The notes beneath the pieces are model-generated. The model was not told the DNA's origin. It was given only the letters and a program-made list of their open reading frames with translations, and did no database searches. From Magnetococcales bacterium (GTDB lineage: Bacteria; Pseudomonadota; Magnetococcia; Magnetococcales; JADFZT01), in assembly GCA_015232395.1 (NCBI GenBank), contig JADFZT010000005.1, positions 72,298 through 106,828 of the forward strand: a DNA stretch of 34,531 bases. Reading direction: 5' to 3'. The position numbers and the translations under genes were made by a program. This document shows, in pieces, positions 1 through 34,531 of this stretch. Positions within the stretch are counted from its first letter, which is position 1; every line of letters starts with the position of its first letter.

Positions 1-1481
1 GAGAGCAGGTCATAGGGCATGGGATACCAGGAAGCGGTCATATAATCCTTGGTTTCCACCGCCCTGAGCGCCACCACATGTTCATAGCTGCGACCATCCC
101 CCATCACCCCGACGCTTTTTACCGGTAGAAATACCGCAAACGCCTGGGCGATTCGGCCATAGTGGCCGGTGGCGTAAAGCTCATCCAGATAGATGGCATC
201 CGCCCGGCGCAATAGATCGGCAAAGGGTTTTTTTACCTCTCCCAAAATCCGCACCCCCAGACCCGGCCCGGGGAAGGGATGGCGATAGATCATCCGCCGG
301 GGCAGCCCCAGCTCCAAACCTACCTGCCGCACCTCATCCTTGAAAAGCTCCCGCAGAGGCTCCAGCAGATCCAACCCCATCCGCTCCGGCAGGCCCCCCA
401 CGTTGTGATGGGATTTGATGGCGGTGGCCACCCCTGTTTTGGCTCCGGCTGATTCGATTACATCCGGATAGATGGTCCCCTGGGCCAGCCATTTGACACC
501 GGGAATCTTGTTGGCCTCCTCCTCGAACACCTCAATAAAGGTGTGACCGATGATCTTGCGTTTTTTTTCAGGATCGGTGACCCCCTCCAACCGGCTGATA
601 AACCGATCCTCAGCATCCACCCGGATCACCTTGACCCCCAGGTGGCGGGCAAAGGTCTCCATCACCTCGTCCCCTTCGTTCAGGCGCAGGAGGCCGTTAT
701 CGACAAAAACGCAGGTGAGTTGGCCACCGATGGCCCGATGCAGCAAGGCCGCGACCACCGAAGAGTCCACCCCCCCGGAGAGTCCCAGCACCACATGATC
801 CCCTCCCACCTGATCCCGGGCCTGGGAGATGGCATAGTCGACAAAATGGCTGGGGGTCCATTGGCGGGTGCAACCGCAGAGTTCGATAAAGTTTTCGATT
901 AAAAATTCCCCCCGGGGGGTGTGGTTCACCTCCGGGTGAAACTGCACACCAAAGATGCGCCGCTTATTGTGGGACATGGCGGCGATGGGGGCGTTGTCGC
1001 TGGCGGCGGAGGTGACAAAACCGGTGGGCAATTTTTCCACATGGTCACCGTGGCTCATCCAGACATCGGTCTCTCCATCGATGAAAAAGTTGTGGGTGAG
1101 GGAACTTTCTTCTCCAGCCCGCACCCGTGCCGGTCCATACTCTCTTTTGTCAGCTGGCGTTACCTCACCCCCCATGAGCTTGGTGATCAGGTGCATGCCG
1201 TAGCAGATGCCCAATACCGGCACCCCCAGCTCAAAAAGCCCCTTGTCCACCGTCGGGGCGTTTGGGTCGTAGACCGACTGGTGGCCACCGGAAAGAATGA
1301 TGCCCCTGGGATCGAAGGCGAGAATCTCCTCCAGGGTGATGGACCAGGGGTGTATTTCCGAATAGATATGGGCCTCCCGCACCCGGCGGGCGATGAGCTG
1401 GGTATATTGAGAGCCGAAATCCAGAATGAGGATTTTTTCGGCGTGGAGGGTGTGGTTCGGCATGTGGGTCGCAGAAGACAT
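1..1481 (-). CDS. guaA: GMP synthase (glutamine-hydrolysing), C-terminus cut by window edge
   Basis: Converts XMP to GMP using ATP and glutamine, the last step of guanine nucleotide synthesis in the cytoplasm. The N-terminal class I glutamine amidotransferase begins with an [12 protein letters not shown] motif. Its nucleophile is in GICYGMH (Cys about residue 93), with the HPEV histidine further on. The ATP-pyrophosphatase domain has the PP-loop [10 protein letters not shown] and the dimerisation region with [12 protein letters not shown]. The frame is open through base 1; by comparison with E. coli GuaA only about 30 residues are missing. I chose the ATG at 1481, 6 bp after the guaB stop; an internal ATG at 1463 would give an N-terminus closer to E. 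coli length, and neither start has a strong ribosome site. It directly follows guaB, so the two steps from IMP to GMP are probably co-transcribed. Confidence 0.97.
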
Positions 1482-1487
1482 GGCAGA

Positions 1488-2987
<1,500 letters not shown>

Positions 2988-3071
2988 TTATGATCAATCA
3001 GGTGGGGTCTGGATCCAGGGGGCAGTTGTTTTGTCGGTGTGTTCAGTTGTATCAGTAAAGAGTCATCCAGC

Positions 3072-3791
3072 TTAGGATGGTTGCTCTTGGGATTTCGGTT
3101 TGGAATCGCTTTCGGCTTCGGGTTTTCGCCAACCCAGGGCGACCAGATATTGTTCCGGGCTGCGGCCTCGGCTGGCTTTGGGTTTGATCACCTTGACCCG
3201 CTCGAAGAGCAATCGGGCCTCCCGAATCAGATCGTGAAATCCAGGCCCTTGGAAGAGCTTGACCACCATGGCTCCCCCAGGAATGAGGGCCAGCTCGGCA
3301 AACTGAAAGGCGGACTCCGCCAGGGCTTCGCCCCGACCCTGATCCGCCACCTTGAAGCCGGTCATCTCCGGAGCCATATCGCTTAAAATAAGATCCACCA
3401 AACCATCGCCGCCCAAAATATCCTGAAGGCTGGCGAGGGTCTCATCCGCCAAAAAATCTCCCAGGATGAAGGTGATGGCGGTTTTGTCCCGCACTCCCTG
3501 GGCTTCCAGAGAGTCCATGGGGAGCCGGTCCACCGCGACCACCCGCCCTCCGGGGCCAGCCAGTTTCAGGGCGATCTGGCTCCATCCTCCAGGTGAGGCA
3601 CCCAGATCGACAATGGTCATGCCAGGCCGGATCAGAGGACCGGTTTGGGGATCCTTGGTCAGGCGTTCCTGGATTTCCAACAGCTTGTAGGCAGCCCTTG
3701 AGCGATATCCAGCTTTGCGGGCGGCCAGAACATAGGGATCTTTGGCTCTTTCCCGTAGCCATCGGTCACTGGAGGGGCGCCGTTTGGCCAT
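3072..3791 (-). CDS. rlmE: 23S rRNA (uridine-2'-O)-methyltransferase RlmE/FtsJ
   Basis: Methylates the ribose of U2552 (E. coli numbering) in the A-loop of 23S rRNA, a late step in 50S assembly. The 239-residue protein has the N-terminal RAAYKLLEI segment, the SAM-binding motif VDLGASPGGWSQ (residues 61-72), LSDMAP and MVVKLFQG. The RrmJ catalytic set is complete: Lys36, Asp138, Lys178 and Glu213. It is somewhat longer than E. coli RlmE (about 209 residues), with an extra stretch between residues about 45 and 57 and a charged C-terminal tail. It starts 17 bp after the greA stop, so it is probably in the same transcript. Confidence 0.95.
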   Translation of the reverse strand: MAKRRPSSDRWLRERAKDPYVLAARKAGYRSRAAYKLLEIQERLTKDPQTGPLIRPGMTIVDLGASPGGWSQIALKLAGPGGRVVAVDRLPMDSLEAQGVRDKTAITFILGDFLADETLASLQDILGGDGLVDLILSDMAPEMTGFKVADQGRGEALAESAFQFAELALIPGGAMVVKLFQGPGFHDLIREARLLFERVKVIKPKASRGRSPEQYLVALGWRKPEAESDSKPKSQEQPS

Positions 3792-3808
3792 GGGGTGGTT
3801 GATCCGGT

Positions 3809-4282
3809 TTAATAGCTGATGTTGAGAATTTCGAAATGGCGCAAGCCGCCTGGAGCACGCACTTCAGCGGTATCTCCCTCTTCCTTGCCGATCATGGCCC
3901 GGGCCATGGGGCTGGTGATCGATATTTTGCCCAATTCCAGGTCAGCCTCATCAACCCCTACGATCTGGTAGGTGGTCTCTTCGTCACTCTCCTCATCGGC
4001 CACCGTCACTTTGGCCCCGAACGCGACTTTGCTGGTTTTGATGCGGGAGGTGTCGATCACCTGGGCGTTGGCGATTTTGCTTTCGATCTCCTTGATGCGC
4101 CCCTCATTGAAACCATGTTGCTCCTTGGCAGCATGGTATTCGGCATTTTCCGAGAGATCGCCGTGATCCCGAGCGACGGAGATCGCCTCAATAATGCGGG
4201 GTCGATCCTCTGATTTGCGCCGTTGGAGTTCCGCCTTTAATTGTTCCGCCCCGGCCAGGGTCATGGGCACTGTCTGTGACAT
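3809..4282 (-). CDS. greA: Transcription elongation factor GreA
   Basis: Reaches through the RNA polymerase secondary channel and stimulates cleavage of backtracked RNA. The product is 157 residues, the normal GreA size. An N-terminal coiled coil (about residues 1-75) carries the [13 protein letters not shown] motif whose acidic residues act at the polymerase active site. An FKBP-like C-terminal domain follows, with [14 protein letters not shown]. The open frame extends upstream to 4519, but the first 79 codons lie inside carB and do not resemble GreA, so the ATG at 4282 is the start. It lies 37 bp downstream of carB, the common carB-greA order of many proteobacteria. Confidence 0.97.
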
Positions 4283-4319
4283 GGGAAGCCGCCTTACGGT
4301 TTGAATGGAGATCGAAAAT

Positions 4320-7300
4320 TCAGGGTTGGGTATGATAATCCTGCAAGGCCCGGCAATGGAACCCGGACTGTTGGACAGCATCAATGGCTGCCACCGTTGC
4401 CCGTATGCCGGAAAGGGTCGTGACATAGGGGATTTTGGCCATGAGGGCGGTGCGGCGCAAGGAGAGAGAGTCGGCAATGGCCTGTTTTCCCTCGGTGGTG
4501 TTAAAAACCAGCGCCACACCCCCTTGGTTCATGCTGTCCACAATGTGGGGGCTGCCTTCATTGACCTTGTTGACGGTCTCGACCGGAATACCTTCCCCCT
4601 TGAGAAAGCGTGCTGTTCCCTGGGTGGCCAGGAGTTTGAAACCCATGGCGACCAATCGCCCGGCGGGTTGCACCATGGCCAGTTTGTCTTCTTCCCGAAT
4701 GGAGATGAAAATCCGTTCACCCTTGGTCAAATCCCCAGGCTGGGGCAGAAAAGTACCCGCTCCTTCTTCGGCTTTGGCAAAAGCCACTCCAAAGGTGTCG
4801 GCCAGCCCCATCACTTCACCGGTCGATTTCATTTCAGGGCCCAGCAGGGTATCTACCCCCGGAAACTTATCGAAGGGAAAAACCGCTTCCTTGACCGCGA
4901 CATGGCGGGTTTGGGGGGTGCGGGTCAGGCCGATTTTGTCCAGCGTTTCACCCGCCATCACCCGGGCGGCCACTTTGGCCAGAGGCACCCCGGTGGCTTT
5001 GGAAACAAAGGGGACCGTGCGGGAGGCCCGGGGGTTGACCTCCAGAATGAAAATCGCGCTGTTTTGCACCGCAAACTGGATGTTCATGAGCCCCACCACC
5101 TTCAGCTCCTTGGCCAGCAGTTTGGTCTGGCGCTCGATCTCCTCCAGGGTGCCGATGCCTACCGAATAGGCGGGCAGAGAGCAGGCGGAATCCCCGGAGT
5201 GAATCCCGGCTTCCTCGATATGCTCCATGATGCCCCCCACCACGGCCCGATGACCGTCGGCCACACAATCGACATCGATCTCGATGGCATCTTTCAAAAA
5301 CTGGTCGATGAGCACCGGATGATCCGGAGAGGCGTGGACCGCCGTGCGCATATAGTGGCTGAGATCGGATTCGTCGTGGACGATCTCCATGGCGCGGCCA
5401 CCCAACACATAGGAGGGGCGCACGACGATGGGATAACCGACTTCCCGGGCCACCTGAATCGCCTCTTTTTCAGAGCGGGCGAGGCCATTTTTGGGTTGCC
5501 TGAGGCCAATGCGTTGTAACAGCTGCTGAAACCGCTCCCGATCTTCGGCGACATCGATGGCGTCGGGGGAGGTGCCGATGATGGGAACGCCTGCATTGTG
5601 GAGGTCGTTGGCGAGTTTTAAGGGGGTTTGACCGCCAAACTGCACGATCACCCCATGGGGCTTTTCGATATCTACAATAGCCATGACATCCTCAAAGGTG
5701 AGGGGCTCAAAATAGAGCCGGTCAGAGGTGTCATAGTCGGTGGAGACGGTTTCGGGGTTGCAGTTGACCATGATGGTCTCAAAACCGGACTCCCGAAGGG
5801 CAAAGGCGGCATGGACGCAGCAATAGTCAAACTCGATTCCCTGACCGATACGGTTGGGGCCACCCCCCAGGATCATGATTTTTTTGCGTTCGCTGGGCTC
5901 TGACTCGCACTCACTCTCGAAGGTGGAGTAGAGATAGGCGGTTTGGGAGGCGAACTCCGCCGCACAGGTATCCACCCGCTTGAAGACCGGGTTGACCTTG
6001 AGTTGCCTGCGTGCCTGACGGATCTTTTCAGGGGTGGTCTGGATGATTTCAGCCAGGCGCTGATCTGAAAAGCCCTTTTCCTTCAATTCCCGCAGATGAT
6101 CGGCGGATAGATCCGCCAGGGGTTTGCCTGTGAGAGCCGCTTCTGCTTCCACCAACTGGGCGATCTGATCCAAAAACCAAGGGTCGATGGCTGTGATGTC
6201 ATGGAGCCATTCCAGGCTTTTACCCTGACGAAAGCCCTCGGCCAGATAGAGAATGCGGTCGGGGGTGGGGCGATTTAAACGGCTCTTCAGGGCTTTTTCC
6301 CGGGCTTCGGGGCTCTCTCCCTGGATCTCCATGGAGTCAAAACCACTGAGGTCGGTCTCCAGGGAGCGGAGTCCTTTTTGAACCGACTCCTTAAAGGTGC
6401 GACCAATGGACATCACCTCACCGACGGATTTCATCTGGGTGGTGAGAACGGGGTCTGCCTGGGGAAACTTTTCGAAGGTGAAGCGGGGAATCTTGGTGAC
6501 CACATAGTCGATGGTGGGCTCAAAGGAGGCTGGCGTTACCCCGGTGATATCGTTCATGATTTCCGGCAGGGTAAAGCCCACCGCGAGCTTGGCGGCTACT
6601 TTGGCGATGGGAAAACCGGTCGCCTTGGAAGCCAGCGCCGAGGAGCGGGAGACCCGGGGATTCATCTCGATGATCACCAGCCTGCCTGTTTCCGGATGCA
6701 TGGCAAACTGCACGTTGGAGCCACCGGTATCCACCCCGATTTCTCGCAGCACTGCGATGGAGGCGTCCCGCAGATCCTGATATTCCTTGTCGGTCAGGGT
6801 TTGGGCCGGGGCCACGGTGATGGAGTCGCCGGTATGCACCCCCATGGGGTCGAAATTTTCAATGGAGCAGACGATGATGGCGTTATCCGCCATATCCCGC
6901 ACCACCTCCATCTCAAACTCTTTCCAGCCGATCAGGGACTCTTCCACCAACACTTCGTTGTTGGGGGAAGCGGCCAGCCCACGCTCGATCAGGGTGATAA
7001 ACTCTTCCCGATTGTTGGCTACACCACCGCCGGTTCCCCCCAGGGTGAATCCAGGCCGTAAAATGGTCGGATAGCCGATCTCTTTCTGGATCTCCAGCGC
7101 CTCCTCAAGGGAGTGGGCAAAGCCGGAGAGGGGCAGATCCATGCCGATGGCGGTCATCGCCTTTTTAAATTGTTCCCGATCCTCGGCCTTGGCAATCGCT
7201 TCGCGGGAGGCGCCGATCAGCTCTACGCCATGTTTTTCCAGAAGTCCGGCATCGGCCAGCGCCAAGGCCAGATTGAGGGCGGTCTGCCCGCCCATGGTCG

Positions 7301-7562
7301 GGAGCACCGCATCGGGTTTTTCCCGCTCCAGGATGCAGGCCAGGGAGTCCAGGGTGAGGGGCTCCACATAGGTCCGGTCGGCAAGCTCCGGATCGGTCAT
7401 GATGGTGGCGGGGTTGGAATTGACCAGCACCACCTCAAAGCCGTCTTCTTTGAGGGCTTTGCAGGCTTGAGCCCCGGAGTAGTCGAATTCACAGGCTTGG
7501 CCGATGACGATGGGGCCTGCGCCGATGAGAAGAATTCGCTTGATATCAGTACGTTTGGGCAT
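4320..7562 (-). CDS. carB: Carbamoyl-phosphate synthase large subunit
   Basis: Makes carbamoyl phosphate from bicarbonate, ATP and the ammonia channelled from CarA, feeding pyrimidine and arginine synthesis. The 1080-residue protein has full family length. It is an internal duplication: two ATP-grasp halves each begin with a Rossmann-like [15 protein letters not shown] or [17 protein letters not shown] segment. Each half has an EMNPR or EVNPR metal-site motif. The C-terminal methylglyoxal-synthase-like allosteric domain (from about residue 940) carries VNKVNEG and is the usual site of UMP/ornithine control. It starts 117 bp after carA, an unusually wide gap that contains a terminator-like hairpin. 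greA follows 37 bp downstream. Confidence 0.98.
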
Positions 7563-7624
7563 CTTTAGATGCGCTCCATGCGTGTGTTCAACAGGGACTT
7601 GAGGGAGTTGGCTGATGGACCATT

Positions 7625-7672
7625 AAAAAAAATAGCCATTGTCAGACCTGCTTCATGTCGGAAACAGTGGCT
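7625..7672 (-). terminator. Terminator-like hairpin between carA and carB
   Basis: Read on the minus strand, AGCCACTGT (7664-7672) can pair with ACAATGGCT (7634-7642), nine positions with one C-A mismatch. A 21-nt loop contains a small GAC/GTC inner stem. The right arm is followed by AT and then eight Ts (7625-7632). This is the layout of an intrinsic terminator or attenuator. It sits about 60 nt upstream of the carB start, so full termination would prevent carB expression. A partial terminator, a 3' end for a carA transcript, or a processing site are all possible. The long loop and the mismatch make it weaker than a textbook terminator. Confidence 0.45.
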
Positions 7673-7679
7673 GTCATCC

Positions 7680-8849
7680 TCAGGCCTGTTTCATAAAATG
7701 GGCAAAACGTTGAAACAGATGGCTGGCATCGTGGGGGCCGGGGCTGGCTTCGGGGTGGTGCTGTACCGAAAAAACAGGCCGGTCGTTGAGACGAATTCCT
7801 TCCAGGGTGCCATCAAAAAGGGAGCGGTGGGTGACGGTGATGCCCTCTGGCAGGCTTTCTTCCAGAACCACAAAGCCGTGATTTTGGCTGGTCACCTCTA
7901 CTTTGCCGCTCTCCAGATCCTGGACCGGATGGTTGCCCCCCCGATGGCCAAATTTCATTTTGCCGGTTTTGGCGCCCAGGGCCAGAGAGAGCATCTGGTG
8001 GCCCAGGCAGATTCCAAAGAGGGGCAGATCGGTTTTGAGTAGCGCTTTGATGGTTTCGATCCCCGATACCACGGCATCCGGGTCGCCGGGACCGTTGGAG
8101 AGAAAGACCCCGTCGGGATTCATGGCCAGAATTTCGTCGATACCGGTGGTGGCTGGAAAAATCGTCAGATCACAGCCTGCCCCCACAAGCCCCCGCAGTA
8201 TGTTGTGTTTAACGCCAAAATCAAGCACTGCGACCCGATGTTTTGGGCCTTGTCCTGCCTGGTTGAGGTCGGTGATATAGCTGGGTGGGGGCACCTTGCG
8301 CCAGGGGAGGGGACCTGCGCGCCATTCATGGGGGGTTTTACAGGTGACATCACCGGTCAGGTTCATTCCTTGCAATCCCGGCCAGGCTTTGGCCTTGGCT
8401 ACCAGGGAGTCCCGGTCAAAATCGGTGGTGGAAATCACCCCCCGCTGGGCGCCTTTGTCTCGCAGCAGCCGCACCAGTTGCCGGGTGTCGATACCCTCGA
8501 TGGCGGGAATGGCGTGACGCACCAAAAAATCGGGCAGACTTTCCCGGGAGCGCCAGTTGGAGGGAATCCGGGAGCACTCCTTGACCACAAATCCACGGAT
8601 GTGGGGTCCCAGGGATTCCATATCTTCAGGGTTCATGCCCACATTACCAATCTGGGTGTAGGTCATGGTGACGATCTGGCCTGCGTAGGAAGGATCGGTC
8701 ATGATCTCCTGGTAGCCAGTCATGGAGGTGTTGAAACAGACCTCCCCGACCGACTCTCCCGCAGCACCCAGGGAGCGTCCAATAAAGAGAGTCCCATCTT
8801 CCAGGGCCAGGGCCGCCCGGCCCCTTCCCGATGTCGTTTCATTGCTCAA
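7680..8849 (-). CDS. carA: Carbamoyl-phosphate synthase small (glutaminase) subunit
   Basis: Releases ammonia from glutamine and passes it through a tunnel to CarB. The 389 residues match the family. The N-terminal domain has LALEDGT and FNTSMTGYQEI. The C-terminal amidotransferase has the nucleophile in GICLGHQM (Cys281) and the His365/Glu367 pair in HHPEASPGPHD. The start is a TTG at 8849: the family N-terminus begins here, a GGAG ribosome site lies 7 nt upstream, and the frame has a stop upstream with no ATG or GTG in between. The TTG overlaps the TGA of an upstream leader frame, suggesting translational coupling. Transcription probably begins at the promoter near 9206, leaving a leader of about 350 nt. 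Confidence 0.96.
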   Translation of the reverse strand: MSNETTSGRGRAALALEDGTLFIGRSLGAAGESVGEVCFNTSMTGYQEIMTDPSYAGQIVTMTYTQIGNVGMNPEDMESLGPHIRGFVVKECSRIPSNWRSRESLPDFLVRHAIPAIEGIDTRQLVRLLRDKGAQRGVISTTDFDRDSLVAKAKAWPGLQGMNLTGDVTCKTPHEWRAGPLPWRKVPPPSYITDLNQAGQGPKHRVAVLDFGVKHNILRGLVGAGCDLTIFPATTGIDEILAMNPDGVFLSNGPGDPDAVVSGIETIKALLKTDLPLFGICLGHQMLSLALGAKTGKMKFGHRGGNHPVQDLESGKVEVTSQNHGFVVLEESLPEGITVTHRSLFDGTLEGIRLNDRPVFSVQHHPEASPGPHDASHLFQRFAHFMKQA

Positions 8850-9178
8850 CTTGCCGCTCCGCCAGGAAAGTCCGCGAGGGATCGAATGAGGGTGACTGCC
8901 ATATTGCCCCGGATGGGTCTTCTTCTGCTACCGGGAAAATGTGTGCAGGGTCTTTTGATGGTTGGTCTCACTTTACTCTGGATGGGTAATGTTGGCCTAC
9001 CGGGAAATTGGATGCCAGAGCAGATAGCAGCTGTTCCCATTTTGACCTGAGTCGGCAAGGTGGCACCACCGGAAAAAAGAATCAGGGAGCGTTGGACGGC
9101 TCCGGTCATGGCCGGGTGGATGGCCGCAGACCTGACGATTCGATGGGTGGCAAAAGCCCCTTTGGCGGCCATGGTCAT
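8846..9178 (-). other. carA leader with a repeat-encoding open frame (possible leader peptide)
   Basis: Between the carA promoter and the carA start lies about 350 nt of leader. One frame is open from an ATG at 9178 to a TGA at 8846-8848, which would encode up to 110 residues. This TGA overlaps the TTG start of carA. In this frame the peptide shows a 23-residue periodicity (F-[PS]-G near position 5, LP.Q..K near position 11, M or V at 17), matching the 69-bp DNA repeat. No strong ribosome site precedes any in-frame ATG, so translation is uncertain. Immediately 5' a nine-residue frame MVFLFYLIP (9175-9204) begins within a few bases of the predicted transcription start, and its stop overlaps the ATG at 9178. 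I do not recognise a known pyrimidine-control element in the leader. Confidence 0.3.
8857..9117 (-). repeat. Degenerate 69-bp tandem repeat in the carA leader
   Basis: On the minus strand the core TTTCCCGGTAG (or close variants) recurs every 69 nt. On the plus strand CTACCGGGAAA occurs exactly at 8928-8938 and 8997-9007, a diverged copy (CCACCGGAAAA) sits at about 9066, and a partial copy lies next to the carA start. Sequence flanking the core is also shared, for example GGATGGGT at 8911 and 8980. The unit length is a multiple of three and similarity is partly kept at codon level. About three to four copies are recognisable, with a possible older, more diverged copy upstream. Confidence 0.6.
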
Positions 9179-9212
9179 GGGATCAGGTAAAAGAGGAAAA
9201 CCATGACTGCGG

Positions 9213-9241
9213 GTTATAACGCCAACCCCGTTCCAAGTCAA
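9213..9241 (-). promoter_or_regulatory. Sigma-70 promoter of carA
   Basis: On the minus strand there is a -35 box TTGACT (9236-9241), a 17-bp spacer and a -10 box TATAAC (9213-9218). This is close to the vegetative consensus with ideal spacing. Transcription would begin near 9206. It lies between divergent carA and the PDZ-protein gene and is the most convincing start for the carA-to-guaA run. Confidence 0.7.
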
Positions 9242-9275
9242 CGCCGTCACCGGCCAGGATGACGGTTGGTGAGTG

Positions 9276-9305
9276 TTGCGAAAAGGGGGCTGAAATGGTT
9301 TATTT
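9276..9305 (+). promoter_or_regulatory. Possible promoter of the PDZ-protein gene
   Basis: TTGCGA (9276-9281) and TTATTT (9300-9305) are separated by 18 bp, ahead of the ATG at 9349. The match to consensus is moderate. It would run divergently from the carA promoter about 35 bp away. Confidence 0.3.
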
Positions 9306-9348
9306 AGAATGGACCAATTTGCCGACATATCCATCAGGAGAGAGCTCC

Positions 9349-10434
9349 ATGAAGAAGCGTCCTGGGAGAAGTCCCACGGTAAAGAGAAGCTGTTGGTTGC
9401 TTGTTGTGGGATTATTTTGCGCAATCCCGGCTCCGGGGAGTCTCTTGGCCGGAGGGTGGTTGGGGGTCACCATCGAGCCTCCCCAAGGGGTGCAGATCGG
9501 GGAAATTGTCAAAGGAAGCCCTGCGGATAGCGCCGCTCTTTTGCGGGGGGATATCATCACCCGGGTCAATGACGAACCCGTCCACTCCATCTGGCACTTT
9601 TCCTCTACCATCGCCAGCTATCAGGCCGGGGATGTGGTGACGCTGACGCTCTTGAGAGAGGGAGGGGTTCATGAAATCGAGGTGACCCTGGATCAGAGCG
9701 TTCAGCATCCCTCCTTTCTCCAGGGGAGGGCATCCAGCTTCAGTGGGCAGGGGGGATCCAGAGGATATTCGCCTGAGGGAATGCCGCCAAACAGCCCCAT
9801 GCCCTCTCAAGGAGGGGGAGCTTGGAATTCATTCAGCCCTGGCGGTTTTGCTCCTGGAAGTGGTTATGGCCCGGGTGGAGGGTATGGTTCCGGGAATGGT
9901 TATGGTCCCGGCGTGCGCTATGGCCCTGGGGGTGGTTATGGTCCGGGCGGGGGGTATGGTCCTGGGAATGGCTATGGCCCAGGGAACGGTTATGGTTCAG
10001 GTATGGTCTATTCTCCTGGGGGTGGCTATGGCCCAGGCTTGTTCTACGGTCCTGGGAGTGGCTATGGCCCGGGGAGCGGCGCTGGCTCAGATGCGATGGC
10101 GCCAGGGAGTGATTTGGCTCCGGGGAGTGGGGAGATCCAACCGGCTCCCCCTGAAAAAGCCTATTTAGGGTCTTGGCTCGGTGTGGCCATGGGGGTGGCG
10201 GATGGGGGGGTGGTGATTTTGGGTGTGGCCCCCGCAAGCCCTGCCCAAGCGGGTGGGCTGGAAGAGGGGGATATTATCCTGGCAGTCAATGATCAGACCG
10301 TTGCCAACAGCGCTGACCTGACGCGCATCATCCAGGAGACGCCCCCTGGCGAGGAGGCGCGCATTGTGGTGCGCCGGGCTCGGGAAACCCGAACCATGAC
10401 GACAACCCTCGGTGAACGGCCTTTGGTGCCATGA
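9349..10434 (+). CDS. Exported protein with two PDZ domains joined by a Gly-Tyr-Gly-Pro repeat linker
   Basis: Product of unknown specific role, 361 residues. A basic N-terminus and hydrophobic stretch (about residues 16-36, CWLLVVGLFCAIPAPG) look like a Sec signal, so it probably acts in the periplasm or on the surface. The first PDZ domain (about residues 37-115) has GWLGVTI, VKGSPADSAALLRGDII and VNDEPV. The second (about 270-355) has GSWLGVAMG, VAPASPAQAGGLEEGDII and VNDQTV. Between them is a low-complexity linker with twelve GYGPGx-type hexapeptides. There is no protease domain, unlike DegP/HtrA, so it is more likely a peptide-binding adaptor or scaffold. The ATG at 9349 follows AGGAG with 7-nt spacing and gives a clean signal peptide; the frame opens earlier, at 9259, but that extension breaks the signal. 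sfsA starts 46 bp downstream. Confidence 0.85.
   Translation: MKKRPGRSPTVKRSCWLLVVGLFCAIPAPGSLLAGGWLGVTIEPPQGVQIGEIVKGSPADSAALLRGDIITRVNDEPVHSIWHFSSTIASYQAGDVVTLTLLREGGVHEIEVTLDQSVQHPSFLQGRASSFSGQGGSRGYSPEGMPPNSPMPSQGGGAWNSFSPGGFAPGSGYGPGGGYGSGNGYGPGVRYGPGGGYGPGGGYGPGNGYGPGNGYGSGMVYSPGGGYGPGLFYGPGSGYGPGSGAGSDAMAPGSDLAPGSGEIQPAPPEKAYLGSWLGVAMGVADGGVVILGVAPASPAQAGGLEEGDIILAVNDQTVANSADLTRIIQETPPGEEARIVVRRARETRTMTTTLGERPLVP
9862..10077 (+). repeat. Twelve tandem 18-bp units encoding GYGPGx hexapeptides
   Basis: Residues 172-243 of the PDZ protein consist of twelve consecutive hexapeptides of the form GYGPGG/GYGPGN/GYGSGN, a few with R, V or F in place of the first G. DNA units differ mainly at third codon positions, which argues for selection on the peptide and not very recent slippage. 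Such Gly/Tyr/Pro linkers are flexible and extended, resembling structural or adhesive glycine-rich proteins. Confidence 0.9.
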
Positions 10435-10480
10435 GGTATCTTCCGGTTTTCCGAAGTCCTGGACTGATCGCGGCTCTTCT

Positions 10481-11185
10481 GTGCGTTTTCAAGAACCATT
10501 AATCCCAGGGAGGCTTCTCAAGCGCTACAAGCGTTTTTTGGCTGATGTGGAACTGCCGGGGGGGGAGATCCTGGTGGCCCACTGTCCCAACACCGGGGCC
10601 ATGACCGGCATGGCTCAACCGGGGACGCCGGTTTTGCTCTCCCATTCCAACAATCCCCGGCGCAAACTGGCCCATACCTGGGAGCTGGCTCAGGTTGAAA
10701 AAAACTGGGTAGTGGTCAATACCGGCCTCGCCAACCGGGTGGTGGCGGAAGGATTGGCAGCGGGGGGAATTCCGGAGCTTGCCGGTTATCCACACCAATC
10801 CCGGGAAGTGCGCTATGATGAGAGCCGGTTTGATTTTTGTCTGACCGGTGGCGATAGGCCCTCCTGCTACCTGGAAGTCAAAAGCGTTACCCTGCGCCAG
10901 GGGGAGGGGGCTTTTTTTCCGGATGCAGTCACCGAACGGGGTCTGCGGCATCTGGAAACCCTGGTCCGAGTGGTACAAGAGGGCCACAGGGGGGTGATGC
11001 TCTATCTGGTGCAGCGGGCGGATTGCCGTTTTTTTGCGCCAGCCATCACCATTGATCCGGCTTATGCAAAAGGCCTTCAAGAAGCCGTCAAACAAGGCGT
11101 GGAGGTCGTGGTCCGGGTTTGCCGGGTCACACCACAGGGGGTTGCCCTGTACCGAACGATTCCTTTTGAAATGAACCCGGAATGA
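10481..11185 (+). CDS. sfsA: SfsA family protein (sugar fermentation stimulation protein homologue)
   Basis: SfsA family members are thought to bind DNA, and they contain a restriction-endonuclease-like fold; the molecular role is not settled. Family motifs are clear: RLLKRYKRFLADVELPGG, HCPNTGAMTGM, NPRRKLAHTWEL, VNTGLANR, CYLEVKSVTL and FPDAVTERGLRHLETL. Asp/Glu-x-Lys nuclease-like residues (LEVKS) are present. The GTG at 10481 gives 234 residues, the same length as E. coli SfsA, and places the start correctly; an upstream GTG at 10412 would overlap the PDZ gene and add unrelated residues. The stop overlaps the map start as ATGA, indicating translational coupling. Confidence 0.93.
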   Translation: MRFQEPLIPGRLLKRYKRFLADVELPGGEILVAHCPNTGAMTGMAQPGTPVLLSHSNNPRRKLAHTWELAQVEKNWVVVNTGLANRVVAEGLAAGGIPELAGYPHQSREVRYDESRFDFCLTGGDRPSCYLEVKSVTLRQGEGAFFPDAVTERGLRHLETLVRVVQEGHRGVMLYLVQRADCRFFAPAITIDPAYAKGLQEAVKQGVEVVVRVCRVTPQGVALYRTIPFEMNPE

Positions 11186-11940
11186 TTCATATCAAAACAC
11201 CCGAAGAGATTCGACGCATGCGGGCCACTTGCCGCCTGGCTGCCCAAACGCTGGTGATGATCGAGCCCCTGGTGCAGCCTGATATTACCACCAATGAGCT
11301 GAACGACATCTGCCACGATTATATCATCCGGCACGGTGCCACCCCCTCTCCCTTGAACTATCGGGGATTTCCCAAGTCAATCTGCACTTCCGTCAATCAA
11401 CAGGTCTGTCACGGCATTCCCGGTAAACGGAAGCTGCGGGAGGGGGATATTATCAATGTCGATATCACCACCTGTCTGGATGGTTTCCACGGCGACACCA
11501 GCCGCACTCTGTTTGTGGGTAAGCCCGGTCCCAAAGCCAAAAAAATCACCGAGGTAGCCGAAGCCTGTCTGGATGTGGGGATTGAGCAGGTGGTTCCTGG
11601 TGGGCATATCGGGGATATCGGCGCCGCCATCGAAGCCCATGCCCTCAAAAACCGCTGTACGGTGGTGCGGGAATATTGTGGTCACGGCATCGGTCGGGCA
11701 TTCCACGAAGATCCGGCCATTCTCCACTATGGGCAGCGTGGGGAAGGGGCTGTGTTAAAACCCGGCATGATCTTTACCATCGAACCGATGATCAATCTGG
11801 GTAAGGCCGCGATCAAGCACCTGCCCGATAAATGGACTGTGGTGACCAAGGACCACTCCCTCTCCGCCCAGTTCGAACATACCCTCCTGGTCACCGAATC
11901 CGGCTGTGAAATTCTCACTGTGGCCGATGGAGAGGTGTGA
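11182..11940 (+). CDS. map: Methionine aminopeptidase, type I
   Basis: Removes the initiator methionine from nascent proteins. The 252 residues are typical of bacterial type I enzymes. All five metal ligands are present with E. coli spacing: Asp94 (NVDIT), Asp105 (GFHGDTSRT), His168 (CGHGIGRAFHEDP), Glu201 (FTIEPMIN) and Glu232 (AQFEHTLLVT). His77 (CHGIP) matches the substrate-pocket histidine. There is no SH3 or zinc-finger extension. The ATG overlaps the sfsA stop in an ATGA, so it is likely expressed with sfsA. The kinase gene follows after about 70 bp without an obvious terminator. Confidence 0.97.
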   Translation: MIHIKTPEEIRRMRATCRLAAQTLVMIEPLVQPDITTNELNDICHDYIIRHGATPSPLNYRGFPKSICTSVNQQVCHGIPGKRKLREGDIINVDITTCLDGFHGDTSRTLFVGKPGPKAKKITEVAEACLDVGIEQVVPGGHIGDIGAAIEAHALKNRCTVVREYCGHGIGRAFHEDPAILHYGQRGEGAVLKPGMIFTIEPMINLGKAAIKHLPDKWTVVTKDHSLSAQFEHTLLVTESGCEILTVADGEV

Positions 11941-12012
11941 TTCGGTGACGGATCACATGCTATCCCATCGGCCTTTTGATTGTTGGCACGTTTCACCGTG
12001 GAGCGGTGTTTC

Positions 12013-15000
12013 GTGAAGTTTCCTGCCAAAGCCGCCTCTTTTTCGACCAGCTTTCCCTCCAAGCTGAAGCGTCACCTCTCGGTCTGGCTGGTTTTTTTTC
12101 TGGGTCTGTTTATTTCTGCCACGGGTTTCGATCACATGGAGGAGATGAACCGTCGGGAGATGAAAAACCTGTTCGAGTCCGGTGCCCAGGAACGTCTCCA
12201 TGCCCTGCGCAAGGATATCGACCACATTCAGACTGAACTGGAGGATATTCGCAGCTTTTTTAATGGCTCCAGCTTTGTCGAGCGACAAGAATTTCAGGCC
12301 TTCGTGCAACCCATGCTCCGTCGGCATCCCTATATCCAGGCTTTGGAGTGGATCCCCAGGGTGACCCGGAGTGAAAGGGGCCAATATGAGTCGGAAGCGG
12401 CAAAGGACTATCCGGGCTTTCAGATTACCGAACGGGTAATGCAGGGGCTGATGTTACCGGCGCCCCCCCGGGAGGAATATTTTCCTGTCTATTATGTAGA
12501 GCCCTATCAAGGCAATGAAAAGGCTCTGGGTTTTGATCTGGGATCCAGTTCAACCCGGCTGGAAGCTTTGAATCAAGCTCGGGACAGTGGTTTGCCATCG
12601 GTCACGGGCCGGGTGGTTCTGGTACAGGCAAGTGATGTTCAGGCCTATGGTTTTCTGGTTTTATCGCCCATTTACCAACCTGACGCATTAATAACTGGTG
12701 TGGCCGAACGTCGTCGTCATCTCAAAGGATTTGTACTGGGTGTTTTTCGTATCGGACCCTTGGTGGAAGCTTCTCTGGCTCAGTTGGCTCCTCGGGGTAT
12801 TGATTTTGAAATTCGGGATGAATCGGCCTCTGAAGAAAAGCAATTTCTCTACTATCATGTCAGTCGGCAGACATCAGGCCGTTCCAAGGCAGAAGCCACC
12901 AAGCCTTCTGAGCTGAATAATCAGTTGCAATTCAATGTTCAGTTCGAGGTGGGTGGGCGTCAGTGGTCGTTTGCCGCTTATTCAACCCCCACTTTGCTGG
13001 GGAAGGCTGCGTCCAATAACGCCTGGCTCCTGTTTTTCGCCGGTCTGCTGCTGACGCTTGTTTTGACGCTGTACCTGATCCGCTTGCTACGGGTTCTCCA
13101 GGAGCGTCAGCAAATGACCGAAATTCTGAATGCCAGCCAAAAAAGTCTGACCAAGGCCCAGCAGATTGCTCATCTGGGCAATTGGGAGTGGGATATTGTC
13201 AGCGGTAAAATGACCTTGTCGGAAGAGATTCATCGGCTGTTCGGGCGTCCACTGGCTGCATTTGGGCCGGGCTATCAGAGCTACATGGGGTTTGTTCATC
13301 CTGAGGATCGGGAACGGGTTCGGGAAATACGCAACTTGGCACTTTGTAAAAAAAATGCTGATTTTCAGATCGATTATCGGATTGTTCTGCCCAATGGTTC
13401 GGAATCCATCGTCCAGGAGTTGGGTGAGGTAGTCCGCAATGAGCTGGGGGTGCCGGTTTCGGTCTCCGGAATCATCCAGGATATCACCGAGCATCGCTTG
13501 GCCGCCAACCGTTTGGCCAAGGCGGTGGAGAGTCTGGAGGAGCGGGAGCACTATCTCCAATCGATTTTGGATACCTCCCTGGATGCCATTATCACCATGA
13601 CCCCCAAGGGTGTTGTGGTGGGTTTCAATCCGACGGCTGAGCAGATGTTCGGCTATAAAAAAGAGGAGATCATGGGCCGGGATTTGACCGATTTTATCAT
13701 TCCCCCGGAATTGAAAGAGCTACACCGCAATGCCCTGAGACGTTTTGCCGGGCCGTTTTCCAGCCTGCCGGTTTTTGGCCGACGCATGGAAATGCCGGGT
13801 CTTCGGGCGGATGGTTCCCGTATGGAGTTGGAGATGGCCCTGGTGGCGGTTCAGCGTAAGGAAGAGACCCTTTTTGTCGGCTCCATTTACGATATGACCG
13901 AGCGCAAGCAGCTATTGCAATCCCTGAAGGAGACCCTGGAAGAGGCGGAATCGGCCAATCGTTCCAAGAGTGAATTTTTGGCCAACATGAGCCATGAAAT
14001 CCGCAGTCCCATGAATGCCATTATCGGTATGACCGATCTGGTTTTGGGTAGCCGGCTTTCTGAAGAGCAGCGGGACCATCTGGAGACGGTGCAACGCTCC
14101 TCCCAGACGATGTTGGAGCTGTTGAACGGCATTCTGGACCTTTCCCGTATTGAGGCCGGACAGCTGGTTTTAGAGTACATCACCTTTAACTTGCGCAATT
14201 GTGTAGAGGAAGTGTGCCAGACCCTGGCGGTGAAGGCTCACATGAAAGAGTTGGAGCTTTACTGCCAACTGGAGTCGGACCTGCCGGAGATATTGGTGGG
14301 GGATCCCCTGCGTCTGAACCAGGTGTTGACCAATCTCCTCTCCAACGCCATCAAGTTTACCGATGAGGGGGAGGTGGGCGTACATGTCCAGTTGGAGGCC
14401 GCTGAGGGTGGTTCCCCATCCCAGGAGGAGTTCGGAGCGAACCATCCGGATGGTGTGGGTCTGCGATTTATCATTTGGGATACCGGAATCGGCATTGCAG
14501 AGGAAAATTTAAGTCGTGTTTTTCAGAGGTTTACCCAGGGGGATGGTTCAACCACCCGGGAGTATGGCGGAACCGGATTGGGGCTGACCATCTCACGGCG
14601 TCTGGTCTATATGATGGCTGGGGATATCGCTGTTGAGAGTGCCAAGGGGAGAGGGAGCGTTTTTCAATTTACGGCGCGTTTTGGCCAGCATGACCAGCTT
14701 CAATCCACTGTCGTCAGGCCGGATCACCTCTCTCGACCCAGCTGGCCCGGGAAGGCGCTTTCCGGCGTTCGGGTGTTGCTGTGTGACGGACATGCTACAG
14801 GCCGTGGGATTGTTCGGGAGATGTTGGTTCATTTTGATGCCCGGGTGATGGAAGCCTGGGATGCCGACTCTTTTTCCCGGGTTTTAACCCGGGAGAAAGA
14901 ACAAAACAGCTGGCCCGATGTCGTGATTTTTGATCATTTGGTTTTGGTGGAGATGGCCCGGGATTCCGAAGTGTTAGCCCCTTTGTTTGCTAAAGGGGCT

Positions 15001-15936
15001 GGATTGTTGGTGATGTTTCCCGGGCAGTTGAACCTGGAAAAACTCTCTCTTCCCCCAGAGTTCCAACGGGCCGTATCGATACAAAAACCGGTGCGGCTGT
15101 TCCGGTTGCTGGAATGGATCAATATTGCTTTGGGGCGGGAACAGGAGGCACCGCGAGCGGAGGGGCGTCCCAGATTTCGAGGAAGGCGATCCAGAGGTCG
15201 TCTCAATATTTTGTTGGTGGAGGATTTGCCGGACAATCAGGTACTGGCAACCGAAGTGCTGGAAGAGGCGGGTCATCGGGTGGCCATTGCCAATCATGGC
15301 CTGGAGGCGTTGCATCTGATCAAGGAAAGCCGCTTCGACCTGATCTTGATGGATTTGCAAATGCCGGAGATGGGGGGGCTGGAAGCTACTCGGCGTATTC
15401 GTCATCCGGAAAATCCCGGTTTGACCCCCAAGGATGTCCCGATCATTGCCGTGACCGCCCGGGTGCGGGAGGGGGATAGGCAAGAGTGTGAAGAAGCCGG
15501 TATGAACGGCTTTGTCGCCAAGCCCTATCGAGTAGAGGCTTTATTGGATGCAATCAAACCGTTTTTGCCGCCACCCGATAGCAAAAAGAGACGCCAAAAA
15601 AGCACCCGAAAGGTGGTCATATTGACGCCGGTTGAGGTGGATTCAGAAAACTTCTTGCCAAGAATGCGGATTTTTCTGGACGAAGGCCCCAAACGGCTGC
15701 AAGATCTTGGAGAGGCTTTTGCAAATGAAAATGTGCGCCAATCGGTGAAACAGATCGAGTGCCTGATGGGCTTGGCTGAGGCGGTAGGTGCCAGCCGGGT
15801 CGCATCCGTAGCCTTGCGGTTACGGGGACAGGTTGAGGTGGAAGATTGGGAAGAGGCCCGCTCCCGCTCCCGGGACTTGGAAGCAGCGTTTCACAAGGCC
15901 CGCAAAGCCCTGATGGAGAAAGGTGAGGAAGTATGA
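12013..15936 (+). CDS. CHASE1-type hybrid sensor histidine kinase with degenerate C-terminal HPt
   Basis: Membrane sensor of unknown ligand, about 1307 residues. Order: transmembrane segment (about 22-41); periplasmic CHASE1-like sensor with HPYIQALEWIPRV; second transmembrane segment (about 336-360); two PAS domains (about 385-495 and 513-632); and HisKA with the phospho-acceptor in SHEIRSPMN (His661). Next come an HATPase with N-box NLLSNAIKF, WDTGIGIA and GGTGLGL, a degenerate receiver-like domain (about 915-1040), and an intact receiver (MDLQMPEMGG, Asp1114). Last is an HPt-like helix bundle. There the expected HxLKG motif reads ECLMG, so Glu1249 replaces the phospho-histidine. I chose GTG 12013 because GGAG lies 9 nt upstream; a TTG at 11980 would add 11 residues. 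The stop overlaps the next gene (ATGA), so the pair is co-expressed. Confidence 0.93.
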   Translation: MKFPAKAASFSTSFPSKLKRHLSVWLVFFLGLFISATGFDHMEEMNRREMKNLFESGAQERLHALRKDIDHIQTELEDIRSFFNGSSFVERQEFQAFVQPMLRRHPYIQALEWIPRVTRSERGQYESEAAKDYPGFQITERVMQGLMLPAPPREEYFPVYYVEPYQGNEKALGFDLGSSSTRLEALNQARDSGLPSVTGRVVLVQASDVQAYGFLVLSPIYQPDALITGVAERRRHLKGFVLGVFRIGPLVEASLAQLAPRGIDFEIRDESASEEKQFLYYHVSRQTSGRSKAEATKPSELNNQLQFNVQFEVGGRQWSFAAYSTPTLLGKAASNNAWLLFFAGLLLTLVLTLYLIRLLRVLQERQQMTEILNASQKSLTKAQQIAHLGNWEWDIVSGKMTLSEEIHRLFGRPLAAFGPGYQSYMGFVHPEDRERVREIRNLALCKKNADFQIDYRIVLPNGSESIVQELGEVVRNELGVPVSVSGIIQDITEHRLAANRLAKAVESLEEREHYLQSILDTSLDAIITMTPKGVVVGFNPTAEQMFGYKKEEIMGRDLTDFIIPPELKELHRNALRRFAGPFSSLPVFGRRMEMPGLRADGSRMELEMALVAVQRKEETLFVGSIYDMTERKQLLQSLKETLEEAESANRSKSEFLANMSHEIRSPMNAIIGMTDLVLGSRLSEEQRDHLETVQRSSQTMLELLNGILDLSRIEAGQLVLEYITFNLRNCVEEVCQTLAVKAHMKELELYCQLESDLPEILVGDPLRLNQVLTNLLSNAIKFTDEGEVGVHVQLEAAEGGSPSQEEFGANHPDGVGLRFIIWDTGIGIAEENLSRVFQRFTQGDGSTTREYGGTGLGLTISRRLVYMMAGDIAVESAKGRGSVFQFTARFGQHDQLQSTVVRPDHLSRPSWPGKALSGVRVLLCDGHATGRGIVREMLVHFDARVMEAWDADSFSRVLTREKEQNSWPDVVIFDHLVLVEMARDSEVLAPLFAKGAGLLVMFPGQLNLEKLSLPPEFQRAVSIQKPVRLFRLLEWINIALGREQEAPRAEGRPRFRGRRSRGRLNILLVEDLPDNQVLATEVLEEAGHRVAIANHGLEALHLIKESRFDLILMDLQMPEMGGLEATRRIRHPENPGLTPKDVPIIAVTARVREGDRQECEEAGMNGFVAKPYRVEALLDAIKPFLPPPDSKKRRQKSTRKVVILTPVEVDSENFLPRMRIFLDEGPKRLQDLGEAFANENVRQSVKQIECLMGLAEAVGASRVASVALRLRGQVEVEDWEEARSRSRDLEAAFHKARKALMEKGEEV

Positions 15937-16334
15937 AAGCCCTGATTGTAGACGATCAAATCGATAACCGTAAGTTATTGAGAGATATTTTGGAGTCTCA
16001 CGCAACCTGTGATCTGGTCAGTAATGGCCTGGAGGCGGTCAAAACCTTCGAGATGGAGCTGACCGGTGGGGAGCCTTATGATTTGGTGCTTCTCGATATC
16101 ATGATGCCGGTGATGGATGGCCAGGAAGCCTTGAAGCAGATGCGGGCTGTGGAGCGGGAACAGAAGGTGCCAGCCAGTGAGGAGGCGGTGATTATCATGG
16201 TGACCGCTTTGGACTCCCCCAAGCCGGTTACGGAGGCCTTTTTCAAGGGTTTTTGTACCGATTATGTCTCCAAACCCCTGCGCCCCAAGGTGTTGCTGGA
16301 CAAGTTGGCTGAGTATGGTCTGATCGAAGCCTGA
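15933..16334 (+). CDS. Single-domain response regulator (CheY-like)
   Basis: A 133-residue stand-alone receiver domain with no output domain. It has the acidic pocket VDDQIDN (Asp7, Asp8), the phospho-acceptor in LLDIMMPVMDG (Asp55), the MVTALD switch threonine region and the conserved lysine in VSKPLRP. It overlaps the hybrid kinase gene by 4 bp (ATGA), so it is very likely its partner. It could act as a phosphate sink, a shuttle, or a protein-interaction output. Unusually, the kinase's own HPt lacks histidine, so phosphate would have to reach this protein directly from His661. Confidence 0.95.
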   Translation: MKALIVDDQIDNRKLLRDILESHATCDLVSNGLEAVKTFEMELTGGEPYDLVLLDIMMPVMDGQEALKQMRAVEREQKVPASEEAVIIMVTALDSPKPVTEAFFKGFCTDYVSKPLRPKVLLDKLAEYGLIEA

Positions 16335-16386
16335 CTGTTTTGGTTTTTCGGGGTTCGGCGTCTCTCCCTCATTGCGGACCCCGCCC

Positions 16387-19300
16387 ATGTCTTTTATTGC
16401 TGATCTGCACATCCATTCCAAATATTCCCGGGCCACCAGCCGGGAATGCGACCTGGAAAATCTCGCCCTCTGGAGCCGGAAAAAAGGTGTTTCGGTGCTG
16501 GGTACCGGGGATTTTACCCATCCCGCCTGGTTCGAGGAGATCTCCACCAAGCTCGTTGCCGCCGAGCCCGGCCTCTTCCGCTTGCGGGAAGAGCTGGAGC
16601 GGGGGGTTGAAAGCCGCTTGAAGGGGTTTGCCGGTGAGCCGATTCGCTTTCAGCTGACCGTTGAAATTTCCACCATCTATAAATCCGGTCCCAAAACCCG
16701 CAAAGTCCACCACCTGATATCGATGCCCGATCTGGAGGCCGCCCAGCGCTTTAATGCCCAGCTGGATCGCATCGGCAATATCCACTCCGACGGTCGCCCC
16801 ATTCTGGGTTTGGATTCCCGTGATCTGTTGGAAATTGTTCTGGCATCGGGGGAGGGGGGGTGGCTGATTCCCGCCCACATCTGGACCCCGTGGTTTTCGA
16901 TGTTGGGGTCGAAGTCGGGGTTTGATTCCGTCGCGGAGTGTTATCGGGATCTTGCCCCGCATATTTTTGCCTTGGAGACCGGCCTGTCGTCGGATCCCCC
17001 CATGAACTGGCAGATTTCCGGATTGGATGATTACCGTCTGGTCTCCAACTCCGACGCCCATTCACCCATGAAACTGGGGCGGGAGGCGACCCGTTTTGAG
17101 ACCCCTCTGGACTATTTTGCCATGGTGGCGGCGTTGAAGAGTGGGGTGGGGTATGGGGGGACGTTGGAATTTTTTCCCGAGGAGGGAAAATATCACCTGG
17201 ATGGCCATCGCAAGTGTGGGGTGCGGCTGGAGCCGGAAGAGACCCGGGAGCGGGAGGGGCTCTGTCCGAGTTGTGGCAAGCCGGTGGTGGTGGGGGTGTT
17301 GAACCGGGTGGAAGAGCTGTCGGACCGCCAGGAAGGGATTCGACCGCAGAGTGGCGGGGATTTTACTTCGCTCATTCCCTTGCAGGAGATCATCTCTGAG
17401 ATCGAAGGGGTGGGGCCGGGTTCCAAGCGGGTGCAGCGGAGTTATGAAACGTTGCTCTCCAAGCTCGGACCGGAGCTTTATATTTTGGAAAAAGCCCCCC
17501 TGGAAGATCTACACCGGGCCGGGTCGGAGCGGTTTGCCGAGGCGATCTCCCGTTTGCGGGAGAGCCGGGTGATTCGCCAAGGGGGGTATGATGGGGCGTT
17601 TGGGGTGATTCGTCTGTTTGAGCCTGACGAATTGGTTGAGCGCACTGCAGTGGGGGTGCTGTTTGATCCGGCAGAGTTGGCTGGGGAGAGCCCTGGAAGA
17701 GACAGGCCAGCCGCTAAAACCCGCCAAAAAAGGGCTCCCCGAAAGAAAAAAACCGCTCTTGCCAAGAGATCCCCAGTGCCAGCGAAAAAAGCCGATCCAG
17801 CGCTGGCCGAGGGGGGGATCCTGGCGGGGCTTGATCCAGAGCAGCGTTTGGCAGCAGAAGCCACTCGGGGGCCTGTGATGATCCTGGCAGGCCCCGGCAC
17901 CGGCAAAACCCGCACCCTCACCCGCCGTTTGTGTCAGGTGATCCAACAGGAGGGCGTCGCGCCGGAAGCGGTCCTGGCTCTCACCTTCACCCGTCGGGCG
18001 GCGGGGGAGATGGCGGAGCGGTTGGTGGCGTTGCTGCCAGGTGTAGGTGATAAAATTCCTGTCATGACCTTCCACGCCCTCGGCTGGTCGATGGTGCGGG
18101 AGCACTTTGCCGCTCTGGGGTTTGAGGCCCCCCCCACCATCGCTTCCGATATCGAGTTGACGGGATTATTGCGAGAGCTGATCGGATTATCGGCTGCCCG
18201 GGCGGCCAAGAGGCTGGGGGAAATTTCCCGGATCAAGGGGGAGGGGAGGGAGAGAGATGATCCCTTTATCGAGCGGTGGCAGCAGGCTTTGGGGGAGCGG
18301 GGGTGGGTGGATCTGGATGATTTGATCGGGTTACCCCTGGCGCTGCTTGATCAACAGGAAGCGTTGGTGGCCCACTACCGGGGGCGCTACCCTTGGGTTT
18401 CGGTGGATGAATTTCAGGATGTGGATGGGCGGCAATATCGACTGCTACGCCACTTGGTTCCTTCCGGGGGCAACCTCTGCGTGATTGGGGATCCGGATCA
18501 GGCGATCTATGGTTTTCGGGGGGGAGATGTACGCTTTTTTACTGAATTCGAACGGGATTTCGAGGAGGTGCGAGCCATTCGCCTGAGTCGCTCCTACCGC
18601 TCGGGGCCGTTGATTTTGGCGGCGGCCGGGGAGGTGATGGCGGCATCGGAAATGAAACGTGAACGTGAATTGCAGCCCATGGGAGGGGAGCCGCTACCGG
18701 TGGGGGTGCATGGGGCGCTCTCCGAAAAAGCCGAGGCGGAATTTATCGTCCAGACCCTGGAAAGGTTGCTTGGGGGGCACTCCTTTTTTTCAGTGGATTC
18801 GGGGCGGGCCGATGGGGAAGCTGAGGGCGTTTATGGATTTGCCGATTTTGCCGTGCTCTACCGCACCGATACCCAGGGGGAGGTGATGGCCGAGGCGTTA
18901 CAGCGCTCGGGTATTCCCTATCAAAAACGCTCCCACAATCGCTTGCTGGATCACCCGGGGGTGGGGGAGGTGGTGGCGCGCATGGGGGAGGGGGAAGGCT
19001 CGGTGCTTCAACGCTTGCTGGGGGATGTTGAGTGCCCGGAGGCGGTAGGGGAGCTGCTGAAACCGTTGGCTGAGGCGTGTGGTGGGGATTGGGGGCTCTT
19101 CCAGGCGCGCTTGTCCATGGGGGCGGAGGTGGATTGTTGGGAAGCCAAGGCCGATCGGGTCACCTTGATGACCTTGCATGGCTCCAAGGGGTTGGAGTTT
19201 CCGGTGGTTTTTATGGTCGGTTGCGAGGAGGGGGTGTTGCCCTTGGCCTGGGGAAAAGCGGTTGAGGATCTGGAGGAGGAGCGCAGGCTTTTTTTTGTGG

Positions 19301-19506
19301 GGATGACCCGGGCGAAGGAGCGGCTTTTTCTCAGCCATGCCAAAAAGCGGCTGTGGCGGGGGAAGGTGAGGGAGGGGGAGCGGAGCCGTTTTTTGCAAGG
19401 GATATCGGAAGGGTTGCTGGAACATCACCAGGCCCCACCTCTACCGAAAAAAAAGCCGAAGCCGTTTGGCGAGCAGCTCAGTTTATTTGGGGATGAGGAT
19501 GTGTGA
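16387..19506 (+). CDS. PHP-domain phosphoesterase fused to a UvrD/PcrA-type helicase
   Basis: A 1039-residue fusion, probably in DNA repair or processing. The N-terminal part (about 1-330) is a PHP-type metal-dependent phosphoesterase: ADLHIHSKYSRATS, GTGDFTHP, IPAHIWTPWFSMLG and SNSDAHSP keep the metal-binding His/Asp residues. A Cys cluster (KCGVRL to CPSCGK) could bind zinc. A helix-hairpin-helix-like GVGPGSKR follows, then a Lys/Arg-rich linker (about 435-480). The superfamily 1 helicase half has Walker A GPGTGKT (Lys507), VDEFQD, GDPDQAIYGFRGG, LSRSYRS, MTLHGSKGLEF and FFVGMTRAKERL. It is shorter than UvrD, with reduced accessory subdomains. I use the ATG at 16387; a TTG at 16372 is possible, and neither start has a good ribosome site. 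The SMR gene follows after 21 bp. Confidence 0.92.
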   Translation: MSFIADLHIHSKYSRATSRECDLENLALWSRKKGVSVLGTGDFTHPAWFEEISTKLVAAEPGLFRLREELERGVESRLKGFAGEPIRFQLTVEISTIYKSGPKTRKVHHLISMPDLEAAQRFNAQLDRIGNIHSDGRPILGLDSRDLLEIVLASGEGGWLIPAHIWTPWFSMLGSKSGFDSVAECYRDLAPHIFALETGLSSDPPMNWQISGLDDYRLVSNSDAHSPMKLGREATRFETPLDYFAMVAALKSGVGYGGTLEFFPEEGKYHLDGHRKCGVRLEPEETREREGLCPSCGKPVVVGVLNRVEELSDRQEGIRPQSGGDFTSLIPLQEIISEIEGVGPGSKRVQRSYETLLSKLGPELYILEKAPLEDLHRAGSERFAEAISRLRESRVIRQGGYDGAFGVIRLFEPDELVERTAVGVLFDPAELAGESPGRDRPAAKTRQKRAPRKKKTALAKRSPVPAKKADPALAEGGILAGLDPEQRLAAEATRGPVMILAGPGTGKTRTLTRRLCQVIQQEGVAPEAVLALTFTRRAAGEMAERLVALLPGVGDKIPVMTFHALGWSMVREHFAALGFEAPPTIASDIELTGLLRELIGLSAARAAKRLGEISRIKGEGRERDDPFIERWQQALGERGWVDLDDLIGLPLALLDQQEALVAHYRGRYPWVSVDEFQDVDGRQYRLLRHLVPSGGNLCVIGDPDQAIYGFRGGDVRFFTEFERDFEEVRAIRLSRSYRSGPLILAAAGEVMAASEMKRERELQPMGGEPLPVGVHGALSEKAEAEFIVQTLERLLGGHSFFSVDSGRADGEAEGVYGFADFAVLYRTDTQGEVMAEALQRSGIPYQKRSHNRLLDHPGVGEVVARMGEGEGSVLQRLLGDVECPEAVGELLKPLAEACGGDWGLFQARLSMGAEVDCWEAKADRVTLMTLHGSKGLEFPVVFMVGCEEGVLPLAWGKAVEDLEEERRLFFVGMTRAKERLFLSHAKKRLWRGKVREGERSRFLQGISEGLLEHHQAPPLPKKKPKPFGEQLSLFGDEDV

Positions 19507-19527
19507 GTTGAAGAGGGTGATCCAACC

Positions 19528-19866
19528 GTGAACCATTCGGGCTATCTCTATCTGGCGTTGGCGATTTTGAGTGAAGTGGCCGGCACCATCGCGCTGAAAT
19601 TTTCCAATGGTTTCCAAAAGCTGCTGCCGTCATCGATCACGGTGGTGGGCTATGCGCTGGCGTTTTACCTCCTTTCCCTGAGCCTCAAGACCCTGGGGGT
19701 TGGTTTTACCTATGCCGTATGGGCCGGCATTGGCATCGTCCTGATTTCCATCGCGGGGGTGTTTGTTTTTGGTGAAAAGGTGGATTTGGGCGGCATCATC
19801 GGCCTGGGCCTGATCGTGGCCGGCGTGGTGATACTCAACCTCTATTCCGGCATGGGCAAGGGGTGA
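19528..19866 (+). CDS. Small multidrug resistance (EmrE/SMR) family transporter
   Basis: Four-helix inner-membrane proton antiporter of 112 residues, the standard SMR length. Helix 1 has the essential membrane glutamate in LSEVAGTIALKFS (Glu16, equivalent to EmrE Glu14). The TYAVWAGIGIV motif of helix 3 and the GVVILNLYS end of helix 4 are also present. These features fit the quaternary-ammonium-type EmrE/SugE class, but the substrate cannot be read from sequence. The start is a GTG with GAGG about 11 nt upstream. It lies 21 bp after the helicase gene and may be read through from it. Confidence 0.92.
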   Translation: MNHSGYLYLALAILSEVAGTIALKFSNGFQKLLPSSITVVGYALAFYLLSLSLKTLGVGFTYAVWAGIGIVLISIAGVFVFGEKVDLGGIIGLGLIVAGVVILNLYSGMGKG

Positions 19867-20092
19867 GGGAATAATCCCAAATCCGGCAGTTGGGCGTACG
19901 CACATGCCCCAGCCCCTTGATCCACCAAGCCAATCGGGAGAAAATCCTGTGACCAACATGGTGCCGGCGATTTCTCCCAATTCACTCTGCGAACCCATAT
20001 CCTGCACCTACCACACACGCCCAACTACCGTATTTAGGTTCAATAGGTGCCTGTTTCCCTTGGCACGACTATAAGAAAAAAAGGGCGAATAA
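19867..20092. other. Non-coding gap between the SMR gene and the phaC terminator
   Basis: No credible coding frame. A short hairpin (GGGA-ATAA-TCCC) lies just after the SMR stop, and a CCCAA/TTGGG pair follows; neither has a T tract, so there is no clear terminator for the plus-strand genes. Convergent transcription from phaC ends just to the right. Confidence 0.5.
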
Positions 20093-20125
20093 ACATAAAA
20101 AAAAGGGGCGATGTTTTGCCCCTTT
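20093..20125 (-). terminator. Intrinsic terminator of the phaE-phaC operon
   Basis: On the minus strand an 8-bp perfect stem AAAGGGGC/GCCCCTTT (20118-20125 with 20102-20109) encloses an 8-nt loop and is followed by a run of eight Ts. It lies about 35 bp after the phaC stop. It is a textbook rho-independent terminator and would also block plus-strand read-through only weakly, since no T run follows in that direction. Confidence 0.85.
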
Positions 20126-20159
20126 GAGTCTGCGTTGATGTTCAGTCTCGTGCGTGGGG

Positions 20160-21224
20160 TCAACCCCGTTTTTTGATCCAATCGGCGATACCGGGGGGGA
20201 CTTCCTTTTGGGCTCGGGAGCTGACGTAGAGGCCGATGTGGCCACCGCTGAAGGGAAGCTCCGAATAATCCTCGCTGCCGACGAGATTTTTCAATGCCAG
20301 TGATGCCGCCGGGGGAACCAGATGATCCTTGGTGGCATAGACATTGAGCACCGGCATGGTGAGGTTTTTCAGATCGACGGTTTTATCTCCGATCTTGATG
20401 CCGCCGTTGACCAAGCCGTTCTTCTGGTAAAAATCCTTGATAAACTGACAGAAAGCCTCTCCTGCCTGGTCCGGACTGTCCGCGACCCACTTTTCCATGC
20501 GCAGAAAGTTGGTAAGCTTTTTCTTGTCCTCCAGGATATCGATCATATCCAGATATTTTTTGCCCGTGGAGGGGGCCGAGCGCATGGAGGCGAAGGTGAC
20601 ATTCAGTAGATCCCCCGGGATATTCCCCATGGCATCCACCATCAGATCCACATCCAGCTTTTGCGCCCAATGGGAGAGCAGATTGTCCGGGGTCTGAAAA
20701 TCCACCGGCGTCACCGTCACCACCAGATTGCGCACCCGCTCCGGATGCATGGCGCTATAGCAGAGGCTGAAACTTCCCCCCTGGCAGATCCCCAGCACGT
20801 TGATGCGAAAGAGCCCGTGACGCTCGCAAATCGCTTCCACTGAACGGTGGATGTAGCCGTTGATGTAGTCATCCAGATTGATAAATTTGTCGGAACGATC
20901 TGGATAGCCCCAGTCGATGAGATAGACATCCAGACCCTGATCCAACAACCCCCGGATCATGGAACGATCTTCTTGCAGGTCAGCCATATAGGGGCGATTT
21001 ACCAGGGCATAGACCACCAGCACCGGCACCCGATGGGGGTTTTCCACTCTGGGCTTGAAGCGGTAGAGGACCATCTTGTCCTCCTGATAAATCGCTTCCC
21101 GCTCGCTACACCCGACCTCTACTTCACCCACCTCCCCCAAGGAAGGCAGGCCATTGATGAATTTCCGGTTGAGATCCGCCACTTCCTGGGCGGCCTTCTC
21201 CGGGCTGATGGAAAAAGGCAACAT
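20160..21224 (-). CDS. phaC: Class III poly(3-hydroxyalkanoate) synthase subunit PhaC
   Basis: Catalytic subunit that polymerises 3-hydroxyacyl-CoA into PHA at the granule surface. At 354 residues it has the short class III length rather than the roughly 600 residues of class I/II. The lipase-like box GICQGG places the nucleophile at Cys147. Asp300 (YATKDHLVPP) and His329 (SGGHIGLYV) complete the triad with the same spacing as the Allochromatium vinosum enzyme (Cys149/Asp302/His331). FINLDDYINGYIHR is also typical. The ATG follows a strong AGGAGGA ribosome site. phaE lies just upstream (29 bp), so both synthase subunits are made together, and an intrinsic terminator follows. Confidence 0.96.
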   Translation of the reverse strand: MLPFSISPEKAAQEVADLNRKFINGLPSLGEVGEVEVGCSEREAIYQEDKMVLYRFKPRVENPHRVPVLVVYALVNRPYMADLQEDRSMIRGLLDQGLDVYLIDWGYPDRSDKFINLDDYINGYIHRSVEAICERHGLFRINVLGICQGGSFSLCYSAMHPERVRNLVVTVTPVDFQTPDNLLSHWAQKLDVDLMVDAMGNIPGDLLNVTFASMRSAPSTGKKYLDMIDILEDKKKLTNFLRMEKWVADSPDQAGEAFCQFIKDFYQKNGLVNGGIKIGDKTVDLKNLTMPVLNVYATKDHLVPPAASLALKNLVGSEDYSELPFSGGHIGLYVSSRAQKEVPPGIADWIKKRG

Positions 21225-21253
21225 GAATGATTCCTCCTGAGCGCTGATGGAAA

Positions 21254-22483
21254 TCAGTCGCTTTTGGTGGTCCGGGTGGATTTACGGGGTTTTTTGGCAG
21301 CGGCAGCGGCAGCCGCAGCCGCTTTGGGCTTGGTTGGGGCTTTGGCCTGGGCCTGGGCTACCGTCTTGCTGGCCTCAACATTCGCCTGAAGATGCGCCAC
21401 CTGATTGCGCAATCCAGCCACATCCAGCTTTTCCACCTCGTCCCGAAGAGTGTTAAGCTCCTGGGCCAAATCCCGCTCTTGGGCCTTGGCCTTGAGTTGG
21501 GCTTCCAGGGCTGCCACCCGACGCTGTAAGCCTCGGACGGTCTTGTGAGCGCTGTCCATCTCCCGGCGGTGGGGCAGGTTCATCGCTTCCAACACCTGAT
21601 CCATCGCCTCACCGTTGTGGGCCCGCAGTCGATTCATGGCGTTGACCAATTCGGCATTGGCAGCGGCATACTCCGTACCCACCACCATCTTGGCGTGGGC
21701 CGCCTCGGCACACCCGACCCACAGGTCAAAGATCTCCTTGAAGCTGCTCAAGGGTTCTTCATCCTGGGCGAGTTTGACGAGCTTTTCCTGGAACATTTCC
21801 AGAGCTGTGACCGTCTCCTGACCCTGGAGCTGCATAAACTTGCCCATCGCCTCCTGGCAGGCCCACATATGCTGGCCCGTGGCCTCGGAGTGTGCCCGCC
21901 ACTTTTCCATCACATCCGGGGAGATGATGGAAAGGTATTGCTTGAAGTGACCCATCAACGCCTCGTTCATCCCCGGGGGGAGACCAAAAGCGGAAAGGTC
22001 CGGGAAGCTGCCCATCTGGGGCATTCCCTGGGGCATTCCCTGGGGCATCATGCCCTGCCAAGCTTGCCAGGCTTGGGGAGCGGAGCTGAAGGAGTTGGTC
22101 AAAAACCCCTTGGCTGTTTCGATGTTTTTGGCCAAAAGCTCCTGCCAGGCTTCGGCACCTGTGCCACCGGAGGCCATGGCTTGAAAAGCCTTCATGGACT
22201 CTTCGGCCAGCTTTGGAAACGCCTGACCCCAAGCGAGCAGGTTGGCATGAATCGCCTGTTCCGGTGCGCCGTGGGGAATGCCGGAATTGTTTTTCCACCA
22301 GGATTGAAACATCTGGCTGAAGTCAGGCTGGGCTCCGGCGCTGGGTGGAGACCACCAACCCCAGGGATTGGGAGTCCCCATATTCCCGGCGCCGGATGGG
22401 CCGCTCATGGCGGCCATAGCCTGCTTTTGCCACTCGGTCCAGCCGTTCATCCAGTTGGTGGAAAATGGGTTGCCATCAGTCAT
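21254..22483 (-). CDS. phaE: Class III PHA synthase subunit PhaE, with an Ala/Lys-rich C-terminal tail
   Basis: Non-catalytic partner needed by class III PhaC for activity. The 409-residue product has a PhaE-like body: an N-terminus rich in Trp (MDWMNGWTEW-type segment), Gly/Pro/Met-rich stretches including a GMPQ repeat, and a helical middle with MQLQGQETVTALEMFQEKL. The C-terminal third has coiled-coil segments (about residues 320-375). It ends in a histone-like tail with nine consecutive alanines followed by KKPRKSTRTTKSD. Such a tail is not expected in a typical PhaE and resembles the nucleoid-binding tails of PhaF-type phasins. The ATG follows GGAGGG. The gene lies between phaP and phaC. 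Confidence 0.85.
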   Translation of the reverse strand: MTDGNPFSTNWMNGWTEWQKQAMAAMSGPSGAGNMGTPNPWGWWSPPSAGAQPDFSQMFQSWWKNNSGIPHGAPEQAIHANLLAWGQAFPKLAEESMKAFQAMASGGTGAEAWQELLAKNIETAKGFLTNSFSSAPQAWQAWQGMMPQGMPQGMPQMGSFPDLSAFGLPPGMNEALMGHFKQYLSIISPDVMEKWRAHSEATGQHMWACQEAMGKFMQLQGQETVTALEMFQEKLVKLAQDEEPLSSFKEIFDLWVGCAEAAHAKMVVGTEYAAANAELVNAMNRLRAHNGEAMDQVLEAMNLPHRREMDSAHKTVRGLQRRVAALEAQLKAKAQERDLAQELNTLRDEVEKLDVAGLRNQVAHLQANVEASKTVAQAQAKAPTKPKAAAAAAAAAKKPRKSTRTTKSD

Positions 22484-22538
22484 ATCGGTTCCCTCCGGAG
22501 TGACAAAGGATATAAGGGGTGGAGATAAGGATGCTCAT

Positions 22539-22571
22539 GCCCATGAAAGCGGTTGGATCACTTTCATGGGC
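22539..22571 (-). terminator. Perfect 11-bp hairpin between phaP and phaE
   Basis: GCCCATGAAAG (22539-22549) and CTTTCATGGGC (22561-22571) form an 11-bp perfect stem with an 11-nt loop. It lies about 40 nt after the phasin stop and 56 nt before the phaE start. No T tract follows on either strand, so it may be a 3'-end stabiliser or weak terminator that sets the ratio of abundant phasin to scarce synthase mRNA. Confidence 0.5.
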
Positions 22572-22611
22572 AGGGAGGAAGGGGGATTCCCCTTCGGCCA
22601 GACAAAGATTA

Positions 22612-22962
22612 TTAGGGATTTTTGCCCATGCTGAGCAGGTCGTTGACGTTTTTCTCAACGAGGGAGTTCAGCTCGTCTTTGGATTCGGTCAGCACGCTCA
22701 TGGTCTTGCGGGCGTGGTTGATCATCAGTTCACCCAACTCGCTGGCGAGTTCAGCCTGGGTGGAGACCGCTTGCTTGACATCCTTCACCTCACCGGTCTC
22801 TTTCATCTTTTTGACACCCGCTTCCATGCAGCTGCCAGCCACTTCCAGCTGCTGCTCGGCGAGGGTTCTCAGGGTGCGATCATTGATCTCCTGCAAACGC
22901 AGCATCGCGTCCAGAACATTCTTGGTCATCGCGGTCATCTGTTCGGGTATCTTGTTTTCCAT
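22612..22962 (-). CDS. phaP: Phasin (PHA granule-associated protein)
   Basis: Small amphipathic protein of 116 residues that coats PHA granules. The sequence is almost wholly helical and charged, with the phasin-family core (MTKNVLDAMLRLQEINDRTL, then EVAGSCMEAGVKKMKE). The family call rests on composition, size and neighbours more than on a single catalytic motif. The ATG follows GGAG. Its promoter overlaps two candidate PhaR operators, which fits the known control of phasin genes: PhaR leaves the DNA when PHA accumulates. phaE and phaC follow downstream. Confidence 0.88.
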   Translation of the reverse strand: MENKIPEQMTAMTKNVLDAMLRLQEINDRTLRTLAEQQLEVAGSCMEAGVKKMKETGEVKDVKQAVSTQAELASELGELMINHARKTMSVLTESKDELNSLVEKNVNDLLSMGKNP

Positions 22963-23003
22963 GGCTCGTCTCCTGGCTCCTGGTAGGACTGCTTTTCGTC
23001 ATG

Positions 23004-23029
23004 TTGCGATGCAGCATATTGCGGTGCAG
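23004..23029 (-). promoter_or_regulatory. Two tandem PhaR-type operators upstream of phaP
   Basis: On the minus strand CTGCACCGCAA and CTGCATCGCAA occur 15 bp apart within the near-perfect repeat TATGCTGCANCGCAA. Each fits CTGC-N3-GCA, close to the CTGC-N3-GCAG operator I recall for PhaR of Rhodobacter and Paracoccus. They overlap the -10 box and predicted start of phaP, an ideal place for repression. Confidence 0.65.
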
Positions 23030-23056
23030 CATAATGAAGCTTTTTGCGCCTGTCAA
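23028..23056 (-). promoter_or_regulatory. Sigma-70 promoter of phaP
   Basis: On the minus strand a perfect -35 box TTGACA (23051-23056) is followed by a 17-bp spacer and the -10 box TATGCT (23028-23033). Transcription would start near 23021, about 60 nt before the phasin ATG. The near-consensus boxes suit a very highly expressed, repressor-controlled gene. Confidence 0.75.
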
Positions 23057-23172
23057 TCATTTTTTTGCAAACTTTGAAACAGAGTGGTGCTGTCGGCTGC
23101 TGGTTGGGGCCGCGACAAGGCTTGGGGAATAACGTCGGAGAGGCGTGTGGAACAGAGACGGTAGCTGGTCAG

Positions 23173-23658
23173 CTATGACTCGTCGGAGTCGGTTTTTTTG
23201 GTAGGCGCGCCCGAAGCTATCGAGAAGAGATTGTTCTGCCATTGCTGCCAGAAGGCGATGTTGGAATCGGTGATTTTTTCCATCATCGCCAGGGGCAGAC
23301 CGGCATCGGCGGGGGTGTTGAGGAGCTGCTTTTGCAGATCCACCTGCTGCTCCATGAAAAAGCCCAGGGATTTTTCCAGATAGTGGCTGACCGATGTTTG
23401 CAGGAGATCGCCATGGAGGCGGATAATGCGGGTGAGGACATCGCTGGAGAGGATGGGATCTCCCTTCTCTTCCTGTTCGGTGATGATCTGCAACAGGACC
23501 GAGCGGGTGATCTCTTTGCCGCTGCGGCTGTCCACCACCTGGAAGGGAATCCGCTCTTTAACCAGCTTGCGGATTCCCTCCAGGGTGACATAACGGCTCT
23601 CCGCCGTGTCGTACAGGCGGCGGTTGGGATATTTTTTGATGATGCGGATATCGTCCAT
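23173..23658 (-). CDS. phaR: PHA synthesis repressor PhaR
   Basis: DNA- and PHA-binding regulator that represses phasin genes until granules form. The 161 residues show the PHB/PHA accumulation regulator N-terminal domain (IRIIKKYPNRRLYDTAESRY, GIRKLVKE and VVDSRSGKEITRSVLLQII). A helical segment (FMEQQVDLQKQLL) follows, then a charged tail ending TDSDES. The frame opens upstream at 23748, but the family start is the methionine of MDDIRIIKKYPN at 23658. It lies 31 bp after phaB, likely in one transcript. Its probable target sites sit just downstream in front of phaP. Confidence 0.94.
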   Translation of the reverse strand: MDDIRIIKKYPNRRLYDTAESRYVTLEGIRKLVKERIPFQVVDSRSGKEITRSVLLQIITEQEEKGDPILSSDVLTRIIRLHGDLLQTSVSHYLEKSLGFFMEQQVDLQKQLLNTPADAGLPLAMMEKITDSNIAFWQQWQNNLFSIASGAPTKKTDSDES

Positions 23659-23689
23659 GGCCGCAGGGTGCTTTAAGCCAGGGTCAAAA

Positions 23690-24433
23690 TCAATGTATGA
23701 ACTGCCCGCCGTTGACATCGATGTTGGCGCCAGTGATGAAGCCGGCATCGTCAGCAGCCAGGAAAAGCGCCACCCGGGCGATTTCGATGGGTTCTGCCAG
23801 GCGACCTGCCGGAATCTGGGCGATGATGGCGTCGAGGATCTCCTTGGGGATATCCAGCATCATTTTGGTGGCGGTATAACCCGGGGAGATGGTGTTGACG
23901 GTGACCCCTTTGCGGGCTCCTTCCTGGGCCAGGGCCATGGTGAAGCCGTGGAGGCCTGCCTTGGAAGCGGAATAGTTGGCCTGACCGAACTGGCCTTTGC
24001 GGCCATTGATGGAGGAGATGTTGATGATCCGTCCAAATTTGCGGTCCAGCATGCCGGGCCACACCTGCCGGGTCATGTTGAAGGCCCCGTCCAGGTTGGT
24101 GTTGATCACCGCATCCCACTGCTCGGGGGTCATTTTTTTCAGGGTGCTGTCCCGGGTGATGCCGGCATTGTTGATAAGGACATCGATGGGGCCCACCTGG
24201 GATTCCACATCGTCGATCATCTTTTTGCAGGAATAAAAATCGGTCACATCCACCTCAAAGAGGGGAATATCCATATCCTCGGCTTTGCGGGCGGCGCGCC
24301 AGTCATCAATCCGTTGACATTCGATCACAGTACAGGTGGCAGCCACCTTGTATCCGGCCTTGATCAGGCCCCGGGTGATTTCGGTACCGATGCCTCCAGC
24401 ACCACCAGTCACCAATGCAGTCCTTTGAGTCAT
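23690..24433 (-). CDS. phaB: Acetoacetyl-CoA reductase (NADPH-type)
   Basis: Reduces acetoacetyl-CoA to (R)-3-hydroxybutyryl-CoA, the monomer for PHA synthase. It is a 247-residue short-chain dehydrogenase/reductase with the cofactor motif TGGAGGIG (residues 9-16), NNAG (88-91) and the catalytic set Asn113, Ser140, Tyr154 and Lys158. ISSINGRKGQFGQANYSASK is the PhaB signature region, and the end GANIDVNGGQFIH is typical. The ATG at 24433 follows AAGGAG; the upstream extension to 24511 is not family-like. It lies downstream of phaA with a 253-bp gap and directly upstream of phaR. Confidence 0.96.
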   Translation of the reverse strand: MTQRTALVTGGAGGIGTEITRGLIKAGYKVAATCTVIECQRIDDWRAARKAEDMDIPLFEVDVTDFYSCKKMIDDVESQVGPIDVLINNAGITRDSTLKKMTPEQWDAVINTNLDGAFNMTRQVWPGMLDRKFGRIINISSINGRKGQFGQANYSASKAGLHGFTMALAQEGARKGVTVNTISPGYTATKMMLDIPKEILDAIIAQIPAGRLAEPIEIARVALFLAADDAGFITGANIDVNGGQFIH

Positions 24434-24554
24434 TTGGGGATTCTCCTTGTTGATGTGCCACTCTCGTAGTGCGGGTTCGGGAGCCATTTGGCTACTGTTA
24501 CCGGTCATCACCCGGTTTTGCTTCGGTGTGTCCGGTATGGGGGTAAAACTATTT

Positions 24555-24589
24555 CCCCGCCGCCCTTACGGGCAAACCGGCTGGCGGGG
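24555..24589 (-). terminator. GC-rich nested hairpin between phaA and phaB
   Basis: CCCCGCC (24555-24561) pairs with GGCGGGG (24583-24589), enclosing GCCC-TTAC-GGGC. On the minus strand the stem is followed by AAATAGTTTTA, a weak terminator-like tail. A second imperfect pair TTCGGAT/ATCCGAA lies nearer phaA. It may partly end the phaA transcript or structure the leader of phaB. The rest of the 253-bp gap (24434-24686) shows no gene. Confidence 0.4.
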
Positions 24590-24686
24590 AGATCTATTGC
24601 TGATTTCGGATTCCTTAAGCGATGGGAAGATCCGAATGATTTTTACATCCGATCATGAATCTTCAAGCAGTCAGGGGAGGGGGATT

Positions 24687-25868
24687 CTAACCCCGCTCCA
24701 CCGCCAACGCCACACCCATTCCACCACCGATGCACAGAGTGGCCAAACCGCGCTTGGCATCCCGCTTGGCCATGGCGTGGAGCAGGGTCACCAGAATCCG
24801 GGCTCCGGAAGCGCCGATGGGGTGTCCCAGGGAGATGGCACCGCCATTGACGTTGATCTTGTCGGTATCCCAGCCAAGCTCTTTGTTGACAGAGATGGCC
24901 TGGGAGGCGAAAGCTTCGTTGGCTTCGATGAGGTCGAGATCGTCAATGCTCCAGCCTGCCTTATCCAGACATTTTTTTACCGCAGGCACAGGCCCGGTTC
25001 CCATGATGTCCGGCTCTACCCCGGCACTGGCATAAGCCACCACCCGAGCCATGGGGGTGATTCCCAGTTCAGCGGCTTTGGAGGCTGAAGCCACCAACAC
25101 CATGGCAGCGCCATCGTTGATGCCGGAAGCGTTACCAGCGGTCACCGCACCGGTTTTTTCGAAGGCGGGGCGCAGCTTGCCAAGGGAAGCCGCCGTGGTG
25201 CCTGCCCGGGGAAATTCGTCCCGGTCAAAAATGACGGGGGGCTTTTTGCGCTGGGGGATCTCCAGGGGGATGATCTCATCCTTGAATTGATCGCTGTTCT
25301 GGGCCGCTTCGGTCTTCTGCTGGGAGCCTGCGGAAAATTGGTCCAACTCGTCCCGGTTGAGTTCATATTTGCGGACCAGATTTTCCGCCGTACAGCCCAT
25401 GTGATAGTCGTTAAAAACATCCCACAGACCATCGACGATCATGGAATCCTTCATTTTCCAATCGCCCATTTTGGCGCCGTTGCGGGAATTTTCCAAAACA
25501 TGGGGGGAGCGGGTCATGTTTTCCTGGCCCCCGGCCACAATCAGATCGGCATCGCCGCAGCGAATCGCCTGGGCGGCCAGATGGACCGCCTTGAGGCCCG
25601 AACCGCACACTTTATTGATGGTCATGGCGGGCACGGTGACCGGCAAACCAGCGCCGAGGCAGGTTTGGCGGGCGGGGTTTTGGCCGACACCGGCGGTGAG
25701 CACCTGGCCCAGGATCACCTCATCCACCTGATCCGCCGCCACGCCACTGCGCTCCAGCAGGCCGGAGATGACTTTGGCGCCCATTTCACTGGCAGGCATA
25801 TTTTGCAGGGTACCTAAAAATTTGCCAATGGCGGAGCGACCGGCTGCAAGGATGACCACATTTTCCAT
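24687..25868 (-). CDS. phaA: Acetyl-CoA acetyltransferase (beta-ketothiolase)
   Basis: Condenses two acetyl-CoA into acetoacetyl-CoA, the first step of PHB synthesis. The 393-residue protein has the full thiolase catalytic set: Cys88 in NKVCGSGLKAVHLAA, His349 in LGHPIGASGARI and Cys379 in LCIGGGMGVAL. Spacing matches the Zoogloea enzyme closely. The ATG at 25868 is preceded by GGAGG about 9 nt away; the frame can be opened 15 bp earlier at a TTG, but the ribosome site lies inside that extension. It is the first gene of the PHA cluster. I could not identify its promoter with confidence in the A/T-rich region upstream. Confidence 0.96.
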   Translation of the reverse strand: MENVVILAAGRSAIGKFLGTLQNMPASEMGAKVISGLLERSGVAADQVDEVILGQVLTAGVGQNPARQTCLGAGLPVTVPAMTINKVCGSGLKAVHLAAQAIRCGDADLIVAGGQENMTRSPHVLENSRNGAKMGDWKMKDSMIVDGLWDVFNDYHMGCTAENLVRKYELNRDELDQFSAGSQQKTEAAQNSDQFKDEIIPLEIPQRKKPPVIFDRDEFPRAGTTAASLGKLRPAFEKTGAVTAGNASGINDGAAMVLVASASKAAELGITPMARVVAYASAGVEPDIMGTGPVPAVKKCLDKAGWSIDDLDLIEANEAFASQAISVNKELGWDTDKINVNGGAISLGHPIGASGARILVTLLHAMAKRDAKRGLATLCIGGGMGVALAVERG

Positions 25869-26268
25869 TGTTGATGCCTCCAAAAGGGTGCTGCTGTAGT
25901 GAATAGGGGCTCCTGGGTTGTTTGACTCAGGGGCTTAAGTTCCATGTTTTCAAGGTGTTGGATAGTCTGGTTGGATCTATCCGGACAGCTGAATACAAAA
26001 AAAATGTGTTTTTCACGGCATGCGAATGTGCATCACTCACATAAATACATCGGTATTTCCTACTATAATTTCACCGCCCGGTCCATGCCTGAAGAGGATC
26101 AATTGTGTGAAAATTTGATGGACAGTCATTTTTTTCACGCAAAATCAGTGTATTAGGTTTAATGTGAAAAACCGACTTTTGCCGGAGAAAAAGCGCGTGT
26201 TTGAGAAAGGGAATTGGTTTGAGAGGGTGGAGGAAGGGGGTTTATTGATAAATGTTCGAAACAGAAGG
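25869..26268. other. A/T-rich intergenic region upstream of phaA
   Basis: No supportable gene: the longest frames (about 60-70 codons) have no ribosome site or recognisable motif. Composition is clearly more A/T-rich than the flanking genes. An interrupted palindrome ATGC-N6-GCAT (26020-26033) lies about 150 bp before phaA and could be a regulator site. The phaA promoter should be here, but no -35/-10 pair stands out. Confidence 0.5.
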
Positions 26269-26308
26269 AAAAATGAGAAAGGCCGGAGAGACGATTGCCT
26301 CCCCGGCC
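26269..26308 (-). terminator. Intrinsic terminator of the glnK-amtB operon
   Basis: On the minus strand GGCCGGGGAG (26299-26308) pairs with CTCTCCGGCC (26281-26290) over ten positions with a single G-U wobble and an 8-nt loop. TTTCTCATTTTT follows. This is a good rho-independent terminator about 125 nt after the amtB stop, preceded by two further hairpins. Confidence 0.7.
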
Positions 26309-26309
26309 C

Positions 26310-26404
26310 AGACACCTGTTATCAGGATGGTGGCTGATGAACAACTCCCACCAAGGTGTCTCCCCAGTTAAGGATGGCAGACGCCTTGTGAATGGCGTCT
26401 GCCA
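26310..26404 (-). other. Two tandem RNA hairpins in the amtB 3' region
   Basis: Minus-strand transcript order: first a perfect 11-bp stem, TGGCAGACGCC/GGCGTCTGCCA with an 8-nt loop (26375-26404). Then a two-part stem: AGACACC/GGTGTCT (26355-26361 with 26310-26316) enclosing TGGTGG/CCACCA (26348-26353 with 26328-26333). The terminator hairpin follows at once. Neither of these two has a T tract. They could be an mRNA-stabilising 3' end or part of a small RNA released from the operon. Confidence 0.55.
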
Positions 26405-26431
26405 ACCGAGTGAACTGATTTTTGATGCTGC

Positions 26432-27739
26432 TTATGCCCCGATGTAGCCCCGCTCGTCGTGGAGGGAGATATCGAGTCCCATGATTTCACTCTCCTCATC
26501 CACCCGCAGGCCCAGGGTGGCATCGATGATTTTGAGGAGCAGGAAGCTGATGATGCCGCAATAGACCGCTGTCACCACCACACTCATGGTCTGGGCCGCT
26601 ACCTGCCCACTCATGGTCATCCCTTCAGCCAGCCCCACACCACCCAGATCAGCGGAGACGAAGACGCCGGTGAGGATGGCACCGACGATGCCGCCGACAC
26701 CGTGGACACCGAAGGCGTCGAGAGAGTCATCGTAGCCCAGCTTGCGTTTCATGGTGGTCGCACTCCAAAAGCAGACAAAGCCTGAGATGGCACCGATGGC
26801 CAACGCTCCCATGGGCCCAACGAATCCCGAGGCCGGGGTGATGGCGACAAGCCCGCCCACAGCACCGGTCACAATACCCAGGACACTCGGTTTGCCGTGA
26901 CGCACCCACTCGGCGAACATCCAGGCCAGCGCCGCCGTGGCGGAGGCCAACTGGGTCACCACCATGGCCATGCCCGCCGTGCCGTCTGCCGCCAGTTCAC
27001 TGCCCGCATTGAATCCAAACCAGCCCACCCATAGCATCCCAGCACCAATCACCGTCAGGGGCAGGTTGTGAGGAGGCATGGCGGTGGTGGGAAAGCCCCG
27101 GCGCTTGCCGAGAACCAGTGCCGCGACCAGGCCCGCTACACCGGCATTGATGTGCACCACCGTACCTCCTGCAAAGTCCAGCACCCCGTGATCTCCCATC
27201 CAGCCACCACCCCACACCCAGTGACAGACCGGGATATAGACCAGGGTGACCCAAAAGGTGAGGAAAATCAGCATCGCCGAAAATTTCATCCGCTCCGCAA
27301 AGGCCCCCACGATCAGCGCCGGGGTGATGATGGCGAAGGTCATCTGGAAGGTCATGAACACCCCCTCCGGGATGGTGCCGGAGAGGGAATCGGGGGTGAC
27401 CCCCAAGAGAAAGGCTTTATTGAGACCGCCAATCACGGCATTGACTGAACCGCCATCTTCAAAGGCTAGGCTATAGCCGTAAACCGCCCAGAGCACCGTC
27501 ATCAGCGAGGTGATGGCGAAACATTGCATGAGCACGGAGAGAACATTTTTGGCCCGTACCATGCCCGCATAAAAAAGCGAGAGGCCGGGGATGGTCATGA
27601 AGAGCACCAGGGCCGTTGCGGTCAACATCCAGGCGGTATCACCGGAGTTGAGTTGGGCGGCTTCTTGTGCATGGGCCAGGGTGGGGATGAATAGGGTCGG
27701 GGCCAGTAGAGCCAGGGACCATTTTCCGGGGGTGTGCAT
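26432..27739 (-). CDS. amtB: Ammonium transporter AmtB
   Basis: Trimeric inner-membrane ammonium channel, 435 residues with about eleven helices. An N-terminal signal-like segment (LALLAPTLFIPTLAHAQ) precedes the first periplasmic part, as in several Amt proteins. Family motifs are VLFMTIPGLSLFYAGMVR and DFAGGTVVHINAG, which carries the first pore histidine. GMLWVGWFGFNAGS and DAFGVHGVGG, with the second pore histidine, are also present. The cytosolic tail (about 400-435) is where GlnK docks. The ATG at 27739 has an AGGAGG site 5 nt upstream; an apparent earlier start at 27769 is outside the family. It is 33 bp downstream of glnK, the usual pairing. Confidence 0.97.
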   Translation of the reverse strand: MHTPGKWSLALLAPTLFIPTLAHAQEAAQLNSGDTAWMLTATALVLFMTIPGLSLFYAGMVRAKNVLSVLMQCFAITSLMTVLWAVYGYSLAFEDGGSVNAVIGGLNKAFLLGVTPDSLSGTIPEGVFMTFQMTFAIITPALIVGAFAERMKFSAMLIFLTFWVTLVYIPVCHWVWGGGWMGDHGVLDFAGGTVVHINAGVAGLVAALVLGKRRGFPTTAMPPHNLPLTVIGAGMLWVGWFGFNAGSELAADGTAGMAMVVTQLASATAALAWMFAEWVRHGKPSVLGIVTGAVGGLVAITPASGFVGPMGALAIGAISGFVCFWSATTMKRKLGYDDSLDAFGVHGVGGIVGAILTGVFVSADLGGVGLAEGMTMSGQVAAQTMSVVVTAVYCGIISFLLLKIIDATLGLRVDEESEIMGLDISLHDERGYIGA

Positions 27740-27772
27740 GATATCCTCCTTGATAGCTGCTTCGAGCACGTT

Positions 27773-28195
<423 letters not shown>

Positions 28196-28202
28196 CTATA
28201 GG

Positions 28203-28217
28203 GCATAAGGCGTGCCA
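28203..28217 (-). promoter_or_regulatory. Sigma-54 (-24/-12) promoter of glnK-amtB
   Basis: On the minus strand TGGCACGCCTTATGC matches the consensus TGGCACG-N4-TTGC at all but one fixed position, with correct GG-N10-GC spacing. Transcription would start near 28191. An A/T-rich stretch (28225-28310) upstream suits DNA bending; I did not find a clear NtrC site. Confidence 0.75.
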
Positions 28218-28364
28218 TGTTTTGTATGATGTTGAAAATCAAGTAAAATATAAGAATTTCAGAGTAAAAAATCTTCTCTGAAAGTATGGGTTGCATAATT
28301 ATTGATCACGCTTGTTGGTGTGGTGTTGGGCGGGTGATTAAAAATTAACCAGATCGAGGGAATC

Positions 28365-28736
28365 ATGGAGCATCGTGCCTATTTTATTGTCGGAGATTTT
28401 TTTTCCTGCATCGTGACAGGGGGAATGACCGGCTGGTTGGTGACCGGCTGGGTGGGGAGTGGCTGGTCGATGTTTGGGGGAATGCTGCTGGGCATGGGGG
28501 TCGGAATGGGGTTGGCCTTTTTGCTCTCCCCGATTTTCATGACCTTTTTCGGAGCCATGGAGGTGATGGTGCCCGGCATGTTGAGTGGCATGTTGGGGGG
28601 GATGGTGGTGGGGATGGGGGTTCCAGGTGATTCTCTGACCGCTCTGGATGGTTGGATTCAGGGGGGTGTGGCGGGGGGGGTGGTGGTGATGGCGACCTAT
28701 GCCATGAACTGGCAGGTGAAAGGAGTGAGACCATGA
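28365..28736 (+). CDS. Small Gly/Met-rich membrane protein of unknown function
   Basis: I do not recognise a family. The 123-residue product is very hydrophobic with about three to four predicted membrane helices (roughly residues 5-30, 33-58, 62-85 and 93-112). It is unusually rich in Gly and Met, with small-residue packing motifs such as GGMLLGMGVGMGLAF and GGMVVGMGV. No catalytic or charged motif is seen. The ATG follows GAGGG at 4-nt spacing. A possible promoter is TTGGTG (28315-28320) and TTAAAA (28338-28343), 17 bp apart. It is divergent from glnK. Its stop overlaps the methyltransferase start as ATGA, so the two are coupled and may share a membrane-related role. Confidence 0.75.
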   Translation: MEHRAYFIVGDFFSCIVTGGMTGWLVTGWVGSGWSMFGGMLLGMGVGMGLAFLLSPIFMTFFGAMEVMVPGMLSGMLGGMVVGMGVPGDSLTALDGWIQGGVAGGVVVMATYAMNWQVKGVRP

Positions 28737-29410
28737 ACCAGCCCTCTGACCATGACCAGCCTGAGGGGGGGAGCGACAACAAGCCCCGGATCAGTGCTGA
28801 GGCGATGGCTGCCGAGACCCAAAAAAAATGGGATTTTTCCGCCGGATTTTTCGACATCATCGCCTACGGTGCGGAGTTGCGCTGGGGGCCGGAAAAAAAG
28901 GCGCTCTACCGATCCATGTCCGGCAAGGTGCTTTTCGTCGCCATGGGGACCGGTCTTGATATTGCCCAGTTTCCGCCGAATCAGGATATCATCGGTGTTG
29001 ATATCAGCTCTAAAATGTTGGCCAAGGCCCAACCCCGGGCGGACAGCTATCCGGGGAGCTTGACATTGATGGTGCAGGATGTGCTGGCGCTGGATTTTGC
29101 CGATGACAGTTTTGATCAGGTTTTTACCGCCTGCACCTTCTGCTCTGTGCCCAATCCTGTGGCGGGGTTGCGCTCCTTGAAGCGGGTGTTGAAGCCCGGA
29201 GGCCGCCTCAACATGTTTGAACACACCGGCTCCCGCATTCCTCCCTTCAATATGATGCTCAACCTGATGAATCCCCTCTGTCGGCAGATGGGACCGGAGG
29301 TCAACCGCCCTACGGAGGAGAATGTCCGGGCGGCTGGTTTTGAGATTTTGGAGGTGAATCACATCTATTTGGATATCGTCAAGACCATCCGAGCCGTGGC
29401 GCCGGGGTGA
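28733..29410 (+). CDS. Class I SAM-dependent methyltransferase
   Basis: Cytoplasmic methyltransferase of 225 residues; substrate unknown. Motif I is VLFVAMGTGLDIAQFP, then IIGVDISSKML (the acidic residue that binds SAM ribose), a motif II/III region with DVLALDFADDSFDQVF, and post-motif LKRVLKPGGRLNMFEHTGS. This order fits the UbiE/PmtA-like Methyltransf_11 group, in which lipid and quinone methylation are common. Pairing with a membrane protein would suit a lipid substrate, but that is inference. The ATG at 28733 has AAGGAG 7 nt upstream and overlaps the preceding stop (ATGA); an earlier start at 28652 would lie in the neighbouring gene. Confidence 0.88.
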   Translation: MNQPSDHDQPEGGSDNKPRISAEAMAAETQKKWDFSAGFFDIIAYGAELRWGPEKKALYRSMSGKVLFVAMGTGLDIAQFPPNQDIIGVDISSKMLAKAQPRADSYPGSLTLMVQDVLALDFADDSFDQVFTACTFCSVPNPVAGLRSLKRVLKPGGRLNMFEHTGSRIPPFNMMLNLMNPLCRQMGPEVNRPTEENVRAAGFEILEVNHIYLDIVKTIRAVAPG

Positions 29411-29677
29411 GTCGGATGATTTTGGCAACCCCCTGGACTTTGCTGGAAAACCCTGCTGTTGTGTCCGGTAAATTCATTTAAAATCCCGGGAAGTCCACTG
29501 CTGGAAAGGGCGTTTTCCATGATGGTAAAAGGGTTTTTGTGCTCCCTATCATCCCCGTGGTGACGCGAGCCTGCCATTGCGGTGGAAGCTCCTGTGGGCT
29601 ATTAATAGCGCGATTCCAGGCCCAGGTCTTCAGCCTGAGGGCCGTTACCAACCCCAGCCATGCAACCGGGGGGTGCC
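29411..29677. other. Intergenic region before the giant coiled-coil gene
   Basis: No gene is supported here. Short imperfect repeats of TGCTGGAAA occur near 29436 and 29499. A weak TAAAAT box lies near 29480, but no well-spaced -35 is seen. A stop codon in frame at 29636-29638 limits how far upstream the next gene can begin. Confidence 0.5.
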
Positions 29678-32600
29678 ATGGGTAGATCCTCTTTCTTTTC
29701 AACGCTCGTTTCCGCCCTCTGGACCCTGACGCTGATCAGCGTCTCGGTTTATGCGGGTTATTATGTCGCGCTGATTCTGGATTGGTCCATTGTCCAGAGC
29801 TACATCACCCTTCCCGGGTTTTTAAGCGTTCCCCTGGAGTATCAGACCGAGACCCCCATCATTCGCACGTTGGCCGGGGTGATTTCCGGATTTTTGCTCT
29901 TCTTCATCATCTGCTATGTCTGGCAGGCCTTCTGGGACGCCTTTCGCCTGGGAATGGTCAGCCGCTCCCTGCGGGTGGCGATGAAAAAGGGCCGTCTGGA
30001 AAATCCCGAACGTCCGGTGATCGATTGGGGTTGGTTTTACTATCCGCTCTTCAGCCGTTTATGGCGGGATTTTGCCGAAACCCTCCACTGTCAGCGTCAC
30101 CCGGATGCCAAGGTGGATGAAAACCGGGTGCAGTATCGTGCAACAGCCCCCGCAGAGCTTCATTTTAGTCCCCAAACCCTGGTAGACACCCCCATGAAGG
30201 TGGAGTTTTTCCGCCACCTTCCCGGCATCCTCACCGGTGCGGGTATCGTCAGCACCTTTGCCGGTATTCTCCTGGGCTTGACCGAGTTTAATCCGGTGGT
30301 GGAGCCCGATCAGGTCACCTTACAGCTGCAAAACCTCTTCATGGGGGTTTCAACCGCCTTCGTCGCCTCCTTTTTTGCCATTTTCACCGCTATCTGCATC
30401 ACCGTGGTGGAAAAGCTGCTGCTCCACTGGCGCTATGCCCAGGTGACGGCGCTCCAGGGACGTCTGGACGATATGTTTCAGGCTGGGGTGGAGCCGGAAT
30501 ATCTGGCAGAGCTGGTCAAGAGCGGGAGCGAGCAATCCGACCGTCTGGAGGCTCTGGCGACCCAGTTTGTTCCCCGCCTCACCGCTTTTTTGGAGCGCTC
30601 CGGTGAGTCTGACGCTCTGCAAGGGGGAGCCCTTGATAAAATTTTGGATCCTCTGGCCGAAAAGCTGGCTGCAAGCCAAGCCAACCAAACCCGGGCACTG
30701 GCGGAAAAATTGGCTGAAAACCAGGCCAATCAAACCCGGGCGCTGGCAGAAGCGCTCAAAAATGGCCTGAACGAGCCCCTCAAGCTGATCTCCAAATCGG
30801 TACAGGTGACCCTGGAGGAGCAGCGCAAGGGGGGGGAATCCATCGATGCTCTCAAGAGCGGCTTGGAGGGTGTGGGTGAAAAACTGGACCGGATTGTCGG
30901 TGCGGTGAATGGCCTGGATGGGGTGTTGCGTGACGGGCACAACGACCACGCCCAGCGGATGGCCCGGGAAGCGGAGGCCACCGGGCAGAGGGCGGATGAG
31001 CAAGCCCGACACCTCAAAGAGGGGCTTCAGGGGCTGGGAGAGCGGTTCGAGACGGTTGGTGATCGACTCCAAGGGGCCATCGCCGGGTTGCAACAAAACG
31101 GTGAGGGTATCCAACAGCTGCTGGAAAAACAGACCAATCAGCTGGCTCAGGGGGAAGAACGGGATCAGGAGCAGGCCCTGAAGCAGGCTCGGGCTCAGGA
31201 GCAGGCTCAGGAGCAGGCCCAAGCTTTGACCCAGGGTTTGGAGGGGTTAAGCCAAAAGCTGGATGAGGGGGTCGCTGCCGTCAAAGAGATCTCCGGCTCC
31301 GTGGATAAAACGATGGGGGGGCTTTCCAGCTCTCTAAATGAAACGATGACAGGGATCTCCAGCTCTCTGAATAAAGAGTTGGGAGCTCTTTCCAGCTCTC
31401 TGAATGAAACGATGACAGGGATCTCCAGCTCCCTGGATGAAACGATGACGGGACTTTCCAGCTCCCTGAATGAACAAACAGGAGGGCTTTCCAGCTCCCT
31501 GAATGAAACGATGACGGGACTTTCCAGCTCCCTGAATAAAGAGATGGGGGGGATGACCGATTCCCTCACCAAGGGATTTGATACCTTGGGAGGCCAGCTC
31601 AATCAAGCGGCTGAGGGGGTTTCTGCCGTGGGTGGAAAGCTCACGGGGCTTCTGGAAAAACAGTCCAGCCAGTTGACGGCCCAGTTGGCAGACCAGGCGG
31701 CTCAGGCGGGGGATGGGGAGCAGGCCCGCGCTGATCGAATGACCCAAGGGCTGGAAGCTCTCGGAGAAAAGCTCGATCAGGCCATCGAAGGCATCGCAGC
31801 CTTTTCCCAAATGGGCTCCCAGCTGAAAGAGGTGTTGGAGGAGCAGTCCCAGGCACTGGCCCAAGGGACTCAAGGGGAACGGGAGCAAGGGCTTGAAGTC
31901 ATTGGCGCTTTGCAGAGTCTGGGAGAAAAACTGGATCAGGCAGGCCAAGGCTTGGCAGGGCTTGATGGGGCGGTTGGTGAGATATCCAATCGTCTGAAAT
32001 CCGGCTTGGATACCCTCAGACAGGGAATCGATGGCCAGGGCCAGGGGATCGAGGGAATCAACCAGGGGATTGCGGGCATCAGCCAAGGGATCGAGGGAGT
32101 CAACCAGGGGATCCATGGGTTCGGCCAAAAGGTGGAGAGTTCGGTGGCCGGGGTATCCCGGGTGGGCGGGGAGTTGCGAGGGCTTTTGCAACACCAAGCC
32201 GAGCTTCTGGAAAAAAATATCGCTGGGGAGCAAGAGCGTGCTGCCGGGGAGCGGGAACGTGGCGATATGTTGATTTTGGGCATCGAAGAGTTGGGAGAAA
32301 AGGTGAATGGGGCGGTTTCCGGCATTTCCGATGCCTTGAAGGGGGGGGTGGGGGATCTCAAGAGCCAGCTGGCCCAGAGCCATGCCGGAATCGATGGGCT
32401 TGGCGAGGTGCTACAAGGGGTGTTGGCCAGCCAAACCGCCCGGCAGGAAGTGGAAGGCACGGAGCAACAGGCGCAGTCGGAACGGGTTTCCATCGCTTTG
32501 GATGGTCTCGGTAGCCGGTTGGATCAGATCGGTCAGCAGCTGGATGGGGCGGCATCCGGGATTTCCGCAGGCCTGACTTCGGAGCTTCAAGCCCTGGGAG

Positions 32601-34531
32601 GCAAGCTGGACCAGGCGGTATCGGGGGCCTCGGATATTTCGGATGTGGGCTTGGAGATTCAAAATATTTTGGAAAGCCAAGCCTCCCTTCTGACCGAATC
32701 TGCCGAACGGGACAAAGAGACCGCACAAAGGCAGGGTCAGGGATTGGAGAGCATCGGCGAACGGATGGATGGTGCCCTGTCGGTGGTCGCCAAGGCTCTT
32801 GATGGCGGCTTTAAGGAGTTGGGGGATAAAGTGGACCTGGGGGTTGCCGGGATAGCCGACCTGGGAGCGGGCCTCACCGGATCGTTGGCCAAGCAGGCGA
32901 CGGAACTGAGCCAACAAACCAGCCGTTTGAACGACTCTGCCCAGAAAGGTCAGGAGGGGCTTGCCGCCGTTGCGGAAAAACTTCAGGGGTTGGGTGACAA
33001 GCTGGATGGGGGAATCAATGCCCTGGCAGATGCCGGAGGAGAACTCAAGGGGCTCATGGAAGATCAATCCGCCCTGATGGTGGATGCCGCCCAACAGGAG
33101 CGCCATTTAAGCCAAACCCTCAACACCGCACTGGATGGGATAGGCGAAAAACTGGCTGACTCTCTGGCGCTGTTGCGTCGTGAGTTGGGGGAGCGGGGTG
33201 AGCGCCTGGATCGGGTTTTGGATGCCATTCCCACCACGCTGACAACAGGCTCCCAGCAGGTCAAAAAAGCCCTTGAGAGTGGCCTGGTCGCCATACCCCA
33301 GCTGGTGGAAAATCTGGAAGCTCTGCGCCAGGAGCAGGGGGAGCGGGCCTTGATTCTGCGTCAGGATCAAGATGCCAGAGACAAGGCCTTGCGCCAGGAT
33401 CAAGACGCCCGGGACAAGGCGTTGCGCCAGGAGCAGGATAGCCGCAGTCAGGCGGAACGCTCTCTGCTGGAATCCGCTCTCACCACCAATCGCCTCTCTC
33501 TGGAAAAAGGGGTGGCCGCACTCCACGACAAGCTCCATGAGGTGGCGCAAAAGCTGCCCTCAGGTAGCGATATCCAGAGCTTGATGAAAGAGCTTTCCCA
33601 AGCCCAACAGCAGGCTGACAAGGAGCGGGATGCCTTTCTTTTGAATCGCCTCAGCGCCGGTCAGGGGGAGTTGATTGAGCGGGTGGAAAAATCCTTCAAC
33701 GCGGGCCAAGGAGCCCTGGTCGAGCGGGTGAAGGAGTCCTTCGATGCCGGATTGGAACAGCCGGTACAGGAGATTGTCGAGCGGGTCTCGGAAGTGCGGG
33801 AGGCGCAACTCGCCCAGGGGCGGGAGTTGAGTGAAGGCATTTTGAACGCTTTTGCCCATCAGCTCCGTGAGACCGTCAGCAGCTTGGGGGATCGTCTGGG
33901 AGAACTTGGAGAGCGAATCACCAGTGAGCGGGAAGGGATGGAGGCCACCTTTAAAAATTTGGTGGTGGCCATGGGCGAGGCTGCCGAACAGGGGGGAGAA
34001 AAGCTCTCTTCCCAGCTGGACAGGGCTTTGGCCGGTAGTGAGCTGCGCCAGGATGAGCTGATCGAATCCCTGACCAAATTTACCGCCGATATCCGGGTGG
34101 ATCTCGACCAGTTGCAGGTCAAAATCCGGGACACCTCACAGGAGCTTTCCGACAATCTGGTCAGCCAGACCCAGGAAATATCCGCTCAAACCGGTGAGGC
34201 CACCGAACAGCGTATCGAAGCCTCTACCAGTCAGCTTTCCCGGGAATTCAAGGCTACCCTGCAAAAATTGGAGCAGGAGCAGGCCCAGCGGGAGAAGAGC
34301 CGGGAGAAGGATCTCATGGCCCGGCTCCAGGCTGGGGACGATGATCTGGCCAAGCGTCTGGTTACAGCCATCCAGTCCGATCTGGCTGGATCAGCCGATG
34401 GTCTGGCCGAGCGGCTTCAGAGTGCGATCCAAAAGGATTTGAGCAGTTCCACGGATGGTCTGGCCGAGCGGCTTCAGAGTGCGATCCAAAAGGATTTGAG
34501 CAGTTCCACGGATGGTCTGGCCGAGCGGCTT
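29678..34531 (+). CDS. Giant ZorA-like MotA/TolQ/ExbB channel protein with coiled-coil tail (open at window edge)
   Basis: At least 1618 codons with no stop before the right edge. Two N-terminal helices (about residues 5-30 and 60-85) precede a soluble segment. The proton-channel-type core follows: LPGILTGAGIVSTFAGILLGL (about 181-201) and LFMGVSTAFVASFFAIFTAI (about 220-240). This two-helix pattern is that of MotA/TolQ/ExbB proteins and closely resembles ZorA of the Zorya anti-phage system. From about residue 255 on the protein is a continuous, Gln/Glu/Leu/Gly-rich predicted coiled coil with internal repeats, far longer than I expect for ZorA (roughly 500-750 residues). Start ATG 29678 follows GGGGG; an ATG at 29660 is in frame but lacks a ribosome site. 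A ZorB-like OmpA/peptidoglycan partner would be expected downstream, outside the window. A non-defence stator role is the main alternative. Confidence 0.85.
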   Translation, partial: MGRSSFFSTLVSALWTLTLISVSVYAGYYVALILDWSIVQSYITLPGFLSVPLEYQTETPIIRTLAGVISGFLLFFIICYVWQAFWDAFRLGMVSRSLRVAMKKGRLENPERPVIDWGWFYYPLFSRLWRDFAETLHCQRHPDAKVDENRVQYRATAPAELHFSPQTLVDTPMKVEFFRHLPGILTGAGIVSTFAGILLGLTEFNPVVEPDQVTLQLQNLFMGVSTAFVASFFAIFTAICITVVEKLLLHWRYAQVTALQGRLDDMFQAGVEPEYLAELVKSGSEQSDRLEALATQFVPRLTAFLERSGESDALQGGALDKILDPLAEKLAASQANQTRALAEKLAENQANQTRALAEALKNGLNEPLKLISKSVQVTLEEQRKGGESIDALKSGLEGVGEKLDRIVGAVNGLDGVLRDGHNDHAQRMAREAEATGQRADEQARHLKEGLQGLGERFETVGDRLQGAIAGLQQNGEGIQQLLEKQTNQLAQGEERDQEQALKQARAQEQAQEQAQALTQGLEGLSQKLDEGVAAVKEISGSVDKTMGGLSSSLNETMTGISSSLNKELGALSSSLNETMTGISSSLDETMTGLSSSLNEQTGGLSSSLNETMTGLSSSLNKEMGGMTDSLTKGFDTLGGQLNQAAEGVSAVGGKLTGLLEKQSSQLTAQLADQAAQAGDGEQARADRMTQGLEALGEKLDQAIEGIAAFSQMGSQLKEVLEEQSQALAQGTQGEREQGLEVIGALQSLGEKLDQAGQGLAGLDGAVGEISNRLKSGLDTLRQGIDGQGQGIEGINQGIAGISQGIEGVNQGIHGFGQKVESSVAGVSRVGGELRGLLQHQAELLEKNIAGEQERAAGERERGDMLILGIEELGEKVNGAVSGISDALKGGVGDLKSQLAQSHAGIDGLGEVLQGVLASQTARQEVEGTEQQAQSERVSIALDGLGSRLDQIGQQLDGAASGISAGLTSELQALGGKLDQAVSGASDISDVGLEIQNILESQASLLTESAERDKETAQRQGQGLESIGERMDGALSVVAKALDGGFKELGDKVDLGVAGIADLGAGLTGSLAKQATELSQQTSRLNDSAQKGQEGLAAVAEKLQGLGDKLDGGINALADAGGELKGLMEDQSALMVDAAQQERHLSQTLNTALDGIGEKLADSLALLRRELGERGERLDRVLDAIPTTLTTGSQQVKKALESGLVAIPQLVENLEALRQEQGERALILRQDQDARDKALRQDQDARDKALRQEQDSRSQAERSLLESALTTNRLSLEKGVAALHDKLHEVAQKLPSGSDIQSLMKELSQAQQQADKERDAFLLNRLSAGQGELIERVEKSFNAGQGALVERVKESFDAGLEQPVQEIVERVSEVREAQLAQGRELSEGILNAFAHQLRETVSSLGDRLGELGERITSEREGMEATFKNLVVAMGEAAEQGGEKLSSQLDRALAGSELRQDELIESLTKFTADIRVDLDQLQVKIRDTSQELSDNLVSQTQEISAQTGEATEQRIEASTSQLSREFKATLQKLEQEQAQREKSREKDLMARLQAGDDDLAKRLVTAIQSDLAGSADGLAERLQSAIQKDLSSSTDGLAERLQSAIQKDLSSSTDGLAERL
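31325..31555 (+). repeat. Seven tandem 33-bp units encoding 11-residue SSSLNETMTGI-type repeats
   Basis: Within the coiled-coil tail, seven consecutive 11-residue units of the type SSSLNETMTGI, SSSLNKELGAL and SSSLNEQTGGL occur. DNA copies are highly similar, including blocks such as TCCAGCTCCCTGAATGAAAC. An 11-residue (hendecad) period favours straight or right-handed coiled coils rather than the usual seven-residue left-handed type. Confidence 0.9.
32021..32130 (+). repeat. 21-bp tandem units encoding GIxGxxQ heptads
   Basis: About five consecutive seven-residue units (GIDGQGQ, GIEGINQ, GIAGISQ, GIEGVNQ, GIHGFGQ). The high Gly content could mark a flexible or less helical break in the tail, or a beta-type repeat. 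Confidence 0.75.
33359..33457 (+). repeat. Three 33-bp units encoding RQDQDARDKAL repeats
   Basis: Two identical 11-residue units RQDQDARDKAL are followed by a diverged one, RQEQDSRSQAE. It is a second hendecad block in the same tail, here highly charged and strongly helical. Confidence 0.85.
34397..34531 (+). repeat. 57-bp tandem repeat in the giant gene, running off the window
   Basis: Units start at 34397, 34454 and 34511 and are identical as far as can be seen in the overlap, each encoding DGLAERLQSAIQKDLSSST (19 residues). The third copy is cut by the window edge. Identity at DNA level, including silent positions, indicates recent duplication or gene conversion, so copy number may vary among strains and may be mis-assembled from short reads. 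Confidence 0.92.

Follow-up and report, generated by a model that had tools for sequence, protein, structure and literature searches.

A Zorya-related motor operon with a length-variable rod and CYTH-CHAD and HDOD partners in Magnetococcales

A motor closely related to that of Zorya is present in most magnetotactic cocci. It is encoded by an operon in which the genes for a ZorA-like channel protein and a ZorB-like partner are joined by genes for a CYTH-CHAD and an HDOD protein. The motor core, the operon and its inheritance are well supported, and the long tail of the ZorA-like protein is a species-variable trait with a constant tip. We put at about even the chance that these loci constitute a lineage-core, non-defence branch of ZorAB with its own partners, a length-variable rod and a fixed docking tip, that is, a separate use of the Zorya motor. 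To our knowledge, descriptions of ZorAB have so far been confined to phage defence.

Gene structure and assembly

The window analysed here, by which we mean the whole stretch of 34,531 nucleotides, covers positions 72298-106828 in a Magnetococcales contig of 113,810 bases. The ZorA-like gene, comprising motor and rod, extends to its end (29678..34531, + strand) and is defined by an open frame, by matches to ZorA models and PDB structures and by its continuation to a stop codon. The ATG at 29660 is an alternative start for this frame, and the ATG at 29678 is the start that fits the homologues; reading from the latter gives 1,618 residues open up to the window end. The window end has no biological meaning and marks where a 99-N assembly gap begins within perfect 57-bp repeats; past the gap the frame resumes and runs for 184 residues to a stop (L003:5936-6490, L003 being a further stretch of the contig whose position n is window position n + 28702). 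If the gap, whose size is a guess, stands for 33 residues, the protein comprises ~1,835 aa.

The perfect 57-bp (19-residue) repeats detected by Tandem Repeats Finder (34397..34531 and L003:5700-5928, + strand) abut the gap, and the assembly of the window genome therefore probably has too few repeats in the rod. An assembly artefact as the source of the long protein was ruled out by a ~1,790-aa orthologue in the single-contig genome G011, and orthologues of similar length to the window protein occur in many other genomes besides.

Motor core

The segment LPGILTGAGIVSTFAGILLGL, at residues 181-201 (30218-30280), had been read from the letters of the window as part of a MotA/TolQ/ExbB-type helix pair following two membrane helices. 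The pair is borne out by ZorA models, PDB matches and the AlphaFold2 fold, and the helices of the AlphaFold2 model (residues 2-33, 60-103, 181-203 and 210-266) are consistent with the same total of four membrane helices. The first of these (29681..29776, + strand) is predicted to be an additional N-terminal membrane helix; it precedes the part aligned with E. coli ZorA, an alignment that begins at query position 64 in the PDB profile comparison. The ZorA channel helix pair (30218..30475, + strand) contains T193 (30254-30256) and S231 (30368-30370), which alignment with 8qyy equates with T147 and S184 of E. coli ZorA and which are invariant among the 24 ZorA-like proteins compared.

Both profile and fold comparisons place the N-terminus within the ZorA/motor group, as had been proposed. 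The first 381 residues match NF041794 ZorA1 (E=2.7e-50) and PADLOC ZorA1 (E=2.7e-68), with NCBIfam scores lying under the curated cut-offs. The best PDB matches of the N-terminal region are to E. coli ZorA (8qyy/8qyd, about 1e-66 by profile), and the AlphaFold2 model of residues 1-322 (pLDDT 87) finds its best fold match in 8qyd (E=1.3e-13).

The ZorB-like OmpA gene anticipated downstream was found, but only after two unexpected genes. Located at L003:8953-9909 (+ strand), it encodes a 318-aa protein with MotB-plug and OmpA regions, identified by Pfam, NCBIfam, PADLOC and PDB profile comparison (NF041788 ZorB1, 1.9e-56; PADLOC ZorB1, 7.8e-68; E. coli ZorB 8qyd, 1.1e-64 by profile). Its pore aspartate, D25, is invariant among orthologues, and the OmpA peptidoglycan-binding motif TD..G....N...S..R is intact in 19/19 ZorB-like orthologues; the ZorB of Zorya I systems in the same order has AS in place of TD. 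The locus hence contains a ZorA-type channel with a long cytoplasmic tail and a ZorB with a pore Asp and a peptidoglycan-binding OmpA domain, as Zorya I does, together with the ion-path channel residues of 5:2 ion-driven motors (T193 and S231 of ZorA, D25 of ZorB). By homology to solved ZorAB, the two proteins would form an A5B2 assembly with ion-driven rotation.

Partner proteins and locus

The two intervening genes encode a degenerate CYTH-CHAD protein of 510 aa (L003:6511-8043, + strand; Pfam CHAD 2.3e-14, AlphaFold2) and an HDOD protein of 294 aa (L003:8056-8940, + strand; Pfam 2.1e-34), so that the operon reads ZorA-like, CYTH-CHAD, HDOD, ZorB-like on the same strand with spacings of 12-20 bases. 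The CYTH-CHAD model (AlphaFold2, pLDDT 89) has its best fold match in E. coli YgiF, with CHAD structures next. The ExExK motif of CYTH triphosphatases is absent from 21/21 CYTH-CHAD orthologues, and on account of this loss we rejected the reading of the protein as an active triphosphatase. The conserved basic surface residues of CHAD polyphosphate-binding proteins (phosins) are missing as well: the polyphosphate-binding helices no longer have the H, R and K residues found at the corresponding positions in RcCHAD, and the net charge of the operon protein ranges from +3 to -14, whereas two stand-alone CHADs encoded in the same genome keep the polyphosphate-binding motifs and have charges of +6 and +7. 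Together, the loss of ExExK, the loss of the CHAD motifs and the charge favour an adaptor role for CYTH-CHAD over a catalytic or polyphosphate-binding one. Proteins of the HDOD type are commonly taken to be signalling adaptors, and the HD residues of the present one are kept in many families, though not in all. As far as their sequences indicate, both CYTH-CHAD and HDOD are apparently adaptor-like, non-catalytic proteins. A literature search of incomplete coverage found no paper linking ZorA to CHAD or HDOD.

The four genes are not always contiguous. In several genomes of genus g17 (family f7) the operon is split into ZorA-CHAD and HDOD-ZorB sites with all four genes kept, and in genus g7 an HDOD gene whose product is 44-47% identical to that of the window genome is unlinked from the motor genes. 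The retention of the partners despite their separation argues for a shared function.

The nuclease or helicase effectors (ZorC/D/E) that might have been expected downstream were not found at the locus. ZorC and ZorD are absent from the operon, the window genome has no ZorC match, and ZorAB is accompanied neither by ZorE nor by ZorF plus ZorG, as it would be in Zorya II/III. Neither PADLOC matches nor the Pfam domains HNH, DUF3348 or DUF2894 were found for the CYTH-CHAD, HDOD and GAF genes, and the nine flanking genes tested against PADLOC gave no match. Judged from its gene content as a Zorya defence system, the locus is deficient in effectors.

Divergently upstream of the ZorA-like gene lie a glnK-type PII gene (27773..28144, - strand), 67-75% identical and in the same place in G007, G008, G011, G017 and G018, and the amtB ammonium transporter gene (26432..27769, - strand; Pfam Ammonium_transp 2.8e-126), found in the same place in the first four of these genomes. 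At the level of families, amtB and/or glnK are divergently upstream of the ZorA-like locus in f1, f8, f9 and f12. Both genes are location markers and not parts of the machine. On the 3' side, the ZorB-like gene is followed by a gene for a GAF-membrane protein and then by an FKBP gene; no counterparts of these were seen at related loci, and the GAF-membrane gene was rejected as a machine part on that account. Elsewhere in the window, 16372-19506 (+ strand) encodes a 1,044-aa protein that combines a TIGR00375-family N-terminal half with a UvrD-type helicase; as a candidate effector it was rejected, since it lies 10 kb off with unrelated genes between.

Rod and tip

The rod (30494..34531, + strand) is recognised as a helical, length-variable tail by its hydrophobic periodicity and by its length variation among orthologues. 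Past residue 330 and with the gap excluded, the window tail comprises 1,478 residues, of which 6 are prolines, and its hydrophobic period peaks at 1.78 for a period of 3.60, where 100 shuffles reach no more than 0.38; the tails of ZorA-like proteins generally show a hydrophobic periodicity far above that of shuffles. The sequence-only reading had described a helical tail of more than 1350 residues, uninterrupted to the window edge and at least twice as long as expected. The open frame and the periodicity confirm the first part of this description, and the second agrees with the size of E. coli ZorA, which has 729 aa (8qyd) against ~1,835 aa here. True Zorya I ZorA proteins of the same order measure 670-967 aa, and the longest ZorA model among the PADLOC matches, PADLOC ZorA3, has 1,063 positions. 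The upper value of 967 aa comes from a true Zorya I ZorA at L067:8808-11711 whose relatives have 670-730 aa, and tail length may therefore vary in Zorya I too. Within any one Zorya family, component sizes have been reported to be well conserved (PMC11890865).

Among proteins whose start is present in the sequence, whole ZorA-like proteins range from 754 to 2,862 aa and rods past residue 330 from 424 to 2,532 residues, an about six-fold spread between species that corresponds to roughly 60-380 nm if the rod is a straight helix. An array of 33-bp (11-residue) repeats in the window rod (31288..31566, + strand; Tandem Repeats Finder), together with the 19-residue repeat, shows how rod lengths can change. 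The last 184 residues, which form the tip, are conserved among ZorA-like proteins. Their end, EQxVFIEMLGERLDxLRxRLRVK, is nearly invariant in 22 proteins, and the hydrophobic period of the tip is 3.62-3.66 in every case, near 11/3. The C-terminal ends of true Zorya I ZorA proteins differ from this tip, with a period peak at 3.50-3.52. The combination of a fixed motor, a variable rod and a fixed tip implies that the tip must act specifically and that control over rod length is either weak or particular to the lineage.

Distribution and inheritance

ZorB of this type is present in 31 of the 48 Magnetococcales genomes. An HDOD orthologue (above 240 bits) occurs in 31/31 motor genomes and in an additional genome of 57% completeness, and full-length CYTH-CHAD is found in 25 of the 31 motor genomes and in 0/17 others. 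Four of the six motor genomes without CYTH-CHAD belong to family f9; in the remaining two (G002, G032) the locus lies at a contig end. Families f5, f10, f13 and f14 are without a motor of this type, which indicates that the motor is dispensable. MamB-type and flagellin genes are found in 48/48 genomes and show no correlation with motor presence, so a link of the motor to magnetosome or flagellin gene content was rejected.

A branch with 100/100 support splits the 24 present-type proteins in the ZorB tree from 12 Zorya I proteins, and the present type thus does not group with known Zorya I. Within the tree, f4, f9, f12 and both f7 genera form supported groups, and the clade follows host families. 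True Zorya I occurs in seven genomes of the order, exactly those seven that have ZorC, and in three genomes (G003, G022 and G029) it is found alongside the present system.

A scan for close relatives in 85,000 species genomes, not limited by phylum, returned three loci, all from Magnetococcales MAGs. The phylum and class samples of Pseudomonadota (397, 369 and 385 genomes, about a thousand of them outside Magnetococcales) gave seven ZorB matches outside the order, all at or below 230 bits, with intact members scoring at least 385 bits; six of the seven adjoin ZorC/ZorD and one adjoins a truncated ZorA. As all these matches are weaker and of Zorya I type, the presence of the same system outside the order was rejected for the Pseudomonadota samples. 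A Zorya I-type ZorB at L105:9166-10914 has as its neighbour a ZorA truncated to 324 aa, and neither ZorC nor ZorD is matched in the vicinity; this may be a Zorya I system in decay. The search of viral contigs produced one match, a true Zorya I; the IMG/VR contig at L113:5756-11568 carries ZorA, ZorB and ZorC of Zorya I together with the beginning of ZorD.

Discussion

Inheritance, synteny, the absence of effectors and coexistence with Zorya I argue for an inherited machine rather than phage defence. The sequence-only reading had left the choice between a Zorya variant of long reach and an undescribed stator-driven system. The latter fits better, as ZorC and ZorD are absent and CYTH-CHAD and HDOD are found instead, and it is favoured also by inheritance with host families and by coexistence with Zorya I in three genomes. 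As to cellular function, we infer, with a confidence that stops somewhat short of even, an inherited ZorAB-type envelope motor whose rod tip would work an adaptor or signalling complex, and not phage killing. A ZorA-like pentamer around a ZorB-like dimer gripping peptidoglycan would make up a 5:2 ion-driven motor carrying a bundled cytoplasmic rod, its length presumably set separately in each lineage with the last 184 residues kept. The tip would most likely dock a cytoplasmic complex of HDOD and, in most families, degenerate CYTH-CHAD. Ion flow, or strain between wall and membrane, may turn or twist the rod and thereby change the state or position of the tip-bound complex deep in the cytoplasm, and the whole would amount to a mechanochemical device for transmission or signalling that is passed on vertically. 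Counting against this proposal are family f9, which has no CYTH-CHAD, the four families without the motor, and the fact that conservation of the operon would also suit an unrecognised defence.

Such a defence could be a long-reach Zorya in which ZorAB senses phage at the envelope and HDOD and CYTH-CHAD are unrecognised effectors replacing ZorC/ZorD. The ZorAB core is clearly homologous, Zorya types differ in their effector modules, and the tail of known Zorya is required for defence (PMC11890865). We nevertheless hold this reading to be unlikely, given that no nuclease, helicase or other PADLOC effector is present at the locus or in the nine flanking genes, that the system is vertically inherited and syntenic with amtB/glnK, that true Zorya I coexists with it in three genomes, and that the CYTH catalytic motif is missing.

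Two further readings assign the rod a mechanical task. The rod and its tip could place the nucleoid, the magnetosome chain, the flagellar bundle or the pole relative to the envelope, with rod length fitted to cell size; straight helical rods of the lengths found would span a sizeable part of a coccus, and both partners resemble non-catalytic adaptors. This role appears distinctly improbable against the lack of any genetic link seen to mam or cell-shape genes and the presence of MamB-type and flagellin genes also in families without the motor. Alternatively, the tip could bind CYTH-CHAD, which would grip polyphosphate and so hold or move granules. Magnetotactic cocci hyperaccumulate polyphosphate (PMC8786505), and this polymer is bound by CHAD domains, which are found at granules and whose overexpression can shift the granules to the poles (PMC6537752). 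The motif and charge test lowers this reading, because the operon protein has lost the basic CHAD motifs and the charge of stand-alone CHADs; f9, moreover, has the motor without CYTH-CHAD, and we regard a polyphosphate tether as very doubtful.

If the present loci are a separate, non-defence use of ZorAB, they possibly represent the kind of cellular machine from which a defence motor could be recruited, or the reverse. A ZorC-less inherited ZorAB relative with a six-fold range of rods and a near-invariant tip would provide a natural experiment setting the needs of motor and tip against rod length, with HDOD and CYTH-CHAD as concrete candidates for tip binding. 'Zorya' calls made from ZorAB profiles alone could mislabel such a non-canonical system.

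Among known proteins, E. coli YgiF (a CYTH-CHAD inorganic triphosphatase, 5a60) has the same two-domain fold and order as the operon CYTH-CHAD, which differs from it in the motif losses described above. MotAB, TolQR and ExbBD belong to the same 5:2 motor superfamily and share the MotB-like plug and OmpA domain in the B subunit, but their fold matches to the ZorA-like part are far weaker than those of ZorA, the Pfam MotA_ExbB match is only 0.056, and none of the FliG, TolA or TonB partners of known stators was seen at the locus. Closest are the Zorya I systems of E. coli (8qyd) and Shewanella (8vvn), which share the ZorA channel fold, the ion-site residues and a MotB-plug/OmpA ZorB, and the long helical cytoplasmic ZorA tail is likewise a feature of Zorya I. 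In place of the ZorC/ZorD of Zorya I, the present operon has HDOD and CYTH-CHAD genes, which lie between the two motor genes or next to them, and it is further set apart by its extra N-terminal helix, its wide range of rod lengths, its different C-terminal tip and its vertical inheritance as a separate clade.

What the first reader, a model, noticed from the sequence alone, without database searches (positions are those of the whole stretch)
34397..34531. Identical 57-bp tandem repeats at the window edge extend the tail by 19-residue steps
Three copies (the last cut) are identical at DNA level. Since the unit is a multiple of three and encodes DGLAERLQSAIQKDLSSST, unit gain or loss would change tail length without breaking the frame: a possible molecular ruler. 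It is also a spot where assemblies collapse.
Basis: seen in the sequence. Interest (0 to 1): 0.6.

Follow-up and report, generated by a model that had tools for sequence, protein, structure and literature searches.

The report
Growing rod on a bacterial motor
The repeats lie in the long rod-like tail of a Zorya-type membrane motor protein of a magnetotactic bacterium, where in-frame duplications seem to have lengthened the rod by very different amounts in different species while both of its ends stayed the same.

Summary
In detail: two identical 57-bp units plus a 21-base stub end the window. The window stops there because the assembly has a 99-N gap inside the array; the frame resumes in the same unit and runs 186 more codons. 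It is not a phage tail gene. It encodes a ZorA-type motor subunit (at least 1,810 aa) of a Magnetococcales bacterium, in an operon with a CYTH-CHAD protein, an HDOD protein and ZorB. In relatives this ZorA branch keeps a conserved motor and C-terminal cap, but the rod between spans 490-2,607 residues (18 full-length genes); ordinary Zorya ZorA have 416-607 (53 genes). Tandem repeats cover 5.3% of the giant genes and 0.03% of the ordinary ones, and most large length differences between close relatives fall in such arrays. Step-wise growth of the rod is thus supported between species; a measuring 'ruler' role and copy-number change within a species are not shown. ZorC is absent from this genome: a variant of the Zorya motor, not a complete Zorya system. 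Links to polyphosphate (CHAD) or MamK (next-door gene in one genus) are testable guesses.

The parts
29660..34531 (+). ZorA-type motor gene, 5' 1,624 codons; goes on beyond the window across a 99-N gap to a stop at L003:7488-7490 (G000:C5:107487-107489)
   Evidence: PADLOC ZorA1 PDLC00598 E 1e-91, NCBIfam NF033916 181 bits (cut-off 250, not reached); profile of the motor matches ZorA of PDB 8qyd E 8e-47
29660..30445 (+). motor domain (aa 1-262; membrane helices and ion-channel part), conserved in relatives
   Evidence: alignment A3, 19 rows, mean column identity 57%
30446..34531 (+). tail (rod): coiled-coil periodicity, in-frame tandem repeats
   Evidence: 46 of 51 windows of 100 aa periodic, median 3.59 residues; single-sequence AlphaFold model of 33950-34531 is one unbroken helix 34-193, mean pLDDT 78
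30653..30751 (+). in-frame tandem repeat, 45 bp (15 aa), 2.2 copies
31160..31218 (+). in-frame tandem repeat, 30 bp, 2 copies
31288..31566 (+). in-frame tandem repeat, 33 bp (11 aa), about 7.5 copies, also seen as 66 and 99 bp
32039..32128 (+). in-frame tandem repeat, 21 bp (7 aa) / 42 bp
33357..33439 (+). in-frame tandem repeat, 33 bp, 2.5 copies
34340..34396 (+). diverged copy of the 57-bp unit (34/57 bases)
34397..34531 (+). 57-bp array: two identical units and a 21-base stub, cut by the assembly gap that follows the window

Best explanation
The repeats belong to the cytoplasmic rod of a ZorA-type subunit of a 5:2 ion-driven motor. ZorB, encoded in the same operon, anchors the motor to peptidoglycan; five ZorA chains bundle into a rod. 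This Magnetococcales branch keeps both ends of ZorA (motor and a C-terminal cap, EQxxFIEMLGERLDxLRKRL) and lets the rod between them grow and shrink by in-frame tandem duplication of helical segments. In this genome the newest duplication is the 57-bp one: 19 residues, five helical turns, about 2.8 nm each. The rod most likely carries the cap, and whatever binds it (the CHAD or HDOD partner is the obvious candidate), to a distance set by rod length and passes motor force to it. Shown here: gene identity, operon, repeats, fixed ends, length spread, indels in arrays. Inferred: pentameric rod, force transmission, identity of the partner, any selection on length.
For: ZorA and ZorB matches. The ZorB ion-channel Asp (D25) and peptidoglycan-side D140 and R155 are invariant in 28 of 28 relatives (which residues matter is recalled, apart from PMC11890865 passages). 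All 20 motors of this type form one clade, 97/91 support. Tail length 490-2,607 in 18 full-length genes against 416-607 in 53 ordinary ZorA. Cap residues E, Q, L, E, R, R invariant in 24 of 24 rows. Repeats cover 5.3% of the 20 giant genes (10 of 20 have any) against 0.03% of 53 ordinary ones (1 of 53). Sister species differ by one 32-aa unit inside a 96-bp array, by 42 aa in a 41-aa array, and by 47 and 120 aa overlapping arrays. The 19-aa unit has its own period 3.80 = 19/5, and the region models as one helix. Published: ZorA C-termini bundle into a pentameric rod and mutations there abolish defence (PMC11890865, passages).
Against: 10 of 20 giant genes show no TRF array, so recent tandem growth is not visible everywhere (older arrays may have decayed). 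One of the five tail indels of 20 aa or more in the three closest pairs lies outside any array. The motor-to-cap distance may drift neutrally; no length-function relation was tested. CHAD is missing from the operon in the four fetched loci of family f9 and HDOD in the eight of genus g7, so neither can be the universal partner. In three genomes ZorA lies on another contig than HDOD-ZorB.
Confidence: 0.62

Rival explanations
1. It is a Zorya anti-phage system that has lost or swapped its effectors: CHAD and HDOD proteins take the place of ZorC and ZorD, and the long rod is an alarm that reaches further into the cell.
For: Best family matches of ZorA and ZorB are Zorya models; Zorya types already differ in effectors (ZorE in type II, PMC11890865).
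Against: No ZorC match in this genome; the strong ZorC matches, 6 of 48 genomes, and a weaker one in G013 lie beside ordinary-type ZorAB (an eighth, marginal match in G001 does not). The type is found in 30 of 48 genomes of the order by full motor match, its tree groups follow the families, and amtB or glnK genes lie nearby in several families: inherited like a core gene, not scattered like a defence island. CHAD and HDOD proteins have no PADLOC match.
Confidence: 0.25
2. The repeats are plain replication slippage in a repetitive coiled-coil gene, tolerated because the rod length does not matter; there is no ruler and no adaptive meaning.
For: In-frame periods are expected in any coding repeat (68 of 80 outside ZorA). 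Lengths differ even among close relatives (544-1,059 in genus g7).
Against: Ordinary ZorA, equally periodic (seven examined), stays at 416-607 with almost no repeats, so tolerance is peculiar to this branch. Conserved ends suggest that something at the far end matters.
Confidence: 0.4
3. The array is an assembly artefact or is collapsed to fewer copies than the cell has.
For: A 99-N gap sits in the array, and 99 fits neither the frame nor the 57-base period.
Against: Two full units are in one contiguous stretch, a diverged unit precedes and a diverged one follows, and the array-like growth recurs in relatives' assemblies. Collapse of further copies is likely; absence of the array is not.
Confidence: 0.05
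4. The gene is a phage tail tape-measure gene.
For: Long coiled-coil protein with fixed ends and variable repeats, as in tape measures (recalled).
Against: Membrane motor domain at the N-terminus, ZorB partner, housekeeping neighbours.
Confidence: 0.01

Closest known systems
Zorya anti-phage system, ZorAB motor (type I closest)
   Same: ZorA motor domain, ZorB with plug and OmpA domain, long ZorA cytoplasmic tail (PMC11890865)
   Different: Tail 490-2,607 aa instead of 416-607; no ZorC in this genome and no ZorD next door; CYTH-CHAD and/or HDOD genes between zorA and zorB; own clade
MotAB, TolQR and ExbBD 5:2 motors
   Same: Ion-driven membrane core (MotB_plug and OmpA in ZorB)
   Different: Those have short cytoplasmic parts; here a giant rod (recalled for the comparison)
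CYTH-CHAD proteins (E. coli ygiF) and CHAD polyphosphate-binding proteins
   Same: Operon partner L003:7511-9043 matches an inorganic triphosphatase (PDB 5a60, N-terminal part, E 6e-8; that it is ygiF is recalled) and a CHAD domain (6qv5, E 6e-5); Pfam CHAD 54 bits, cut-off 25.6
   Different: Tied to a motor operon; binding of polyphosphate not tested here
Phage tape-measure proteins and other rulers (recalled)
   Same: Fixed ends and variable repetitive middle
   Different: No structure is known whose length this rod sets

Membership tests
Zorya system | ZorA motor protein | tested here: met
   PADLOC PDLC00598 E 1e-91; below NCBIfam cut-offs: NF033916 181 of 250, NF041794 174 of 750 bits
Zorya system | ZorB with ion-channel Asp, plug and OmpA domain | tested here: met
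   PDLC00611 E 8e-68, Pfam MotB_plug and OmpA above cut-off, Asp invariant in 28 of 28; below NCBIfam ZorB1 cut-off, 191 of 400 bits
Zorya system | ZorC and ZorD (or ZorE) effectors alongside | tested here: not met
   No ZorC model PDLC00624 match in G000; CHAD, HDOD and GAF neighbours without PADLOC match; ZorD and ZorE not sought genome-wide
Zorya system | component size conserved within the type | tested here: not met
   Tail SD/mean 0.49 (18 genes) against 0.09 in ordinary ZorA (53 genes)
Zorya system | anti-phage activity | not testable with these tools
   needs an experiment
Molecular ruler | conserved ends, variable middle | tested here: met
Molecular ruler | length sets the size of some structure | not testable with these tools
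   no structure measured
CHAD polyphosphate-binding proteins | CHAD domain | tested here: met
   Pfam PF05235 54.4 bits, cut-off 25.6
CHAD polyphosphate-binding proteins | polyphosphate binding | not testable with these tools
   needs a binding assay

The most novel reading that the evidence does not exclude
Magnetotactic cocci have turned the Zorya rotary motor into a cargo or inclusion handler: a peptidoglycan-anchored motor with a rod of species-tuned length (tens to hundreds of nanometres) that holds or stirs polyphosphate inclusions through its CHAD partner and, in one genus, works with a MamK filament encoded next door. The 57-bp repeats would be the unit by which the rod is lengthened.
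Probability: 0.2. Interest if true: 0.87.

Novelty: new variant of a known kind. Interest (0 to 1): 0.6.

Why it matters
Zorya components are described as well conserved in size within each type (PMC11890865, passages). A branch with fixed ends and a five-fold range of rod length is a natural experiment on what the ZorA tail does: reach, force or signal. It also puts a phage-defence-type motor, inherited like a core gene, next to CHAD proteins and, in one genus, to MamK. Magnetococcaceae are reported to fill up to 90% of their cell volume with polyphosphate (PMC8786505, passages). If the motor handles inclusions, the evolutionary origin of Zorya and the positioning of bacterial inclusions become testable together.

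Tried and rejected
Phage tail reading: rejected, see rivals. Special meaning of in-frame periods: dropped, since repeats elsewhere are also mostly multiples of three. General assembly weakness at zorA: dropped, 5 breaks seen against 4.0 expected. A rule that all repeat lengths fit coiled-coil turns: considered by hand, too few independent arrays, not claimed. Magnetosome island around the window: the 36 kb to the left read as housekeeping genes by eye plus one stand-alone MamK, so not claimed. Foldseek with the helix model: no match, as expected for a lone helix. Pfam hits of the tail to apolipoprotein and the like are coiled-coil composition.

Rows dropped: from the length comparison L003 (gapped) and L056 (contig edge) of 20 giant genes; L117 and L134 (broken, under 400 aa) of 55 ordinary ZorA found in 56 loci (L094 had none); the loci L069-L092, which are largely the same genomes again. 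In the tree every third ordinary locus of L093-L148 was used plus those of L061-L068 with a motor. Lengths were measured stop to stop from an anchor after the motor, the ordinary ones with a second anchor query for some, so they are good to some tens of residues.

Full report
What is there. The window ends in two identical 57-bp units and 21 bases of a third. The gene's frame is open from 29660 to the edge. The window is G000:C5:72298-106828. Beyond it the contig has 99 N and then goes on with the same unit from its 21st base (33 of 37 bases alike), a diverged unit, and 186 codons in all to a TAA. Because the right side starts on the third base of a codon, the true gap must be 2 mod 3, and 57k-1 if the array is perfect; 99 is neither, so the copy number is open. 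Two units plus a hybrid third is the least possible. The unit occurs nowhere else in the genome.

What the gene is. The N-terminal 262 residues are a ZorA motor domain and the rest is a tail: PADLOC ZorA1 E 1e-91, PDB ZorA 8qyd E 8e-47 with the family profile. It scores below the curated NCBIfam cut-offs, so it is ZorA-like, not a textbook ZorA1. Downstream lie a CYTH-CHAD gene (L003:7511-9043), an HDOD gene (9056-9940), a ZorB gene (9953-10909) and, apart, a GAF gene. Genes to the left within the window are housekeeping by eye, with an ammonium transporter by Pfam.

Who has it. In 48 genomes of the order (own included) a giant-type motor match of 280 bits or more is seen in 30. Of 28 loci with the matching ZorB, 20 hold a CHAD gene and 20 an HDOD gene; the four loci of family f9 lack the operon's CHAD and the eight of genus g7 lack HDOD. 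A genome-wide look in ten genomes found only shorter, stand-alone CHAD matches in the four f9 genomes. In three genomes of g17 ZorA sits on another contig than HDOD-ZorB, with CHAD beside it. Motors of this type form one clade (20 rows, 97/91) against ordinary ZorA (26 rows) and a third, magnetosome-cluster type (9 rows).

How the tail varies. Between motor and stop the 18 full-length giant genes have 490-2,607 residues (mean 1,077, SD 530); 53 ordinary ZorA have 416-607 (mean 469, SD 41). The tests (Levene p 8e-9) ignore relatedness. All 24 alignable C-termini end in the same cap. TRF arrays cover 5.3% of the giant genes and 0.3% of the DNA around them; in ordinary ZorA 0.03%. All 36 rows in giant genes are in frame, but that is expected of coding repeats. 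In the three closest pairs, 4 of 5 tail indels of 20 aa or more overlap an array: 32 aa (L050/L053), 42 aa (L047/L049), 47 and 120 aa (L043/L044); the fifth, 37 aa, does not (positions of arrays). A fourth pair, L038/L048, shows none in the tail. Within genus g7, L058 lacks 96 residues, the length of three 32-aa units, relative to L050. One ordinary ZorA of the order (L062) has a tail of 740 instead of about 458 and carries a 273-bp repeat, the same process in the other type.

How it would work. Published ZorAB is a 5:2 motor whose ZorA C-termini bundle into a pentameric rod; mutations in the rod abolish defence (PMC11890865, passages only; the Nature paper on Zorya was not held). Here the tail is periodic at 3.5-3.8 residues and the repeat region models as one helix (single sequence, mean pLDDT 78, so modest support). 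At 0.15 nm per residue (recalled) the rod would reach up to about 230 nm in this species and about 390 nm in the longest, against about 70 nm for ordinary ZorA; these are upper bounds. Each 57-bp unit adds about 2.8 nm.

What for. Two readings remain. Defence: the nearest families are Zorya. Against it, ZorC is missing here and the strong ZorC matches in the order go with ordinary ZorAB, and the locus behaves like a core gene. Inclusion or cytoskeleton: CHAD domains bind polyphosphate and CHAD proteins localise to polyP granules (PMC6537752, passages); Magnetococcaceae accumulate polyphosphate massively (PMC8786505, passages); in genus g7 a MamK-family gene (480 bits, cut-off 400) lies directly upstream of zorA in 7 of 7 genomes with upstream sequence, two of them with only the MamK end on the contig. 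This is neighbourhood evidence from one genus and is not proof.

Novelty. A search for 'Zorya' with 'magnetosome' gave no paper; the searches listed none on a giant-tailed ZorA in these bacteria, judged by title and start of abstract; the library lacks most subscription papers. It is best called a new variant of a known kind of motor.

Noticed in passing
L153:12119-18097, L154:11237-17424, L155:1466-6241: A ZorA-ZorB-ZorC-like trio (ZorA-like ORFs 1,157-1,633 aa) lies among magnetosome genes: MamN, MamM, MamE and MamH matches in L153 (MamE below its cut-off) and MamD in L154; ZorC-like was matched in L153 and L154. The ZorA-like gene is seen in 16 of 48 order genomes, in 12 of them 7.6-18.2 kb from a MamK on the same contig. 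No paper with 'magnetosome' and 'Zorya' was found. May deserve its own study.
   Followed up: partly
L050:7528-8598, L052, L053, L055, L060: MamK-family actin gene directly upstream of giant zorA in genus g7; these genomes have further MamK copies elsewhere.
   Followed up: partly
L062:3658-6573: Ordinary-type ZorA of 972 aa with a 273-bp tandem repeat, 2.2 copies at 91%: tail lengthening also in a Zorya locus that has ZorC next door.
   Followed up: no
L163:4739-9610 and L041: In G040 ZorA-CHAD and HDOD-ZorB lie on different contigs: the operon has been split in part of genus g17.
   Followed up: partly
window 9852-10070: Degenerate in-gene repeats (18, 36, 54, 72 bp) in another gene, 9259-10434.
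   Followed up: no
G000:C5:56057-57055 (in L152:3965-5062): Stand-alone MamK-family gene (507 bits) among housekeeping genes 15 kb left of the window; the genome has two more over the cut-off.
   Followed up: no
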